Notes under the pieces: generated by a model
What the model saw: only the letters and a program-made list of their open reading frames with translations
Told to the model about the DNA's origin: nothing
The model's database searches: none
In this document: positions 1 to 64,000 of the stretch, piece by piece
Layout of the letters: every line of letters begins with the position of its first letter
Numbering within the stretch: the first letter of the stretch is position 1
Assembly (NCBI GenBank): GCA_021323865.1
Contig: JAJPKF010000019.1
Span: 62,001 to 126,000, forward strand
Length of the DNA: 64,000 nucleotides
DNA from: Pseudomonadota bacterium
Lineage (GTDB): Bacteria; Chloroflexota; UBA5177; JAJPKF01
Reading direction: 5' to 3'
Program-made: the position numbers and the translations under genes

Positions 1-24
1 GACGCTCCCCCTCATGACATCGGC

Positions 25-1278
25 GTGGAGGAGGCGCTTTCCGCCGCCTGCGCCCACGACTTGACCATTGTCCACACCAGCACGCCAACGCTGCGCAACG
101 ACATCAAGTTCGTCAAAGAGCTCAAAGCACGGAAGCCCGAGGCCTTGGTGGGCTTCGTCGGGGCCCATGTTGCTGTTCTCCCTGAGCAGACCTTGGGCGC
201 CTGCGCCGAGCTGGACTTCGTCACGGGCCGGGAGTTCGACTTCACCATAAAGGAGATTGCCCAAGGCGCCGACCTGAAGGACGTCTTGGGCATAACCTAT
301 TGGGACCGAGGCAAAAAGGAAATAGTTCGGAACCCGGAACGGCCCCTGATCCAAAACATGGACGAGCTGCCGTTTGTGGTGGACGTGTACCATCGCAATC
401 TGGACATCGAGAAGTACTACATCGGCTACCTCCAGCACCCCTACGTATCCCTGTACACCGGCCGCGGTTGTTACTCACGCTGTATCTTCTGTCTCTGGCC
501 TCAGACGATCGGTGGTCATACCTATCGCGTGCGCAGCCCTGAGCACGTGTACGAGGAGATGAAGCGCGCGACGCAGCTCTTCCCCAACGTCAAGGAATTC
601 TTCTTTGACGATGACACCTTCACGGACAACCGGCCAAGGGTCGAGGAGATTGCCAGGAGGTTGAAGCCTCTGGGGATCACGTGGTCCTGTAATGCTAAGG
701 CCAATGTCCCCTATGAGACGCTCAAGGTGATGCGGGAGAACGGCTTACGTTTGCTCCTGGTCGGCTTCGAGTCCGGCAACCAGGACATTCTGAATGGGAT
801 ACGGAAGGGCATCCGAGTCGACCGCGCCCGGGAGTTTGTCAAGAACTGCAAGAAACTGGGAATTCGTATCCACGGCACATTCATCCTCGGTTTGCCCGGC
901 GAAACACGCCAAACCATGCGAGAGACCATGGAATACGCCCGAGAGCTGGATGTGGACACGATTCAGGTTTCACTCGCAGCACCCTATCCCGGCACCGAGC
1001 TCTATGCGCGGGCTCTCCAGAATGGCTGGCTCAAGCAGGACGCTTTGGTGGACGAGCACGGAATCCAAGACGCAACCATCGAATATCCGGACCTGTCGCG
1101 ACAGGAGATCTTCGAGGGGGTGGAGCAGTTCTACCGCCGCTTCTATATGCGGCCGGCCCCGATCCTGCGGATCGTCAAGGACATGGTGCATGATCGCGAT
1201 GAGGCTGCCCGGCGCCTGCGTGAGGGATACGAATTTCTGAAGTTCTTCATGGAGCGGCGCGAAGCAGCCGCCTCTTAG
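25..1278 (+). CDS. hpnJ: Hopanoid biosynthesis-associated B12-binding radical SAM protein HpnJ (5' end outside or at window edge)
   Basis: Radical SAM motif GRGCYSRCIFCLWPQTIGGHTYRVRS, FFFDDDTFTDN, GTFILGLPGET, AAPYPGTELY; the CLWPQTIGGH signature is typical of HpnJ. The N-terminal part of the B12-binding domain is missing, so the gene probably starts upstream. Confidence 0.85.
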   Translation: MEEALSAACAHDLTIVHTSTPTLRNDIKFVKELKARKPEALVGFVGAHVAVLPEQTLGACAELDFVTGREFDFTIKEIAQGADLKDVLGITYWDRGKKEIVRNPERPLIQNMDELPFVVDVYHRNLDIEKYYIGYLQHPYVSLYTGRGCYSRCIFCLWPQTIGGHTYRVRSPEHVYEEMKRATQLFPNVKEFFFDDDTFTDNRPRVEEIARRLKPLGITWSCNAKANVPYETLKVMRENGLRLLLVGFESGNQDILNGIRKGIRVDRAREFVKNCKKLGIRIHGTFILGLPGETRQTMRETMEYARELDVDTIQVSLAAPYPGTELYARALQNGWLKQDALVDEHGIQDATIEYPDLSRQEIFEGVEQFYRRFYMRPAPILRIVKDMVHDRDEAARRLREGYEFLKFFMERREAAAS

Positions 1279-1294
1279 GCGCCGGCCTGGGACG

Positions 1295-1666
1295 ATGACC
1301 ACCAATCTCACTCTGATCGTCGAGAACCGGCCTGGCGCCCTGGCCAATGTCTGCGATGCCATGGGCAGAGCGGGCGTGAACATCGAGGGCATCTGCTGCT
1401 TCGAGTCGCAGGGCATTGCGATCGTCCATCTGGCAGTGGAGAACGTGGCAGCGGCGCGGCGAGAGGCGGAGCACATTGGGCTGAGGGTGTACGAGGAGCG
1501 GCCGGTCGCCGTTATCGATCTTGAGGATCACCCCGGAGCCGCCGCAGAGGCACTCCGGCGGCTGGCAAATGCCCACATCAATGTGGACCTCGCCTACCTG
1601 GCAACGAGAACACGTATGGTCATCGGCACCAGTGAGGTGGAGAAGGCTCGGGCCGTTCTTCGATAG
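1295..1666 (+). CDS. ACT domain-containing protein (two ACT-like repeats)
   Basis: TTNLTLIVENRPGALANVCDAMGRAGVNIEGICCFES followed by a second similar half (AVIDLEDHPGAAAEALRRLANAHINVDLAYLAT). Confidence 0.75.
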   Translation: MTTNLTLIVENRPGALANVCDAMGRAGVNIEGICCFESQGIAIVHLAVENVAAARREAEHIGLRVYEERPVAVIDLEDHPGAAAEALRRLANAHINVDLAYLATRTRMVIGTSEVEKARAVLR

Positions 1667-1850
1667 GGGAACGGGCTCGCCGTCTTTGGTAAATCCAGTG
1701 GGCTCGCCGGAGCCCCGAAGGGTTCCGGACAGCTTTTTCTGTGGCACACACTGTGCATTTGGCGGCTGAAATCCCGGGTACATGCCGCCGGCCGAAGCTT
1801 CGCCGACGGCCGAGATTCACTGTACCTAACGGCAGAAAGGAGAAGAGAGG

Positions 1851-2831
1851 ATGCACATCGACGAGTTTGCCGTAAGCCGCCGAAGAGCACTGTTGACCGG
1901 AGCCGGCGTCATGGCCGGTTTGGCCGGTCTCGGCGGTTCCCCGGCAGTGAGCTTCGCCGAACACGAGGACCGGAAGCATAAGGCGAAACTCCCGGTGAAA
2001 GAGATCGAGGCGATCCTTCACATGAAGGGAAAGATGGAGAAGGGTGTCCTCAGCATTAACCTCGACCGGGAAGACCTCACGGTGACCGGGCCGATGGGCG
2101 TGCCGTTCAAGCCATCGTTCGAGCTGGTCCACGAGTTCTACTTCCAGGCCTTGGGTCCCAACCGTGCCATCCTGAACGCCGAGTTCACGTTCACACAGAG
2201 CGAACGACAAAAAACGTTGGAAACCATCATCGCCAGTGGGCTAATCATTCAGGCACAGCATCAGCATTTCATCGGTGAGAGCCCCCAAACCTGGCACTAT
2301 CATTTCCGCGGGGTCGGTGATCCTCGACATTTGGCGCACGCCTGTGTGAATGTCATCAAATCCACCGGCACGCCCTTCCCGCAGACGGCACCGTCCAATC
2401 CCAAGACGCCACTGCCCGTGACTGAGATTGCCCGCATCCTGCGGGGCACGGCCGACGTCGCCTCCGCGGGCGTGGTCAACGTGACGGTGGACCGCCGAGA
2501 TCACATTAAGCTTGGCGGGCATCACATCAGCCCCGATCTGAATATTGCGCAGACAATCGCCTTCGAGCCCCTCGACAGCAGTGGGAAGATGGCAGCCGCC
2601 GCACCGGACTACGCGATGACTTCCAAAGAAGTGCAGAGAACGCTACGCCGGGGGATTCTCGAAGGCTTCCAGGTTCACTGTCTATACAACCAGGAGACAG
2701 CCGAGAAGCCTCAGCTCTTCTTTTCGCACCAGCTGGCGGTTGGCGCGCCACTCGACCTTGCCCGGCGTATCAGGCGCGTTATCAACGAGACCAACAGCGA
2801 GGGGAGCCCTCACCGGCACGGGCAGGACTAG
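1851..2831 (+). CDS. Tat-exported DUF1259 (LppY/LpqO-like) protein
   Basis: N-terminal SRRRALLTGAGVMAGLAGL Tat motif; two homologous halves, each with LPVxEIxxIL, consistent with DUF1259. Preceded by aaaggagaagagagg ribosome-binding region. Confidence 0.65.
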   Translation: MHIDEFAVSRRRALLTGAGVMAGLAGLGGSPAVSFAEHEDRKHKAKLPVKEIEAILHMKGKMEKGVLSINLDREDLTVTGPMGVPFKPSFELVHEFYFQALGPNRAILNAEFTFTQSERQKTLETIIASGLIIQAQHQHFIGESPQTWHYHFRGVGDPRHLAHACVNVIKSTGTPFPQTAPSNPKTPLPVTEIARILRGTADVASAGVVNVTVDRRDHIKLGGHHISPDLNIAQTIAFEPLDSSGKMAAAAPDYAMTSKEVQRTLRRGILEGFQVHCLYNQETAEKPQLFFSHQLAVGAPLDLARRIRRVINETNSEGSPHRHGQD

Positions 2832-2972
2832 CTTCTGGCGCATCCTCCATTGAGGGGTCGGTCTGCCGAGGATCGGCCCCTCTCCGATCCGTTCGCGGGT
2901 CGCAGATCACCCTTCGAGGTACATAACCTGCTTGGGCTGTTTACTCTCCTTGGAGACAGGCTACTGTAGGGC

Positions 2973-3836
2973 ATGGATTCGCGCGCCTACCTTGAGCACC
3001 TGACCGAAACCGATGTCGCGGTCCTTGTGGAGGTTTCCCACACCGAGACCGTGGCCGGACTTCACACCTTCCTGGATGAAGACAACCTTCGGCTCCGCGA
3101 CCTGCTGGCCAGTGACGCACTCTACGACGAGCTCTTCGGCTCGGGACAACATGAGGCGTTCCTGCGGGCCTCTCCCTTTCTGATCTTCGCCGTGCTCATC
3201 AGCCGGGCGCATGCAGATTTGGGGGAGACATCTTTCGTTGAGGAATGGGTTTCGCCCCTGCGGCGTGTGCCGGTCTTCGAGGTGACACCGCTAAGACAGT
3301 TCTCGGCCGACCTCGCCCACCAGCTGTTTCTGGCAGAGCTGCTTGCCTCCTACACCCGCGTGGCCAGCGGCAGCTTCTGGGTCCACACTCCTCGCGGCTG
3401 GCAGCGACGACGATACAGTGAGCTTGATCTCATGCGTCTGGTTGAGATGCTGAACATCGTCCCCGAGGCACAAAGGGCGGGCGTATTGCGCCGTCTCGGT
3501 GACCTGACGCTGTTTCTGACGGGGGTGTTTCCGGATTTCGCAGGGTCCCGGATGTTCCGGCCGTCATACAAGAAGCGCCTTCAATCGGCGGTCATGTCGG
3601 ATGAGCGGCCGCATGAAGAGGAGGTTTCGGGGCTGGACTTCCTGGAGCTCATTGGGCGTGCCTCCTACCACCAGGCCAGTCTGGTGGCCGAGCGGGCATC
3701 GGGCTCGTCCGGCGCTCTCCGCGACATGGTGGGTGGCTTCGGACAGGCGAGACGGGTTTTGAATTTCGTTACCGACCGATATCTCTTTTCGTTCCGCGAG
3801 CAGTGGTTCGGTCTGGGTCACCGATCTGACGGGTAA
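2973..3836 (+). CDS. Hypothetical protein (287 aa)
   Basis: Long ORF with ATG start, no competing ORF of comparable quality; no family recognised. Confidence 0.6.
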   Translation: MDSRAYLEHLTETDVAVLVEVSHTETVAGLHTFLDEDNLRLRDLLASDALYDELFGSGQHEAFLRASPFLIFAVLISRAHADLGETSFVEEWVSPLRRVPVFEVTPLRQFSADLAHQLFLAELLASYTRVASGSFWVHTPRGWQRRRYSELDLMRLVEMLNIVPEAQRAGVLRRLGDLTLFLTGVFPDFAGSRMFRPSYKKRLQSAVMSDERPHEEEVSGLDFLELIGRASYHQASLVAERASGSSGALRDMVGGFGQARRVLNFVTDRYLFSFREQWFGLGHRSDG

Positions 3837-3851
3837 CCCAGCCGAGGGCGG

Positions 3852-4802
3852 CTACGACCCCGAAGGACGCTGCGTCGGCGCAATCCGATCAATCTCGGCG
3901 AGCTCTTCGGGGCTGGCCTTCCAGAGACCGGCCTGCACGTTATCCCTGACCTGTTCGGGCTTGGTGGCTCCGGCGATCACGGAAGCAATCTGGGGCTGGG
4001 CAGCCAGGCCGCCGATGGCAATCTGCAGCAGGCTTAGCCCCCGCTCCCGACCGAGCGCTTCGAGCTGCTCCACGATCTCGAAGTTCCGTTCGTTCACGAA
4101 GCGGTTGGTCGAGGCGCCCGCCAGCCGGCTTCCCTCAGGGGCAGGTTGATCACGGCGATATTTGCCCGTGAGGATGCCGCTCGCCAGCGGAAAGTAGGGG
4201 AGAACGCCGACGCCGAATCGAGCGCAGGCGGGAACCACCTCCCGCTCGACCGATCGTTCCAATAGGCTGTAATGGTTCTGAGCCGAGATAAAGGAGGCAA
4301 ACCCTCCCGTTCGCGAAAGCCAGGCGGCGTCGGCAATCTGCCAGCCGGAGAAGTTGGAGGAGCCGATGTACAGCACCTTTCCTTCGCGAACCAGGTCGTT
4401 CAAGGTGGAGAGCGTCTCCTGGATGGGCGTCGACGGATCAGGACTGTGCATCTGATACAGATCGATGTAGTCCGTGCCCAGTCGTTTGAGGCTGGCCTCC
4501 ACCGCCCGGCGGATATAGCGCCGGGAGCCGCCCTCGTGATATGGGCCCTTGCCCATCGGGCTGCGGAACTTCGTGGCGATGACGACATCATTTCGACGTC
4601 CCTTGAGCGCTGCCCCCAGATAGCTCTCGCTCTCACCTGAGCCATAGACGTCGGCGGTGTCAAACAGCGTGATTCCCTGATCGATGGCCGCGTCGACGAC
4701 CCGCTTGGTCGCGGCCGCGTCGAGTCGGCGTCCGAAGTTGTTGCAGCCCAGACCGACGACGGATACCTGCAAGCCTGAATCGCCCACTGTCCGAAATTCC
4801 AT
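3852..4802 (-). CDS. Aldo/keto reductase
   Basis: VSVVGLGCNNFGRRLD, GITLFDTADVYGSGESESYLG, DYIDLYQMHSPDPSTPIQETL, YIGSSNFSGWQI are typical AKR motifs. Confidence 0.92.
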   Translation of the reverse strand: MEFRTVGDSGLQVSVVGLGCNNFGRRLDAAATKRVVDAAIDQGITLFDTADVYGSGESESYLGAALKGRRNDVVIATKFRSPMGKGPYHEGGSRRYIRRAVEASLKRLGTDYIDLYQMHSPDPSTPIQETLSTLNDLVREGKVLYIGSSNFSGWQIADAAWLSRTGGFASFISAQNHYSLLERSVEREVVPACARFGVGVLPYFPLASGILTGKYRRDQPAPEGSRLAGASTNRFVNERNFEIVEQLEALGRERGLSLLQIAIGGLAAQPQIASVIAGATKPEQVRDNVQAGLWKASPEELAEIDRIAPTQRPSGS

Positions 4803-4952
4803 CCCAACCTCCGACCCATGCTACCGACCGGCCCAGGGCATCGAGCGGGTGCGGGAGGGTCCGAACCGATCGATGCTTAGAGAGCCGAGCCTACCGACTC
4901 CGGCTGACAATGAAATGCCGTCCAATCGAGATATTGGGGGATCGGAGAGCTG

Positions 4953-6137
4953 ATGGAAAGCGAACAGCGGATTGTCATCGCTGGAGCGGGTTATGCCGGC
5001 CTCCACGTTGCTCAGCGACTCAGCTCCCTGCCTCCCGCCTACGCCGTGGATCTGCTCGATCGCCACGACTACCACCAGCTGCTGACGGAGCTTCCCCAGG
5101 TTGCATCCGGCGTTCGAGCGGAGCAGCAGGTGCAGATCGACCTCAAGGCCGTCCTTCCGAAACAGGTCCGATTCCGGCGTTCCCAGATCGAGAGGTTCAA
5201 TCTTGCTGACCATCAGGTCATCACGAAAGATGGCCCGATAGGGTATTGGAGACTGGTTCTTGCCCTGGGGAGCCGGCCCAACGACTTCGACATCCCAGGG
5301 CTGGCCGAGCAGGTGTTGTTCATGTGGTCCGCCCAGGATGCGGCGACCATATGGGATCGACTCCAGGAGAACGTGGCCGCCGCGGAGTCGGCGGACAGGG
5401 CAGAGCGGGCTCGACTGTTCACGGTCGTCATTGGGGGAGCGGGAGCAACGGGCGTCGAGCTGGCCGGAGCCTTGGCTGAGACGTTACCTCAGCTCGCGCG
5501 GATGAAAGGGCTGGATCCGGGACTGTCAAGAGTCGTCTTGGTTGAGGCGGGACACACCATCCTTGCCGGCTCCTCTCCCCGCCTGATCGCGAAAGCCGAA
5601 CACATTCTCGGCCGGCTGGGAGTGGAAACCCATACGAACTCTCCCATCAAAGCCGCTACCGAACAGGGTTTCGAGCTGGGAGGTGGTCGGCGGATCTCCG
5701 GAGGCACGTATATCTGGGCCGGAGGAGTGAAGGCCTCGCCACTCACGGCAGGCATCGGACTGGAGGTCGGGTACAACGGCCGCGTGAAAGTGGATCGGTT
5801 TCTTCGCGCGGTTGGCCATCCGGAGGTGTATGTGGCGGGCGACTTGGCCTCGGTTGTGGATCTGGAGTCAGGTCTTGTGCTTCCGCCCTTGGCGCAGATT
5901 GCACTTGACGAAGCCGATGTCGTGGCCGGGAATCTGGGCGCCGAAACCCGAAACAAGGAGCTGCGACCCTTCATCTTCCACAGCAAGGGGATCGCCGTCA
6001 GTGTGGGAGCCCGAAGAGGCGTGGCTGAGGTGGCCGGCGTGACCCTTGGAGGTCGCTCGGCCCGTCTCCTGAAGGAGGCGATCGAGTGGGAATACCGCCA
6101 ATCCGTCAAGCACCTACGGGGTTGGAGCGCTGCTTAG
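4953..6137 (+). CDS. NAD(P)/FAD-dependent oxidoreductase, type II NADH dehydrogenase-like
   Basis: RIVIAGAGYAGLHVAQRL (FAD-binding), VVIGGAGATGVELAGALAE (NAD-binding), VYVAGDLAS. Confidence 0.88.
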   Translation: MESEQRIVIAGAGYAGLHVAQRLSSLPPAYAVDLLDRHDYHQLLTELPQVASGVRAEQQVQIDLKAVLPKQVRFRRSQIERFNLADHQVITKDGPIGYWRLVLALGSRPNDFDIPGLAEQVLFMWSAQDAATIWDRLQENVAAAESADRAERARLFTVVIGGAGATGVELAGALAETLPQLARMKGLDPGLSRVVLVEAGHTILAGSSPRLIAKAEHILGRLGVETHTNSPIKAATEQGFELGGGRRISGGTYIWAGGVKASPLTAGIGLEVGYNGRVKVDRFLRAVGHPEVYVAGDLASVVDLESGLVLPPLAQIALDEADVVAGNLGAETRNKELRPFIFHSKGIAVSVGARRGVAEVAGVTLGGRSARLLKEAIEWEYRQSVKHLRGWSAA

Positions 6138-6152
6138 ACTTCGGGTGTCACT

Positions 6153-6389
6153 ATGGCTGGGAGGTATGACATGGTTCGATTTCTGATTTCGATTCTGCTT
6201 TCTGTCGGTGTGTCTGTAGCGGCGACGCTCCTGCTGCGGGCAGCCCTGAACCCGGCCGCGGCCGATACCGACGGCGAGGGGGAGCCGCGGCGGACGCCGT
6301 CCAGCATCAGTCCAACGACCGTGGTCGTGTTTGTGCCGATCATTGCCGGGAACGGCCGATTCGGAGGCAAGAAAGACCGCGACCGCTAA
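6153..6389 (+). CDS. Small hypothetical protein with one N-terminal TM/signal helix
   Basis: 78 aa ORF directly downstream of the NDH-2-like gene; hydrophobic FLISILLSVGVSVAATLLLRAAL. Confidence 0.45.
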   Translation: MAGRYDMVRFLISILLSVGVSVAATLLLRAALNPAAADTDGEGEPRRTPSSISPTTVVVFVPIIAGNGRFGGKKDRDR

Positions 6390-6392
6390 GCG

Positions 6393-9300
6393 CTACCGCA
6401 GTCGCGAGTGATAGTGCGGCTGGGGCACGTGGCCAAAGACCCGCTTGGCAAACCGCTTCCAGTGAACCCCCGAGTGATGGCAGCTGAAGCACAATGGCGA
6501 CTGTTTGCGACGTGGTCCCGCGGTGTTTGATGCTACCTGGGCATCGTAGGCGAACCCGGACGTCTCGAAGTAGCCACTGCCGTCTGGAACCGCCAGGGAC
6601 GAAGTCGCCGTCACGTCGTTTCCGGCACTGACTTCGGAACCCGGATTAAAACTCCAATTTCCGTTGGAGTCCGCCGCCGCGGTTCCCAAGTAAGACCATC
6701 CCTCGCCGTATCCCTGGTCGGAAGCGCCAATGCTGGCTGCAAGGTACAGGTCCACGAGCGCGAAGGGACTGGAGAAGCCACTGATCACGCTGGTATCGGC
6801 GGTACTGATTGAGGGTATCCCCAGGTCGTCGTTGGGACCGAACCCGAAGCAGCTCGAGCCGCCGCTGTAGAAGCAGATGCCGCCCTGACCGTTGGAGGCC
6901 ATGGAGTTGAACCGCATCAACACGTGGACGTCGGAGTCGGACGTCGACTGTCCAACGAGAATGCCGCGGGCTCCATTCAGCCAGATCGAGTTGGTCAAGG
7001 CACTGTCGTACATTGGAGTTTCCCCGCCAACAACCGGCCCGGATAGGGATGCCCGGCGTTCGGCGGCGACATGAAGGGACATGAGTTTGGGCGACTGGCG
7101 TGCGGCGAATCCGGTTTCGAACGAGCTGTTGCCGAACACAATTCCATTGCCGGTGTTGGGCGACACATAGCCGACATAGTTGCCATAGATGCCGTCACCG
7201 CTCTCGGAAAGAACATCCACTCCGTCGGCGCCGTTGCCGGCAATCACGTTACCGCCGAAGCCGAATGGTAGACCGCCAACGTTGTTGTTTGATCCGAGAT
7301 ACAGGTAGATCCCCGCAAAGCCGTTGCCGACGTTCACATTCGCATCTGAGGCCGCGTCGACGCCGATCTCATTCCCCAGGATGGCCGAATAGTTGGTGTC
7401 GAGCCCGTCAACTCCGTCGTTGAAGTTCCCGGAGATGACGTTGCCTTCGCCGGTACGGTACCCACCGATGGTGTCGAGGAGGGTGCCATACATGAGGACG
7501 CCGTCGTAGCCGTTCGCGACCGGCGCGGTCCCGGCGGCATCGGTGCCGATGAGGTTTTCCCGTACGATGTTGGAGCCGCCCCCCGAATCCTCGAACCCGT
7601 AGTTGACGTTCCCACTGAGGACATTCGGGTCCACGATGGCCCGGCCGCCGGCCGTGCCGAAGGTGGCCCCCCCGTTGATCTGTACTCCGTTGCCATTGGC
7701 CACTGCGGTGGCTCCGTCGGGCGACAGCCCGATGAAGCTGCCGTCGACGATATCGAAGTAGCCGCCCTTACCGATGTAGACGCCGTTCCCCGAGAACCGG
7801 GTGATGGACAGGCCTTCGGCGCTGTCATAGGGGGCGCCGATTGAAAGCCCGTTTCCGCCTGCCGTCAACTGACCATACAGCCAGATGGTGAGGATCGCGT
7901 TGTCACCCGACGCGAGCACGTTGGCGTTTTGCACGGACTTCGGCTGGCTGTACCCATCGATATAGGTCGAGGGGGCGGTCAGGCTGGGGAGGGCCGTCGT
8001 TGGTTTGATGGCGCAGACTGGCACCGACTTGGTTTGAATGGTCATGTTGGAGCACTGGGCAGCAGGAATCTTAAAGTCGATCTCATCGCCCTGGCCATCG
8101 CTGTTGGCCATCGTGATGGCAGCACGCAGCGAGCAGGCGGACGTCGTGCAGGTGGCATTCGAGTTGGACGTGTTGTTCACGATGAGCTGCTGCCCGACCG
8201 GCACGTCACGGGAAAACGGTGATGTCTGGGCCGGGTAGCCGGACTCGATGTCCGTGGCTGTTGCGACGATGTGCTGTCCGCGGCTCAATGTATGCGCGTA
8301 TTGCGATTTCAGAAGATTCCAGCGGCTAAAGTTGGTGCATGGGGGCGAGCCGCACGTCCCAGCCTGAACGGTCCCGAGCCACGTCAACCCCTCATCGTCG
8401 GAGGCGCTCGGCGCGGAGTATAGCTCGACCGTGTCGCCCGTTTGGGCCTCTCCCGTGATTCGCTGAGTCGTGGCGACAAGGACGAGAGGACAGGGAGTGA
8501 AGTCGTTGGGGTTGTACCCACGGGTGTAGGACGGCCCGTAGGTGCACAGCGCCGGCACGAGGCCGTTTAGGCCGATGCCGCCAAGCTTGTTTGCTGCGAA
8601 GATGTTGCGATTGATAGACACATGAACGGGGTCAATCGAGCTCGAGCCGAGATTGACGCCCCAGCCGGCGTTGTCCGCGATGTAGTTCTGACCGCTTGAG
8701 GACCCCACTACGCCGATGCTGTCGGCGCTCGTATAGTTGCCGGCAAACACGCCGTCGGCAGCATTCGGCATTGCTCGGCCGCCGCTGGTGACGCCGATAT
8801 AGTTGCCCTCGAGCTTGTTGAGAGATCCGGCGCCGCCCAGCAGAACCACACCGTCGGCCCCATTGCCGGAGACGACATTGCCGTCACCGGCCGCAGTCCC
8901 ACCGACCAGATATTCGATGGAGCTGTTCAGCACGACTCCGCCGGCGCCATTGGGGAGTGGAGCATTGTCACCGGCGTCGACGCCGACGTAGTTGCCCTGA
9001 ACCACTCCGCCGATCGGGCCCTCTTGCTGCCCGTTCAAAATGCTGCCAAGGATCCCGTACGTTCGGTTACCGCTGATGAGGTTGCCGGCCCCCGGACCGC
9101 CGATCTGGTCAGGCGCCGGATTGTTGGATGCATCGAGAGCGGTGTCGCTAAAGATCGCCAGCCCGTCGAGATTGGGGATTGGGTTCGTGCCCGTCCGGTC
9201 GGTGCCGATGTAGTTGCCCTGCACCGTGTTTCCGTAGGAGCGGGTCAGCTCGATGCCGTAAGTGTGATTTCCTGAGATCACGTTGCGGCTGGCGGCGGTG

Positions 9301-9968
9301 GTCCCGCCGATGGTGGTCTTGAATGCCGTGATGCCCACAATGAGACCGATGTTGTTGGGGCCGGGGGTCTTCCCATCCGGGTATACGCCGATGAAGTTCC
9401 CCCAGATGAGATCTCCGTTGTTGGGGATGATGGCGGCGCCCGCCTGGCCCACGATTCGTATGCCGGCGCCACCTCCGGGGCCGCCCGCCTGGCTTGGATT
9501 GAAGTGGGTGATGGTCAACCCATCGACCGTATCGTTCGATCCCGCGATGTCCAGTCCGTCGGCCCCTGGTACATCGCTTCCATCGATCTGGACCAGTGGT
9601 GAGGCGCTGTCGTCCTTGTTTAGCGCGTCTACATTCTTCGCGGAGCCGGGCTGGGAATAGCCGTCGATCACCGTGTTGACCGCCGTCAGCGTGGGCAGGT
9701 GGGTCCTCAACTGGATGAGACAGCAGGTGGACGAGGGGATGTTGAAGGTGATGGTGTCACCCGAAACGTCGGCATTCGCCTGCTCAATGGCGCACCGGAG
9801 GGAGAAGGTGCTACCCCCACACGGAATGTCCGCATTGGTGTTGACGGTCAGCACGGTTGCGGCATGTGCGCGCGGAATCACCGTCTGCCCCGAGACGATG
9901 AATCCGACCACGAGCAACAGTCCGGCGCCGATAACTCCCAGTCGTCTCAGGCAGGCGTGAGTCCTCAT
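6393..9968 (-). CDS. Secreted CSLREA-type right-handed beta-helix repeat protein with a CXXCH-containing C-terminal tail
   Basis: Start placed at MRTHACLRRLGVIGAGLLLVVGFIVSG (signal peptide) with AAGGAG SD; two VNTxADxxC...CSLRxAIxxAN CSLREA-like domains; many NxISGNxxxGI/VxGNYIGT beta-helix repeats; C-terminus PLCFSCHHSGVHWKRFAKRV. Confidence 0.8.
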   Translation of the reverse strand: MRTHACLRRLGVIGAGLLLVVGFIVSGQTVIPRAHAATVLTVNTNADIPCGGSTFSLRCAIEQANADVSGDTITFNIPSSTCCLIQLRTHLPTLTAVNTVIDGYSQPGSAKNVDALNKDDSASPLVQIDGSDVPGADGLDIAGSNDTVDGLTITHFNPSQAGGPGGGAGIRIVGQAGAAIIPNNGDLIWGNFIGVYPDGKTPGPNNIGLIVGITAFKTTIGGTTAASRNVISGNHTYGIELTRSYGNTVQGNYIGTDRTGTNPIPNLDGLAIFSDTALDASNNPAPDQIGGPGAGNLISGNRTYGILGSILNGQQEGPIGGVVQGNYVGVDAGDNAPLPNGAGGVVLNSSIEYLVGGTAAGDGNVVSGNGADGVVLLGGAGSLNKLEGNYIGVTSGGRAMPNAADGVFAGNYTSADSIGVVGSSSGQNYIADNAGWGVNLGSSSIDPVHVSINRNIFAANKLGGIGLNGLVPALCTYGPSYTRGYNPNDFTPCPLVLVATTQRITGEAQTGDTVELYSAPSASDDEGLTWLGTVQAGTCGSPPCTNFSRWNLLKSQYAHTLSRGQHIVATATDIESGYPAQTSPFSRDVPVGQQLIVNNTSNSNATCTTSACSLRAAITMANSDGQGDEIDFKIPAAQCSNMTIQTKSVPVCAIKPTTALPSLTAPSTYIDGYSQPKSVQNANVLASGDNAILTIWLYGQLTAGGNGLSIGAPYDSAEGLSITRFSGNGVYIGKGGYFDIVDGSFIGLSPDGATAVANGNGVQINGGATFGTAGGRAIVDPNVLSGNVNYGFEDSGGGSNIVRENLIGTDAAGTAPVANGYDGVLMYGTLLDTIGGYRTGEGNVISGNFNDGVDGLDTNYSAILGNEIGVDAASDANVNVGNGFAGIYLYLGSNNNVGGLPFGFGGNVIAGNGADGVDVLSESGDGIYGNYVGYVSPNTGNGIVFGNSSFETGFAARQSPKLMSLHVAAERRASLSGPVVGGETPMYDSALTNSIWLNGARGILVGQSTSDSDVHVLMRFNSMASNGQGGICFYSGGSSCFGFGPNDDLGIPSISTADTSVISGFSSPFALVDLYLAASIGASDQGYGEGWSYLGTAAADSNGNWSFNPGSEVSAGNDVTATSSLAVPDGSGYFETSGFAYDAQVASNTAGPRRKQSPLCFSCHHSGVHWKRFAKRVFGHVPQPHYHSRLR

Positions 9969-9978
9969 GCTAGGCTCC

Positions 9979-12900
9979 TTAGATCTGCAGCGCGCTGGCG
10001 TAGACCAGGCGTCGTTCCTTGGGCTGGAAAGAGGCGTCCTTTGATGCGCCAGGTTTGCCGAGCGAGGAGGAAACTCCAAGCTCGATCGGATAGATCTCAT
10101 ACTCGCGGAAGATCAACCGGAACGGCACGGAGCCTGGAGCATGAGGAAGATCAAAAGTCGTGCTCCAGATGAACTCGTACGGGAACCCGCGCTGCGGGTC
10201 TGCCGTCAACTCGTAGTTGGCGTTGGGCACCGGCACCCATGCGAGCTCACTGGGCTTGCCGTCCGTCTCGCCGGGGATGCCGGGCATCTGCTGTTCGACG
10301 CTGACCTCGATGCCGCTGGGGGCGATCCCGCCTGGCCCCAGGGTGTAGCCGTAGCCCATGACGCTGACCTTCACAAGCTTGGGATCACTGGTACTCACCT
10401 TGGTCTGAACCTGTGCCAAGCGATGCGGAGCCAGCTGGGCGAAGTCGGCCAGCACCACCCGAGAGAGATGGACGGTATCGGGGTTCGATATGGAGTGTGG
10501 CTGGTAGCGGGCCAACGCCATGCGAACGAACGGAAAATACGCTGTACCCCAATGAAACTGGACGTCGGCGTACCATAGGCAGCGTTCCGGATCCCAGACC
10601 ACGGGATGGCCGGCGACTGCAACCGGTATCGGGCTGGCCGCCTCGGCCCCTCCCAGCTCTTCGAGATAAAGGTAGGACTGGGTGGCAACGGCGCCGGGAA
10701 AGTTCGTGGTCATCGGAGGGTCGGTGATCTCGGCGGCCCCCCACAGGGGATCCGCTCCCCACTGGGTTACGTAGCCCTTGAGATCCTCCTCCACGCCGCC
10801 GGTCGCCAGCGTGCTCTGCTTGCCGCCTCGTTTTCGCCCCGGCCGGCCGGTATCGGTCTGGCCACTGTCGTTGATCAGCACCACGCCGAGCAGCTCGCCA
10901 TCGCCCGACGAGAACCATGGCCGCTCGAGGTAGACACGAAGATACCCACCGGCGCGAAGCGTCTTGGTGATGTCGCCGCTTTGGGATGGTGTCCACTTGA
11001 AGGACGGCACCACGTAGAGGAGCTTGGGAGCGTCAGGTCGAGCCGTGCTGGGCACGTCGATGGTCGCGACGGGGCTGGGACGAGTCGTCGGGATGGTCCC
11101 GGCCGCGACTCCGCTTTCGGGGAAGTACTCCAGAAACCGCGTTGTGCCCGTCGCGGTGTAGCTCACTCGACGGTACTTGGTGTCCCCAAACATGTGCCGC
11201 CGGTTGTCCGCGAGCGTGAAGGTGACCTGGGTGTCGGTGGGCTGGAGGGGAATCTCGACCACGTGCTTCTGGCCCTTGATCTCCGTCGGCAGCGTGGGCG
11301 GCGTCGACGAATTTGGAGTGCAGTGATCCAGAGTCAGGTCGTCGCGCGGCTCGGTCCAGTTGGCATTGACGTCCAGCTTGATCGTGCTCGGCCCATCGAT
11401 GGGCATGGGATCGGCTTCGAGGATTGCGTAGGTCTCGCCCACGAAGTCACGATAGGCGGTCAGGTTGGTGAACTTTGGCTGGATCAGCGGCTGCTGCACA
11501 GCGTGCACCAGGGTGATCTCTTGGAATGGCTCGATGGGCCACATCTCCCCGTTGAGCGCAAACTTCTGGAGCTGGCCATAGGACTTGGCGTCGAGCTGAC
11601 CGGCCTTGTAGGCCTCCTCCATCCAGCCCCAGATGCCCATCAGGTCGAGGTCCGGCTGTAGGAGATATGCGCTGAGTCGGATGGTTTGCTGTTGCGCCTT
11701 GGCGAGGTAGACCGTGAGCAGTCTGGCGTTGGCGTCCCAGGCAGGGGCAGATGTCCCTTCGAGGACCCGGATTCTGAAAGGTTTTAAGTACGGCCACGTG
11801 CCGATGAAGCCGAGATTGCCGCTGGGCATCGTGCCTGGCGGGCCGAACACCGAGTAGGGCGTCAGCCCGGGGAGGTTGAACAGCGAGGCGCCTCGCGCCA
11901 GAACGTCCGGTAGATAGGGAAGGACCAGGTTATCCGTGCTCTCCACGGCGCTCGAGTCGAAGGCGCCATCGAGCGTCGAAAGCTCTGCGTACGCGTTGGG
12001 ATCGAGCCCTCCTCCGGAGAGATCGAACATTCCGTGATGCTCGGCCATGAGCTGAGTGGTTCGGGGCGACGCAATGTGCCGGGTGGAGTGGTTCAGAAAG
12101 CCGGGGAAACCATATGAGGTCAGCTTGGTGACCTCTTGTGTGGGCGTCGCGTTGTAATTGCTCCGAATCACCAGGCGTTCGGTGGATTCACCCGGAGACC
12201 CGCTGATATCGTCCCGAAGAATCAAGGCAGGCGTGGGCACCGGCTCAAATCGCCGATATCGCACCGGTGGACTGCCCTTGGGCGGTGCCTCGTATAGGTC
12301 GAGATTGGACGACAGAGGCGGACTGTTGCCGGCAAGGTCGGCGGCTCGTGCACGGATTCGATAATCAACGCCAAAGCGCAGGAAAGGCAGACTGCCCTTG
12401 GCGACACCGAAGTGGGTTACCAGGCCCACGCCCTTTCCCGGTTGATTGTTGGTCATTGCGGGTTTGTCGTCGATGCCCACGTGCTGCCCCGGCCGGTCCG
12501 CAGCCAGACTCCAGCCCATCCATCGCATGAGGGACTCATGGAGATAGAGGTCGGGGCTGGTGCCGCCACTCTCTGCTCCGGACGGGTCCTGGGTGGCGGC
12601 CAGCGAAACGAATGCCTCATCCGGGTGGACCGGGTTGAACCACTTGTGTGCCGAGGGCGCGTGCACGAATTCATAGCTACCGGGCAGGGTGGAGCTGGGA
12701 TTGGCTGGGTCGAATGACGCCGCACGCATCATCAGTGAGTGCCACGCCTTCGTCTGTGAGTCCCAGATGTCGTAGCGAATACCGCGAACACAGTCTTCCG
12801 CATAGAGCTTGACCGAGGTGCTTGAACCGCCTTCCGCCGCCGTGTTGCTATTCGCGGCATTGGGGAAGATCTTCGTCAGATCCCCCGCCTTACCCGTCTG

Positions 12901-13992
12901 GATCACCGAGAATCCTCCGGATCGCAGAGCCGGCAAGCCGAGCTGGTTGCGAAGTCCGACGCGCTGCCCCTCGAACATCGAGAGGACCTGCCGGACCAGG
13001 CCGATGTACTTCAATGCGGCTCCGTCGACATCCACCTGAAAGAGGTTGAACTTGGTGGTGTTCGAGAGGTCCAGGAAGCCTTGCTTGACGTCGCCCGAGC
13101 TCGAGGTGGGCAGGAAGTCGGACGCATCCAACGTGAAGTAGGACTGTGGCGTCAGGTCATTGGCCCCAAACGGCGCTACCAGGCGCACTAATGCGCTGGG
13201 ATCGCCCGTGGGGAGGGCAGGATCGAACGGCACGATCAAATCGACCGCCAGCCCCAGGCGCCGCATCAGCTCCGGGTATTTCGTCAGAGACGAAACCATC
13301 CGGTGGAAGTCCAGCTTTTGCCCTCCCTTGGTGGGCTGCCGAGGATGATAGTCCTCCCGCCGGTAGAAGAACAATGCATGCTGCAGGAATGCTTCAGCCG
13401 GGGAGGTGGGAGCGCGAAAGGTCTTTCCGCGGCCCAATTTCTTTTGTTGCCCCAGGTGGTCCTCGAGGTCTTCCCCCGCGGGAAACCCATTGGCGAAGTT
13501 CTGGCCGATTCCGCCTCGCATAAAGGAGTCGGTGGTCGGCAGGTTGGGAGTGAGGTAGTTGCCGTTGTCGTCGGTCTGCAGCATGGATTGGGTAATCACG
13601 TCCACATACTGCGAATTGATGTGGTTGTACAGCGGGGCGATCGGAGAGCTGATGACGAAGCGATTCTGATAGTCCTGGAACTTATAGTGCTTGACATAGG
13701 TAGAGCTGGAGAATAGATATCCCCACAGCGTCTCGTCGGCGGCAAAGCTCGAAGGATCGGCCTTCGCCGCGAGCACCTTGGTGACGCTCGAATTGTGGAA
13801 TCGCAACTTGAACGACGCCGTCTTCAGCTTCTGAGGCCACATCAGAAAGTCGGGAAACGTGGCGAGGGTCGTGTCCGAGCTCGAGTACAGCCGTGGCGAG
13901 ACCAAGACCGTGAGCCGCAGGTACTTTTTGCCGCTTATGGTGGTGAGACCGTTCGGGAGAGCGGTCCACATAATCAGCTGCTTGTTACTCAT
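9979..13992 (-). CDS. Giant hypothetical protein (1337 aa), no obvious signal peptide
   Basis: Uninterrupted 4 kb ORF, tightly spaced between two same-strand giant genes; no known family recognised. Confidence 0.75.
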   Translation of the reverse strand: MSNKQLIMWTALPNGLTTISGKKYLRLTVLVSPRLYSSSDTTLATFPDFLMWPQKLKTASFKLRFHNSSVTKVLAAKADPSSFAADETLWGYLFSSSTYVKHYKFQDYQNRFVISSPIAPLYNHINSQYVDVITQSMLQTDDNGNYLTPNLPTTDSFMRGGIGQNFANGFPAGEDLEDHLGQQKKLGRGKTFRAPTSPAEAFLQHALFFYRREDYHPRQPTKGGQKLDFHRMVSSLTKYPELMRRLGLAVDLIVPFDPALPTGDPSALVRLVAPFGANDLTPQSYFTLDASDFLPTSSSGDVKQGFLDLSNTTKFNLFQVDVDGAALKYIGLVRQVLSMFEGQRVGLRNQLGLPALRSGGFSVIQTGKAGDLTKIFPNAANSNTAAEGGSSTSVKLYAEDCVRGIRYDIWDSQTKAWHSLMMRAASFDPANPSSTLPGSYEFVHAPSAHKWFNPVHPDEAFVSLAATQDPSGAESGGTSPDLYLHESLMRWMGWSLAADRPGQHVGIDDKPAMTNNQPGKGVGLVTHFGVAKGSLPFLRFGVDYRIRARAADLAGNSPPLSSNLDLYEAPPKGSPPVRYRRFEPVPTPALILRDDISGSPGESTERLVIRSNYNATPTQEVTKLTSYGFPGFLNHSTRHIASPRTTQLMAEHHGMFDLSGGGLDPNAYAELSTLDGAFDSSAVESTDNLVLPYLPDVLARGASLFNLPGLTPYSVFGPPGTMPSGNLGFIGTWPYLKPFRIRVLEGTSAPAWDANARLLTVYLAKAQQQTIRLSAYLLQPDLDLMGIWGWMEEAYKAGQLDAKSYGQLQKFALNGEMWPIEPFQEITLVHAVQQPLIQPKFTNLTAYRDFVGETYAILEADPMPIDGPSTIKLDVNANWTEPRDDLTLDHCTPNSSTPPTLPTEIKGQKHVVEIPLQPTDTQVTFTLADNRRHMFGDTKYRRVSYTATGTTRFLEYFPESGVAAGTIPTTRPSPVATIDVPSTARPDAPKLLYVVPSFKWTPSQSGDITKTLRAGGYLRVYLERPWFSSGDGELLGVVLINDSGQTDTGRPGRKRGGKQSTLATGGVEEDLKGYVTQWGADPLWGAAEITDPPMTTNFPGAVATQSYLYLEELGGAEAASPIPVAVAGHPVVWDPERCLWYADVQFHWGTAYFPFVRMALARYQPHSISNPDTVHLSRVVLADFAQLAPHRLAQVQTKVSTSDPKLVKVSVMGYGYTLGPGGIAPSGIEVSVEQQMPGIPGETDGKPSELAWVPVPNANYELTADPQRGFPYEFIWSTTFDLPHAPGSVPFRLIFREYEIYPIELGVSSSLGKPGASKDASFQPKERRLVYASALQI

Positions 13993-14006
13993 CGCGTCCC
14001 CCGTTC

Positions 14007-17000
14007 CTAGGCGGCAAAGGCTTGGACATAGTTCAGCCAGTCCTGCTTCGAGATCATTTCGCTCACGGTCAGATGGTTCCCGGATGCGGCCATGAGGTGT
14101 GGCGGCCCGAGCTGACCCTCTTCAGATGACCCTCCGACACTCTTCTTGACGGGTCCGATGGAGACTGAGATGCTGAAGAAGCAGAGGCCGATCTCGAGTG
14201 TAATCGTGGCCGAACCGCTCACCTTGCCGGCATCCGGTCCTGAAATCTGCCAGGATAGCTGGATGTGGATGTCGAGGCTGACGGAGACCATTCCCAGAAC
14301 TTCCAGATTGCCGCCGGCATCGAAGAAGCCCGTCAGAGTAGCTGCATTGGTCGGTTTGTCGTAGTCGAAGTAGATTCCCACCATGACATGGCAGCCGCCG
14401 CTGGCAACGCCGAAGTCGAGGGCTACGTCGACGCCGAACTCGAGGCCCGCGTGCAGGCCATCGAGGCCCTGTGGGCCCATATCGATCTCGACGAACCCGC
14501 CCCCGCCAAAGATGTAAATGGTGAGGACGAACATGTTGCTCTTCGTGCAGAAGTTGAACGAGATGACGATGGCATCGCCGAAGAACGGGATGTCGATGCT
14601 CGCGCCGATCGAGATGTTCTGCAGGCTGAAGGCGCCCACGGAGATCGTGGGCAGCTGCAGGGTGTAGCCGGCCTTGATATCCGTGTCGGTGACATCCAGG
14701 AACGGCGGGTCAGAGAAGGAGTTCAGGAACGAGCGCAGACCGTTGACGAACTTGAGGAAGTCCTGGAAAACGATCTGGTTGACATCCGGCTCGACCTTGA
14801 GCTTCTGACCGCTTTTGATGATGAACTTGAGGCCCACGAACGGGATGGCCAGGACGCCGAATTCCAATGAGAAGTAGGCGAGCTGGCCGATGATCTGGTA
14901 CGTGGGCTCGGTTGAGCCGTCGAGGGGCACGGTGATCTTGATGTCGATGGCCAGCTGAGCGCCCGTGTGCGGCTGAGCGGCAGTGCTGATAGTCGTATCC
15001 GACAGGTTGTCGGTGAACGTTGCGGTCCCTGTGCCCTTCACCTTGCTTCCGGTGATAGAACCGACCAGATAGAAGGGCCAGGTCGCGCCGGCGCCGGTGC
15101 GGTAGATGTTGATCTGGGTTACGGATGAGGAGGGCGGCGCCTGATTGACGGTGACTTTGATCTTCCGTCCACCACTGTGGGCGCCGTTGGCGGAAACATC
15201 GTACTTGGTGCCGATGCTGACCACGCTCTCGTCGGTGGCGGTCTTGTAGGTGGCAGCCCAGCTGTGATTGCAAGGGTTCTTGCCGTTGTTGGTGACATTG
15301 CCGGCGCCGATGTCCTTCACGGTCGGTGCCATCGGCGGCGATACCGACGGCGGCGAAGCCGGCTTGGTGGGGTTGCCGTTGTCGTCGACGAGGTTGGCGA
15401 GGAAAATGAAAATGTCGACGAGGTTGTCGGTCAGCCAGTCGTAGGTCAGGACGACATTCTGACCTTCTTGCTTGATCTTCAGACCGGGAACCTTCAGCAG
15501 GTCCTGGGTGAAGTCGGGCAGCGGGCCGAGCAGCGCCGTAAGAGGGATTCCGCCCAGAATCTTGGGGACGGCGTTGCCCAGCAGGCTCGAGGGATCGCCG
15601 AAGAACTTCGTGGGGTCGAATTGGCCCATCCCCATCTGGCTCAGGTCGGAGGTGTTGCCGTTCATGCCGGCACCGACCGGTCCCAGGAGTCGTGAGAGGC
15701 CGGCAATGGAAAGGTTTGGCGTGATGGCGCCGGGCGTTACCAGCTGACCGCTGGCTCCAGGACCGAAGACCATCGGCACCTGCTGAGACTCCATGGTCCC
15801 GTAGAGATACAGGGGATGGATGAGGTGGGCGAAGATCTCGCCCTTGTTGTTGGGAGCGGTGAAATCGTAGTTGAGGTATTCGTCCGCCAGACGCACGAGG
15901 GGGCTGCTGCCCCGCGGATTGCTGGGGTTGGTGGGCTGCTGACCAATGAGCTGTTTGATGGCCGGTACGTCCACCGCCGCGGCGCCCACGGTTGGGAAGA
16001 ACTGCGGCTGATCCGGCTGCTGGTTAAACCACGAGGAAGCCGGATCTTGGGGGACCGCGGCTCGGAAGGTAATTGTCTCCGTCTCCAGACTTGGATCCGT
16101 TCCGTTCGGGCTGGAGGTTGGCGCACTGGGCGCGAAGGCGACGTGCTGCTTCTTCAGCTTTATCGTGGTCCGAGTATCGTTGTCCTGTTTGGAGTACTCG
16201 GTCAGCACATTGTTCATGTGGGACGCGTTGTTCGGGGCTTGGGCGATGGCCTTGCCCACGAAGATCATGGGCGCGGTGAACTCCGAGGTGTGGCCGTCCC
16301 AGTCAGTGCCCTTGAGATGCCAGAGGAAATCGGTCGCCGTGCCGTTCACGAGAATCTGCGGCCAGAAGCAGTCTTGCGCCTGGACGCTCGGGTCCTCGCT
16401 GGAGACGACCGAAATCGGCGGAACCAGGTCAGGAGTCACGAGCGTTGTGACTTTCATGCTCTTGAAGGGCATCTTCCGCTGCGCATAGCCCTGTGGCCAG
16501 TCCATGGTCCCGGGACCGACCTCCACGACGGTCATGTCGCCGGGCGGGTAGTCGGCATCCGTGAAGCTGAGGTCCGGATGGCGCACTTGGATGTACATGC
16601 GCTGGAAGAGGTAGGCGATGATCGGGCCGACATTCGGTGCGAAGGTGGGCACCCGTCGGAACTTTCGCTCGGTGACCTTGATCAGGGTTGCTCTGAAGCC
16701 GAACGGCCAGAGGTAGCCGGCATAGGCCACTTTGACGTAGTGGTCGCGGGCCATCGTGCCCTTGTGGATCCACTCCGTGACCTCGACCGGGTTCGGCTGG
16801 TCCTGCCACATCCCGTGTACGTCGATCCACGCGCCCAGACCGGTCAGCATGAGCCGGTTCACCTTGGCTGGGAGCGGTGTGTACGAATTGCCCACGTGGT
16901 CTGTGGACACCCAGTCGGAGGTCAGGCGAACAATCGAGTAGCGGTCCCGCGCGTCGAGCGATGTCCGGAAGGGGTTCACAGAGTTGGCCGGCGGAAAATC

Positions 17001-18989
17001 AGGTGGCTCGGGGTTGGTATTGAAGGTGCAATCGGGCGAGTAGATCGCACGGATGGTCTGCTTGCCGGCGTACTTGGGCTCGTTGTCGTCATGACCCTTT
17101 CCGCTGGCGTCGCGCACGCCCAAACGCGTGTGCCACAGTTCCGTGGTGTTCTTCGTGGTCACCAGGGCCGAGGTGTGATTCCAGTAGCCGTTGGCCGGAG
17201 GCGAGATAAACAGGCCGAGTGGCGCTTCGATGGCCGTGTCGGTACTGGCCGGTTGATTGATGTAGGGGAGTTCGCCATTGGGTGGATCGGCGACGATGTT
17301 CACACTTTGGGTCAGCTTCGACCAGTCGAGCACCGCTTCGAGGGTGTAGGGAATGGTGGTGATCGTTCCCGGCACCTTGAACCCGAGCCGGCTGGGCCCT
17401 GATATCCGTGCCGCCACGCTTCCCGGGCTGGGCAGCGGATCGTTGCCCGACGTCCCACTATCCGGATCTGTTGCCGGAACGGGATAGTTGCTGTCCACCT
17501 CGAAGAAGGCCTGCTCGGCAATGTTCTGAGGCGGGAAGTGTGCAACCATACGGGCGTCGGAGGCGTTCCGAACCAACTGTGGCGGGTTACCTCCGCCTAC
17601 CTGCAGGTAGAAGCCGATGTAATGGAGGCGGACGGCCAACAGGTCGTCCGGTCGCAAAATCGAGACGATATAGTCCGGAACCGCCAGCTCGGCGGGGGTG
17701 CCGCTCTGCGGATGATGCAGTCTGAGATGAGCGCGGCCGGCGCGGGGCCGGCGTCTTCGTTCCCAGTGCAGCTCAACGGCCAGCGGCTCTTCCGGAGCAA
17801 CAGGCTCGGAGACGGCGCCGGCAAGGGAGCCACTGATGCCGTGAACCGCGGGTGCGCAGGACACCTCGGACCGGCCGGCTGACTCACGGAGGCGGAACGT
17901 AGCTGCCTCCTCGGAACGCCCGACAAGCAGGCTACAACCGTGAATGTGGAGCCACCGCGGCTCCTGGCTGTAGGTCGCCACGAGGGTGGACTCGCGGCCC
18001 TGCCCGCTGAATGAAGTTGCATACCGAATGTTGCTCAGCGGCAGGCCGAAGGCCTGCCGGTCCGAGCCGTAAACGCTGGGGGACGGATGGAAGAGAAGCG
18101 CCTCTTCCTCCGGCGCAGAGGAGGCTGCCAACACCCGGCTAATCCCTCCCCTGGCTGTCTCGCCGCTCTCCATGGCAATCGTGTCGAAACCACCTTGCAC
18201 GGTGCTGAACCCGGAACCCGCCGGTCCCTTCGGCAGATCGAGCGACCAGCGCCGCCGCCCGCGGGAGAGGACGATGAGAGACCGCCGGCCGGGCGCCCGC
18301 CCGAGGAGGCTCGGCTCGTCAGGGGTCAGCAGACGCAACGCGCCGGTATCGGCAACGATCTCTCCCCCGAACCCGGAAAGGCGGGCAAACCGCCGGCCGG
18401 TAAAGGCGAGCTGCCAGTCGGCAGAGAACCCTGCCTTTGCTTCGCCGCCCAGCTGCAGCATCCCGGAGGAGTCCAACCGGAGCGTTTGCAACCCCATGGC
18501 GATGCTCGACTGCGCCGGCTCCTTGCCGAGGAGCCAGGCCTCAAAGGGGACCGTGGATCGGAAGCCGCCCACTCCCATGCGGAGGGTCATGCGCCAGCCC
18601 CCCAGACCCAACCGGATATCGGCCAGAAGGTCGGCTGGGATGGTCGTGCCCGCGTATCGGGCATTCTGGAGACGGACCGTCAGCCGTCCGGACGCGCGGG
18701 TGAGACTCAGCCGGGGACGGCCGGCGAAACGACGGACGTCAATGATCCAGCGATCGGCGCCTCGGTAACGAAAGATGATCCGCCCGGGCTCTTCGATGAC
18801 GCGAAAGGAGTCGGAGAGGGTCGATTCGACGGCGCGAACGGCCGGAGCGGCGCCCACGGCGGTGGCGCCCGCAAGTCCCAGAACCTGACGTCGGGAGAGG
18901 TCGCCTGGATGTGCGGCCGGGCCGTCGGATACCGCCCGTAGCGCGTCTTCCTCGAGTGCCGAGACGTTGATCCGGCCGGCGAGTTTCAT
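14007..18989 (-). CDS. Giant Tat-signal protein of unknown function (~1660 aa) with beta-rich C-terminal region
   Basis: Start placed at MKLAGRINVSALEED with AAGGAG SD; SRRQVLGLAGATAVGAAPA Tat-like motif; C-terminal alternating hydrophobic/glycine beta-strand pattern. Confidence 0.75.
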   Translation of the reverse strand: MKLAGRINVSALEEDALRAVSDGPAAHPGDLSRRQVLGLAGATAVGAAPAVRAVESTLSDSFRVIEEPGRIIFRYRGADRWIIDVRRFAGRPRLSLTRASGRLTVRLQNARYAGTTIPADLLADIRLGLGGWRMTLRMGVGGFRSTVPFEAWLLGKEPAQSSIAMGLQTLRLDSSGMLQLGGEAKAGFSADWQLAFTGRRFARLSGFGGEIVADTGALRLLTPDEPSLLGRAPGRRSLIVLSRGRRRWSLDLPKGPAGSGFSTVQGGFDTIAMESGETARGGISRVLAASSAPEEEALLFHPSPSVYGSDRQAFGLPLSNIRYATSFSGQGRESTLVATYSQEPRWLHIHGCSLLVGRSEEAATFRLRESAGRSEVSCAPAVHGISGSLAGAVSEPVAPEEPLAVELHWERRRRPRAGRAHLRLHHPQSGTPAELAVPDYIVSILRPDDLLAVRLHYIGFYLQVGGGNPPQLVRNASDARMVAHFPPQNIAEQAFFEVDSNYPVPATDPDSGTSGNDPLPSPGSVAARISGPSRLGFKVPGTITTIPYTLEAVLDWSKLTQSVNIVADPPNGELPYINQPASTDTAIEAPLGLFISPPANGYWNHTSALVTTKNTTELWHTRLGVRDASGKGHDDNEPKYAGKQTIRAIYSPDCTFNTNPEPPDFPPANSVNPFRTSLDARDRYSIVRLTSDWVSTDHVGNSYTPLPAKVNRLMLTGLGAWIDVHGMWQDQPNPVEVTEWIHKGTMARDHYVKVAYAGYLWPFGFRATLIKVTERKFRRVPTFAPNVGPIIAYLFQRMYIQVRHPDLSFTDADYPPGDMTVVEVGPGTMDWPQGYAQRKMPFKSMKVTTLVTPDLVPPISVVSSEDPSVQAQDCFWPQILVNGTATDFLWHLKGTDWDGHTSEFTAPMIFVGKAIAQAPNNASHMNNVLTEYSKQDNDTRTTIKLKKQHVAFAPSAPTSSPNGTDPSLETETITFRAAVPQDPASSWFNQQPDQPQFFPTVGAAAVDVPAIKQLIGQQPTNPSNPRGSSPLVRLADEYLNYDFTAPNNKGEIFAHLIHPLYLYGTMESQQVPMVFGPGASGQLVTPGAITPNLSIAGLSRLLGPVGAGMNGNTSDLSQMGMGQFDPTKFFGDPSSLLGNAVPKILGGIPLTALLGPLPDFTQDLLKVPGLKIKQEGQNVVLTYDWLTDNLVDIFIFLANLVDDNGNPTKPASPPSVSPPMAPTVKDIGAGNVTNNGKNPCNHSWAATYKTATDESVVSIGTKYDVSANGAHSGGRKIKVTVNQAPPSSSVTQINIYRTGAGATWPFYLVGSITGSKVKGTGTATFTDNLSDTTISTAAQPHTGAQLAIDIKITVPLDGSTEPTYQIIGQLAYFSLEFGVLAIPFVGLKFIIKSGQKLKVEPDVNQIVFQDFLKFVNGLRSFLNSFSDPPFLDVTDTDIKAGYTLQLPTISVGAFSLQNISIGASIDIPFFGDAIVISFNFCTKSNMFVLTIYIFGGGGFVEIDMGPQGLDGLHAGLEFGVDVALDFGVASGGCHVMVGIYFDYDKPTNAATLTGFFDAGGNLEVLGMVSVSLDIHIQLSWQISGPDAGKVSGSATITLEIGLCFFSISVSIGPVKKSVGGSSEEGQLGPPHLMAASGNHLTVSEMISKQDWLNYVQAFAA

Positions 18990-19243
18990 GGGCTCACTCC
19001 TTCCCGACAATCCGCAATTGGGCCTGCTGTCGCAAGAGCGATTACCCCTTGACCGCCCCCCGGTTTTGTCCTACCCGTGCTACCTCAAACCATCGTCAGT
19101 CACTTTGAATATGCTCAGTATGAAACTTTCGCCTATCCATGTCAACCCCGACTTCGAGGCCCACCCATCCATGCCAGTTGGGCCCGCTGTGACGACCGAG
19201 ACGCTGCTAGAATCCGGCGAATTTGCGAAGGGAGGCTTGGGCG

Positions 19244-19531
19244 GTGAGTGTCTCGCGTGAGGTCGTGGAACGACTCGCGGAAATGACGCGGATCGGCCTT
19301 GCCCACGCCGAGGCCGAGGCGCTGGGCCGGGACATCGAGGCCATCCTGGCTCATGTCAGCGCTCTTCAGGAGATCGATACCGCCGCCGTGGAGGGGGCCC
19401 CGGGCGCCGGCTCGGATGCCCCATTGCGAGAGGATGTGGTGGCAGCTTCTCTGCCGGTTGCGGATGTCCTCGCCAACGCACCCCAACAGGCAGACGGTTT
19501 CTTCGTCGTCCCCGCCGTCTTTGGAGAATAA
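19244..19531 (+). CDS. gatC: Aspartyl/glutamyl-tRNA amidotransferase subunit C
   Basis: GTG start; REVVERLAEMTRIGLAHAEAEALGRDIEAILAHVSALQEIDT ... LREDVV, immediately upstream of gatA and gatB. Confidence 0.88.
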   Translation: MSVSREVVERLAEMTRIGLAHAEAEALGRDIEAILAHVSALQEIDTAAVEGAPGAGSDAPLREDVVAASLPVADVLANAPQQADGFFVVPAVFGE

Positions 19532-19567
19532 TCCCCGAACGACGGCATTGGATTCTCCCCGGTTCCA

Positions 19568-21043
19568 ATGACGGAAGGCATTCTGCACCGCAGCTTCCTT
19601 GACCTGCATGAACTGATGGCGCGCCGGGAGATCAGCTCGGTGGACGTGACCCGAGCCACCCTTGAGCGGGTCCAGCGGCTTGATCCGGATGTGGGCGCCT
19701 ATCTCCTGGTGACCGAGGAACAGGCGCTCGCCCAGGCGGTTGAGGCCGATCGTGCCTACGCCGAAGACCGGGCGAACGCCCTCACCGGCATTCCATTCGC
19801 ACTCAAAGACATCATCTCAACCCTTGGTATACGGACCACATGCGGGTCGCGCATACTCGAAAACTATGTGCCGGTCTACCAGGGCCAAGTCGCAGGCCGC
19901 CTCCTTGAGAGTGGCGCGGTGCTGATCGGCAAGACCAACATGGACGAGTTTGCCATGGGCAGCTCCACGGAGCACAGTGGGTTCTTTCCCACGCGGAACC
20001 CCTGGGACCGAGACCGCGTCCCGGGCGGCTCCAGTGGCGGCTCCGCCGCCGCAGTGTCGGCGGGTATGGCCGCCTTTGCCCTCGGTACCGACACGGGTGG
20101 CTCCATCCGGCAGCCGGCCTCGCTGTGCGGGGTCGTCGGTCTCAAGCCCACCTATGGGCGCGTATCTCGGTATGGCCTCGTGGCGTTCGCCTCCTCACTC
20201 GATCAGATCGGGCCCATAGCCCGCTCGGTGCCGGAGGTGGCAGCGGTGTTGGGAGTCATCGCCGGACATGATCCCCACGATTCCACGACCCTGCGTGCCG
20301 AGGTGCCGGATTACCGCGCCGGTCTTACCGGCGAAGTCCGCGGGCTTCGTATCGGCGTTCCCAAGGAGTACTTCCCAGACACGCTGGAATCCGGTGTTGC
20401 CGCGGCCGTCTCGCAGGGGCTTGCCAGTCTCGAGTCTCTGGGTGCGCACTTGGTAGACATCTCCCTGCCCATGACCGATGCTGCGCTGTCCTGTTACTAC
20501 ATCGTGGCCCCGAGCGAGGCCATGTCGAATCTGGCCCGCTACGATGGTGTGCGCTACGGGCTCCGTGAGCAGGCTGCCGACGTGTGGACGCTGTTCGACA
20601 GAACCCGAGAGCGGGGTTTTGGGGCCGAGGTGAAGCGGCGAATCCTCGTCGGTGCCTATGCCCTTTCGAAGGGCTATTACGAGGCCTACTATGTCAAAGC
20701 ACTCGAGGTACGTGCGCTCGTGCAGCGGGACTTCGAGGCGGCGTTCCAACAGGTCGACGTGATCGCAGGGCCGACCTCGCCCACGACCGCTTTTCGCCTA
20801 GGGGAACGCCTCGACGATCCGCTTTCCATGTATTTGGCCGACGCTTTTACCCTGCCCGCCAACATGGCCGGCATCTGCGGCGTCTCCGTGCCCTGCGGTT
20901 TGGCCGGGGGACTACCGGTGGGCCTGCAGATCCTTGGCCCAAAGCTGGGCGAGCAGACAATCCTCAGGGTTGCGGACGCTTATGAACGTTCGGCCGGGTT
21001 CAACGTTCTCGTTCCGCCGCTGACATTCGGGGCGCCGGCGTGA
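19568..21043 (+). CDS. gatA: Aspartyl/glutamyl-tRNA amidotransferase subunit A
   Basis: Amidase signature GGSSGGSAAAVSAGMAAFALGTDTGGSIRQPASLCGVVGLKPTYGRVSRYGL. Confidence 0.97.
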   Translation: MTEGILHRSFLDLHELMARREISSVDVTRATLERVQRLDPDVGAYLLVTEEQALAQAVEADRAYAEDRANALTGIPFALKDIISTLGIRTTCGSRILENYVPVYQGQVAGRLLESGAVLIGKTNMDEFAMGSSTEHSGFFPTRNPWDRDRVPGGSSGGSAAAVSAGMAAFALGTDTGGSIRQPASLCGVVGLKPTYGRVSRYGLVAFASSLDQIGPIARSVPEVAAVLGVIAGHDPHDSTTLRAEVPDYRAGLTGEVRGLRIGVPKEYFPDTLESGVAAAVSQGLASLESLGAHLVDISLPMTDAALSCYYIVAPSEAMSNLARYDGVRYGLREQAADVWTLFDRTRERGFGAEVKRRILVGAYALSKGYYEAYYVKALEVRALVQRDFEAAFQQVDVIAGPTSPTTAFRLGERLDDPLSMYLADAFTLPANMAGICGVSVPCGLAGGLPVGLQILGPKLGEQTILRVADAYERSAGFNVLVPPLTFGAPA

Positions 21044-22515
21044 CCGGGGGTTCACAGGGGGCAGGCTACCGGCCAGTGATTGGTCTGGAGGTCCACGCTC
21101 AGCTTTTGACGCACAGCAAGATGTTCTGCGGCTGTGATGCGCGCTACTCCGGGGCGCGCCCAAACTCGCACGTCTGCCCCGTCTGCCTGGGCCTGCCCGG
21201 CGCTTTGCCGGTGATCAACCGAGCCGCGTTGGAGCAGACGTTGATGGTGGCCACGGCGCTCAATTGCCGGGTGCCCGAAACATCCCGGTTCGATCGCAAG
21301 AATTACCCCTATCCCGATATTCCCAAGGGCTATCAGATTTCCCAGTACGCCGCCCCGTTGGGCCGGGCCGGTCATCTCGACATCTTTCATGCCGACGGCC
21401 CGGACCGGGTGGGCATCATTCGAGTCCACCTCGAGGAGGACACGGGCAAGACCATGCACTCGGTTCTGGATGGGCGCCCCGTGAGCCTGGTCGACTACAA
21501 CCGGTCCGGCGTGCCACTGCTGGAGATTGTGTCCGAGCCCTGCATCCATTCGCCGGATGCCGCACGGCGCTACTTCGCCGGACTTCGCGAGGTGCTCGTG
21601 TATCTGGGCGTGAACAGTGGCGACATGGAGGAAGGTGTGCTCCGTGCCGACGTGAATGTATCGCTATCTCGCGGAGCCCATCCGGGGGCCAAGGTCGAGA
21701 TCAAGAACCTCAATAGCTTTCGGGCGGTCACGCGCGCGTTGGAGTTCGAGATCGATCGGCAGGCCGCTCTCCTAGAGGCGGGCGGTCAGGTTGCCCAAGA
21801 GACGCGGGGTTGGGACGAGGGCCAAGAAGAGACGGTGTCCCAGCGAAGCAAGGAGTACGCCGAGGACTATCGCTACTTCCCGGAGCCGGACCTGCCCGCG
21901 TTGACGGTTTCGCCCGAGCGTGTGGAGGAGATTCGTCGCACCCTGCCCGAGCTGCCCGCGGCGCGACGCGCGCGGTACGTGGATTCGGCTGGGTTGTCAC
22001 CCTATGAGGCCGAGGTGATCACGCAGGACCCAGCCCTGGCAAGCCTCTTCGACGAGACCTTGAGCCTGCAGCCGCCCGGAGGATCCAAGGCCGTAGCCAA
22101 CTGGATCATGGGGGAGCTGCTGCGGCTGCTCCATGAAGCCGCCGTGCCGCTCGAGGCATCGAACATTAGCCCCCGCGGCCTCTCTGGTCTGCTCCGGCTT
22201 CTCGGCGACGGCACGATTACCAACGCCCAGGCGAAGATCGTTTTCGCCCGCATGTTCGAGACCGGTGCGGAAGCCGACGAGATCGTGCGGCGAGAGGGTC
22301 TGGCCCAGATAGCCGACACGGACGAGCTGGCCGCGACGGTCCGTCGCGTTCTGGCCGAGAACGAAGCGTTGGTTCGTGACTACGTGGAGAAAGGCGGAAA
22401 GACCGAGGGACCGCTGATCGGCAAGGTTATGGCGGCGACCGGCGGCCGCGCGAACGCGGCGCTTGTCCGTGAGCTGATTCGGTCCCTGCTTTCGCCCGAG
22501 GCCACCGCCCAGTAG
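21040..22515 (+). CDS. gatB: Aspartyl/glutamyl-tRNA amidotransferase subunit B
   Basis: VIGLEVHAQLLTHSKMFCGCDA, CPVCLGLPGALPVIN, RKNYPYPDIPKGYQISQY; GTGA start/stop overlap with gatA. Confidence 0.97.
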   Translation: MTGGSQGAGYRPVIGLEVHAQLLTHSKMFCGCDARYSGARPNSHVCPVCLGLPGALPVINRAALEQTLMVATALNCRVPETSRFDRKNYPYPDIPKGYQISQYAAPLGRAGHLDIFHADGPDRVGIIRVHLEEDTGKTMHSVLDGRPVSLVDYNRSGVPLLEIVSEPCIHSPDAARRYFAGLREVLVYLGVNSGDMEEGVLRADVNVSLSRGAHPGAKVEIKNLNSFRAVTRALEFEIDRQAALLEAGGQVAQETRGWDEGQEETVSQRSKEYAEDYRYFPEPDLPALTVSPERVEEIRRTLPELPAARRARYVDSAGLSPYEAEVITQDPALASLFDETLSLQPPGGSKAVANWIMGELLRLLHEAAVPLEASNISPRGLSGLLRLLGDGTITNAQAKIVFARMFETGAEADEIVRREGLAQIADTDELAATVRRVLAENEALVRDYVEKGGKTEGPLIGKVMAATGGRANAALVRELIRSLLSPEATAQ

Positions 22516-22597
22516 ATCTGGAAGCTCCCGCCCCGTCCGTCTGGTCAGGAATATGGCGGGTGGCAGCCGCAAGCCGATGCTAGAATCCCCTTGCCGC

Positions 22598-22674
22598 GGG
22601 CGATTAGCTCAGCTGGTTAGAGCGTACGGTTCACATCCGTAAGGTCACTGGTTCGAGTCCAGTATCGCCCACCA
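22598..22674 (+). tRNA. tRNA-Val (anticodon CAC), CCA encoded
   Basis: Cloverleaf readable: gggcgat/atcgccc acceptor, tacgg-TTCACAT-ccgta anticodon arm (CAC at 22632-22634), GGTTCGAGTCC T-arm, terminal ACCA. Confidence 0.95.
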
Positions 22675-22791
22675 GTGGGCCTCTCGATCACGTGAAACAG
22701 GACGCCGAACTCCATCCGCGTTTCGTCGGCCGTGATGGAGAGGCAGCCTCCGAGAGGCCACCTCTCCTCACTGTCGTCCTTCTTCGACCGT

Positions 22792-24108
22792 CTACGAGCA
22801 GCTCGTCGGGTTCTGGACGTCGGGTGCCAGCAGGTCATGCGGATTGGGATGGTTCTGGAGCATGCCGGCGATGCTGTTCACCGACCGGTTATAGGCAGCC
22901 TGCTCCGGCAGGTTGAACGTCTGCTCGACGAACTTGATGACCGAGCGGAAGTCGTACTGCGTGTGATCCACCAACCCCGGCTGAGCATAGGGCGAGATCA
23001 CCAAGAACGGTACGCGCGGTCCCAGGAGGTACTTGCTCTGATGTGGTGGCGCCACATGGTCGTAGAAGCCGCCGAAGTCGTCCCAGGTCAGGACGATCAC
23101 CGTATTGCGCCAGTAGTATGGTGACTGCATGATGGCGTTGATCTGCTGCGCCGTCCAGTTCTCGCCCACGCACTCGCTTTCCGGCGGGTGCTCGCTCTGG
23201 GACCAGCCGGGAATCACCCAGCTGATGGCCGGCAGCTGCCGGTTCTGCACATCGCTCACGAAGTTTTCCGTGGGAACAACGTTTGAGTCCCACTGATCCG
23301 AATAGCGGATGTGCCGTATGGCGTCGAACGACGACCAAATGTATCCGCGCTGACCTCGTGAGGGCGCATAGTACTTCCAGCTGACACCCTGCTCGTTCGC
23401 TTCGTCGGCCAGTGTTGTGCTGTTGAAGCAGGGCTTGACCCTGTGAATGGTGCCGTTCTCCCAGACTCGGACCCGGCTGGTGGAGACGGAGTCACAGCCC
23501 CAGGCAGGTGGTGCTCCCGAGCTGGACCCGCCGGACATGCCGCTGCCCGAGGGGTTATCGACGGCATGATCCGAGTTGCCCTGGATCAAGACCAGGTGGT
23601 TGGGGAAGCTGGGCCCGAGGATGGTCGAAAAGAAGTTGTCGGCCATCGCATAGTGCGATGCGTACGACCAATAGACGGGAATCTGAGCCGCGGTATACTG
23701 CGAGTCGGCCACGTCCTGGCCGTTCTGCTGAGCGCCGTTGAGCAGGTAGAACTGGTTCATCCGGCCGTCATTGACTGCCCGGATGGCGGCACCGCTGTTA
23801 TGGGAGATATCTCCGCTGAGAGCGTCGGGCGTTTGGCCCATGGCGACGGTGTTCCCGCCCTCCCGAGCCCGGCTCGTGCCGTTTGCTCCGGGATACTGCC
23901 CAAACAGATTGTCAAAGGTATGATTTTCTTTGACGATGATGACCACATGCTGGATGTGGTCACAGACGAAGTGGCAGCCGGGTGGGTCAGGTGAGGCCGT
24001 CGCCTGCGGTCGGGCGCTGGTCTGACCCAGGGATAGAAGTGAGCCGGCGCCGATGGCGGCGCAGCCGGCGGCAGCCAGCAGGATTCGTCGTGTGCGGGAG
24101 AAGGGCAT
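22792..24108 (-). CDS. Secreted phosphoesterase (phospholipase C/acid phosphatase family)
   Basis: Signal peptide; [55 protein letters not shown] motifs. Confidence 0.88.
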
Positions 24109-24489
24109 GAATCACCTCGTCGAAGTGGATCTCCCAATCACACGTACTCCATGTTCGCATATCTAATTGACGGCTCCGACAGAGAGAATAAGCGGTGTTC
24201 CGGGTTACGCTCTGCACCCGGGAATGAGCCGCTGTCGGAAGGTTTTCCGGGCGGCAGCTTGTGAGATGCCGGCAGCCGGACGCACATGGTCACCGGACGT
24301 CATCGGAGGCGGGTGTCGTTCGGGTCGCATCATTGCTGAGTGCCGGGGGGCATCCCCAGGAGAAGCAATCGGACGAGGCTCGCTGCGGAGCTTTGGTACC
24401 CACATGGGAGTACGTGCAGTCCGGACCTGCCTTTAGCGCCCCCTAGGAAAGGGAGTCGGAGGGCGGTAAGCGACGCCGTGGAGCTTCGG

Positions 24490-25443
24490 CTATCGCGTGG
24501 CTCCGCCCGGTTGAGGGCTGATCTGCAGACCGGCCCCGGCCATCGTGTCCTTCTCCTGGGAGATGGCGTCGTGGATCAGCGCGCGAAGAATCAGGATGCC
24601 CACGATACCCACACCCACCAGCCAGAGGAGATCTGCGAATCCCGGCAGCGGCGCCCAATCCCAGAGTGCATGCAAAACCGCCGCGGTGAGGTAGGCGCCC
24701 AGCACCGCCAGGGTGATGCGAGGCCGGCCTGCGCCTTTCGACCGCCAGATGGCGGCGCCCACGATGGCCGTCCAGACACCATGCCCGAAGGGTCCCAACA
24801 ACTGCCTCAGCCAGACGGTGAACACGATGGCATGGAGCCCATGGTGGAAGGCCGACGCGCCATAGATCATGTCCTCCAGCGCCGCGAACCCCATGCCCGC
24901 CGCCGCGCCGAGGATAACTCCGTCCATCTCGAAACGCAGGTATCGATGCCCTCGGAACATGAGCCAGAACAGTACCAGGGCCTTGCAGAATTCTTCAATC
25001 AGGCCGGTCACGAAGGCGGGGCCCGGCGCACCGGTGCCCGCCGGGAGAAAGCTCTCGAGGATTGCCGCCAGTGGGGCGGCCAAGACCGCGCCCAGCAGAA
25101 ACGTGGCCAGCAGCGTACGGAATCGAGGCGGCACGAAGAGGCTGCGCATGTCGAGGTAGTAGACAAACATGACGGGCACAAAGAGACTGCCGAGAACGAT
25201 GAACAGCTCCTCGATGGTGCGGCTGTGCACCGTGACGGTGACGTCGGTCAAGCCGATGAGCCCGCCGAAGCCCAATACGAGAGCGCCCCAGAAGTAGGCG
25301 TAGTGCCGTTTCGCGAGCTGCGGCATGAGCGTAGATACCGGATCGGGTATGGCGGCATGTTGAAACGGCCCGCCGTGAAAGCTGGGATTGCTGAGATGCC
25401 GGAGGACCGACGAGCCTGCCGGCTGCCGCTGTGCTGTGTTCAC
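24490..25443 (-). CDS. PrsW-family intramembrane metalloprotease
   Basis: Multiple TM segments with FVTGLIEEFCKALVLFW (EExxK), GFAALEDMIYG and HALWDW motifs. Confidence 0.82.
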   Translation of the reverse strand: MNTAQRQPAGSSVLRHLSNPSFHGGPFQHAAIPDPVSTLMPQLAKRHYAYFWGALVLGFGGLIGLTDVTVTVHSRTIEELFIVLGSLFVPVMFVYYLDMRSLFVPPRFRTLLATFLLGAVLAAPLAAILESFLPAGTGAPGPAFVTGLIEEFCKALVLFWLMFRGHRYLRFEMDGVILGAAAGMGFAALEDMIYGASAFHHGLHAIVFTVWLRQLLGPFGHGVWTAIVGAAIWRSKGAGRPRITLAVLGAYLTAAVLHALWDWAPLPGFADLLWLVGVGIVGILILRALIHDAISQEKDTMAGAGLQISPQPGGATR

Positions 25444-25859
25444 GCTTTCCTCCCCTCCCGTCTCATCGCATCTTCACCGACGAGGAGCCGCTCGGCCCTC
25501 GGACCCCAACCCGGGAACACCCTTCCCGTTCCGACGAGGATGCCACCCCTTCTTTTAACTCAGGAGAACGCTGTGCTTAGGTTCGGTTGGGATGTGGATG
25601 AGGCAGCCGCTGTTCGTTATATCCCGCGGGACGCGTAGGCGATCAGGAATGCGCCTCTCTGCTGACGAAAAGCGGGGGCGTCCGCAAGGCCGAGCTGGTG
25701 AACACCACATGAAGCCGCCCCGGACGGTCCTGCCGACTTCCAACAAGGACCAGATCGTCGAATGCCCCTGCTCTTCGCCGGCTCCTGGCTCGAAACGGTC
25801 GAGAGCGGGCCCGCCAATAGGACCCGCTCTCCGGTGTCGTCCCTTCCGCGCCTCCTCCC

Positions 25860-28058
25860 TCAGCTGAGCTTGAGCACGGGCGCGAGCTTGAAGTGCTTGA
25901 GGCGGCGCGAGGTGTGGAAGTGGTACCTTCGCGTCTTGCTTCGGATGAGATGCGCGTTGATGGGCACGTGGTGGACGAGTACGTTGTAGCCGACGGCATG
26001 CCTGGCTCCCCGCCACCTGATGCTCGTGCCTGAGCTGGACCGCCGGACCGCCAGAGCGCTGTAGCCCGCGCCTCCGGTGGGGCTGTAGCCTGCTTCGTTA
26101 CCCCAGCAGACGACCGAGCCGTTTGCTGAGACGCCGCAGGACTCCTGGCCGCCGGCGGAGACAGAGGTAAAGTCGCCGGGTGGCGCATCGGCTTGGCCTG
26201 AGCCGTTCGCACCCCAGCAGACGAGTCTGGCGGCGAGACTGAGGCCGCAGGTATCGCCGGTCCCCGTGGCGACCTGATCGAATTGACCGTACGGCGGCGT
26301 GGACTCGAAGCTGGAGTTGTCTCCCCAGCAGGCGAGACTGGAATCGATCTGGAGGACGCAGGTGTGAGTTGCGCCCCCGGCGACCTGGATTGACGGCTGG
26401 TACTCGGTAGGCGTGGCTTGGTTGGAGGAATTGTCGCCCCAGCATTCGACCCGGAAGTTCCAAAGGACCGCGCAGGTGTGATTTGTTCCGGTCGATATGT
26501 CGATGAATGGCCCAGGAACGACGTAGTTCTCGTCGCCCCAGCACACCGCCGTACCGGTGGGCTGGAGGGCGCAGGAGTGGCCACCACCGGCCGCAACCTG
26601 AATGAAGTGGCCGGGGGGCGAGTCGGTCTGGCCGGCGTTGTCGCGTCCCCAGCACACCAGCGTTCGGCTGGCCGTGAGGCCACAGGAGTGGTTTTGACCG
26701 GCTGAGACCTGCACGAAGTCGAGGTTTCCGGGGGGCGTGCCCGAGTGGCCAGTGCCGGGGCTACCGTCCAACTGGCCATAGGTGTCGTCGCCCGTGCACG
26801 TGACCTTGGCTCCCGAAGATATCCGGCAGACGTGGCTGCCGCCGGCGCTCACCGCGGGTTGGGTCATCTGACTGGCCGAAGCCGGCGCCCCGGAGGCAAA
26901 GTAGGGCTGGATGGTGTTGGGAACAGCATCCACCTGACCCTGGTAGTCGGATCCCCAGCAGAACATGCGGCCATTTATCTTGACGGCGCAGGAGTGGCCA
27001 CCACCGGTGGCAACGGCGATGGCCTTGCCGGCATACGCCGATCCCATCGCAGGAGAGGTGGACTGCGGCGAGCCGTCCACCTGTCCGTAGGTGTCGTCAC
27101 CCCAGCAGAAGACTGTTCCGTTGGCGCGAAGACCGCACGAGTGGTTGCCTCCGGCGGCGACCTGCAGGTAGGCTCCGCCGCCGGGCGGCGAGCCGATGGC
27201 CACACCCGACTGCGCCACCGTTCCGTTCACCTGCCCATACTTATCGCCTCCCCAGCACAGCACGGTCCCATCAACCCTGAGCGCGCAGTTGTGGAAGCCG
27301 TCACGGGAGGCGCTCACCTGGGTGAACGCTCCGGCCACGGGCGGCGACGCGGTGGTGGCGCTACTCGGGGTGCCGTCAAGCTCCCCAAAGGTGTCGTCCC
27401 CCCAGCACTCGAGCGATCCGTCCGTGTGGATGCCGCACGCGTGCCGATAACCGACGCTGATGGACGTGAAAGAGCTTAGGGGCCCGAATCCGGGTGGCGT
27501 TGCGATATGGGTCGAACTGCTGGGTATGCCGTCGAGCTGGCCGAAGGCGTCGTCGCCCCAGCATACCGCCGAGCCATCCAACTGGATGCCGCACGCGGAG
27601 GATCCGCCTGCGCTGATCTGGACGAAGTTGCCGCCGCCCGGAGGCTGGGCGATCTTGGAGTCACTGCTGCTCGTCGGTATGCCGTCAACCTGACCATTGA
27701 AGTCGTAGCCCCAGCACAACGTTGACCCATCGGTGTGGATGCCGCAGGTGAAGTAGGAACCCGCGCTGATCTCTTTGAAGTGCCCACCGCCGGGCGCTGA
27801 AGCGATCGTGGTCGCGACGGTGTCGGTGCCATCAAGGGCTCCGAAGGTGTTGTCTCCCCAGCACAGGACAGCCCCACCTAGCTGGATGCCGCAGGTGTGA
27901 TATGTGCCCGTGCTGATCGAGGTTCCAAGCATGCCGGCCAAGGGAGCCCGAACAATCGATCCCGTGGCGGACGCGCTTGCCTGCGTTGGTGTGATTAGGA
28001 GGCCCGGGAGTCCCACTGCAAACGTGATTGCCAGCACAGCCATGAGGCGCGGTTTCAT
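25860..28058 (-). CDS. Secreted RCC1-like repeat (beta-propeller-like) protein
   Basis: Start placed at MKPRLMAVLAITFAVGLPGLLITPTQA (signal peptide); about 14 repeats of GxxHxCxL...GxVxCWGDDxxGQxD. Confidence 0.85.
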   Translation of the reverse strand: MKPRLMAVLAITFAVGLPGLLITPTQASASATGSIVRAPLAGMLGTSISTGTYHTCGIQLGGAVLCWGDNTFGALDGTDTVATTIASAPGGGHFKEISAGSYFTCGIHTDGSTLCWGYDFNGQVDGIPTSSSDSKIAQPPGGGNFVQISAGGSSACGIQLDGSAVCWGDDAFGQLDGIPSSSTHIATPPGFGPLSSFTSISVGYRHACGIHTDGSLECWGDDTFGELDGTPSSATTASPPVAGAFTQVSASRDGFHNCALRVDGTVLCWGGDKYGQVNGTVAQSGVAIGSPPGGGAYLQVAAGGNHSCGLRANGTVFCWGDDTYGQVDGSPQSTSPAMGSAYAGKAIAVATGGGHSCAVKINGRMFCWGSDYQGQVDAVPNTIQPYFASGAPASASQMTQPAVSAGGSHVCRISSGAKVTCTGDDTYGQLDGSPGTGHSGTPPGNLDFVQVSAGQNHSCGLTASRTLVCWGRDNAGQTDSPPGHFIQVAAGGGHSCALQPTGTAVCWGDENYVVPGPFIDISTGTNHTCAVLWNFRVECWGDNSSNQATPTEYQPSIQVAGGATHTCVLQIDSSLACWGDNSSFESTPPYGQFDQVATGTGDTCGLSLAARLVCWGANGSGQADAPPGDFTSVSAGGQESCGVSANGSVVCWGNEAGYSPTGGAGYSALAVRRSSSGTSIRWRGARHAVGYNVLVHHVPINAHLIRSKTRRYHFHTSRRLKHFKLAPVLKLS

Positions 28059-28435
28059 GAGCCATATCCTCCCTGGATTCGGTTCCACGTGGTGACCTGC
28101 CACCTGTATACACGCTCTAACTCTGCCTGTCAAGTTTGGCAACCGGGCGCCGCTCCGTCTTGGGAATGGGAGTGCTCCGCGACACTTTGACGTCAGTGGG
28201 GCGACCCAACCGATGGCCTTGCATGACACGGGCGGCTCGTCGGTTCGTCTTCATGGGGTGCCCGACTCGGCTGGGAAGACGTTTCCGCCGGCTGCCTCGA
28301 CCCCTGCCACTGGTGTCATCGCCAGACCCCGCAGGGTATCGAGCCGCACTGAATTGGGTGCCTCGGAGCGTCGTGGGGCATGGCCCCCACTACGAGCGAC
28401 AACTCTACGCTCTCCGTGCCGGGGGGCAAGGCACC

Positions 28436-28585
28436 CGCGGTGCCAAGCTCGGATCATGCAGAATGGAGCAGCGGAGCGCAAGGGTAAGCCGGTGAGAGGC
28501 CGGCACAGTCCTCGCTACTGTATGACAACCCCTCCTGGGACGTCGAGTCAGAAAACCTGCTCCGCCGAGCCGACGGCACCTTCGA
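28436..28585 (+). ncRNA. Cobalamin (B12) riboswitch
   Basis: aagggtaagccGGTGagaggccggcacagtcctcgCTACTGTatgacaa core and B12-box-like AGTCAGAAAACCTGC at 28546-28560; GGTGCC (28440-28445) can pair with GGCACC (28575-28580) as P1. Confidence 0.85.
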
Positions 28586-28626
28586 CGGAAAGGGAGTGGC
28601 ACATGCATTTGACGGGAACCTAAAAC

Positions 28627-28658
28627 AGCCCCGCTCCCGCAGGCGGGGCTTTCCTTTA
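28627..28658 (+). terminator. Putative intrinsic terminator of the cobalamin riboswitch expression platform
   Basis: AGCCCCGC-N8-GCGGGGCT perfect stem followed by ttcctttacc, between riboswitch and the SBP ATG. Confidence 0.7.
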
Positions 28659-28793
28659 CCGCCGTCGATTTGCCGTCCGTCTCCCGTCATCGGGTGTCCG
28701 TTCCTTCATCGGGCCACTTCGGCCTTGCTTCGACGCCCCGTCACGGGACCCGAGTGCAGATTCCTTCCTTACTTGCTTAGGAGAGAACTCTAC

Positions 28794-29837
28794 ATGTACC
28801 GTTCCTTGCGTTTGATCACCCTTCCGATTGCCTTCCTCGGGGTTCTTGCCCCGGCGGCCTTTCACCTCCCCAACGCCGCACGGGCACATGCCAAGTCGGC
28901 CGCGCTCTTTCCGGTCACCATCCGCGATGACACCGGCTACAAGACAACCATTCCCCGCAAGCCGAAGCGCATCATCAGCCTCGATCCCCGCGACACGGAG
29001 ACGCTCTTTGCCCTCGACCTCGAGAAGCGAGTCGTTGCCGATGGCGGCAAGGAGGTGGAGTTCGCCGCCTGCTGCAAGAAGAGGTTTCGATACCCGGCGC
29101 AGTGGCCATCGCCGTGGGGTCGAAACTACCCTATGAAGGCGCCCCGACTGCCACATATCGAGGGCGGTTACGACGCCGCGCATCCCTTCGACATTGAGCT
29201 GGTGGAGAAGAAGCGCCCCAATCTGGTCGTCTCGCTCAACAGCGATCAGCAGGGTATCGACAAGATGCGGCAGGTGGGTTTGAAGGTCGTGGTCCTCGAC
29301 CCGCACACGTTTGCTCAGATCGAACATGACATCAAACTCATCGGCCGGATAACCGGAAACATCGGCGAGGCCCGCACCGTCCTACGCAACATTGCCGGCC
29401 GATATCACAGGCTTCTCAAGCAGCTCTCGGGTATCCATCGGCGGCCGCGGGTGTTCTATGAGATTGACGATTCCAGCGGCACTCCCTACACGGCCTGTGC
29501 CGGCAGCTTCATCGACCAGATGCTGACCCAGGACAAGGCAGTAAACGTCGCACATAACGTAACGCCCTGTCCGGCAGCGGACCCATATCCACAGATGAGC
29601 ACCGAAGCCCTCGTCAAGGCCAATCCGCAGGTCATCCTGCTGGGCGACTCCAATTACGGGGTTACGCCGGCACAGGTACGGGCGAGGAGCGGCTGGCAGA
29701 CGATATCTGCGGTGCGCCACAATCGCATTTATCGGTTCGACGACGATCTGGTTAGCCGCGCCGGTCCCCGCGAGATCATCGGCATGGAGAAGGTGGCGAG
29801 ACTCATTCACCCCAAGGCCTTCAAGTCGGCGCATTGA
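28794..29837 (+). CDS. ABC transporter substrate-binding protein, BtuF-like (periplasmic binding protein 2 family)
   Basis: Signal peptide; TIRDDTGYKTTIPRKPKRIISLDPRDTETLFALDL, RPNLVVSLN..., ANPQVILLGD; B12 riboswitch upstream. Confidence 0.82.
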   Translation: MYRSLRLITLPIAFLGVLAPAAFHLPNAARAHAKSAALFPVTIRDDTGYKTTIPRKPKRIISLDPRDTETLFALDLEKRVVADGGKEVEFAACCKKRFRYPAQWPSPWGRNYPMKAPRLPHIEGGYDAAHPFDIELVEKKRPNLVVSLNSDQQGIDKMRQVGLKVVVLDPHTFAQIEHDIKLIGRITGNIGEARTVLRNIAGRYHRLLKQLSGIHRRPRVFYEIDDSSGTPYTACAGSFIDQMLTQDKAVNVAHNVTPCPAADPYPQMSTEALVKANPQVILLGDSNYGVTPAQVRARSGWQTISAVRHNRIYRFDDDLVSRAGPREIIGMEKVARLIHPKAFKSAH

Positions 29838-29873
29838 CCTGCCAGTCAAGACGAACGTTGATTGCTACACTCG

Positions 29874-30635
29874 ATGGCCATGAGCCTTCTCGACCGACTG
29901 GCGGCCTGTGTCGAGAAGGAGGAGGCGGTCGCGCTCGCGACGGTGATTGCAGGACCCGACTCCGTTGGCTCGCGAGCCCTCGTCACCGGTCAGGGTGAGC
30001 TGAACGGCCAACTTGGCGGCGTACCCCGGGATACGGCGATCGACGAGGCACTTGCGAGTCTGTCTTCCGAGACGAGCGGTACGATCAGTATCGGTGACTA
30101 CGAGGTGTTCGTCGATGTTTACCCTCCGCCGCCCAAGCTGGTCATCGTGGGAGCCGTGGAGGTTGCCCAACGCTTGACGCGCCTGGCCAAGGAGCTCGGT
30201 TATCGGGTCATCGTGACCGATGCGCGGGCTGCCTTTGCTACCGCGGAGCGCTTTCCCGATGCAGATGAAGTCGTCAAGGGTTGGCCCCAAGAAGTGCTGC
30301 CGAGGATCAAGTTCGGCGAGTCGACCTACGTGGTGCTGCTGAGTCACGACCCCAAATTCGACGAGCCGACGCTCCAGCACGTCCTTCCGACGCCGGTTCG
30401 CTACGTGGGCGCGATCGGCTCTCGGCGGACCCAGGAACAGCGCCGTCAGCGTCTGCTGGCCTCGGGCTTCGACGAGACCGTCCTGGAGAAGCTCTATGGA
30501 CCGGTTGGTCTCGACCTTGGCGGAAAGACGGCAGAGGAGATGGCGCTCGCGATCCTGGGCGAGATAACGGCGGTACGACATGGCGCAGATGGCGGCTTCC
30601 TGCGGCGACGGCTGCAACCGGCCCTGACTGCCTGA
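29874..30635 (+). CDS. XdhC/CoxI family protein (molybdenum hydroxylase maturation)
   Basis: PPKLVIVGAVEVAQRLTRLAKELGYRVIVTDAR, YVVLLSHDPKFDEPTL, YVGAIGSRRTQEQRRQRL, DLGGKTAEEMALAILGEITA. Confidence 0.9.
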   Translation: MAMSLLDRLAACVEKEEAVALATVIAGPDSVGSRALVTGQGELNGQLGGVPRDTAIDEALASLSSETSGTISIGDYEVFVDVYPPPPKLVIVGAVEVAQRLTRLAKELGYRVIVTDARAAFATAERFPDADEVVKGWPQEVLPRIKFGESTYVVLLSHDPKFDEPTLQHVLPTPVRYVGAIGSRRTQEQRRQRLLASGFDETVLEKLYGPVGLDLGGKTAEEMALAILGEITAVRHGADGGFLRRRLQPALTA

Positions 30636-30747
30636 GACGAGCGAGCGGCTGTAGGGACCGTCGAGCCGGCGGTAGCGGCCCTGCTTCCGTGTGTGACAGC
30701 AGACTCCCGCGGGCGATTCCCTCTACCTGCGCGCCTTGCTCGGCACG

Positions 30748-31047
30748 CTAACTGACGGAAGGGCCGGTGGTGAGATAGCTGTGCACTTGATGGACCTCCA
30801 TCTCGGGATCGCTCGAGATTCCGACCTCCTTGGCGTAGGGCACAATCTGCTCACGTGCGAATTTCTCGAACGTCTCCTGGTTCTCCCAGACGTCCACGAT
30901 GCGCAGCCCTGTATCAGTCTGGGCGACCGAGTGGAAGATGCCTCCGGGAGCGCCCGGCCCCATGGGTCGGAGACCCATCCTCTCGACGATCTTGTCGTAC
31001 TGGTCGGTCGTCGCTCCGGGGAAGCGCATTTCAACAGCAATGGGCAT
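30748..31047 (-). CDS. Small hypothetical protein, possibly dimeric alpha/beta-barrel (ABM-like)
   Basis: MPIAVEMRFPGATTDQYDKIVERMGL...GGIFHSVAQTDTGLRIVDVWENQETFEKFAREQI pattern; upstream caggaggctg SD. Confidence 0.65.
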   Translation of the reverse strand: MPIAVEMRFPGATTDQYDKIVERMGLRPMGPGAPGGIFHSVAQTDTGLRIVDVWENQETFEKFAREQIVPYAKEVGISSDPEMEVHQVHSYLTTGPSVS

Positions 31048-31150
31048 ATCAGCCTCCTGTAGAGATCTGTCGGATCGTGCCGACACCAGCACCGTACGTC
31101 AAGCGTCTTCCAAATGTCTTCCGGCTCACTGCCCGCGGGTGGGGTTGGGC

Positions 31151-32326
31151 TTAGCGCCACCCGGCAGTGGGCGTGAGGAGCAGCGTGTGCGTTCGACCCG
31201 CTTGGGCCCCAAGGGTCAGAACCTGGCCGTGCATGTTGATCGCGACTCCCCGTTCGAGCGTCCAGCCGCTGTTCGGAGGCAGCAGGTCCTGGAGAAAGGC
31301 GGGCCGTCGGCTCGGGAGCCAGAGCACGGCACTATCCGGGGAGCCGCCGTTGTTTCCCACGGCCACCATCCGTCCCGAAGGACTGACGGCAAGACCGCCC
31401 AGTCCCCAGAACAAGCCAGAGCCGGGTGGCGCTTCCAGGCGGGGCAGATCGTCGACGGAAGGAGGGCCCGCCTTCGTGCCGGTGAGCCGGCCGGCCCAAC
31501 CCCAGCCGAGATCGTAGCCGTTTCCGCCCTCTCCACCGGCATAGATGTGAGATCCGCGGCAGGCAAGGAGGTCGATACCGCTGGTCTCAGTGGCGATGCC
31601 CTGGCCGAGACGGTAGGCGTCGGTGCCGGCCCTCGCCCACAGCAGCATGCAGCTGACGGCCTCCTGTGACCGCGTATCACCGCAGCCCGCGATAACCACT
31701 CGGCGGCCCTGATTCCAAATCGTCTCGCCCCGCCCGCCTGAGTAACCGTCCTTGAGGGGCAGCAGGTGGGCCGCGCTGTACGCTCCGGACTTCGGAAGCC
31801 AAACGGCTGGCCGTTCACTCCGTCGTGCTGGCCCCGCATGGAGGCGTCGCACGGTGCCGACGATGAGACCTTTGGCGTCGATCGCAGCCACGTCTGTGAC
31901 CTTATAGCCGGGGACGTTGGAACGTATCGGTATCCACACCATCTGATTGGAACGGGGAACAGCAACGAACCAGCGGCTCCGGGAATCTGTCCCCGCCGTC
32001 ACGAGGAGGCGGTTATCGTCGCTCAGGCCGATGACTGCCGCGCTCGACGATCCGGGTGGACGACCCAGATCCTTCAAATGGCCGGCGGTGTCAAGGAAGA
32101 CGGTATTGAGCTTGGTCAGATCGCCGGCCACCACCCCAAAGTCGTTTAGGGATACGGGCCATACGCCTCGTCTGGTGGGATTGAGTACCCGGAGGTGGAA
32201 CCGAATGTCTGTTCCGCTTGAACGGGTTGCGCCGACCGCTTGCATCGGGACGGCAGATGAAGGCCATGCGAAGGCGAGTGTCGTTGACATCGACACGACC
32301 AAGAGGAAGGCAAGGCGGCGTGTCAT
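31151..32326 (-). CDS. Secreted hypothetical protein (beta-propeller/HAF-like)
   Basis: Signal peptide LAFLLVVSMSTTLAFAWPSSAV; repeating beta-rich pattern (DFGVVAGDLTKLNTVFLD..., KGLIVGTVRR..., GQVLTLGAQ). Confidence 0.6.
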   Translation of the reverse strand: MTRRLAFLLVVSMSTTLAFAWPSSAVPMQAVGATRSSGTDIRFHLRVLNPTRRGVWPVSLNDFGVVAGDLTKLNTVFLDTAGHLKDLGRPPGSSSAAVIGLSDDNRLLVTAGTDSRSRWFVAVPRSNQMVWIPIRSNVPGYKVTDVAAIDAKGLIVGTVRRLHAGPARRSERPAVWLPKSGAYSAAHLLPLKDGYSGGRGETIWNQGRRVVIAGCGDTRSQEAVSCMLLWARAGTDAYRLGQGIATETSGIDLLACRGSHIYAGGEGGNGYDLGWGWAGRLTGTKAGPPSVDDLPRLEAPPGSGLFWGLGGLAVSPSGRMVAVGNNGGSPDSAVLWLPSRRPAFLQDLLPPNSGWTLERGVAINMHGQVLTLGAQAGRTHTLLLTPTAGWR

Positions 32327-32401
32327 TGAGTCCCCCCGATGGATGAGGTCGCGGCGTTGCCGTCTCAGGCTAGTTGGTTGTCGAAGCTGCCGGGCCGAGG
32401 A

Positions 32402-33478
32402 TCAGGAATTGGATATGCCCGACCGTAGCTCCCGCATCTCGGCTGCCATTTCCTGTCGTAGGGTTTCCCGACAAGCAGCGTCGGCGAAACCAACCTCCAG
32501 AGCGGTGACCGTCAGCTGCCAAAGCTCATCCAACTGGAAGTCGAGGGCCTCGTGAATGCGGATCATCTCACGGCTCACTGTGGTGTCCGAACAGGTCCGG
32601 CTGTCGGTGCTGACCGTCACTCGGATTCCGTAGTCGTAATAGAAGCGGATGGGGTGAGCCGAGAGGCAGCTCACCGACTTTGTCTGGACGTTGCTGTAAG
32701 GACACATGTCGAGGCAGATGCCCCGCTCCCGCAGGAGAGGGAGGAGGCCTGGGTCTTCGCGAGAGCGGGTCCCGTGGCCGATTCGGGACACGCCGACAAC
32801 CTCAACGGCATCGCGTACGCTCTCTGCTCCGGCGCCCTCTCCGGCATGGGCAGTCATACCGTAGCCGGCCTCGCGAGCATATTGCATGGCATCCAGGTGC
32901 TCGAGGATCGGAAAGGGAGCCTCGTCCCCAGCGATATCGAACCCTACGACCCCGTGTCCTAGGAAGCGTTCACCCGCGCGGGCGACCTCGAGGTTCTGTT
33001 CGGGAGGACGGTGCCGCATGGCGCAGAGAATGATCCCGCCCTCGAGGCCAAAGTCGCGGGCACCCGCCTGCCATCCACGGGTCACGGCTGCAATCGCGTC
33101 CGTAAGGCTCATGCCGGCGCGAGTGTGAAGGGAGGGCGCGAAGCGCGGCTCTAGATAGCGGACATTCTCCCGTCGCGCATCCTCGCACAGCTCGTACACC
33201 ACCCGTTCCAAGGCCTCCGGCTGCTGCAGCACGCTCAGTGGAATGACGAATCGCTCCAGATACTGCGCCAAGCTGCGGCATTCCTCCGGGACCACGCACG
33301 CATCTTCGAGCTCTTCTTCACGAACGGGCAGCGGGATGTCATGATCCCGCGCCAGCTGTGAAATAGTGCTCACACGGAGGCAGCCGTCGAGGTGGACGTG
33401 AAGCTCGGCCTTCGGCATCCGGTTAATGAGGCCGGGCAGCGATTGTACCGACCAGGTTTGCGTTTCGAGGGCTGTCAT
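32402..33478 (-). CDS. add: Adenosine deaminase
   Basis: MPKAELHVHLDGCLRVSTI, GYGMTAHAGEGAGAESV, RIGHGTRS, VSTDSRTCSDTTVSRE; start chosen at MTALETQ behind ggaggaaaagga SD. Confidence 0.88.
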   Translation of the reverse strand: MTALETQTWSVQSLPGLINRMPKAELHVHLDGCLRVSTISQLARDHDIPLPVREEELEDACVVPEECRSLAQYLERFVIPLSVLQQPEALERVVYELCEDARRENVRYLEPRFAPSLHTRAGMSLTDAIAAVTRGWQAGARDFGLEGGIILCAMRHRPPEQNLEVARAGERFLGHGVVGFDIAGDEAPFPILEHLDAMQYAREAGYGMTAHAGEGAGAESVRDAVEVVGVSRIGHGTRSREDPGLLPLLRERGICLDMCPYSNVQTKSVSCLSAHPIRFYYDYGIRVTVSTDSRTCSDTTVSREMIRIHEALDFQLDELWQLTVTALEVGFADAACRETLRQEMAAEMRELRSGISNS

Positions 33479-33510
33479 TTCCTTTTCCTCCCCGTCTGCG
33501 GGAATCGAGC

Positions 33511-34836
33511 TCAAGGCACCGTGGCGAGAACCGGATGCCTGCGCGCGGGAGCCGACGGTCCCATCTCGAACGCCTGCCGGGCGCGCACCTCCAGATCCGC
33601 CGGGCGGATGTCAGCTTCACGACCCGTCGCGACGTGGAGCTCGGCTAGGAGCTCTCCCCTATGAATCGACCCACCGCCCGGTTTGGCGCGAATCATCACG
33701 CCCGCTTCGGCCGCGACTGGCTCGTCCTTCGCTCGCCGGCCGGCGCCCAATTCCATGGCGACTGCCCCAATCTCGAGAGCGTCGACGCCGTGCACAAAGC
33801 CGTCGGCCGTCGCTTCGACCTGGATGATCCGCGTGGCCCGAGGGAGCCGATTTGGGTCTTCGATGACCCGCACATCACCTCCCTGCGCACTTACCATGCG
33901 GCACAACGTCTCAAATGCCGTGCCACTCTCGAGCAGGGGCTGCAGGATTGCCCGGCCCGCGCCTTCGTCAGATGCCATTCCCGCCATCACCAGGATCAGC
34001 GATCCCAGGAACAGAACCTCTTCACGCAGGTCCTCGGGCCCGACCCCTTGCAGGGTCTCGACGGCTTCCTTGACCTCGAGCGCGTTCCCGACGGCTAGGC
34101 CGAGGGGCTCGTCCATGGACGTAACGACCGCTCGGGTCACCTTACCGGCGGCTGTTCCGATCTCCACCATCTGCGTCGCGAGCCCAACGGCGTCGTCCAG
34201 GGTTTGCATGAACGCGCCCCGTCCACACTTAACATCAAGCAGGATGCCGTCGGCACCTGCGGCGATCTTCTTGCTCATGACGGAGCTGGCGATCAAGGGC
34301 TTCGAGTCGACCGTACCCGTCTGATCGCGCAGACCGTAGATGATGCCGTCGGCGGGCACCAGCTCCAATGTCTGTCCGGTTACGGCAATTCCAATTCGCT
34401 TGACCTGGTCGACGAACTCGTCGAGGGTGAGATTGACGCGCATCCCGGGAATCGCTTCCAGCTTGTCCAACGTTCCGCCCGTATGCGCCAGGCCGCGGCC
34501 CGAGAGCTTGGGGAACTTGATCCCTGCCGCCGCAACGAGCGGACCCAGAACCAATGTCACCTTGTCACCGACACCGCCCGTCGAGTGCTTGTCGGCTTTG
34601 AAGCCGTCCACTTTGCTGAGGTCCACGGTGTCGCCCGATGCGACCATGGCGAGGGTCAGATCGAGCGTCTCCTCGGCCGAGAGACCGCGAATATACATCG
34701 CCATGAGCAGGGCGCCGATCTGGTAATCCGGAACTGCGCCGTCCGCGATCGCCTGAACCAGATGCTCTATCTCTGTTCTCGTCAGGACCGCCCCATCTCG
34801 TTTTCGCTTGATGAGATCGAGATAGGTTCGGCTCAT
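33511..34836 (-). CDS. Pyrimidine-nucleoside (thymidine) phosphorylase
   Basis: GDTVDLSKVDGFKADKHSTGGVGDKVTLVLGPLVAAAGIKFPKLSGRGLAHTGGTLDKLEAIPG. Confidence 0.95.
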   Translation of the reverse strand: MSRTYLDLIKRKRDGAVLTRTEIEHLVQAIADGAVPDYQIGALLMAMYIRGLSAEETLDLTLAMVASGDTVDLSKVDGFKADKHSTGGVGDKVTLVLGPLVAAAGIKFPKLSGRGLAHTGGTLDKLEAIPGMRVNLTLDEFVDQVKRIGIAVTGQTLELVPADGIIYGLRDQTGTVDSKPLIASSVMSKKIAAGADGILLDVKCGRGAFMQTLDDAVGLATQMVEIGTAAGKVTRAVVTSMDEPLGLAVGNALEVKEAVETLQGVGPEDLREEVLFLGSLILVMAGMASDEGAGRAILQPLLESGTAFETLCRMVSAQGGDVRVIEDPNRLPRATRIIQVEATADGFVHGVDALEIGAVAMELGAGRRAKDEPVAAEAGVMIRAKPGGGSIHRGELLAELHVATGREADIRPADLEVRARQAFEMGPSAPARRHPVLATVP

Positions 34837-35036
34837 GAGCTCCGGTTCAGCGTTTCCCAGAGTATATCAGCGAGAAACCAGGTCGAGCCCGGCCCTGAAG
34901 TGCCAATCGCAAGGCAAGAGCATGGGCATCGGCCACCGATCGCGGGCCGGCTACAGGTGCGCCTCGAGGGTAGGCCGTCATGGCCCAATTGAAATCCGGA
35001 GGGCGTCACGGAGGGAGCGCCGGTAGGCGCTGCCGG

Positions 35037-35828
35037 TTAGGCCGCGGAGGGCTGGTTTCCGACCGGTCGCTGAGGCATCATGAGCCGGCGCCGGAGCGAT
35101 CGGATGGCCTGGACTTCGATCTGCTGCACGCGGGAACCCGAGAGGCCCAGCTCGTCGCCAATGTCGTTGCAGGTGCGGTTCTCACCGTATCGCATCTGCA
35201 GAATCTGTCGCTGACGGCTGTCTAGATTCTCGAGCAGCGGCTCGAGAATTGTCTCCACCTCCGCCTGAGCGAAGGCGTTCTCCGTCGTCTCGTCGGCAAC
35301 CATGTCCTGCAGGGTGAACTCTCCCTCAACCTCTCCCATAGTGCGGTCGAGCGAGAGGGGAGTCGCCGAGATAGACCCGAGGGCGAACTCCGCGGTCTCG
35401 AGGTCGATGCCCGCCTCTGCAGCCACCATCTCGGTGGTCACGCGCTCATGCTGCTGGAGTAGCTTCTCCTCGACGCGTCGCAACCGGCGGGCGATTTGCT
35501 GGGTGCTCTCGCCGATGCGTACAACTGAGGTGTGCCGGCTCAGGAATCGGCGAAGCTGCGCCTCGATCCACCAGCCGGCATAGCTGGTGAAACGGACCCC
35601 TCGTTCGGGATCGTAGTGTCGTGCCGCCAGCATGAGGCCGATGTTGGCCTCCTGGATGAGGTCGTCAATGTCGACGCCCTCGCGTCGGTACCTGTTTGCC
35701 ATATACATGGCAAACCTGAGATTCGCCTCGACCAGCTCGTTGATGGCCGATTCGTCTCCCCCTCGTATCCGGTGTCCTAGCTCCTGTTCGCTCTCCAGAG
35801 TTAATGTGCCCGCCGTCGTTGGGTTCAT
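35037..35828 (-). CDS. Sigma-70 family RNA polymerase sigma factor (RpoD/RpoH-like)
   Basis: LVEANLRFAMYMANRYRREGVDIDDLIQEANIGLMLAARHYDPERGVRFTSYAGWWIEAQLRRFL (region 2); C-terminal HTH QILQMRYGENRTCNDIGDELGLSGSRVQQIEVQAIRSLRR. Confidence 0.92.
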   Translation of the reverse strand: MNPTTAGTLTLESEQELGHRIRGGDESAINELVEANLRFAMYMANRYRREGVDIDDLIQEANIGLMLAARHYDPERGVRFTSYAGWWIEAQLRRFLSRHTSVVRIGESTQQIARRLRRVEEKLLQQHERVTTEMVAAEAGIDLETAEFALGSISATPLSLDRTMGEVEGEFTLQDMVADETTENAFAQAEVETILEPLLENLDSRQRQILQMRYGENRTCNDIGDELGLSGSRVQQIEVQAIRSLRRRLMMPQRPVGNQPSAA

Positions 35829-36196
35829 CTATCCATCCCGGGTAGTTTTGTCGCCAACCCTCCCCCACCAGGTCGGGGGGCGCTAGGTCATTTGGGGGAT
35901 ACACTCCCGCTCACGAGGAGAAGCTTACCCGAGAACGAAACGGAAGTACATCACCCGGCTGTACCAGCCGAAATAGGAAGTTTGGGCTATCTTTTTACCC
36001 GGCAGCAATGAAAGCGGGGCAAATAGGCTAGCCGAGACGGGGCACCCGTTTGGCAGAACCGGCTGATCGGGTCAGGCGACTGTAACCTGAAACGCTCAGC
36101 GAGCAACCACGTCGCAACTCGAGATGCAGTTGCCAGGGGTTGACAAAGCATCTATGGCCTGGATTGAACCCGTACGTTGTGCCGGTCATCCCAGAG

Positions 36197-37294
36197 CTAT
36201 GAGACCTGCCTGAGATGGATGCCGGAGAGATCCTTGAGACTGCCGCATCCGGCCAGATGCATGTCGAGCTGCAGCTCCGCCCGCAGCATCTCCAGCACCC
36301 GAAGCGCACCCGCCTCTCCATCACAGGCCAGGCCCCAGACGTAGGGCCGCCCGATCATGACCGCCTTCGCACCCAGGATGAGCGCTTTCATGACATCGGT
36401 GCCCCGTCGGACCCCTCCATCCAGCAGGACCTCGCATTGTTTGCCGACAGCCTCCACAATACTGGGCAGGGCGTCAACGGTGGCGATGCACTGGTCCAGC
36501 TGGCGACCTCCGTGATTTGATACGACCACCATCTTGGCGCCATGCTCCACAGCGAGACGAGCATCTTCAGCCGCCAGTAGCCCCTTGATGCCGATTGGCA
36601 ATCGTGTCCTACCGGCAATCCAGTCCACGTCGTCCCAGCTGAGGGCCGGATTCCACAGTGACGAGATGTATGCCGCCAAACCGGAACCTCCGGTCTCGGG
36701 CAGCCGCCGGTAGAGATACTGCAACAGGTTGGCCACCTCCACGCCCTCAGGGAGGGCGAAGCTGTTTCGCTCATCCGCCTCCCGGCGACCCGCAATGGGC
36801 ATGTCGACGGTGATAATGATGGCGCCGGCGCCGGCGGCTTCGGCACGCTGGACGAGGTCGAGTGTCACCGACCGATCCGAGTAGCAGTAGAGCTGGAACC
36901 ACCACGCACCGGCATACTCGGCTACCTCCTCGATGGTTCGGGTAGCCAGGGTGCTGAGCGAGAAGATGGTGCCGGCTCGCTTGGCGGCGGCTGCCGAGGC
37001 GATCTCGCCGTCCGGACAGCAGAGCCGTTGAAAGCTGACCGGCGAGCAGAGTATCGGCATGGAGACCTGCTCGTCGAGAACCGTGACGCTCAGGTCGACC
37101 GCGTCGACTCCGCGCAGCATACGGGGAACGATGCGCCATCGTTGGAAGGCTTCGCGGTTGCCGCGAAGGGTGTTCTCGTCGCCGGAGCCACCCGCGATGT
37201 AGTCATAGTGCGAGGGAGGCAGCCGGCCGCGAGCCAGCTCCTGGTATTCCTCCAGGTTGAGGCCGGCGGCGACTTCCAAGGGGGCCTCGGCCAT
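36197..37294 (-). CDS. FMN-dependent alpha-hydroxy-acid oxidizing protein
   Basis: HYDYIAGGSGDENTLRGNREAFQRWRIVPRMLRGV, WFQLYCYSDR, VDMPIAGRREAD, GIKGLLAAEDARLAVEHGAKMVVVSNHGGRQLD, GGVRRGTDVMKALILGAKAVMIGRPYVWGLA. Confidence 0.93.
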   Translation of the reverse strand: MAEAPLEVAAGLNLEEYQELARGRLPPSHYDYIAGGSGDENTLRGNREAFQRWRIVPRMLRGVDAVDLSVTVLDEQVSMPILCSPVSFQRLCCPDGEIASAAAAKRAGTIFSLSTLATRTIEEVAEYAGAWWFQLYCYSDRSVTLDLVQRAEAAGAGAIIITVDMPIAGRREADERNSFALPEGVEVANLLQYLYRRLPETGGSGLAAYISSLWNPALSWDDVDWIAGRTRLPIGIKGLLAAEDARLAVEHGAKMVVVSNHGGRQLDQCIATVDALPSIVEAVGKQCEVLLDGGVRRGTDVMKALILGAKAVMIGRPYVWGLACDGEAGALRVLEMLRAELQLDMHLAGCGSLKDLSGIHLRQVS

Positions 37295-37464
37295 TGCCTT
37301 TCATCCTACGGAACCCACGAACGGTTGCGTCAAGACTACTGCTGGTCAGCATTGGACATCGAAACGGCGGTCGCGCGCGGGGCTCCGCTCGAGTTCGAGG
37401 CGGTGGGCCCGGAGACGGGAGACTGACAATCCAGCCGATAGAGAATGGATCTGTGGAACAAGAG

Positions 37465-37692
37465 ATGCGGGTGCTCGAGCTGCGACCGGACGATGGTCCG
37501 CCCGAGGACCGCTACGCGCTCGATCTTATGGCCGCACTGGTAGGCCACAGCGGTGTGGAGGGCATAACCCGAAGCGCTGACGGCGGATTGATACTGCGCT
37601 ACGATCCGGACCTCTGTGGTGAAAAGACGCTTCGAAGTGTGGTGGAAGGGAGCGGTTACGGCTCATGGCTGCCGTCCTACCGCACCCGGTAG
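37465..37692 (+). CDS. Small HMA-fold-like protein lacking CxxC (start uncertain; GTG at 37453 also possible)
   Basis: GVEGITRSADGGLILRYDPDLCGEKTLRSVVEGSGY resembles the core of heavy-metal-associated domains; overlaps fdhD start. Confidence 0.5.
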   Translation: MRVLELRPDDGPPEDRYALDLMAALVGHSGVEGITRSADGGLILRYDPDLCGEKTLRSVVEGSGYGSWLPSYRTR

Positions 37693-38543
37693 ACGCGGAG
37701 ACGGTCCTTACCGACCCCGTAGAAGTTCCCGATGTGTCGATATGCACCGCTGAGTCCCTGCAGCTCCGCACCGACCTGGTAGCACCGGAGGAGCCGCTGC
37801 AGATCCGGTTGGCGGGATGCGATCTGTCCGTCACCATGCGATCTCCGGGGGATGACTTTGATCTCGTCATTGGGTTTCTGCTCTCGGAAGGGATCATCGA
37901 CGACTCCTCCCAGATCGCCTCGATTCGCTTCTGCCCTGATGCCGACGGCGCGCTGAGTCAGAACATCGTCAACGTCAATCTCGCCTCTTCTGGTCATGTG
38001 CAAGGCATTGAACCCCGACCGTTCCGAGCCAACAGCAGCTGTGGCGTCTGCGGACGGACGACGATCGATGATCTGCTGGCGCAGACATCGCCCCTGGCCA
38101 CCGGTCCTCTGGTCTCATTTCAGACGCTGGCCAGCCTTCCCGCCCTTCTATCGGAGCGCCAGCCGCTGTTTCACGCCACCGGCGGAATCCATGCCGCCGG
38201 GCTGTTTTCGCATATCGGCAGATTACTTGTGGTCCGGGAGGACATCGGCCGCCACAACGCCGTGGACAAGGTTATCGGACACGCCGCCAGAACCGGGCTG
38301 GATCCAGGCTCCGGGATGCTTCTGGTGAGTGGACGGGTTTCCTTCGAGGTGGTGCAGAAGGCGCTCCGTGCCGGGATTGCTGTGGTTGCGGCCGTCTCCG
38401 CGCCGTCCAGCCTGGCGGTCGCGCTGGCTCGATCCGCCGGGATGACGCTGGTCGGTTTCTTGCGAGAGGGACGATGCAACATCTACGCCGGTCAGGAGCG
38501 GGTTGTGTTCGGCTGGAGTGAGACGGCCGGCGGGGTGAACTGA
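37665..38543 (+). CDS. fdhD: Formate dehydrogenase accessory sulfurtransferase FdhD
   Basis: DFDLVIGFLLSEGII, NSSCGVCGRTTIDDL, FHATGGIHAAGLF, VREDIGRHNAVDKVIG, LLVSGRVSFEVVQKAL. Confidence 0.95.
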   Translation: MAAVLPHPVDAETVLTDPVEVPDVSICTAESLQLRTDLVAPEEPLQIRLAGCDLSVTMRSPGDDFDLVIGFLLSEGIIDDSSQIASIRFCPDADGALSQNIVNVNLASSGHVQGIEPRPFRANSSCGVCGRTTIDDLLAQTSPLATGPLVSFQTLASLPALLSERQPLFHATGGIHAAGLFSHIGRLLVVREDIGRHNAVDKVIGHAARTGLDPGSGMLLVSGRVSFEVVQKALRAGIAVVAAVSAPSSLAVALARSAGMTLVGFLREGRCNIYAGQERVVFGWSETAGGVN

Positions 38544-38548
38544 CCGAC

Positions 38549-41500
38549 ATGGGACAGGGCGGCCGGCGCCTTCACGCCCTTCGGTCTCACATCGGCGTGG
38601 TGCCGGATCGACCCATCAGCCGCGAGACACGGGAGACTCGGTCCCGGCTCTATGACGCCGAGATGGGCATCAGTGTCTGTCCGTACTGTGCGGTCGGCTG
38701 CTCACAGCGGGTCTACCACCGAGAGGGGAGGCTCCTGAGCATCGAGGGGAATGAGGATAGCTTCATCAACCGTGGGACGCTCTGTCCCAAGGGCTCCGCG
38801 ACCTCTGGACTGGTGCAGAATGAGCACCGCCTCACGGGAGTGCGCTATCGCGCTCCATACAGTGACCGGTGGGAGGATAAGCCGCTCGACTGGGCTATGG
38901 ACCGCATCGCCGACCGCGTGAAGCACACTCGCGACCGAAGCTTCGTTCACAAGACCCCAGACGGCCGTGTGGTCAATCGCATGACGTCGATTGCCCATCT
39001 GGGGGGCGCCACGCTCGACAACGAGGAGAACTACCTGATCAAGAAGCTGTTCACGGCTGGTCTGGGCATGGTCTTCGTGGAGAACCAGGCACGTATATGA
39101 CACAGCTCCACAGTGCCCGGTCTGGGTGCTCGCTTAGGACGAGGCGGAGCCACCACTGCCGAGAACGACCTGGCCAACTCGGACTGCATCGTGATTATGG
39201 GCTCGAACATGGCGGAAAACCATCCCGTGTGCTTCCGCTTCGTTACGCAAGCCCGGGAACGCGGCGCCAGGATCATCCATATCGATCCACGCTTCTCACG
39301 AACCTCGGCCCTGGCGGACCAGTATGTGCGCATCCGTCCAGGATCCGATCTCGTCTTTCTCGGCGCCCTGGTGAACTATGTGGTCCAGAACGAGCGCTAC
39401 TTTCGTGAGTACGTCGAGGCCTACACCAACGCCTCCACCCTTGTTGGGCGTGACTTCCGGGACACGGAGGATCTCGATGGCCTGTTCTCGGGCTTCGACC
39501 TCGATTCCCGAGGCTACGACAACACGAGCTGGCAGTACCAAGGAGAGAAGGCGCCCCCCTCGCCGAACATGCACCGACAGTTCAGCAGTATGGCGTACAG
39601 CCAGCGAGTCGGCAATCTGGCCACGGAATGGCCGCCGAAACGCGACCCGAGCATGCAGGACCCCCACTGCGTGTTTCAGATCGTCAAGCGGCACTTCTCC
39701 CGGTATACGCCGGAGATGGTGGAAGAAACCTGTGGCGTCCCGGTCGATGCCTTCGTGCGGGTCGCCGAGGCGATGTGTGACAACTCGGGACGCGAGCGGA
39801 CGACGGCCTTCTGCTATGCCGTCGGATGGACGCAGCACAGCAAAGGGCCGCAGATCATCTCGTGCTGCGCCCTCCTGCAGCTCCTTTTAGGCAACATCGG
39901 CCGGCCCGGCGGAGGCATCATGGCGCTTCGGGGCCATGCGAGCATCCAAGGCTCGACGGACATTCCCACGCTCTACGACATTCTGCCGGGGTATCTGGCC
40001 ATGCCCAACACCTTTGACCGGCACGAGAACCTGGCCGACTATCTGGAGAGCGAGACGCCCAAGACGGGCTACTGGAATAACCTCCCTAAGTTCATGGTCT
40101 CGCTGCTCAAGGCCTACTATGGCGAAGCGGCCGACGGTGCCAATGGGTTCTGCTACGACCTCTTGCCCAAGATCAGCGGCGATTACTCGACGTTCCCCAT
40201 GTTTCTGGCCATGGAGGCAGGCGCGCTTGAGGGGCTGTTTGTCATGGGCCAGAACCCGGTCGTCGGCGGCATGGATACCCAGTTCATGCGGCGATGTCTG
40301 GGCAAGCTCGACTGGCTGGTCGTGCGCGATCTCTTTCCGATAGAAACGGCCGAATTTTGGAACAGCACGCCGGGCTCGTCGCCCGAGGACATAAAGACCG
40401 AGGTGTTCCTGATGCCGGCCGCGATTGTGGCCGAGAAGGACGGCACCTTCACCAACACCCAACGCCTGATTCAGTGGCACGACAAGACACTCGAGCCGCC
40501 TGGTGACGCAACCACCGAGCCCTGGTTTCTTCACCACCTTTACCTCCGGTTGCGCCGGGTGTCCGAGGGCGACGACTCGCCCGCCGCCCGACAGCTGTTG
40601 CAGCTGAGCTGGCCGTACCCGGTTGAAGGTCCACGCGATGAGCCGGTGGTCGAATCCGTGCTCAAGGAGATCAATGGTTACCGGGCCGCGGGTGGCGAGC
40701 TGATCGACGGATTCGCGGCCTGTAAGGACGACGGTTCAACCGCCTGCGGCTGCTGGATCTACAGCGGCGTCTATCCGCAGGATGGCCACAACCGGGCTCG
40801 GAGCCGCATCAGCGACGAGGATTACTCCCTCGGCTGGGGGTTCGCCTGGCCGGCAAATCGGCGCATCCTCTACAACAGAGCCTCTGCCGATCCGCAGGGA
40901 CGGCCTTGGTCCGAGCGAAAGAAGCTCATTTGGTGGGATGCCGATCAGCGCTGCTGGACCGGGCTGGATGTGCCGGACTTTCCCATAGACAAGCCGCCCG
41001 ACGCTCCGGCCCAGAGCAACGGCACGGGGCTCGATGCGCTTTCGGGAAGCGATCCGTTCATCATGATGGGAGACGGGAAAGGCTGGCTCTATGCCCCTGC
41101 GGGGCTGCGTGATGGACCGCTGCCCACGCACTATGAGGCATTCGAATCGCCGAGCGCCAACCGGCTGTATCGGCAGCGCACCAATCCTCCCACAAGGATG
41201 TGGCCTCGTTCGGGAAATCGAATCGCATCCGGTTCCGACTCGCGATTTCCCTACATCGCGACAACCTACCGTCTAACCGAACATCACACCGCCGGGGGCA
41301 TGAGCCGCTGGCTCCCCTGGCTCGCCGAGCTGCAGCCGCAGTTCTTTGTCGAAGTCAGCCCCAGTCTGGCACGGTCGATCGGCATCGAAAACGGGGCGTG
41401 GGTAACCATCTCAACGGTTCGAGCCGAGATCGAGGCACGGGCGCTGGTGACCGAACGGATGCAGCCGATCTCTCAGGGAGGCCGAATGGTGGAGATGGTG

Positions 41501-41644
41501 GGGATTCCATATCACTGGGGTGAGGCAGGCATAACCACAGGTGACGTGGGGAACGATCTCACCTCGATGCTTGGGGAGCCGAATGTCTCCATTGAAGAAG
41601 TGAAGGCATTCATGTGTGACGTACGCCGGGGCCGGCGGGCATGA
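38549..41644 (+). CDS. fdhA: Selenocysteine-containing formate dehydrogenase alpha subunit (in-frame UGA at 39098-39100 = Sec)
   Basis: ORFs 38549..39100 and 39113..41644 are in the same frame; reading through the TGA gives NQARI-U-HSSTVPGLGARLGRGGATTAENDLANSDCIVIMGSNMAENHPV, the conserved Sec context of formate dehydrogenases. N-terminal 4Fe-4S motif CPYCAVGC...CPKG. Confidence 0.93.
39112..39130 (+). promoter_or_regulatory. Bacterial SECIS-like hairpin downstream of the Sec UGA
   Basis: AGTGCCC-GGTCT-GGGTGCT: 7-bp stem (two G-U wobbles) with GGUCU loop, beginning 11 nt after the UGA. Confidence 0.75.
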
Positions 41645-42450
41645 CCGAGCTGGCGAATCCCGGTGAACGCCTCGGGTTCTTCACGGACACCTCCGTCTGC
41701 ATCGGTTGCAAGGCCTGTGAGGTGGCCTGCAAGCAGTGGAACCAGCTTCCGATGGACGGCCTGGAGTGGGAGGGATCGAGCTACGACAACACCAGACGGC
41801 TGAGCGGGACGACCTGGCGGCACGTTACCTTCAATGAGCTACCGGGGAGTGGGGGAGCCGGCGCCCAGACAGACTGGCTCATGATGAGCGACGTCTGCAA
41901 GCACTGCACGCACGCCGGCTGCCTCGAGGCGTGTCCAACCGGTGCCATCGTCCGCACCGAGTTCAACACGGTCCTCATCCAACAGGACATCTGCAACGGA
42001 TGCGGCTACTGCATCACGGCCTGTCCTTTCGGCGTCATTGACGCCAATCTGGGTAGTGACGGTGACGGGAAGGCGCACAAGTGCACGTTGTGTTACGACC
42101 GGCTGCGGGATGGAATGGAGCCGGCCTGCGCGAAGGCCTGCCCGACAGATTCCATCCAATTCGGCAACGTTGAAGAGCTGCGGGAGCGAGCTGAAGCACG
42201 TGTGGAGGCGCTTCGGTCAAAGGGTCTCGACGCTTATATCTATGGTGGCGAAGAAGTAGGAGGAACCAACGGAATCGGCGATCTCAACGCCTTCTTCCTC
42301 CTTCTCGACCGGCCCCAGCGCTACAATCTCCCCTCGCGTCCCAGTCTGCCGCAGAAGCGGACGCTCCCCGGACTGGTGAGTTTGGCGGGAGCAGCTCTTG
42401 TGATAACGATCGGCGCGATGTGGGCCATGTTGCCCGCGGACGAGGGCTAA
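41641..42450 (+). CDS. Formate dehydrogenase iron-sulfur (beta) subunit
   Basis: Four ferredoxin-type Cys clusters: CIGCKACEVACK, CKHCTHAGCLEACP, CNGCGYCITACP, CTLCYDRLRDGMEPACAKACP; C-terminal TM helix. Confidence 0.93.
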   Translation: MTELANPGERLGFFTDTSVCIGCKACEVACKQWNQLPMDGLEWEGSSYDNTRRLSGTTWRHVTFNELPGSGGAGAQTDWLMMSDVCKHCTHAGCLEACPTGAIVRTEFNTVLIQQDICNGCGYCITACPFGVIDANLGSDGDGKAHKCTLCYDRLRDGMEPACAKACPTDSIQFGNVEELRERAEARVEALRSKGLDAYIYGGEEVGGTNGIGDLNAFFLLLDRPQRYNLPSRPSLPQKRTLPGLVSLAGAALVITIGAMWAMLPADEG

Positions 42451-43370
42451 TGATGATTTCGGCTGGAGAGGAGACGTACCACGGCATTCCGCCCATCCGT
42501 GCGCCTCATTGGCGGTGGCTAGTGGCGGCCTACTTCTTCTTCGGGGGCATTGGAGGGGGGGCGTCGAGCCTGGGCGCGCTGGCCGCCTTCCGAGGGCCAG
42601 AGCTGCTGCCACTGGTTCGTCCGGCGCGCTACCTGAGCGCCGCCACGCTTGCCGTCTGCCCGGTCCTCCTCACGCTTGATCTGGGGCGTCCGGAACGTGC
42701 CCACCATATGTTTCGGATCGTCAAGCTCAAATCGCCCATGTCTCTCGGCTCTTGGGCACTCCTGCTCCTGGGGCTCATGTCCGGTCTCCTGGCACTCGTT
42801 CAGCTTCGAAGCGACGCCCTGAAGCGTGAAGCTCCACGCTCCCTGAGCCGGATTCTGGGGCTCATGCTGCTGCCCTTTGGGTTGTTTGTATCCGGATACA
42901 CGGGTCTTCTGCTGGCCGTGTCCAATGTGCCGATTTGGGCTCGCGGCTACCGTTTGTTGGGGCCGACCTTCATGGCCTCGGCATTCTCCAGCGCGTCGGC
43001 TATCCTGGCGCTGCTGCTCTGGGGGAGCGGTGACGCGGGCGCCGCCAGTCGGAACGTCTTGCGACGAGCGGAAGGACTTTTTCTGCTCACTGAGCTGGCG
43101 CTACTTTGCGGTTGGCTCAAGAGTGTTGGGTCGGCTCGCCGGCCTTTGACACGCGGGCGTCTCGGGCTCGTATTCTGGCCGGTTACGGTCGTGGGTGGTC
43201 TGCTGGTCCCCCTGATCCTCAACCGGACAGCCCGCGGCAATCGCTTGAGTCTCCGATGGGCGGGCCCGCTGCTGGTGCTGGTTGGATCGTTTAGTCTTCG
43301 CACCCTGATTCTTCTGGCAGGCCATGAATCGGCCGACCGGCCCCAGGACTATTTCGACATGACCAAGTGA
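42450..43370 (+). CDS. NrfD/PsrC-like membrane subunit
   Basis: TAATG overlap with the beta-subunit stop; multiple TM helices, WRWLVAAYFFFGGIGGGASSLGALAAF, LDLGRPERAHHMFRIVKLKSPMSLGSWALLL. Confidence 0.88.
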   Translation: MMISAGEETYHGIPPIRAPHWRWLVAAYFFFGGIGGGASSLGALAAFRGPELLPLVRPARYLSAATLAVCPVLLTLDLGRPERAHHMFRIVKLKSPMSLGSWALLLLGLMSGLLALVQLRSDALKREAPRSLSRILGLMLLPFGLFVSGYTGLLLAVSNVPIWARGYRLLGPTFMASAFSSASAILALLLWGSGDAGAASRNVLRRAEGLFLLTELALLCGWLKSVGSARRPLTRGRLGLVFWPVTVVGGLLVPLILNRTARGNRLSLRWAGPLLVLVGSFSLRTLILLAGHESADRPQDYFDMTK

Positions 43371-43458
43371 CTTGGGGAGGCCGCGAATCCTGTGTTTAGG
43401 ATGAGGTGTGGCTCGTAGCAGATCGTGGCGTGTCAAGAGGCACGCTGCACGCTGATTC

Positions 43459-43821
43459 ATGCCCAGCGGCCGGGTGCTGGTTGTCGACGACGATGCCGGA
43501 ATCCAGGAGTTGCTGGCGCTTGCTCTGACGAGCGAAGGCTACGAAGTTCTGGTGGCGAGGGACGGACTCGACGCCTTGGAGAAGCTTGAGGGCTTCATCC
43601 CCGATGTCATCATCCTTGACCTGATGATGCCCAGGATGGATGGATTGGCGTTCGGTGAGGTTCTGCGTGAACGGGGACTGCGGGGACGAATCCCCATCCT
43701 CGTGTTGTCGGCTGCCGCCGGAGGCCACGATACCGTGGCTCAGCTCAAACCCGAGGCATATGTCGATAAGCCCTTCAGCCTGCCCGACTTTCTACAGAAA
43801 GTCGCTCAGCTGGCTGCCTAA
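43459..43821 (+). CDS. Response regulator receiver (single-domain)
   Basis: RVLVVDDDAGIQELLALAL, DVIILDLMMPRMDG, VDKPFSLPDFLQKV. Confidence 0.92.
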   Translation: MPSGRVLVVDDDAGIQELLALALTSEGYEVLVARDGLDALEKLEGFIPDVIILDLMMPRMDGLAFGEVLRERGLRGRIPILVLSAAAGGHDTVAQLKPEAYVDKPFSLPDFLQKVAQLAA

Positions 43822-43828
43822 GCCGCGT

Positions 43829-44365
43829 TCAAGCTCCGACGCTCATCGGCTGTGGCGAATCGGCATGGACGATTTCCACCGCGTCGCCAACCTGGATGGG
43901 GCCAGAGGTCAACACCCTCCCGAGCGCTCCTTGATGGCCGCCCTGCATTGCCTCTCGGAGTCCGGTGCAGATCAGGTCCATCGCGAAGCAGGGCTTGCGC
44001 TCAATGGCGACCACCACTTCGGGACCACCGGCAAAGCGTAGTTTGGCGCCGGTTAGGGCCGGCAGGTGCACGTCTCCGGCCAGGATGATCTGCGCCTTGA
44101 CCAGCTCCCGCGGTATTGGCCCAAACCGGCGTTCCAGCCTCCAGATGGTGCCCTCGTCTATCAGGCTTAGCTGACGGTTTCGCTCCCGGCCCTCGGGTGG
44201 CTTGCGGGAGTACCGGGGGTCCTGTCGTATGCCCATGCTTTCGACTACGTCGACACCGTTGACCGAAATCATAGGAGTTGGTTCGAGGTCTTCGGGAACC
44301 GATCCGCGGGGACCATGAACATAGAGTGCCGCTACGGCGGTTTGGACTACGCGCTCAGATGCCAT
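43829..44365 (-). CDS. MOSC domain-containing protein
   Basis: VVVAIERKPCFAMDLICTGLREAMQGGHQGALGRVLTSGPIQVGDAVEI matches MOSC core. Confidence 0.8.
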   Translation of the reverse strand: MASERVVQTAVAALYVHGPRGSVPEDLEPTPMISVNGVDVVESMGIRQDPRYSRKPPEGRERNRQLSLIDEGTIWRLERRFGPIPRELVKAQIILAGDVHLPALTGAKLRFAGGPEVVVAIERKPCFAMDLICTGLREAMQGGHQGALGRVLTSGPIQVGDAVEIVHADSPQPMSVGA

Positions 44366-44406
44366 AGTGCGATTATCTCAGAACTCGGGCGCTCTGTTTG
44401 TTTGGC

Positions 44407-46473
44407 CTACTCGGATACCATCACCGCTTCCGGTTCTGCAGCCTCATCCTCCTCCGCTTCGGTCCACTTTCCATGCGATTTGATGAGGGCAATGAGTCGG
44501 TCGTCGGCCTCCTCAGCCGGCACCCCCTTTTCGACGCATTCCTTGCCGACGTACAGGTTGACCTTTCCCGGTGCGCCCCCAACATAGCCAAAGTCGGCAT
44601 CGGCCATCTCGCCGGGCCCGTTGACAACACAACCCATGATGGCCAGCTTGACCCCGGCAAGATGACTGGTTCGTGATTTGATCCGGTCGGTGGTTTCCTG
44701 GAGATCGAACAGGGTGCGTCCACATGACGGACAGGCCACGTAGTCCGTTCGCGAGATTCGAGCGCCGGCGCCTTGGAGAACGTTGAAGGCCAGAGCCACC
44801 GTGTCACCCGGCGCGTCAAGCATGATGGCGTCGCCCATCCCGTCGCAAAGTAACGCACCTGCCGGAATGGCGCAGTCAAACAGGCGATCGAGCGACCCTT
44901 CTGGATGTCGACTCTTCGCCACCAGCAGGACTGGGGCCTCGAGGTCGTGCTCGACCGTTCGGATGCGCAGGAGACGGTAGGCCCGAATCGCGATTGCCGC
45001 GTCCGCCTCCAGCCCCAGAATCATGGGCACCCCGTCATTCCGCAGGATTTGGCTTGCGCTCAGCACGCGGTCGACGGCAGCTTCTACCGAATCCTCCACG
45101 ACGCTCAGGACGATGACCGGAATCCGAGCGGCCAGGGCTTCGAGTGAGAGAACCGCAACGTCCGTAGCGGCGGCTCGATCGGTAAGTCGTACGAGAAGGG
45201 CATCCGCTTGTCGGGAAGCGTTGCAGGCTAGACCCGTTTCGTGGCCGGCGGCAATCAAGGGCAGCCGGGCAGCCGGCAGAGCAGCAAGCTTCTGGCGTAC
45301 GGTCCGTAGTGCGTCCAAGTCGTTGCGGGTCTCCAGTTCGACGAGCGCGGCGTCGGGCCGCGGCTGGCGTCGGCCGGCAGGGCTCGCCCATCGCAGCAGC
45401 GTCGCGGTAGCGTGTGTTTCATCCGAAAGCGTAGTCGGGATCATGCCGATCACGCCGATTGTTTCTCCGCCACCGAACGATATATGGGCCATCGATACCG
45501 GTTCAGCGGTGGAGCGCTCGTAGTGGAACGGGTCCCAAACCGGCTGAGGCGCGCTCTTGCCGGCTTCGGACCGGAAGAGCTGAGTGTAGCGGTCGGCGAG
45601 GGCCCGCGCCACGGGGATCTCGTCCTCCGGTTCCTCGGTGAGAGAGACGCGGACGGTGTCCCCGATGCCATCCTCCAGAAGACTTCCGATGCCAATTGCC
45701 GACTTGATGCGTCCGTCCTCGCCGTTGCCGGCTTCGGTCACGCCGAGGTGGAATGGGTAATCCATGCCTTCGACCTGCATGCGGGCGGCCAAAAGCCGGT
45801 ATGCCGCGATCATCACCTTGGGATTGGAGGCCTTCATCGAGAGGATGAGGTCGCGGTAGTCCAGCGCCTCGCATACCCGCACGAATTCGAGAGCCGATTC
45901 GACCATTCCCTCGGGTGTATCGCCAAAGCGATTCATGATGCGATCCGATAGCGAGCCGTGGTTGGTGCCGATGCGCATGGCAATCCCGCGCTCGCGGCAC
46001 TTCAGTACCAGTGGTGTGAAGCGCTCGGCCGCGTGTTCCACCTCGTCCTGGTACTCGCGATCAGAGTATTCACGGACGGCAAACTTCCGGGAATCGACGT
46101 AGTTCCCGGGGTTGATGCGGACCTTATCGGCGTAGTCCGCCGCCACCATCGCCGCCTGAGGGCTAAAGTGGATGTCTGCGACCAGCGGCACGGAAATGCC
46201 GCGAGAAGTCAGGATCTCCCGAATCTCACCGAGGCATCGAGCATCGGACGGAGTCGGCGTCGTGATGCGCACGATCTCGCATCCCACTCGGACGAGGCGC
46301 TCGGCCTGGGCGGCGGTGGCCGCCACGTCCTTGGTTAACGTGGTGGTCATCGACTGGATGCGGATGGGGTTCATACCGCCCACACCAATGGCCCCCACCT
46401 TGACCTCCCGAGTGCGGCGTCTCGTGGGAGATAGGAGGTCCGGGACGTACGGGAGCGGAGTGGAAGAAGTCAT
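44407..46473 (-). CDS. ispG: 4-hydroxy-3-methylbut-2-enyl diphosphate synthase, long (three-domain) form
   Basis: VKVGAIGVGGMNPIRIQSMTTTLTKDVAATAAQ, VPLVADIHFSPQAAMVAADYADKVRINPGNYVDSRKF, C-terminal CPSCGRTLFDLQET, LAGVKLAIMGCVVNGPGEMADADFGYVGGAPGKVNLYVGKE; ~688 aa. Confidence 0.95.
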   Translation of the reverse strand: MTSSTPLPYVPDLLSPTRRRTREVKVGAIGVGGMNPIRIQSMTTTLTKDVAATAAQAERLVRVGCEIVRITTPTPSDARCLGEIREILTSRGISVPLVADIHFSPQAAMVAADYADKVRINPGNYVDSRKFAVREYSDREYQDEVEHAAERFTPLVLKCRERGIAMRIGTNHGSLSDRIMNRFGDTPEGMVESALEFVRVCEALDYRDLILSMKASNPKVMIAAYRLLAARMQVEGMDYPFHLGVTEAGNGEDGRIKSAIGIGSLLEDGIGDTVRVSLTEEPEDEIPVARALADRYTQLFRSEAGKSAPQPVWDPFHYERSTAEPVSMAHISFGGGETIGVIGMIPTTLSDETHATATLLRWASPAGRRQPRPDAALVELETRNDLDALRTVRQKLAALPAARLPLIAAGHETGLACNASRQADALLVRLTDRAAATDVAVLSLEALAARIPVIVLSVVEDSVEAAVDRVLSASQILRNDGVPMILGLEADAAIAIRAYRLLRIRTVEHDLEAPVLLVAKSRHPEGSLDRLFDCAIPAGALLCDGMGDAIMLDAPGDTVALAFNVLQGAGARISRTDYVACPSCGRTLFDLQETTDRIKSRTSHLAGVKLAIMGCVVNGPGEMADADFGYVGGAPGKVNLYVGKECVEKGVPAEEADDRLIALIKSHGKWTEAEEDEAAEPEAVMVSE

Positions 46474-46552
46474 GGCATCCGGGCGCAAAACACAGAACGA
46501 GGGCTGCGTCGCAGCCCTCTTGCCATTCTATCCCCCTGTGTCAGTGGCGCCC

Positions 46553-46777
46553 CTAGCCGCTCGACTGAAATAGCACAAGAACGCCGCTGTCGTGATAGAT
46601 CTGTTCCGACAAGGCGCGCAGCTCGATATCCGGTTGACCGGCTCCACAGTCGACGTCGGCGACAAAGGAGTCACGGGCAGCCTGATGCGGGTGAAGCGCC
46701 TTCAGCCGTACCTCAGGCAGCCCTGCCAGTGCATCCGTCAATTGCATGAGGGTACGCTGAAACGCTACCTGATTCAC
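46553..46777 (-). CDS. Small hypothetical protein (74 aa)
   Basis: GTG-start ORF upstream of ispG on the same strand; competing plus-strand ORF 46592..46834 overlaps. Confidence 0.35.
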   Translation of the reverse strand: MNQVAFQRTLMQLTDALAGLPEVRLKALHPHQAARDSFVADVDCGAGQPDIELRALSEQIYHDSGVLVLFQSSG

Positions 46778-46847
46778 CCGGCGACCTCAGTCCACCATTC
46801 AATCTACCGGGGCAGAAGCCCGATTTCTGAGTGAGTGAGGTTAACAT

Positions 46848-48182
46848 TTGGGAAAAAATCAGCCGTCGGGCGCTGATGGAGCGGGTTGGGAAGACCTGGA
46901 AGCGAGTGCCGGGGATGTGCTGGCCGGGAACCGTTCCGGGTCGATCACCAAGCCTTCCCCCGATCTCTACCCGCATCAGTGGAACTGGGATTCGTGCTTC
47001 ATCGCGATCGGTCTGTCGCGCTACGATCCCGGTCGGGCGCAGGAAGAGCTGCTTTCGCTCACTCGCGGCCAATGGCGCAACGGCATGGTCCCCCAGATCG
47101 TCTTCACTCCAGGCGTCTCCGGCTACTTTCCAGGCCCTGACGTTTGGCAATCCGAGCGCTCGGCTGAGGCGCCATCCGAGGTGCAAACGTCGGGAATCAC
47201 GCAGCCGCCGGTTCTGGCCACCGCGGCGCTACTCGCCTATGAACGCGATCCCGACCGCGAGCGAGCGACCCTCTTCCTCACCGAAGTCCTTCCTCGGATT
47301 CTCGCCTTCCATCGTTTTCTCTACCGGGAGCGGGACATTGACGGGGCCGGGCTCGTGGTGGTCGTGCACCCTTGGGAGTCGGGCTTGGACAACAGCCCAC
47401 CGTATCTGGATGCCGGTTCACGGGTTCGACTGACCTACAAACCGAGATATCAGCGGTTGGATACCCAGCACGTCTCGGCTGCGAACCGGCCGACCGACAA
47501 GGACTACGACCTCTTCGTGTGGCTTCTGGAGCAGATGCGCGAAGTCGGCTACGAGTGGAGCGGCTACCTCCCCACCGCGACCCTTCTCGTCGAAGATGTG
47601 CTGTTCAACGCCATTCTCTGTCGGGCAAACGCGGACCTGTGCGAGCTTTGTCGCTACGCCGGAGTCTCATCGAACGAGGCAAACGAGTGGCTGGCCTCGA
47701 CATCGAGCGCCATGGATTCGAAGCTGTGGAGGGAGGACGCCGGCCTCTACTTCAGCTACGACCGCGTCGCCGACCGCCCGCTGGCGGAGCCGACCGTTGC
47801 CTCCCTCACGCCCCTGTATGGTCCAACGATCGAGCCGGCCAGGCTAGATCGGCTGGTCTCAAAGCTCTTGGATCCGACCTTGTTCTGGCCGGGTCCAGGC
47901 TACGCCTGTCCCTCGACCAGCCTCAGCTCGCCTCGATTCAATCCGGCGAACTACTGGCTGGGCCCCGTCTGGATCAACACCAACTGGCTGCTCATCCGGG
48001 GGTTGGAGCGGCTTGGCCGGCTCGAACCGGCCAAGCGACTACGCTCCGACGCTCTGAATCTCTTGAAGACCGGCGGATTCCGGGAGTATTTCAATCCGCA
48101 CGACGGCACCGGCTACGGGACGAACCGCTTCTCGTGGTCTGCCGCGCTTGCCATCGATCTTCTTCAAGACCCTGCTACTTGA
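46848..48182 (+). CDS. MGH1/GH63-like glycoside hydrolase
   Basis: YPHQWNWDSCFIAIGLSRYDPGRAQEELLSLTRGQWRNGMVPQIVF, HPWESGLDNSP, NYWLGPVWINTNWLLIRGLERLG, FREYFNPHDGTGYGTNRFSWSAAL. Confidence 0.85.
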   Translation: MGKNQPSGADGAGWEDLEASAGDVLAGNRSGSITKPSPDLYPHQWNWDSCFIAIGLSRYDPGRAQEELLSLTRGQWRNGMVPQIVFTPGVSGYFPGPDVWQSERSAEAPSEVQTSGITQPPVLATAALLAYERDPDRERATLFLTEVLPRILAFHRFLYRERDIDGAGLVVVVHPWESGLDNSPPYLDAGSRVRLTYKPRYQRLDTQHVSAANRPTDKDYDLFVWLLEQMREVGYEWSGYLPTATLLVEDVLFNAILCRANADLCELCRYAGVSSNEANEWLASTSSAMDSKLWREDAGLYFSYDRVADRPLAEPTVASLTPLYGPTIEPARLDRLVSKLLDPTLFWPGPGYACPSTSLSSPRFNPANYWLGPVWINTNWLLIRGLERLGRLEPAKRLRSDALNLLKTGGFREYFNPHDGTGYGTNRFSWSAALAIDLLQDPAT

Positions 48183-48537
48183 CAACTTTGACCTTCCCAT
48201 GCATAAAGGCGTGGAAGATACAGTGATATTTGAAAAGGCCGACTTTGGTGAACTTGTGACTGGCCTTCTTGCCGGGGTTGATGGTACCCGTGTTCCACTT
48301 GCCCTTTAATTGAGTCGCCGTATGGGCAACGGTGGTCTTGTTGACCCATGTAACCGTTTGGCCCTTCTTGATGGTGATGGTCTTGGGCGAGAACGTGAAG
48401 TTGGACCCCACGATCTTGACCACGTGCGCAGATTTTGTGGCCGTGTGACCGACGAGGGACTTGGCCGCGACCGGGCCGGCGAGGAGTGAAACGCCGAGGA
48501 ATGCGGCCAAGGCGAAGCCGGTGAAGCGAAGATGCAT
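48175..48537 (-). CDS. Secreted cupredoxin/plastocyanin-like protein
   Basis: Signal peptide; VKIVGSNFTFSPKTITIKKGQTVTWVNKTTVAHTATQ and copper-ligand motif YHCIFHAFMHGKVKV. Confidence 0.9.
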   Translation of the reverse strand: MHLRFTGFALAAFLGVSLLAGPVAAKSLVGHTATKSAHVVKIVGSNFTFSPKTITIKKGQTVTWVNKTTVAHTATQLKGKWNTGTINPGKKASHKFTKVGLFKYHCIFHAFMHGKVKVVK

Positions 48538-48647
48538 GCTGAAAGCCTCCGGTTTGTTGATCTGTTCACTCTTAGATAGCGCACCTGGATACACTGTCAA
48601 GCGTGGTAGAATCGCGCCATCGTTGACATGTCGCGCAGGAGTGCGGC

Positions 48648-51600
48648 GTGACCGTTGGTGATGTCGGCGGCGGGGAGAGAAGGGGCAGGCAGGTGATGGC
48701 GGGCGCCGGCGCAGCCTCGATTCGCATCGGGCTCCTCGGAGGATTCCGATTGTGGCGGCATGGGGCGCTCGTCGACGATGTCGCTTGGCAACGCCGGAGC
48801 GCTAAGGCAATCGTGAAGCTCCTCTCACTTCAGCCCAAGCGGCGACTGCATCGCGATGAGCTGCTCGACACGCTCTGGCCCGATGCCGATCCCCAATCCT
48901 CGGCAAACAGCTTCTACAAGGCGCTGCATCTGGCGCGGCGAGTCTTCCAGCCGGAGCTCGGCCGGCGCGAAAGCTCTGCCTTTCTGGTGCTCAGCAACAA
49001 CATCCTTCAGCTGTCGCGAGAGACGTCCGCGGTGTGGATTGACGTCGAAGCGTTTGTCGAAGCGGGTAATCGTGCGATCGAAGCGGGAGACCTGTCTGCT
49101 GCAGAAGCCGCTCTCGACCTCTATCCCGGCGAGCTGCTCCCCGAGGACCGGTACGCCGAGTGGACGCTCCGTCCCCGCGAGCGGCTGGCCGAGCGGTGGG
49201 TCGACATTCTCCAGATCGTGGCGTCGGCCCGACAGGCAGCGGGCCAGCTTCCCGAAGCCATGGCGGCCTTGCACCGTGCCCTGGAGGCGGATCCAACCCG
49301 CGAGGACCTGCATCGAGCACTCATGAGGCTGCATCTCGAGGCCGGCAATCGGGACGAAGCCCTCCGGCAATACCAGCGTTGTCGGTCAGTACTCGACGAG
49401 GAGGTCGGCGCCCAGCCGGACTCCACCACCGAGCTGTTGCGCCAACAGATAGAAGCTTCGCCCGATCAGCCGAGCGGGCCGACGGAATCGATGTGGGCCC
49501 GGGCACGGTTGCCGGCTCTCTCCTTCCCGATGAGCGACGCCCCGTTGGTTGGGCGAGACCAGACGTTGAGAGATGTTCTTGAAGCCCTCGGAGACCGGCG
49601 GCCTTCCGGCAGCCGAATGCTGCTCGTGTCGGGAGAGCCGGGAGTGGGGAAGACGCGGCTCGTCATGGCGGCGATGAAGGCGCTTGCCGATCAGGGCCGG
49701 ATGGTCCTGTGGGCGGAAAGCCATGAGCAGGAGGGCGCTCCCGCCTATGGGCCGCTTGTCGATGCCCTTGCTCCCATGCTGCTCGAGCGGTCGGAGGCAG
49801 AGTGGCCTCGCTTCCTGACGGCGTTCCCGACGTTGAGCCGGTTGATGCGACCCTCAGTCGCTGGTGAGGCGCTCAAGCCTGATTCCCCGCTCTTCGACGA
49901 CCGCTTGGCAATCCGAGCCGAAGTGATTCAGATGCTGGATGCGCTCAGTGCGCACAAAGCCGCTGTCCTCGTTTTGGACGATCTCCAGAATGCCGATCAT
50001 GCGACCCTCCAGCTGATCCACCACCTGGCTCGGGTTTCGCGGGATCACTCCTGGTTTCTCGTCGCAACCGCTCGAGAGGACCTTGGGCGACGGCAAGAGC
50101 GGTTCAGCCGCGTGGTCAGTTCGCTCCGGGCGATGGGATTACTCCAGGACGTCCGAGTGCATCTACTCGAAGAGGACGAAAGCCAGGCTCTGCTCGAACG
50201 TCTGCTCCCCGGATCACCGCTCTCGCCTCAGCTCGTCTCCCGGCTGCAGGCGTTGTCCCTGGGCAATCCCCTATTCCTCACGGAGTTGGTGGCTATGCTT
50301 CGCGAGTCGGGCGGACTGGTGTCCGAAAAGGGAGTCTGGAGCTTGAGCGAGAGCCAAGAGCTGAACCCCCCTCGTCGAGTCCAGGAACTGGTCGCCAGGC
50401 GGGTCGAGGGCCTTGGTCCCGACGTGCAGCATGTTCTCAGCGCGGCGTCGGTCGCGGGTCTCGAGGTGCAGCACGAGATCTTGAAGGCCGTCGTGGAGGT
50501 CCCGCCGAACCGCTTCGAAAGTGCCCTGGATGCGGTCCTGCAGGCCGACGTCCTGCAGGTGGTTTCCGGTGGCTACCGGTTTCGACATCCTCTTGTCCGG
50601 AGCAGCATCTATGAGCTAATGTCTGCCTCTCGTCGCCGTAGGCTGCACCTTCAGATCGGTGAGGTGATGGAGGCGCATGGCGGCAACCCGGCGGACCTCC
50701 TTGCGTACCACTTCACGCGAAGCGCTTCGTCCGAGAAAGCAGTCAGGTATCTGGAAGAAGCCGCCGACCGAGCCTTCGCGCATCACGCGAACGACTTAGC
50801 CCGCTCGTCCTATGCCGATCTGGTCTTCCGGCTTCGGCTCCTGCATCGGGATCGAGAACAGGCTCGAGCCTTGGAGAAACTGGCCCAGGTTCTGGCCACG
50901 ATGGCTCGATATCAGGAAGCGATCGAGGCGCTAGAACAGGCGAGCCGGCTCTACGAGGCGGAGTGCTTGACCGACGAGCGATATCGGACCCTCGCGGCGC
51001 TCGGTCGCGTCGCGGCCGTCATGGGCAGGCCGGAGCTCGGTCTCGTCCGACTGGGTCCGCTGTTGACGCAGACCGAGTGGCGCCCGTCAGGGGTATCCCG
51101 GGCGGTGCTGGGAGATGTCTACGCGTCCGGGTCCCGCCTTGAATATGCCCGAGGGCAGCCGCTTCGAGAGCTTGCATTTGCCGAAAGGGCGGAACAGCTC
51201 CTGGCCGGCACAGAGGAACCGACACTCGGAGAGGTATTGGTCCGGAAAGGCACCGCCCTGGTGGAGCTCGGACGGCGTGACGAGGGCATCGAGGCACTTC
51301 AGCATGCCGTGAGCCTGAGCTCGGCGCAGAATAACCTGACGACGCTGTGTATCGCGCTTAACAACCTCACCGAGATCCAGCGGCGGGGTGGACAGCTCAA
51401 CATCGCCCGCGAGACGGTTTTGAGCGCTCAGGACACCGCGCGCAGGTTGGGTGACCCGGCTCGTCTCGCCATGATGACCTGCACGCGGGGCGTTGTGGAG
51501 TTTCTCCGCGGGCGCTGGCCGGCGGCTCGTGAGCTGCTGCGCGAAGCGGTAGGCCTGATCCGAGATGTCGACGCTTTCTGGTCGGCCGCATACCCACTTC

Positions 51601-52235
51601 TGGAGCTGGGACGGCTGGAGCTCTACTGCGATGAGCCGGACGCAATCAGGAGGCTCGAAGACACATTGGAGATCGCTCGTTCTCGGGCCGACCGCCACGT
51701 CCTAACGGAAGCCCATTGCCTGCTGGCACAGGCAGCCATGGGCCGACGAGATCTCGGCACGGCGGCGCTCTGGCTGGATCGACTCGAAGCGGACGAGAGT
51801 CTCTCTGCTGACACAATCGCACCAGTGACGGCAAATGCACGAGCCGCGCTCATGCTCGCCTCGGGCAATCTCGACGAGGCCCTGAGCTTGAGCGAGCGCT
51901 CTGCAGAGGTGGCCGGCCTACGGCGCGATGTGCTGAGTGAGCTGGAGGCGGAACGACTTCGGGCCGCTGCGCTTTTCGCGCTCGGAGAAGAGGTGACCGC
52001 TCTGGATGTCATCGAGCCGGTAGCGGAACGGACGGCCGCCGTCGGCTTCACCCAGGGCTATGCGCGGTGCCTCTGGACCTGGGGACACATCCAAGCCGGC
52101 GGAAGTCGAGAAGGCCACGAACACACGCGACGGAGTGAGGAGCTGTTTGATCGGCTTGGCTCACGCCTCGACCCGATTCTTTTGCAGGTCTGCAATCCGA
52201 ATGCCGATCGGCAGCTGCTCATCTCGTCGGCCTAG
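48648..52235 (+). CDS. BTAD-AAA large transcriptional regulator (OmpR-like winged helix + BTAD + ATPase + TPR)
   Basis: IRIGLLGGFRLWRHGALVDDVAWQRRSAKAIVKLLSLQPKRRLHRDELLDTLWPDADPQSSANSFYKALHLARR; Walker A VSGEPGVGKTRLV; TPR-like C-terminus. Start could be internal at MAGAGAAS. Confidence 0.9.
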   Translation: MTVGDVGGGERRGRQVMAGAGAASIRIGLLGGFRLWRHGALVDDVAWQRRSAKAIVKLLSLQPKRRLHRDELLDTLWPDADPQSSANSFYKALHLARRVFQPELGRRESSAFLVLSNNILQLSRETSAVWIDVEAFVEAGNRAIEAGDLSAAEAALDLYPGELLPEDRYAEWTLRPRERLAERWVDILQIVASARQAAGQLPEAMAALHRALEADPTREDLHRALMRLHLEAGNRDEALRQYQRCRSVLDEEVGAQPDSTTELLRQQIEASPDQPSGPTESMWARARLPALSFPMSDAPLVGRDQTLRDVLEALGDRRPSGSRMLLVSGEPGVGKTRLVMAAMKALADQGRMVLWAESHEQEGAPAYGPLVDALAPMLLERSEAEWPRFLTAFPTLSRLMRPSVAGEALKPDSPLFDDRLAIRAEVIQMLDALSAHKAAVLVLDDLQNADHATLQLIHHLARVSRDHSWFLVATAREDLGRRQERFSRVVSSLRAMGLLQDVRVHLLEEDESQALLERLLPGSPLSPQLVSRLQALSLGNPLFLTELVAMLRESGGLVSEKGVWSLSESQELNPPRRVQELVARRVEGLGPDVQHVLSAASVAGLEVQHEILKAVVEVPPNRFESALDAVLQADVLQVVSGGYRFRHPLVRSSIYELMSASRRRRLHLQIGEVMEAHGGNPADLLAYHFTRSASSEKAVRYLEEAADRAFAHHANDLARSSYADLVFRLRLLHRDREQARALEKLAQVLATMARYQEAIEALEQASRLYEAECLTDERYRTLAALGRVAAVMGRPELGLVRLGPLLTQTEWRPSGVSRAVLGDVYASGSRLEYARGQPLRELAFAERAEQLLAGTEEPTLGEVLVRKGTALVELGRRDEGIEALQHAVSLSSAQNNLTTLCIALNNLTEIQRRGGQLNIARETVLSAQDTARRLGDPARLAMMTCTRGVVEFLRGRWPAARELLREAVGLIRDVDAFWSAAYPLLELGRLELYCDEPDAIRRLEDTLEIARSRADRHVLTEAHCLLAQAAMGRRDLGTAALWLDRLEADESLSADTIAPVTANARAALMLASGNLDEALSLSERSAEVAGLRRDVLSELEAERLRAAALFALGEEVTALDVIEPVAERTAAVGFTQGYARCLWTWGHIQAGGSREGHEHTRRSEELFDRLGSRLDPILLQVCNPNADRQLLISSA

Positions 52236-52323
52236 GCAACCATCCTTCAGTTGGGACTCTGCCAAGGCCCTTGGCCCAGATGCGGATTCTGGCGGATCCC
52301 GCGGCGGAGGCTGTTTTGCTGCT

Positions 52324-52803
52324 CTACGCCGTCGAATGTGTTGGCGTGGGCGGCGCCTGAGGCTCCAGTTCTGGAAGCGCCCGCTCCAGCTTTCGGAGAA
52401 GGCGGTGGAGATCGGCCTGATCTTGCCGGCTCAAGGCCGACAGGCATGCCTCGATCCGCGCTTCGTGTGCCGGGATGATCCGACAGCTCAGATCCTGGCC
52501 CTTCTCGGTCAGGCGGAGCCGATTGGTACGGCCTTCCTGTACCCGTTCCACGACGCCTTCGCGCTCCATCCGATCCAAGAGCTGGCAGATGTTGCCTTTA
52601 GTCACCAGGAGGGAGTCGGCCAGCTCCTGCTGGGTAATTCCCGGCCTCCCGGCCACGTGGGCGAGCACATCGAACTGAGCCAGGCTCACGTCCGAGCAGC
52701 GAAGCCCAATGGTTGCCCGACGTTCAATCTTCTGAAACACGCGGGCGAGGCGCAGCCAGGTGAGAAGCCCAAGAGTGGCCGGCATGTGTCGAGCAGTATT
52801 CAT
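52324..52803 (-). CDS. MarR family transcriptional regulator
   Basis: CSDVSLAQFDVLAHVAGRPGITQQELADSLLVTKGNICQLLDRMEREGVVERVQEGRTNRLRLTEKGQDL. Confidence 0.92.
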   Translation of the reverse strand: MNTARHMPATLGLLTWLRLARVFQKIERRATIGLRCSDVSLAQFDVLAHVAGRPGITQQELADSLLVTKGNICQLLDRMEREGVVERVQEGRTNRLRLTEKGQDLSCRIIPAHEARIEACLSALSRQDQADLHRLLRKLERALPELEPQAPPTPTHSTA

Positions 52804-52815
52804 GGATCCTATATA

Positions 52816-52829
52816 GTTTATTGCTAAAC
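52816..52829. promoter_or_regulatory. Putative MarR operator inverted repeat
   Basis: GTTTA-TTGC-TAAAC, 13 bp upstream of the MarR ATG. Confidence 0.5.
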
Positions 52830-52905
52830 ATAAAGAAAGTCCATGCCTCGGCTTGGCACAGCCTATGCTCCAAATCAGCCAGCCCACAATCCTGAGGAGT
52901 GAGAA

Positions 52906-53292
52906 ATGGCTACGTCAACCAAGACTAAACAGACTGAGTCGGGACTTTCCGATTCGGCCAAGCGTGCGAAGTGGATCGATTCCCCGGACGACCATGAGGA
53001 TCGGAACGGTCAGACGCTGGCGACGCGCAATCACGAAGTCATCCAAAAATGGGCAGAAGCGCGGGGAGCGATGCCGGCTACGGTTGCAGGGACAGAACAT
53101 GGAGACCGAGCCGGCGTCCTGCGAATGAACTTTCCGGGTTACGGAGGCGATGATCTTCAGGAGATCAGCTGGGACGAGTGGTTCCGGCCGTTCGATGAAC
53201 GTAACCTGGTGTTCCTCTTTCAAGAGAACAAGTCCGACGGTAGTGAGAGCAACTTCTTCCGACTCGACAATCCAGATCGTGAGGATGGCTAG
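52906..53292 (+). CDS. Conserved hypothetical protein (NHEVIQKWAEARGAMPATV...ISWDEWFRPFDERNL family)
   Basis: Motif order resembles small bacterial proteins often annotated as hypothetical or mis-annotated as branching-enzyme fragments. Confidence 0.7.
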   Translation: MATSTKTKQTESGLSDSAKRAKWIDSPDDHEDRNGQTLATRNHEVIQKWAEARGAMPATVAGTEHGDRAGVLRMNFPGYGGDDLQEISWDEWFRPFDERNLVFLFQENKSDGSESNFFRLDNPDREDG

Positions 53293-53330
53293 GTCTCGCC
53301 TGGTCGGGTAACCGGATAGCATGACGCGGT

Positions 53331-53627
53331 ATGGGGAGCGCTACGGCGAACCCGGGATCGGATCGGCCCTCTGCAGGGAATGCTCTTGTCGAGGCGGTCC
53401 GGGATCTTTGGGCGCAGGTGATTCGCTCGAGCGACGATGAGGTGGTTTTCTACGACCATGACGGCGCCGGTGCTCGGGTGAGGAGGACCGAACAGGGATT
53501 CCGGATCGGCTGGGTCACCGAGACCGAGGGCCAGGCGACATGGTTCGAAAGCGACCGGGTGTTCCCAGACCCAAGACAAGCGGTCTTCTATGCGTTTCAG
53601 GGTCGAGATCGTGCGGCTGAACGCTAG
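53331..53627 (+). CDS. Hypothetical protein (98 aa)
   Basis: ATG-start ORF; acidic beta-rich protein; no family recognised. Confidence 0.5.
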   Translation: MGSATANPGSDRPSAGNALVEAVRDLWAQVIRSSDDEVVFYDHDGAGARVRRTEQGFRIGWVTETEGQATWFESDRVFPDPRQAVFYAFQGRDRAAER

Positions 53628-53639
53628 CCGCACGTAGGC

Positions 53640-53984
53640 CTAGTCGGGAATGGTCCGAAAAAAGCAGGTTTCTGCTCCCGTGTGGCACATGGCAGTCGCA
53701 CCGGTGGCCGGAGAAACCACCGCCAGGAGAGCATCGCCGTCGCAATCCAACCGGAGGTCTCGGACAAGCAGATAGTTGCCCGAGTTACGGCCCTTCAGCC
53801 AGATCTCGCTCCGGCTGCGGCTCCACAAGTGCAACCGGCCGGTGGTACGGGTCAACTGGAGGGCCTCCTCATTCGCATAGCCAACCATGAGCACGTAGCG
53901 CGTTTCGGAGTCTTGAACGACAACCGGGACCAGCCCGGCGCCCTTGGCAAAGTCGATGGCCTTTGGCGTGAGCGGATCACTCAT
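53640..53984 (-). CDS. hisI: Phosphoribosyl-AMP cyclohydrolase
   Basis: [60 protein letters not shown]. Confidence 0.96.
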
Positions 53985-54781
53985 GGAACGTCGTGATTCC
54001 CGACTGAGAGGAGCGCCGCGGGCGGCTCGAGGCGGACAGGGATGCCGGCCGAGGCGAGATGCTCCTTGACTTCAAGGATGGTCAGCATTCCGTAATGGAA
54101 GAGTGATGCGGCGAGAACGGCATCCGCCTGGCCATCGAGAATGGCGGCTGCAAAGTCCTCCGGTGACCCCGCTCCGCCTGATGCGATGACAGGCACGGGA
54201 ACACGCTCAGAGATTGCCCTCAGTAGCTCGAGATCGTAGCCGCGCCGACCGCCGTCGGCATCCATGCTGGTCAAGAGAATCTCTCCCGCGCCTCTGGACG
54301 CGCCTTCCACAGCCCAGGTGATGGCATCGAGGCCCGTCGCCCTCCGGCCTCCCTCGACAAACACCTCCCAGCCTTCGACTCTTCGCCGTGCGTCAATGGC
54401 CAGAACCACGCACTGGCTTCCGAATGACTCGGCCGCCTCATTCAGCAGCTCTGGGCGCTTGACCGCCGCAGAGTTCACACTCACTTTGTCGGCTCCCGCG
54501 TCAAGAGCCGCCCGGGCTTCCAGGACGGTTCGAATGCCGCCTCCCACGGTGAGTGGAATGAAGATCTGCCGAGCGGTCCGCGAAACCACATCCAACACGG
54601 TCGTGCGGCCCTCAGGCGCCGCGCTGATGTCGAGGAACACGATCTCGTCGGCGCCTTCGTCGTAGTATCGGCTTGCCAGCTCAACGGGATCTCCCGCTGG
54701 TTGGAGCGAGTCGAATTGGACGCCCTTCACGACCTGCGAGCCGGCGACATCGAGGCACGGGATGACGCGTTTAGCCAGCAC
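53981..54781 (-). CDS. hisF: Imidazole glycerol phosphate synthase cyclase subunit
   Basis: [47 protein letters not shown] start overlapping hisA stop chosen. Confidence 0.95.
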
Positions 54782-55481
54782 CTGCCGCCACCGCTTGTGC
54801 GAGATCCAGACTTCCTTCATATAGCGCCCGCCCGATGATCGCCGCCTCGGCTCCCACCTGCTTAAGAGCGTGAATGTGCTCCAGTGTGCTTACGCCACCC
54901 GAAGCAATCACGGGGCGGTCGGCAGCCTCGATGACGGTGCGAAGCAGCTCGGCGTTGGGTGCGGTGAGGGTTCCGTCTCTACTGACGTCCGTCACCAGAA
55001 ATCGCCCGACCCCGGAGTTGATCAGCCGCTTTGCCAGCTCAGAGGGCGTCTGGGAGGAGGTTCGAGCCCAACCTCTTGTTGCCACGTTCCCCGCCTTGAC
55101 GTCGATCGCGACCACGATGTGTTGTCCGTGTAGAGCCACCGCGCGGCGAAGCATCGTCTCATCTTCGATCGCCTGTGTGCCGACAACCACGCGTTCCACG
55201 CCTGCTTCGACGAGGAACTGTACCGTCTCCAAGGTGCGCACGCCCCCGCCCGCCTGAATCCGGCATCCCTTGGACGCGAGGCGACCAACGAGGGCCAGAT
55301 GTTTCGGTGTGCCGTCTCGTGCGCCATCCAGGTCGACGACATGAATGAGACTGGCGCCGGCTTCCATCCAGCGCGCGGCCCACTCTTCAGGATCTCCGTA
55401 ATCGATGGGCGCTTCGAAATTCCCTTGAATCAGCCGAACAGCGCGGCCCCCGAAGAGATCAATAGAGGGAATGATGAGCAT
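54771..55481 (-). CDS. hisA: ProFAR isomerase
   Basis: [67 protein letters not shown]. Confidence 0.95.
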
Positions 55482-56077
55482 CAGACGAGGGCCAGAAAGT
55501 TCGAAAGCAGCCGGAGGCCCTGAGCCGCGCTCTTCTCTGGATGAAATTGCGTGGCCCAGAACCGGCCCTGTCTGAGTGCGCTGGGAAATTGGATGCCGTA
55601 GTCTGTCCAGCCACAGGCGGCGTCCTCCTCCACGGAACAATAATAGGAGTGGACGAAGTAGAAGTAGGTGCCGCTGGGGATGCCGGCGAAGAGCGGGTCG
55701 TCGCGATGTTCCACGCGGTTCCAGCCGATCTGGGGAATCTTCAGCCGAGCCGTCCCCGCCTCGAACCGGCGGCATTCCCCGCGGACGAGACCGAGGCACG
55801 GAGTTGGCCCCTCCTGACTACGATCGAGGGCCAGCTGCATGCCAAGGCAAATGCCGAGAGCCGGAACACCGCTGCTGATTGCCGTTCGAAGCGCCTGTCC
55901 AATGCCATTCGATTCCAGAGTGGACATGGCGGCAGGAGCGGCGCCCTGGCCTGGGAAAACGAGGACAGGGGCGCGAGATACCAGCTCCGGATCAGTCGTG
56001 ATTTCGGCTTGGCAGCCAACCTGAAGGAAAGCACTCCGGACACTGGCGAGGTTGCCGTGCCCGGCATCCACGATCAC
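55481..56077 (-). CDS. hisH: Imidazole glycerol phosphate synthase amidotransferase subunit (start approximate)
   Basis: VVIVDAGHGNLASVRSAFLQVG, VFPGQGA, GVPALGICLGMQLAL, FWATQFHPEKSAAQGLRLL. Confidence 0.94.
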   Translation of the reverse strand: MIVDAGHGNLASVRSAFLQVGCQAEITTDPELVSRAPVLVFPGQGAAPAAMSTLESNGIGQALRTAISSGVPALGICLGMQLALDRSQEGPTPCLGLVRGECRRFEAGTARLKIPQIGWNRVEHRDDPLFAGIPSGTYFYFVHSYYCSVEEDAACGWTDYGIQFPSALRQGRFWATQFHPEKSAAQGLRLLSNFLALV

Positions 56078-56093
56078 GACTCGCCGTCGGCGC

Positions 56094-56696
56094 TCAATCA
56101 AGCCGGCCCTTGGTGGAGGGGATGGTGTCACGGCCGGTTTCAGCTGCCGCCATGCGCAGGGCTCGGGCCGCGGACTTGAAGACCGCTTCGATGATGTGAT
56201 GGCTGTTGCGACCCCGAATAAGATCGATATGCAAATTGAAGCGCCCATGATTGGCAAATGCGGCGAAGAAGTCCTCGCACAGCTCGGTGTCGAAGTCCCC
56301 CAGGCGCTTTGCCCGCACCGGGGCCTGGAACCAACAGTAGGGCCGTCCCGAGAGATCGATGACCGTTCGCGCGAGGGCCTCATCCATGGGCACGTAGGCC
56401 CAACCATACCGGTTGATCCCCGCCCGTTTTCCCAGGGCTTCGTGGAGAGCTTGGCCCAGCACAATTCCGCAATCTTCGACCGTGTGATGTGGGTCCACCT
56501 CCAGATCGCCCTTTGCTTGCACAGTCAGATCGAACCCGCCATGCGTCGCCAGAAGGGTCAGCATGTGGTCAAAGAAACCGATGCCGGTGGCGATGTGGGC
56601 AACAGCGCCTCCGTCTAGATTCACGGAGACGGAGATATCCGTCTCTCGAGTGGCGCGTGTCACGGTACGGCGGCGGCCGGCCGTCTCGGTCGTCAC
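56094..56696 (-). CDS. hisB: Imidazoleglycerol-phosphate dehydratase
   Basis: GIGFFDHMLTLLATHGGFDL, DPHHTVEDCGIVLGQAL, HIDLIRGRNSHHIIEAVFKSAARALR. Confidence 0.97.
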   Translation of the reverse strand: MTTETAGRRRTVTRATRETDISVSVNLDGGAVAHIATGIGFFDHMLTLLATHGGFDLTVQAKGDLEVDPHHTVEDCGIVLGQALHEALGKRAGINRYGWAYVPMDEALARTVIDLSGRPYCWFQAPVRAKRLGDFDTELCEDFFAAFANHGRFNLHIDLIRGRNSHHIIEAVFKSAARALRMAAAETGRDTIPSTKGRLD

Positions 56697-57796
56697 TGCG
56701 CCGCCGGCTCCAGCCGGCTTTCCGTGAGCTCGATCTCGACCGTACGCAACGCGGAAAGGAGTCGCTCAACTTCCGCATCGGTTCCCACACTGATGCGCAA
56801 AGCCGGCGGCTGGTCGAATCTCCGGACAAGCACGCCTTTCCTCAACAGCGCCTGGTAGACACGGTCGAGGTCGATCCCCTCACGCATTCTGCAGTACACA
56901 AAATTGGCGTCGGTCGGCGAGGGACTCAGGAGCGAGTTCGACTGGAGGCTCAGATGGAGAGTGTGAGCTGTCCGCCGTACCCTTGCCACGGCATCGCCCT
57001 TGGAGTGCCTTAGTGCGGCCAGACCGGCGGCTTGGGCCACAGAACTGACGGTATAGGCCGGCTTGACGCGCCTCATCGCGTCGGCGACCTCTTTCGAGAA
57101 GAGCCCGTAGCCCAACCGGAGACCGGCCAAACCAGCCCACTTGCTGAACGTCCGCACGATCATCAGACGGGGATGGCCTTCCAGCAGGGCACGGGCCGAG
57201 CAATCGGCAAACTCGACGTAGGCTTCGTCAACCAGGATGTGAGGGCCCAGCGCAAGCAGCCGCTCGACGTCGGCCAGCTGCGTCTGATTGCCGGTTGGAT
57301 TGTTGGGGCTGCAGAGAACGATCAGCTTGGTGCGCTTCGTCAGCGCTTCTCGAGCCGACTCCACATCGACACGGAAGGCGTCGTCGCGCGGGACGTGCAC
57401 CACCGAAGCTCGACTCAGGCCGGCGGCCACGGAATAGAAGCCGAAGGTGGGAGGGAAGGAGATGATCTCGTCCCCCGGATCGAGAAAGAGACGAAAAATC
57501 ACGTCGATGATCTCGTCGCCACCGGCGCCAACGACGACCCGTCCCGGCTCGAGGTCGACATATTGCGCGATCGCATCCACAAGCGCCGTTACGCTGTTAT
57601 CTGGATAGCGATGGAATTGCACGTGACGCACCGCTTCGAGCACGTCCGGATGCGGCCCGTAGGGGTTCTCGTTCTGGTTGAGCTTTACCCAATCGTCCAC
57701 CAGGACGCCATAGCGCCCCGCCAGTGTCTCGAGGGGCGTCACGGCTCGATAGGGGGCGACGCGCGACAGGTCAGAGCGAAATGGGGGGCTCCTCAT
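56693..57796 (-). CDS. hisC: Histidinol-phosphate aminotransferase
   Basis: KLNQNENPYGPHPDVLEAV, LCSPNNPTGNQT, VDEAYVEFAD, RTFSKWAGLAGLRLGYG. Confidence 0.95.
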   Translation of the reverse strand: MRSPPFRSDLSRVAPYRAVTPLETLAGRYGVLVDDWVKLNQNENPYGPHPDVLEAVRHVQFHRYPDNSVTALVDAIAQYVDLEPGRVVVGAGGDEIIDVIFRLFLDPGDEIISFPPTFGFYSVAAGLSRASVVHVPRDDAFRVDVESAREALTKRTKLIVLCSPNNPTGNQTQLADVERLLALGPHILVDEAYVEFADCSARALLEGHPRLMIVRTFSKWAGLAGLRLGYGLFSKEVADAMRRVKPAYTVSSVAQAAGLAALRHSKGDAVARVRRTAHTLHLSLQSNSLLSPSPTDANFVYCRMREGIDLDRVYQALLRKGVLVRRFDQPPALRISVGTDAEVERLLSALRTVEIELTESRLEPAAQ

Positions 57797-59097
57797 GGAG
57801 GCAGAGGCGATTGGCGAATCTCGATGGCCCGGGCATGCGCTTCCAAGCCCTCAACGCGAGCCAGCGCCCTTGCGGTCGGCCCAATGGCGGCCAGGCCGCT
57901 CGCGCTGAGCTCCTGAAGCTGCATCGGCCGACCGAAGGCTTCCACAGACAGCGGGGCGAACATGCGGGCAAACCCGCCTGTTGGGAGCACATGATTGGAC
58001 CCGGTGCAGTAGTCGCCGGCTGCATTGGGACTGTAGGGGCCGAGAAATACAGAGCCGGCTGAAGAAAGGTCCGTGACGATTGCATGGGGGTTCCGGATCA
58101 TGATTTCGAGGTGTTCTGGGGCGTACTCGTTCGCGAGTGCGACGGCCTGACTCAGGTCTTCGACCAGTGCGGCGCCGGAACAACCCCGAAGAGATGCCGT
58201 GATCAAGTCCCGATGAGGAAGGTCAAGCAGCTGTCGCTGTATCTCCTGTTCGACCTCCTCGGCAAGCTCACGGTTGGTGGTCACGAGCAGCACCGGTGAG
58301 TCCATGCCGTGTTCGGCGTTGGCCAGCATGTCCGCGGCGACCCAGGCCGCGTTGGCGGTCTCGTCGGCGATGATCAGAAGCTCCGAGGGGCCTGCCGGGA
58401 GGTCGATGGCTACCTCCGGGAACACCTGAAGCTTGGCTGCCGTCACATACGCATTCCCGGGTCCGAATATCTTATCTACCTTGGGAACCGTTTGGGTCCC
58501 ATGGGCAAGCGCGCCGATGGCCTGTGCACCACCGACGCAAAAGATGTCCTGAATGCCTGCTTCCGCCGCAGCGACCAGCGTTGCCGCGGGAACCTTGCCT
58601 CGATCGTCCGGGGGTGTGGCCAAGATCCTCTTCGGACAACCGGAAACCTGCGCGGTGACCGCTAGCATGACGACCGATGATGGGTATCGAGCACGGCCAC
58701 CAGGCACATAGAGCCCCACGGCGGCGATCGGCCTCCAGCTGCGCCATACGGCGACGCCCGGCGCGGTTTCAACCCGGACCTCACGCGGTATCTGCGACTC
58801 GTGAAAGGATCGAACTGCATCGATGCTGCGCCGCACCGCGTCGACGTAATCGCCTTCCACCACGTCATATGCGGCGGCGATATCGCTCGTGGGTACGCGG
58901 ATATGTTCGAGCTCTACTCCGTCGAAGCGCTTGGTCAGGCTGCGGAGTGCCGTATCGCCATGGGCCTGAACGGACTCCAGAATCTCTCGAACCACCCGTT
59001 GCAGCTCGGGATCGAGGTGCAGGCGGTTGGCCCTACCCGGCAGGTCTTCTGCCCGTGGACTGGAATGGATCTTCAACAGGTGTTCGGGCATGGTCAA
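57793..59097 (-). CDS. hisD: Histidinol dehydrogenase
   Basis: YVPGGRARYPSSVVMLAVTAQVSGC, GGAQAIGALAHGTQTVPKVDKIFGPGNAYVTAAK, DLPAGPSELLIIAD, GDYCTGSNHVLPTGG. Confidence 0.97.
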   Translation of the reverse strand: MTMPEHLLKIHSSPRAEDLPGRANRLHLDPELQRVVREILESVQAHGDTALRSLTKRFDGVELEHIRVPTSDIAAAYDVVEGDYVDAVRRSIDAVRSFHESQIPREVRVETAPGVAVWRSWRPIAAVGLYVPGGRARYPSSVVMLAVTAQVSGCPKRILATPPDDRGKVPAATLVAAAEAGIQDIFCVGGAQAIGALAHGTQTVPKVDKIFGPGNAYVTAAKLQVFPEVAIDLPAGPSELLIIADETANAAWVAADMLANAEHGMDSPVLLVTTNRELAEEVEQEIQRQLLDLPHRDLITASLRGCSGAALVEDLSQAVALANEYAPEHLEIMIRNPHAIVTDLSSAGSVFLGPYSPNAAGDYCTGSNHVLPTGGFARMFAPLSVEAFGRPMQLQELSASGLAAIGPTARALARVEGLEAHARAIEIRQSPLPP

Positions 59098-59969
59098 ACG
59101 ATCATCTTTTCGATCGGGGACACCAAGATCTCACTGGCGCCCGCATCGCGCAGCTTCTCGATCACCTCCCAGAAGAATTCCTCCCGGACGGCGGTATGAA
59201 CGGCAACCCAATTCGGGTCGGCAAGCTCCACGATGGTCGGCGACTTCATGCCATGTGCCACCTCTTCGACCTGCCGAAGCGCGGCCTTGGGCACGTTCAT
59301 CATGACGTATTTGTAATCCCGAGCAACAAGGGCGGCCCGCAGGCGCATCAAGAGGCGGTCGATCTTCCGTCGCTTCTCGAGCCGCTCGAGTGCGGCTGGA
59401 TTGGCGATCACCGCAGCCTGAGAGGTCAACACAGTATCGATGGCCCGCAGATCGTTGATGCGGAGGGTGCTCCCCGTCGCCGTCAGCTCCACGATGCCGG
59501 ATGCCACACCGAGAGCGGGCGCCAGCTCCACCGAACCGCTCACAGGAATCAAGCTCACCTCGACCCCGTGGGAGCTGAAGTATCGCCCCGCCGATTGCGG
59601 ATACGATGTAGCAATCTTGGCCCCTCGGAGTTCTTCGACGCGTTGGATTGTGCTGTCCTTTGGTACGGCCACCACCAGACTGCAGTAGCCGAACCGAAGC
59701 GGTAGCAGCTCGCAGACGTCGAAGCCTGATTCGACGACCAAGTTCTGGCCAACGATGCCGAGATCCACCACCCCCTCGGCGACATACTCCGAAATGTCGT
59801 CGTCGCGCACGTACAGGAGCTCGAGCTCAAAATTGCGACACGCGGCGAAGAGCCGCGCTCGATAGGTCTCGAACTCCAAGCCCACAGCACGCAAGAGGTC
59901 GAGCGTCGGCTGCGTCAGCCGTCCATCCTTCTGAATGGCCAATCGAAGATTCTGTCCCGACTGCTGCAC
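59094..59969 (-). CDS. hisG: ATP phosphoribosyltransferase (long form with C-terminal regulatory domain)
   Basis: LRLAIQKDGRLTQPTLDLLRAVGLEF, VDLGIVGQNLVVE, KIATSYPQSAGRYF, GSVELAPALGVASGIVELTATGSTLRINDL; 291 aa length. Confidence 0.94.
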   Translation of the reverse strand: MQQSGQNLRLAIQKDGRLTQPTLDLLRAVGLEFETYRARLFAACRNFELELLYVRDDDISEYVAEGVVDLGIVGQNLVVESGFDVCELLPLRFGYCSLVVAVPKDSTIQRVEELRGAKIATSYPQSAGRYFSSHGVEVSLIPVSGSVELAPALGVASGIVELTATGSTLRINDLRAIDTVLTSQAAVIANPAALERLEKRRKIDRLLMRLRAALVARDYKYVMMNVPKAALRQVEEVAHGMKSPTIVELADPNWVAVHTAVREEFFWEVIEKLRDAGASEILVSPIEKMIV

Positions 59970-60001
59970 CTATTCACCTGCCTCATCGCGGTCCAGGAAT
60001 C

Positions 60002-60046
60002 AAAAAAGCCCTCGCTCCCGGACAATTGCGTCCTCGGAACGAGAGC
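60002..60046 (-). terminator. Intrinsic terminator of the his T-box leader
   Basis: Minus strand GCTCTCGTTCC-GA-GGAC-GCAATT-GTCC-G-GGAGCGAGGGC followed by TTTTTT. Confidence 0.9.
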
Positions 60047-60262
60047 CTAAGACTCCCGCGGTCCCATCCTGTTTCCCGTCAAGACTGACGGACACTCATT
60101 GGCATTCACCGCCATGCGCTGAAAGGGGCGCACCCCCACGGTCAGGTCCGAACCGGAGTGTGATCGCGTGTGGCCATTTGCCAGGCTTCCACCAGTCCTG
60201 ACTCGCTCGAAAGGCCGCGGGATTCCAGAGGGTGGATTCCTCCACCATGCTTTTCTGATGTA
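60002..60262 (-). ncRNA. T-box leader, histidine-specific (predicted), upstream of hisG
   Basis: On the minus strand: GAGCGAGTCAGGACTGGTGGAAGCCTGGC (stem I AG-bulge/distal-like), GATCACAC with CAC specifier at 60160-60162, AACAGGATGGGACCGCG T-box motif (60057-60073 region), then intrinsic terminator. Confidence 0.85.
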
Positions 60263-60266
60263 GCCA

Positions 60267-60295
60267 AGTCTACTTGAGTCAGGAATTCGGGTCAA
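60267..60295 (-). promoter_or_regulatory. Predicted sigma-70 promoter of the his operon
   Basis: Minus strand TTGACC (60290-60295), 17-bp spacer, TAGACT (60267-60272). Confidence 0.6.
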
Positions 60296-61496
60296 TTGCC
60301 ACTTCTGGAACGGCGGCAGGAATGGCCGGCGCGGCCGGGTGTTGGCCCATCAGTCGCAGCCACGTCGGGAGGATCGCAATGAGCACGCCTCCGGCAAACA
60401 GGGGCACAAAGGCGGTCTGAGCCACGTGGGTGGCGTCCCAAAGTCCTCCACCGATGAGCGAACCGACAAACGGGCAGATGTATGAAATCGTGAAGACGCC
60501 GGCGCTGAGGCGATGGGCGTCGCCCGGAGCGGCCAGAACGGGAGGGAGGGCAAGGGTCAAGACGAAGACAAAGGCCGTGGAGAACCCCAGCAATCCGGCA
60601 TCGAACACCACGCCGATCGGTGGCAGCACTGCCAAGCCGGACGTGGTCAGAAGTACGAGGAGTCCCGCGCAGACAAGGGGTGCCCGTCGGGCAACCAAGC
60701 TTGGTCCAGCGAGCGCCAGGAGTAGGGAGGCTGGGAGCTGAACGAGATTGAGCGAAGTGAGTGCCGGCGTGATGAGGTCGGCGTGGTGATGATGGCGGAG
60801 GAAGTCGGGGAGAAAGGCGTTGGCCGACCAGTAGGCGGCTGAGGCACCTCCGAGAATGAGCCCGAGCAGCCAGATTCTCGGGTCCCGCCAGTCGGGCCAC
60901 CATCGAACCAGCCTCGTTCCCGGCTCCGTTGCCAGGGCTGGCGGCCCGGCTTCAACCAGCAACGCAGTCAGGATGACGGGTAACGACCAGAAGGCCAAAA
61001 CCAACCCCCAGGAGCCGCCGAGGAGCCCGAGCAGCAACGAGGCCGAGATCGCTACCGGTATGATCTCGCCAACCAACATCCCGTTGGTGAACGCGCCTGT
61101 TGCCAGACCAATCCGATCCGGCAGCCACTCCTTGACGAGGGCCGGTAAGGAGGGCTGTGAGACGGCGATGCCACAGGCCATGAGGGTGGCCATCAGGAAC
61201 AAGATCGCGGGGGAGGGGCCGAGGCCCCGAAGGCCGCCGGCCACACCTACGGTGAGGAGGCCAACCACCAATGCCCGGCGAGCGCCCACCCGCGCCACCA
61301 AGAGTGACCCGGGGACGGCAATCAGTGCGAGCAGCAGAACCGGCAGGGCGGTCAGGGCGCCCACCGCGGTCTCCGAGAGGTGAAGCTGGTGATGTATTTG
61401 CGAGAGTAGAGGAGGCACCGCCAGGATTGTCAGGCGGAGTGAGGCCCCTGCCGTCCAAAGGAGGGCCAGCTTTGAGGCCAGGCGGTTATCAGGCAA
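60279..61496 (-). CDS. MFS transporter
   Basis: About 12 hydrophobic segments; PGSLLVARVGARRALVVGLLTVGVAGGLRGLGPS MFS loop-like motif. Confidence 0.88.
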   Translation of the reverse strand: MPDNRLASKLALLWTAGASLRLTILAVPPLLSQIHHQLHLSETAVGALTALPVLLLALIAVPGSLLVARVGARRALVVGLLTVGVAGGLRGLGPSPAILFLMATLMACGIAVSQPSLPALVKEWLPDRIGLATGAFTNGMLVGEIIPVAISASLLLGLLGGSWGLVLAFWSLPVILTALLVEAGPPALATEPGTRLVRWWPDWRDPRIWLLGLILGGASAAYWSANAFLPDFLRHHHHADLITPALTSLNLVQLPASLLLALAGPSLVARRAPLVCAGLLVLLTTSGLAVLPPIGVVFDAGLLGFSTAFVFVLTLALPPVLAAPGDAHRLSAGVFTISYICPFVGSLIGGGLWDATHVAQTAFVPLFAGGVLIAILPTWLRLMGQHPAAPAIPAAVPEVAIDPNS

Positions 61497-61641
61497 TCGG
61501 GGTCTGTCTCGGCATGACAGGACACTTCTACTACGCCCCAGCCAGCAATCGGCGGCTGTTCGGAAGCCGTCGTCTCGGGATCAGAACGCTCGACGGCTCG
61601 GGAGAAGCGATGGCCCCGAGACAGTCGGATCAGCAGGCGCG

Positions 61642-63096
61642 ATGGTGAGCCGTCAGATGCCTTCCGTGGCTCTCGACCGGGCTGAGGACATTCACGCGTT
61701 CCAACTGGAAGCTCATCGAACCGTGGATTGGATTGCCTGGTATCTCGAGCATTCAGAGACGTTTCCGGTCGTCAGTCGGGTCAGACCTGGTGAGATCCGT
61801 TCTCAATTTGCCTCCGAGCCTCCCGATGATGGAGTGGGAACGAGAGGGGCGCTGGAGGAAGTGCGGGAAAGGATTCTTCCCGGTATTACCCACTGGAACA
61901 GTCCCGAGTTCATGGCGTACTTTGCCATCTCCGGCTCTCCTCCAGGAATCCTCGCCGAGCTGGTCTGCGCTGCGTTCAACGTCAATGGAATGCTGTGGGA
62001 AACCTCGCCGGCGGCCACCGAGCTCGAACAGCTGACGCTCGACTGGCTTCGTCAGATGCTGGGTCTACCCCAGGCTCTGTTCGGGCTGATCTACGACACG
62101 GCTTCAATCTCCACACTGTGCGCGGTTGCGGCGGCACGGGAACGTGCGCTTCCCGACGTGCGAGGGCATGGGCTGAGCGGCGGCCCGCAGCTGACTCTGT
62201 ACTGCAGTGCAGAAGCGCATTCCGTCGTGGATAAGGCCGCCATGGTGCTTGGCATCGGTCACGACCAGGTTCGGAAGGTGACGACCGACAACGAACTGCG
62301 CATGAACCCCATGCAGCTGGCCCAAATGGTACGCGCGGATCGGACCGCTGGATATCTTCCGTTCTGCGTTGTGGCGACGGTAGGAACCACCTCGACCACC
62401 AGCATCGATCCCGTGTCAGATATCGCCTACGTGTGTGAAGAATCGTCTCTGTGGTTGCATGTCGACGCGGCGTATGGGGGTGCAGCGGCGATCGTGCCGG
62501 AGATGCGATGGGTCTTGCAGGGGTGCGACCGAGCCGACTCGTTGTGCCTCAACCCCCACAAGTGGCTGCTCACGCCGGTAGATCTTTCCGTCCTGTACAC
62601 GCGTGATCCCCAACAGCTGCGGGCGGCCTTCAGTCTGGTGAAGCCGTACCTGGAAACGGGTCATGACGAAGAGGTCACGAATCTCATGGACTATGGCCCA
62701 CAACTCGGACGGCGGTTCCGAGCGCTGAAGCTGTGGCTGGTGCTCCGAGCGTACGGGGTTAATGGACTGCAGTCAGTAATCCGGCGTCACCTGCAGCTCG
62801 CGGCCGAGCTCGAGGAGTGGGTGCAAACGGCACCGGCTTTCGAGTTGATGGCGCCACGTCACTTCAGCACCGTCTGTTTTCGGGCTATCCCGTCAAGGGA
62901 AGCCGAGACGGCCTGCGAGGCCCTCAACCGCGCGATTCTGAACCGCGTCAACCGTAGCGGTGATGCCTACATCTCCCACACGCAAATCCAAGGGCGGTAC
63001 GCCCTTCGAGTGGCGATCGGCCATATGTGGACCGAGCGAAACCACGTGGAACGGCTTCAAGAGCTGCTGACAGAAGCCGCCGCTGCGGTCACCTAG
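61642..63096 (+). CDS. Group II pyridoxal-dependent decarboxylase (aromatic-L-amino-acid decarboxylase-like)
   Basis: HWNSPEFMAYFAISGSPPGILAELVCAAFN, VVATVGTTSTTSIDPV, LHVDAAYGGAAAIVPE, LNPHKWLLTPVDLSVLYTRD (PLP lysine). Confidence 0.94.
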   Translation: MVSRQMPSVALDRAEDIHAFQLEAHRTVDWIAWYLEHSETFPVVSRVRPGEIRSQFASEPPDDGVGTRGALEEVRERILPGITHWNSPEFMAYFAISGSPPGILAELVCAAFNVNGMLWETSPAATELEQLTLDWLRQMLGLPQALFGLIYDTASISTLCAVAAARERALPDVRGHGLSGGPQLTLYCSAEAHSVVDKAAMVLGIGHDQVRKVTTDNELRMNPMQLAQMVRADRTAGYLPFCVVATVGTTSTTSIDPVSDIAYVCEESSLWLHVDAAYGGAAAIVPEMRWVLQGCDRADSLCLNPHKWLLTPVDLSVLYTRDPQQLRAAFSLVKPYLETGHDEEVTNLMDYGPQLGRRFRALKLWLVLRAYGVNGLQSVIRRHLQLAAELEEWVQTAPAFELMAPRHFSTVCFRAIPSREAETACEALNRAILNRVNRSGDAYISHTQIQGRYALRVAIGHMWTERNHVERLQELLTEAAAAVT

Positions 63097-63113
63097 CGCA
63101 CCGCATCGCGACG

Positions 63114-63995
63114 TCAGGCAGCCGGCTCGTCCTCGACCGGATCTACGGAAGGGATCAGGCATTCGCCGTTCCGACAAATGCATACCTGATTTCCCCCGTT
63201 GCGTTTCGCGTGGTACATTCCTCGATCTGCACGAGTGATGATCTCCTCACCCGTATCGCCCGGCTCGAGCTCCGCCACGCCGACGCTGACCTCGATGTGC
63301 CCGACACCGGTCTCACCGCCTAGATCGGCGGTGGCGATGAGGGCCCTGAGCCGCTCGGCCACAATGGCGGCACCCTCAGCCGAAACCTCCGGCAATAGCA
63401 GCAGGAACTCCTCTCCGCCATAGCGAACCACCAGGTCCTCGGTCCGAACTTCCGATCGCATGAGATGAGCGAGGCTTCGCAGCACGGCATCCCCGGCATC
63501 ATGGCCAAAAAGGTCATTGACGTTCTTGAACTCGTCGGCGTCGACCATCACCATCGCGAGCGGATGGCCGTTGCGGACCGCACGGGACAGCTCTTCGGTC
63601 ATCCGTTCCGCCAGGTAGCGACGGTTGAATAGGCCGGTCAGCTCATCGGTTCGCGCCTGGAGGCGCATCTCGTCATAGAGCCGTGAGCGGTCGAAGCCGA
63701 TCGCAGCTTGGGCGGCGATGATCTCGAGCACTCGCAGGTCATCCCGCGTGAACCCGTCGGCGCCCCGCTTCCATAGACAGATCACACCGGCGACCTGTTC
63801 GTTGTGAAGCAGGGGGGTGGCTACGGCCGAGACTTCTACGCCCATCTCTCTGACGTCGTTCGAAACTCGGGGATCCGACAGTGAGCTTTCGACGAGGGCC
63901 GAACGGCCATGCTCGAGAACCCAGCCAGGGATCCCCTCGTTCAGCTCCCTTGGCGTGCGAGGTATGGGATCATCGGCCCTCAGCGCCGGTATCAA
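63114..63995 (-). CDS. GAF-GGDEF diguanylate cyclase (N-terminus truncated by window end)
   Basis: GAF-like N-terminal part; DELTGLFNRRYLAERM, VDADEFKNVNDLFGHDAGDAVLR, RYGGEEFLLLLPEV, ADRGMYHAKRNGGNQV. Confidence 0.92.
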   Translation of the reverse strand: MIPALRADDPIPRTPRELNEGIPGWVLEHGRSALVESSLSDPRVSNDVREMGVEVSAVATPLLHNEQVAGVICLWKRGADGFTRDDLRVLEIIAAQAAIGFDRSRLYDEMRLQARTDELTGLFNRRYLAERMTEELSRAVRNGHPLAMVMVDADEFKNVNDLFGHDAGDAVLRSLAHLMRSEVRTEDLVVRYGGEEFLLLLPEVSAEGAAIVAERLRALIATADLGGETGVGHIEVSVGVAELEPGDTGEEIITRADRGMYHAKRNGGNQVCICRNGECLIPSVDPVEDEPAA

Positions 63996-64000
63996 GAGGG

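Follow-up and report, generated by a model that had tools for sequence, protein, structure and literature searches.

A conserved pair of very large bacterial proteins, one with a twin-arginine signal and one without, as a candidate Tat hitchhiker complex

Introduction

In twin-arginine translocation (Tat) hitchhiker complexes such as FdnGH and PaoABC of E. coli, one subunit carries the signal, its partner is signal-less, and the two are encoded by adjacent genes (PMC13186574, PMC4273604). The largest Tat cargo known is ~142-150 kDa (PMC13186574, PMC6708511), and the field has yet to settle whether TatA rings adjust to the size of their cargo (PMC13186574). Some genomes hold more than one TatA, including specialized forms, as with the TatA paralogues of Campylobacter (PMC4148689) and TatAd of Bacillus (PMC6708511).

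Here we describe a locus in a 64,000-nucleotide stretch of bacterial DNA (the window, to whose full length the gene coordinates below refer) that shares the hitchhiker layout. Its first two genes, A and B, encode members of two large protein families that occur in several phyla and on conjugative plasmids and are not named in the curated libraries that we searched. A search of open-access papers found none on the A-B pair.

Results

Three coupled genes on the minus strand

The locus consists of the following features:

19117..19145, minus strand: sigma-70-like promoter candidate TTGACA-17-CATACT, ~130 bp upstream of A (0.1 expected by shuffling)
14007..18989, minus strand: gene A, 1660 aa from its ATG, as judged from the open reading frame, its start and homologues
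13993..14006, minus strand: A-B junction, a gap of 14 bp
9979..13992, minus strand: gene B, 1337 aa, without a clear signal peptide
9966..9982, minus strand: B-C junction, a gap of 10 bp, with the B stop overlapping the AAGGAG ribosome-binding site of C
6393..9968, minus strand: gene C, 1191 aa from its ATG, with a Sec-type signal and CSLREA-like or right-handed beta-helix repeats

Called mechanically, the reading frame of A opens at a TTG (19010) and that of C is longer, reaching 10100. The sequence upstream of the A start codon is GGAAGGAG, and the B-C junction reads ATCTAAGGAGCCTAGCATGAGG. Divergent gatCAB genes flank the array on one side, and a small convergent ORF by a pyridine-nucleotide oxidoreductase gene flanks it on the other. 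An initial annotation of this DNA had described three long minus-strand genes for a Tat-signal, a signal-less and a Sec-signal beta-helix protein, 10-14 bp apart, with the Shine-Dalgarno sequence of the third lying over the stop of the second, and all of these features are present.

The A-B pair is conserved across phyla

The A-B arrangement in the window is not a product of chance, because many genomes encode homologues of both proteins in this order. More than 30 loci have A immediately upstream of B and on its strand. This holds for every locus with both ends present, and the gap between the two genes has a median of 14 bp (range -8 to 152; n = 28 pairs). These loci come from the window's phylum, Acidobacteriota, Streptomyces, Burkholderiales, and rhizobial and Ruegeria replicons. 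Members of the pair are also found in plasmid records of Cupriavidus, Diaphorobacter, Rhizobium, Sinorhizobium, Ensifer, Bradyrhizobium, Agrobacterium, Ruegeria and Streptomyces, and two genomes (G006 and G074) have two copies each. B occurs in 5 of 101 genomes searched, a count that includes the window's own genome, and A in 10 of 301. Profile searches detected B in the window's phylum (9 of 400 genomes), in the phylum of an Acidobacteriaceae genome (7 of 199) and, when the profile was made from the long rhizobial form, in a proteobacterial phylum (5 of 399). Both genes are absent from all five order relatives of the window's genome, so that their distribution is patchy, as fits horizontal spread. 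In three order relatives, the gatA locus has none of A, B and C and also none of the other genes of the window's left flank that we tested, and it therefore does not make a clean empty site.

The neighbors of the pair differ between loci, near relatives excepted. The copy on an Agrobacterium vitis plasmid (L083:15688-28504) adjoins dpdE-J genes, and those of R. ruizarguesonis (L079) and S. meliloti HM006 (L099) lie near restriction-modification genes. In two related genomes, a third gene of ~570-610 aa, without a Pfam match, comes right after B (L051:4380-6218 and L052:1-1738), and in two from the Acidobacteriaceae phylum this place is taken by a 2OG-Fe(II) oxygenase-like gene (L037:14163-14780 and L077:3656-4285). 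Scans of viral contigs added a single A-B contig, from IMG/VR (L057/L058), on which an intact pair with a Tat-less A sits beside genes that by eye resemble those for terminase, capsid and HNH proteins; this could be either a prophage neighborhood or host flank.

Pairwise distances among A proteins closely follow those among B proteins, with r = 0.92 over 24 pairs and 0.86 when close pairs are left out; in 2000 permutations the best correlation was about 0.45 and none exceeded 0.46. This agreement shows that A and B are stably inherited together. It is also what would be expected of adjacent, co-inherited genes whose products make no physical contact.

Features of the two proteins

Protein A of the window is divided as follows:

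residues ~32-55: twin-arginine signal
to ~430: variable N-terminal region
~437-1168: conserved core
~1170-1345: variable insert
~1345-1625: C-terminal glycine-rich region with alternating beta strands
end of the protein: conserved tail, WxxYxxAFA

In the long forms of A, the variable insert is about 800 aa and by eye looks helical. Hydrophobic and polar residues alternate in 43% of sequence windows in the C-terminal region, compared with 14% +/- 6% in shuffles and 6-21% in the remaining parts of A. If A is exported in a folded state, amphipathic strands of this length might form a greasy groove or sandwich, which could be the face that binds B or lipid.

B has a conserved N-terminus (QxIxWTALPxG...LSV.VSPRL), conserved RPWFSSGDGE and ARYQP motifs, and an internal stretch, YRxRARxVDLAGNS, that reads by eye as an Ig/FN3-like strand pair; its form in the window is YRIRARAADLAGNS. 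In Streptomyces nigrescens (L043:13725-18617), B contains an inserted peptidoglycan-binding stretch, scoring just below the cut-off of Pfam PG_binding_1, as would suit a protein outside the cytoplasm. The Ensifer and Bradyrhizobium forms of B are truncated remnants, and A was not found beside them. No relatedness between A and B themselves was detectable.

Most A proteins carry a Tat signal and B has none evident

We assigned signals using a purpose-written rule that combines motif and hydrophobicity, together with reading by eye. A twin-arginine motif and, behind it, a hydrophobic stretch are found at the start of 20 of the 31 intact A proteins, a set that excludes the truncated L047; the signals of L049 and L115 were assigned by eye. 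Signal-bearing A proteins occur in the window's phylum, Streptomyces, Acidobacteriota and Proteobacteria, and every intact A of the long proteobacterial group has a signal (in S. meliloti, for example, TRRDFLGAAAAAPIMTATANLALA). The N-terminus of A in the window, SRRQVLGLAGATAVGAAPAVRA, is Tat-like and lies below the cut-offs of the curated libraries. A recognizable signal is missing from 11 of the 31 intact A proteins, so Tat export is not universal in the family. B has neither a twin-arginine motif with a hydrophobic stretch nor any other clear export signal, and the hydrophobic-segment scores of the B starts are low, except for the mildly hydrophobic starts in the window (0.99) and L058 (1.35). 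The window's genome encodes TatC (E = 3e-49). An A-B complex would have a mass of ~325 kDa in the window and 250-572 kDa across the family.

On balance, we think it probable that A and B are obligate partners in one very large, beta-rich complex and that the Tat signal on A carries the signal-less B out of the cytoplasm. The initial annotation had suggested that the 1337-aa protein might be exported together with a partner, and this is the reading best supported by a Tat signal on A, none on B and, as described below, tatA genes beside three other loci. Alternatively, only A might pass through Tat, and B might stay behind in the cytoplasm to serve A as its dedicated chaperone, proofreading partner or inhibitor. 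A has a signal and B no clear one, the signal-less partner of a Tat substrate can act as a chaperone within the cytoplasm, and the coupling of the genes and the matching distances would look identical in that case. However, the Tat chaperones that are known are small proteins of mainly helical structure, whereas B is as large as A, appears beta-rich by eye, and contains the DLAGNS-type Ig/FN3-like stretch and, in L043, the peptidoglycan-binding insert. We consider a cytoplasmic B unlikely, while still the most serious of the alternatives.

tatA and peptidase genes adjoin the pair

Downstream of B, several loci encode a TatA family protein or a peptidase:

L056:24637-24804, same strand, 50 bp after B: tatA, S. 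meliloti LMB1 plasmid pC (TatA_B_E, 2.4e-9, 36.7 bits)
L081:17576-17713, same strand, ~20 bp after B: tatA, Ensifer adhaerens CTYH.Ch1 plasmid pCTYH.Ch1_1 (5.7e-8, 32.3 bits)
L112:3216-3449, same strand, behind B and an M35 peptidase gene: tatA, genome G874 (2.2e-8, 33.7 bits)
L080:20249-20845, ~2 kb downstream of B: M35 peptidase, Ruegeria
L112:3539-4168, downstream of B: M35 peptidase, G874
L081:17780-18388, downstream of B, there a remnant: M10 peptidase, Ensifer
L082:15199-15786, downstream of B, there a remnant: M23 peptidase, Bradyrhizobium
L114:3036-4190, downstream of B: trypsin-like peptidase, G846

All three tatA genes exceed the Pfam TatA_B_E cut-off of 21 bits; no TatA family gene was found in the remaining plasmid records. 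A genome has one to few tatA genes, and to find three of them so placed among some forty loci is, by estimate rather than computation, hard to ascribe to chance. The linkage was seen only in the proteobacterial long-A group and could derive from one ancestral event. Secreted or exported peptidases lie near B in five loci and belong to four unrelated families. In the window, the slot downstream of B is occupied by C.

These neighbors also bear on the idea that A-B is generally a cytoplasmic complex in which twin-arginine motifs matter in some lineages only. The pair is still intact around the 11 A proteins that have no Tat signal, as this idea would predict, but tatA and secreted peptidase genes adjoin it elsewhere, and the Tat signals are clustered on the tree. 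When mapped onto the B tree, which has long branches, the presence of a signal on A requires 4 changes, compared with a mean of 9.2 for shuffled labels. The pattern would fit an older trait that was lost several times, and we regard a generally cytoplasmic complex as distinctly improbable.

Gene C is a local addition

C stays below cut-off throughout Pfam, NCBIfam and PHROGs. Its matches to parallel beta-helix, CSLREA and NosD models fall short of the thresholds (18.6 vs 19.45, 17.7 vs 25 and 15.9 vs 23.6 bits), and its Sec-like signal was read by eye. These weak repeat matches are its likeness to the CSLREA- and NosD-type parallel beta-helix proteins (TIGR04214, TIGR03804, PF05048), from which it differs in that the matches remain below cut-off and no link to a copper site or nos genes was seen. 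Five weaker matches to C lie on two other contigs of the same genome. One beta-helix relative (G000:C15:60126-62297) has an open frame of ~1600 aa, and one of its matched stretches crosses a TAG.

The initial annotation had proposed a three-protein unit and had named neighborhood conservation of the trio as a check. A-B is kept across phyla, but C is not, as no relative of C stands beside A-B in any other locus tested, and we rejected the trio as a unit for this reason. The conserved unit is the A-B pair, with C a local accessory addition. That A, B and C together build a surface or secreted assembly in which C is the structural beta-helix subunit would be consistent with the position of C 10 bp behind B, the overlapping translation signals, the Sec-type signal and the presence of exported proteins in the same slot of other loci. 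Given the lack of C at the other A-B loci tested and the C-like proteins elsewhere in the same genome, we judge this assembly highly improbable. The "envelope structure" and "large enzyme complex" of the initial annotation remain unsupported guesses.

A and B match no curated family

Searches of Pfam, NCBIfam and PHROGs gave no above-threshold match for A or B of the window, nothing was returned by PADLOC, and comparison with PDB sequences gave no family with either single sequences or profiles, the profile search returning chance-level matches. The initial annotation was correct in stating that two of the proteins have no assignable family. AlphaFold models built from four-sequence alignments have a mean pLDDT of 34.9 for an A homologue and 29.8 for residues 1-1200 of B, and at these values they give no support to a complex.

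Several more specific assignments were dropped. A phage origin for B was set aside after no match was found in phage genomes, a phage tail or contractile apparatus because no structural PHROG was among the matches, and a defense function because PADLOC was empty. A weak NCBIfam tail-tube match (best 0.001) appears in 2 of 17 members. PHROG matches are confined to the L043 member with the peptidoglycan-binding insert, as endolysin. A toxin-like or injection-apparatus module with an exchangeable peptidase, which the frequently plasmid-borne pair with its peptidases of four families and a patatin near L039 might bring to mind, is the least probable of the alternatives in view of these phage-genome, PADLOC and PHROG results.

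Discussion

In the hitchhiker reading that we prefer, the N-terminal twin-arginine signal of A would direct this protein to the Tat translocase, and B would fold with A in the cytoplasm and cross the membrane with it. In some proteobacteria, the operon-borne TatA may enlarge or specialize the translocase for an outsized cargo, and the role of an exchangeable secreted peptidase may be to process the exported complex or to accompany it. In the organism of the window, the downstream slot holds a putatively Sec-exported C, and the genome's own TatC would serve A-B export. The gene anatomy, the conservation and coupling of A-B, the signals and the linkage to tatA and peptidase genes are observed, whereas we infer the physical complex, its joint export, the role of TatA and any activity outside the cell, where the pair might be a surface layer, an enzyme, an adhesin or a toxin-like assembly. 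Size strains this reading, as known Tat cargo is less than half of 325 kDa.

More tentatively, and with considerable doubt, A-B could be the core of a self-contained, horizontally spread export module, A-B(-peptidase-TatA). A folded heterodimer of ~250-570 kDa would then pass through Tat, with a cargo-dedicated TatA in some hosts and a peptidase that matures or arms it, constituting a new class of extracellular machine. If true, the system would raise the known size limit of folded Tat cargo and provide natural pairs of cargo and TatA with which to test the adaptation of TatA rings.

The tatA genes differ from those of Campylobacter and Bacillus in their placement, as they follow A-B at three loci, of which two are plasmid-borne, in an operon without tatC. 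The known Tat hitchhikers are redox enzymes of up to ~142 kDa, whereas A-B, a complex predicted from its genes, has no recognized cofactor domain and would reach 325 kDa.

Follow-up and report, generated by a model that had tools for sequence, protein, structure and literature searches.

A probable histidine T-box leader of a hisGDCBHAFI operon and its ultrashort relatives in Patescibacteria

The window, a stretch of 64,000 nucleotides, carries on its minus strand an operon of eight histidine biosynthesis genes, preceded by a leader of about 260 bases with the parts of a T-box riboswitch. NCBIfam models recovered all eight genes of the hisGDCBHAFI operon named in a preliminary description of this DNA, and every sequence quoted there was located at its place on the minus strand. 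The features are as follows, in the direction of transcription.

60267..60295, minus: sigma-70-like promoter TTGACC-17-TAGACT (one found, against 0.1 expected in shuffled sequence)
60002..60262, minus: predicted T-box leader RNA (fit to RF00230 and anatomy from sequence)
60231..60246, minus: extra 5' hairpin GGTGGA-GGAA-TCCACC (sequence and predicted fold)
60180..60208, minus: GAGCGAGTCAGGACTGGTGGAAGCCTGGC, within which AGCGA (AG bulge) and the distal stem I hairpin GTCAGG-ACTGGTGGAAG-CCTGGC occupy 60180..60207
60165-60158, minus: GATCACAC (from sequence)
60160..60162, minus: specifier triplet CAC (His) in GAU-CAC-A, register matched by eye
60057..60073, minus: T-box AACAGGATGGGACCGCG, with UGGG at 60066-60063
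60036..60070, minus: antiterminator AGGA-[UGGGACC]-GCGGGAG...CTCTCGTTCC, drawn by hand, -8.4 kcal/mol
60002..60046, minus: intrinsic terminator of 11 + 4 bp followed by T6 (60007-60002), -26.8 kcal/mol
59094..59969, minus: hisG, the first regulated gene (TIGR00070, 3.1e-55)
53640..59097, minus: hisD, hisC, hisB, hisH, hisA, hisF and hisI, in that order after hisG (NCBIfam matches)

The T-box identity proposed in the preliminary description held up, with the UGGN bulge, the antiterminator and an overlapping terminator ending in T6 all in place. Because CTCTCGTTCC is common to the antiterminator and the terminator and is needed by both, the two structures are mutually exclusive. Upstream, the AG bulge and distal hairpin that form the elbow module resemble those of the leuS and trpD leaders of the same genome and of four His T-boxes in another family of the phylum, f18. 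The order of elements (AG bulge and distal loop, specifier, UGGN, antiterminator, terminator) is that of the class I T-box described by RF00230, but the window leader is GC-rich, falls far under the Rfam cut-off, lacks a clear AGUA motif and has a repeat in its specifier loop. A class I (transcriptional) T-box riboswitch is very probably the best explanation of the leader, and its sequence confirms positions 60262-60002 (minus strand) as what would be a transcription-attenuating, tRNA-His-specific T-box leader of hisGDCBHAFI.

Several measures set this signal apart from chance. In a search of 351 bases, RF00230 matched 60256-60032 with 24.1 bits (E 0.0014), below the gathering threshold of 93 bits, so that the leader goes unreported at the gathering cut-off; it is also absent from the nine matches of a whole-genome RF00230 search and was detected only by direct search. 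The preliminary description had named a subthreshold covariance score as evidence against a T-box, and the score is literally subthreshold, but the 93-bit cut-off is not diagnostic in this lineage because the genome's nine other T-boxes, which lie before synthetase and amino acid genes, score 48.8-83.8 bits and also all fall short (0 of 9 above 93). The fold of the leader is better than that of 200 of 200 shuffled sequences (z -3.72). The 14-mer AGGNTGGNACCGCG has a single occurrence in the window, where random sequence of equal G+C would be expected to contain 0.024; by itself it also occurs in coding DNA of other genomes, and the case therefore rests on the combination of elements. As a probe for His T-boxes across 399 genomes of the phylum, AGGNTGGGACCGCG was rejected, most of its matches being coding coincidences.

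The sequence shows a match to histidine at three levels, in the predicted specifier, the discriminator contact and the operon. The host genome encodes a single tRNA-His, with anticodon GUG, which is the sole tRNA with C73 among 46, and UGGG at 60066-60063 is complementary to the C73-CCA end of this tRNA; codon and discriminator thus agree on histidine, as had been claimed from the sequence of the window. The specifier context GAUCACACUCC matches GAACACACCCC of one f18 leader (L120) and GAACACACC of three others (L121, L125 and L133). MAFFT did not place the specifier strand of the window exactly, and the register was fixed by eye, with GAU-CAC-A in the window set against GAA-CAC-A in the four f18 leaders and GAA-CUC-A in the host's own leuS leader. 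Across the host genome, UGGN pairs with the discriminator base of the cognate tRNA in 10 of 10 T-boxes, in nine by Watson-Crick pairing and in that for Trp by wobble (for leuS with tRNA-Leu(GAG) and proS with tRNA-Pro(CGG), both tRNAs have A73). In all 10 the specifier is also consistent with the downstream gene, although specifiers were placed by eye in knowledge of that gene, which makes this agreement partly circular; no such circularity affects the discriminator match.

The complementarity of UGGG to C73 comes with a qualification. According to TBDB, the discriminator base is not used for His, as C73 of tRNA-His can pair with G-1. The UGGG argument of the preliminary description is thus borne out as base complementarity but requires the G-1:C73 pair to open, since C73 may be paired internally. 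UGGG alone is also not His-specific, because another f18 leader, with a GGC-like specifier, carries it too. Among Patescibacterial leaders found without using UGGN, described below, 27 of 27 with a CAC specifier have UGGG. This occurrence of UGGG in the window and in every such Patescibacterial His leader suggests that T-boxes do read C73 despite possible pairing with G-1.

In the proposed mechanism, transcription would start near 60262, and the long stem I of the nascent leader would offer CAC to the GUG anticodon of tRNA-His. If that tRNA were uncharged, its C73-CCA end would pair with the UGGG bulge and stabilize the antiterminator, and polymerase would read through into hisG to hisI. If it were charged, CTCTCGTTCC would go to the stronger terminator and transcription would stop at the T6 run. 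Binding of tRNA, antitermination and a working specifier loop in its altered form are, like every mechanism proposed here for the window, the Patescibacteria and the leuS leader, inferred from sequence.

Stem I is the least typical part of the leader. The AGUA/loop-E motif was not recognizable in the specifier loop of the window, which reads GGAATCCC where other T-boxes have GAGTAG. The 5' strand of this loop contains GGAATCC (GGAAUCC) twice, 14 bases apart, as a tandem repeat whose first copy overlaps the extra 5' hairpin; with a single copy, the strand would measure 7 nt, as in leuS. The canonical stem I was rejected as the most stable fold, its drawing reaching -14.6 kcal/mol against -23.2 kcal/mol with the extra hairpin and -33.5 kcal/mol for the free optimum.

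The atypical specifier loop and its repeat, together with the missing leader in relatives of the same order, could indicate a decaying T-box, in which the terminator and antiterminator are kept, the altered loop no longer binds tRNA-His and the leader serves chiefly as a fixed attenuator. We consider this unlikely, as the leader retains an intact specifier context, distal hairpin, UGGG, antiterminator and terminator. A T-box that reads another codon than CAC, such as UCA (Ser), draws on the loose register that the Rfam alignment leaves around GAU-CACAC; it is highly improbable given that UGGG fits C73, which is confined to tRNA-His among the 46 host tRNAs, that four other His T-boxes have the same register and that the operon is his. 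Control of his operons by leader-peptide attenuation is the Proteobacterial arrangement, and His codons form runs before hisG at two loci of the same phylum (L024 and L026). A leader-peptide attenuator was rejected for the window and has next to no likelihood there: the leader shows no run of His codons, unlike those two loci, and contains T-box elements instead. A class I T-box specific for tRNA-His thus stands as the preferred reading.

The host phylum, we infer, is Chloroflexota. The preliminary description had suggested that the lineage may be unusual. It is unusual for a T-box specific for His, but Chloroflexota T-boxes as such have been published before: the phylum is listed among T-box bearers (PMC3766115), and Dehalococcoides has them at ileS, trpE and a trpB-like gene, with no His T-box mentioned in the accessible portion of that report (PMC2494555). 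Its phylum is the one inferred for the window; compared with what that portion describes, the host genome differs in having ten T-boxes, including those of argG, hisG, proS and leuS. His T-boxes of his operons are described in Firmicutes, Corynebacterium glutamicum and Lactococcus lactis (PMC9413887). They share with the window the tRNA-His-dependent attenuation of histidine biosynthesis predicted here, but they belong to Firmicutes and Actinobacteria, and the window, by its inferred phylum, to neither. The window leader represents an established type of switch in a sparsely described lineage, and with it the T-boxes of this inferred Chloroflexota genome, which serve at least ten operons, include one for His; the relatives of the leader, described below, are the more novel part.

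Control of his genes differs among near relatives, because hisG loci of the same order are without a T-box and L024 and L026 have His-codon runs. The HisG protein of the window groups with HisG of the same order (85/98), and no T-box was seen before hisG at the same-order loci examined. T-boxes preceding hisG were found in one other family of the phylum, f18 (L120, L121, L125 and L133), with a common specifier context and UGGG. At L009, L024 and L026, short reading frames with adjacent His codons lie before hisG, which would suggest leader-peptide attenuation there. Seven further f18 leaders (L119, L122, L124, L131, L132, L134 and L135) combine AGGGTGGGACCGCG with a GGC-like specifier context and are perhaps Gly T-boxes, with UGGG facing U73.

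The nine other T-boxes of the host genome, with downstream genes named from translations and no family search, precede ileS, thrS, valS, pheS, leuS, proS, trpD, a homocitrate-synthase-like gene and argG, for a total of at least ten T-box-controlled operons. In the leuS leader (L008, G000:C30:185645-185917, minus strand), stem I and the antiterminator flank a tRNA-Ala(GGC), which has no second copy among the 46 host tRNAs. Because this tRNA lies before the terminator, it would be made irrespective of leuS transcription. In three genomes of the same order (G001, G002 and G005), tRNA-Ala(GGC) closely precedes a T-box of this kind (L252/L257, L253/L258 and L255), and leuS and an upstream stem I were read in G001 and G002. 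Elsewhere in the window, a cobalamin riboswitch scores above its gathering threshold (28457-28578, plus strand, 38.2 bits), and a tRNA-Val(CAC) lies at 22598-22671 (plus strand).

A HisG search of genome contigs gave Patescibacteria as the closest named relatives of the window's HisG, and four of these loci (L010-L013) have a T-box before hisG in which a 5-bp hairpin with the loop GUCACGA replaces the long stem I. The variant was found at L010-L013, L151, L155, L156, L164 and L169-L209, its stem I being a hairpin of 5 bp whose loop, GU-codon-GA, has 7 nt and mirrors an anticodon loop; the elbow-binding module is absent. The window leader, with its long stem I, is itself outside this variant. 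The pattern GGAGTNNNGATCCNNRAGC had 35 matches in 33 of 385 related genomes and none in a reversed control, with NNN being CAC or CGC only. A set of 32 distinct full leaders was prefiltered for a T-box downstream and for a YRC-type codon; in all 32, the codon agrees with UGGN (CAC with UGGG in 27/27, CGC with UGGC in 4/4 and UGC with UGGA in 1/1). In the covariation analysis, 93.2% of cells were paired and the score was 0.563 against 0.183 in shuffles, a value that 0 of 500 shuffles reached; in slid controls, at most 42% of cells were paired. A script placed the start of a terminator at or near the antiterminator 3' arm in 27 of the 32 leaders, and L010 also has one, which the script missed.

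Genes sampled behind these leaders include hisG, hisS, ornithine carbamoyltransferase and a cysteine-synthase-like enzyme, along with unexpected ones, an aromatic amino acid lyase (L194) and a peptidase (L207); others are unassigned. In 12 of the 27 His leaders, the only tRNA that aragorn finds behind the T-box, in a scan of 700 bases, is a tRNA-His(GUG) (L170, L172-L175, L178, L179, L189, L196, L199, L200 and L205; L012 and L179 are a single locus). Of these 12 genomes, nine carry another tRNA-His at a different place; no second copy was detected in G597, G614 and G556, genomes that are possibly incomplete. In such an arrangement, uncharged tRNA-His would boost transcription of its own gene.

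Taken jointly, these leaders probably form a distinct Patescibacterial variant with an ultrashort stem I, no elbow-binding module and an intrinsic terminator, which would decode His, Arg and Cys and, with tRNA-His as the first gene in 12 of 27 His cases, place a sensor in control of its own ligand. An ultrashort stem I has been tied to translational T-boxes (Sherwood 2015, as cited in the accessible part of PMC7583486). The Patescibacterial leaders resemble that type, as portrayed there, in that stem I is truncated and lacks the elbow-binding module, but differ in having intrinsic terminators and in decoding His, Arg and Cys. If confirmed, they would run counter to the view that a long stem I is required in transcriptional T-boxes, make the elbow module dispensable in that class and provide a sensor connected to the gene that encodes its tRNA. 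Open-access sources yielded no paper that treats T-boxes of Patescibacteria or of the candidate phyla radiation, which is weak evidence of novelty.

The T-box-linked tRNA-His genes at L200 and L205 have an unusual T-arm (GGGAGCGTTACCC and GGGAGCATTACCC) and a D-loop without GG, and these copies may not be normal elongator tRNAs. At two other Patescibacterial loci, L152 and L154, the loops UUUCCCG and AUUCCUA occur before proline-related-looking genes, with the Pro triplet one position later than the codon in the His/Arg type.
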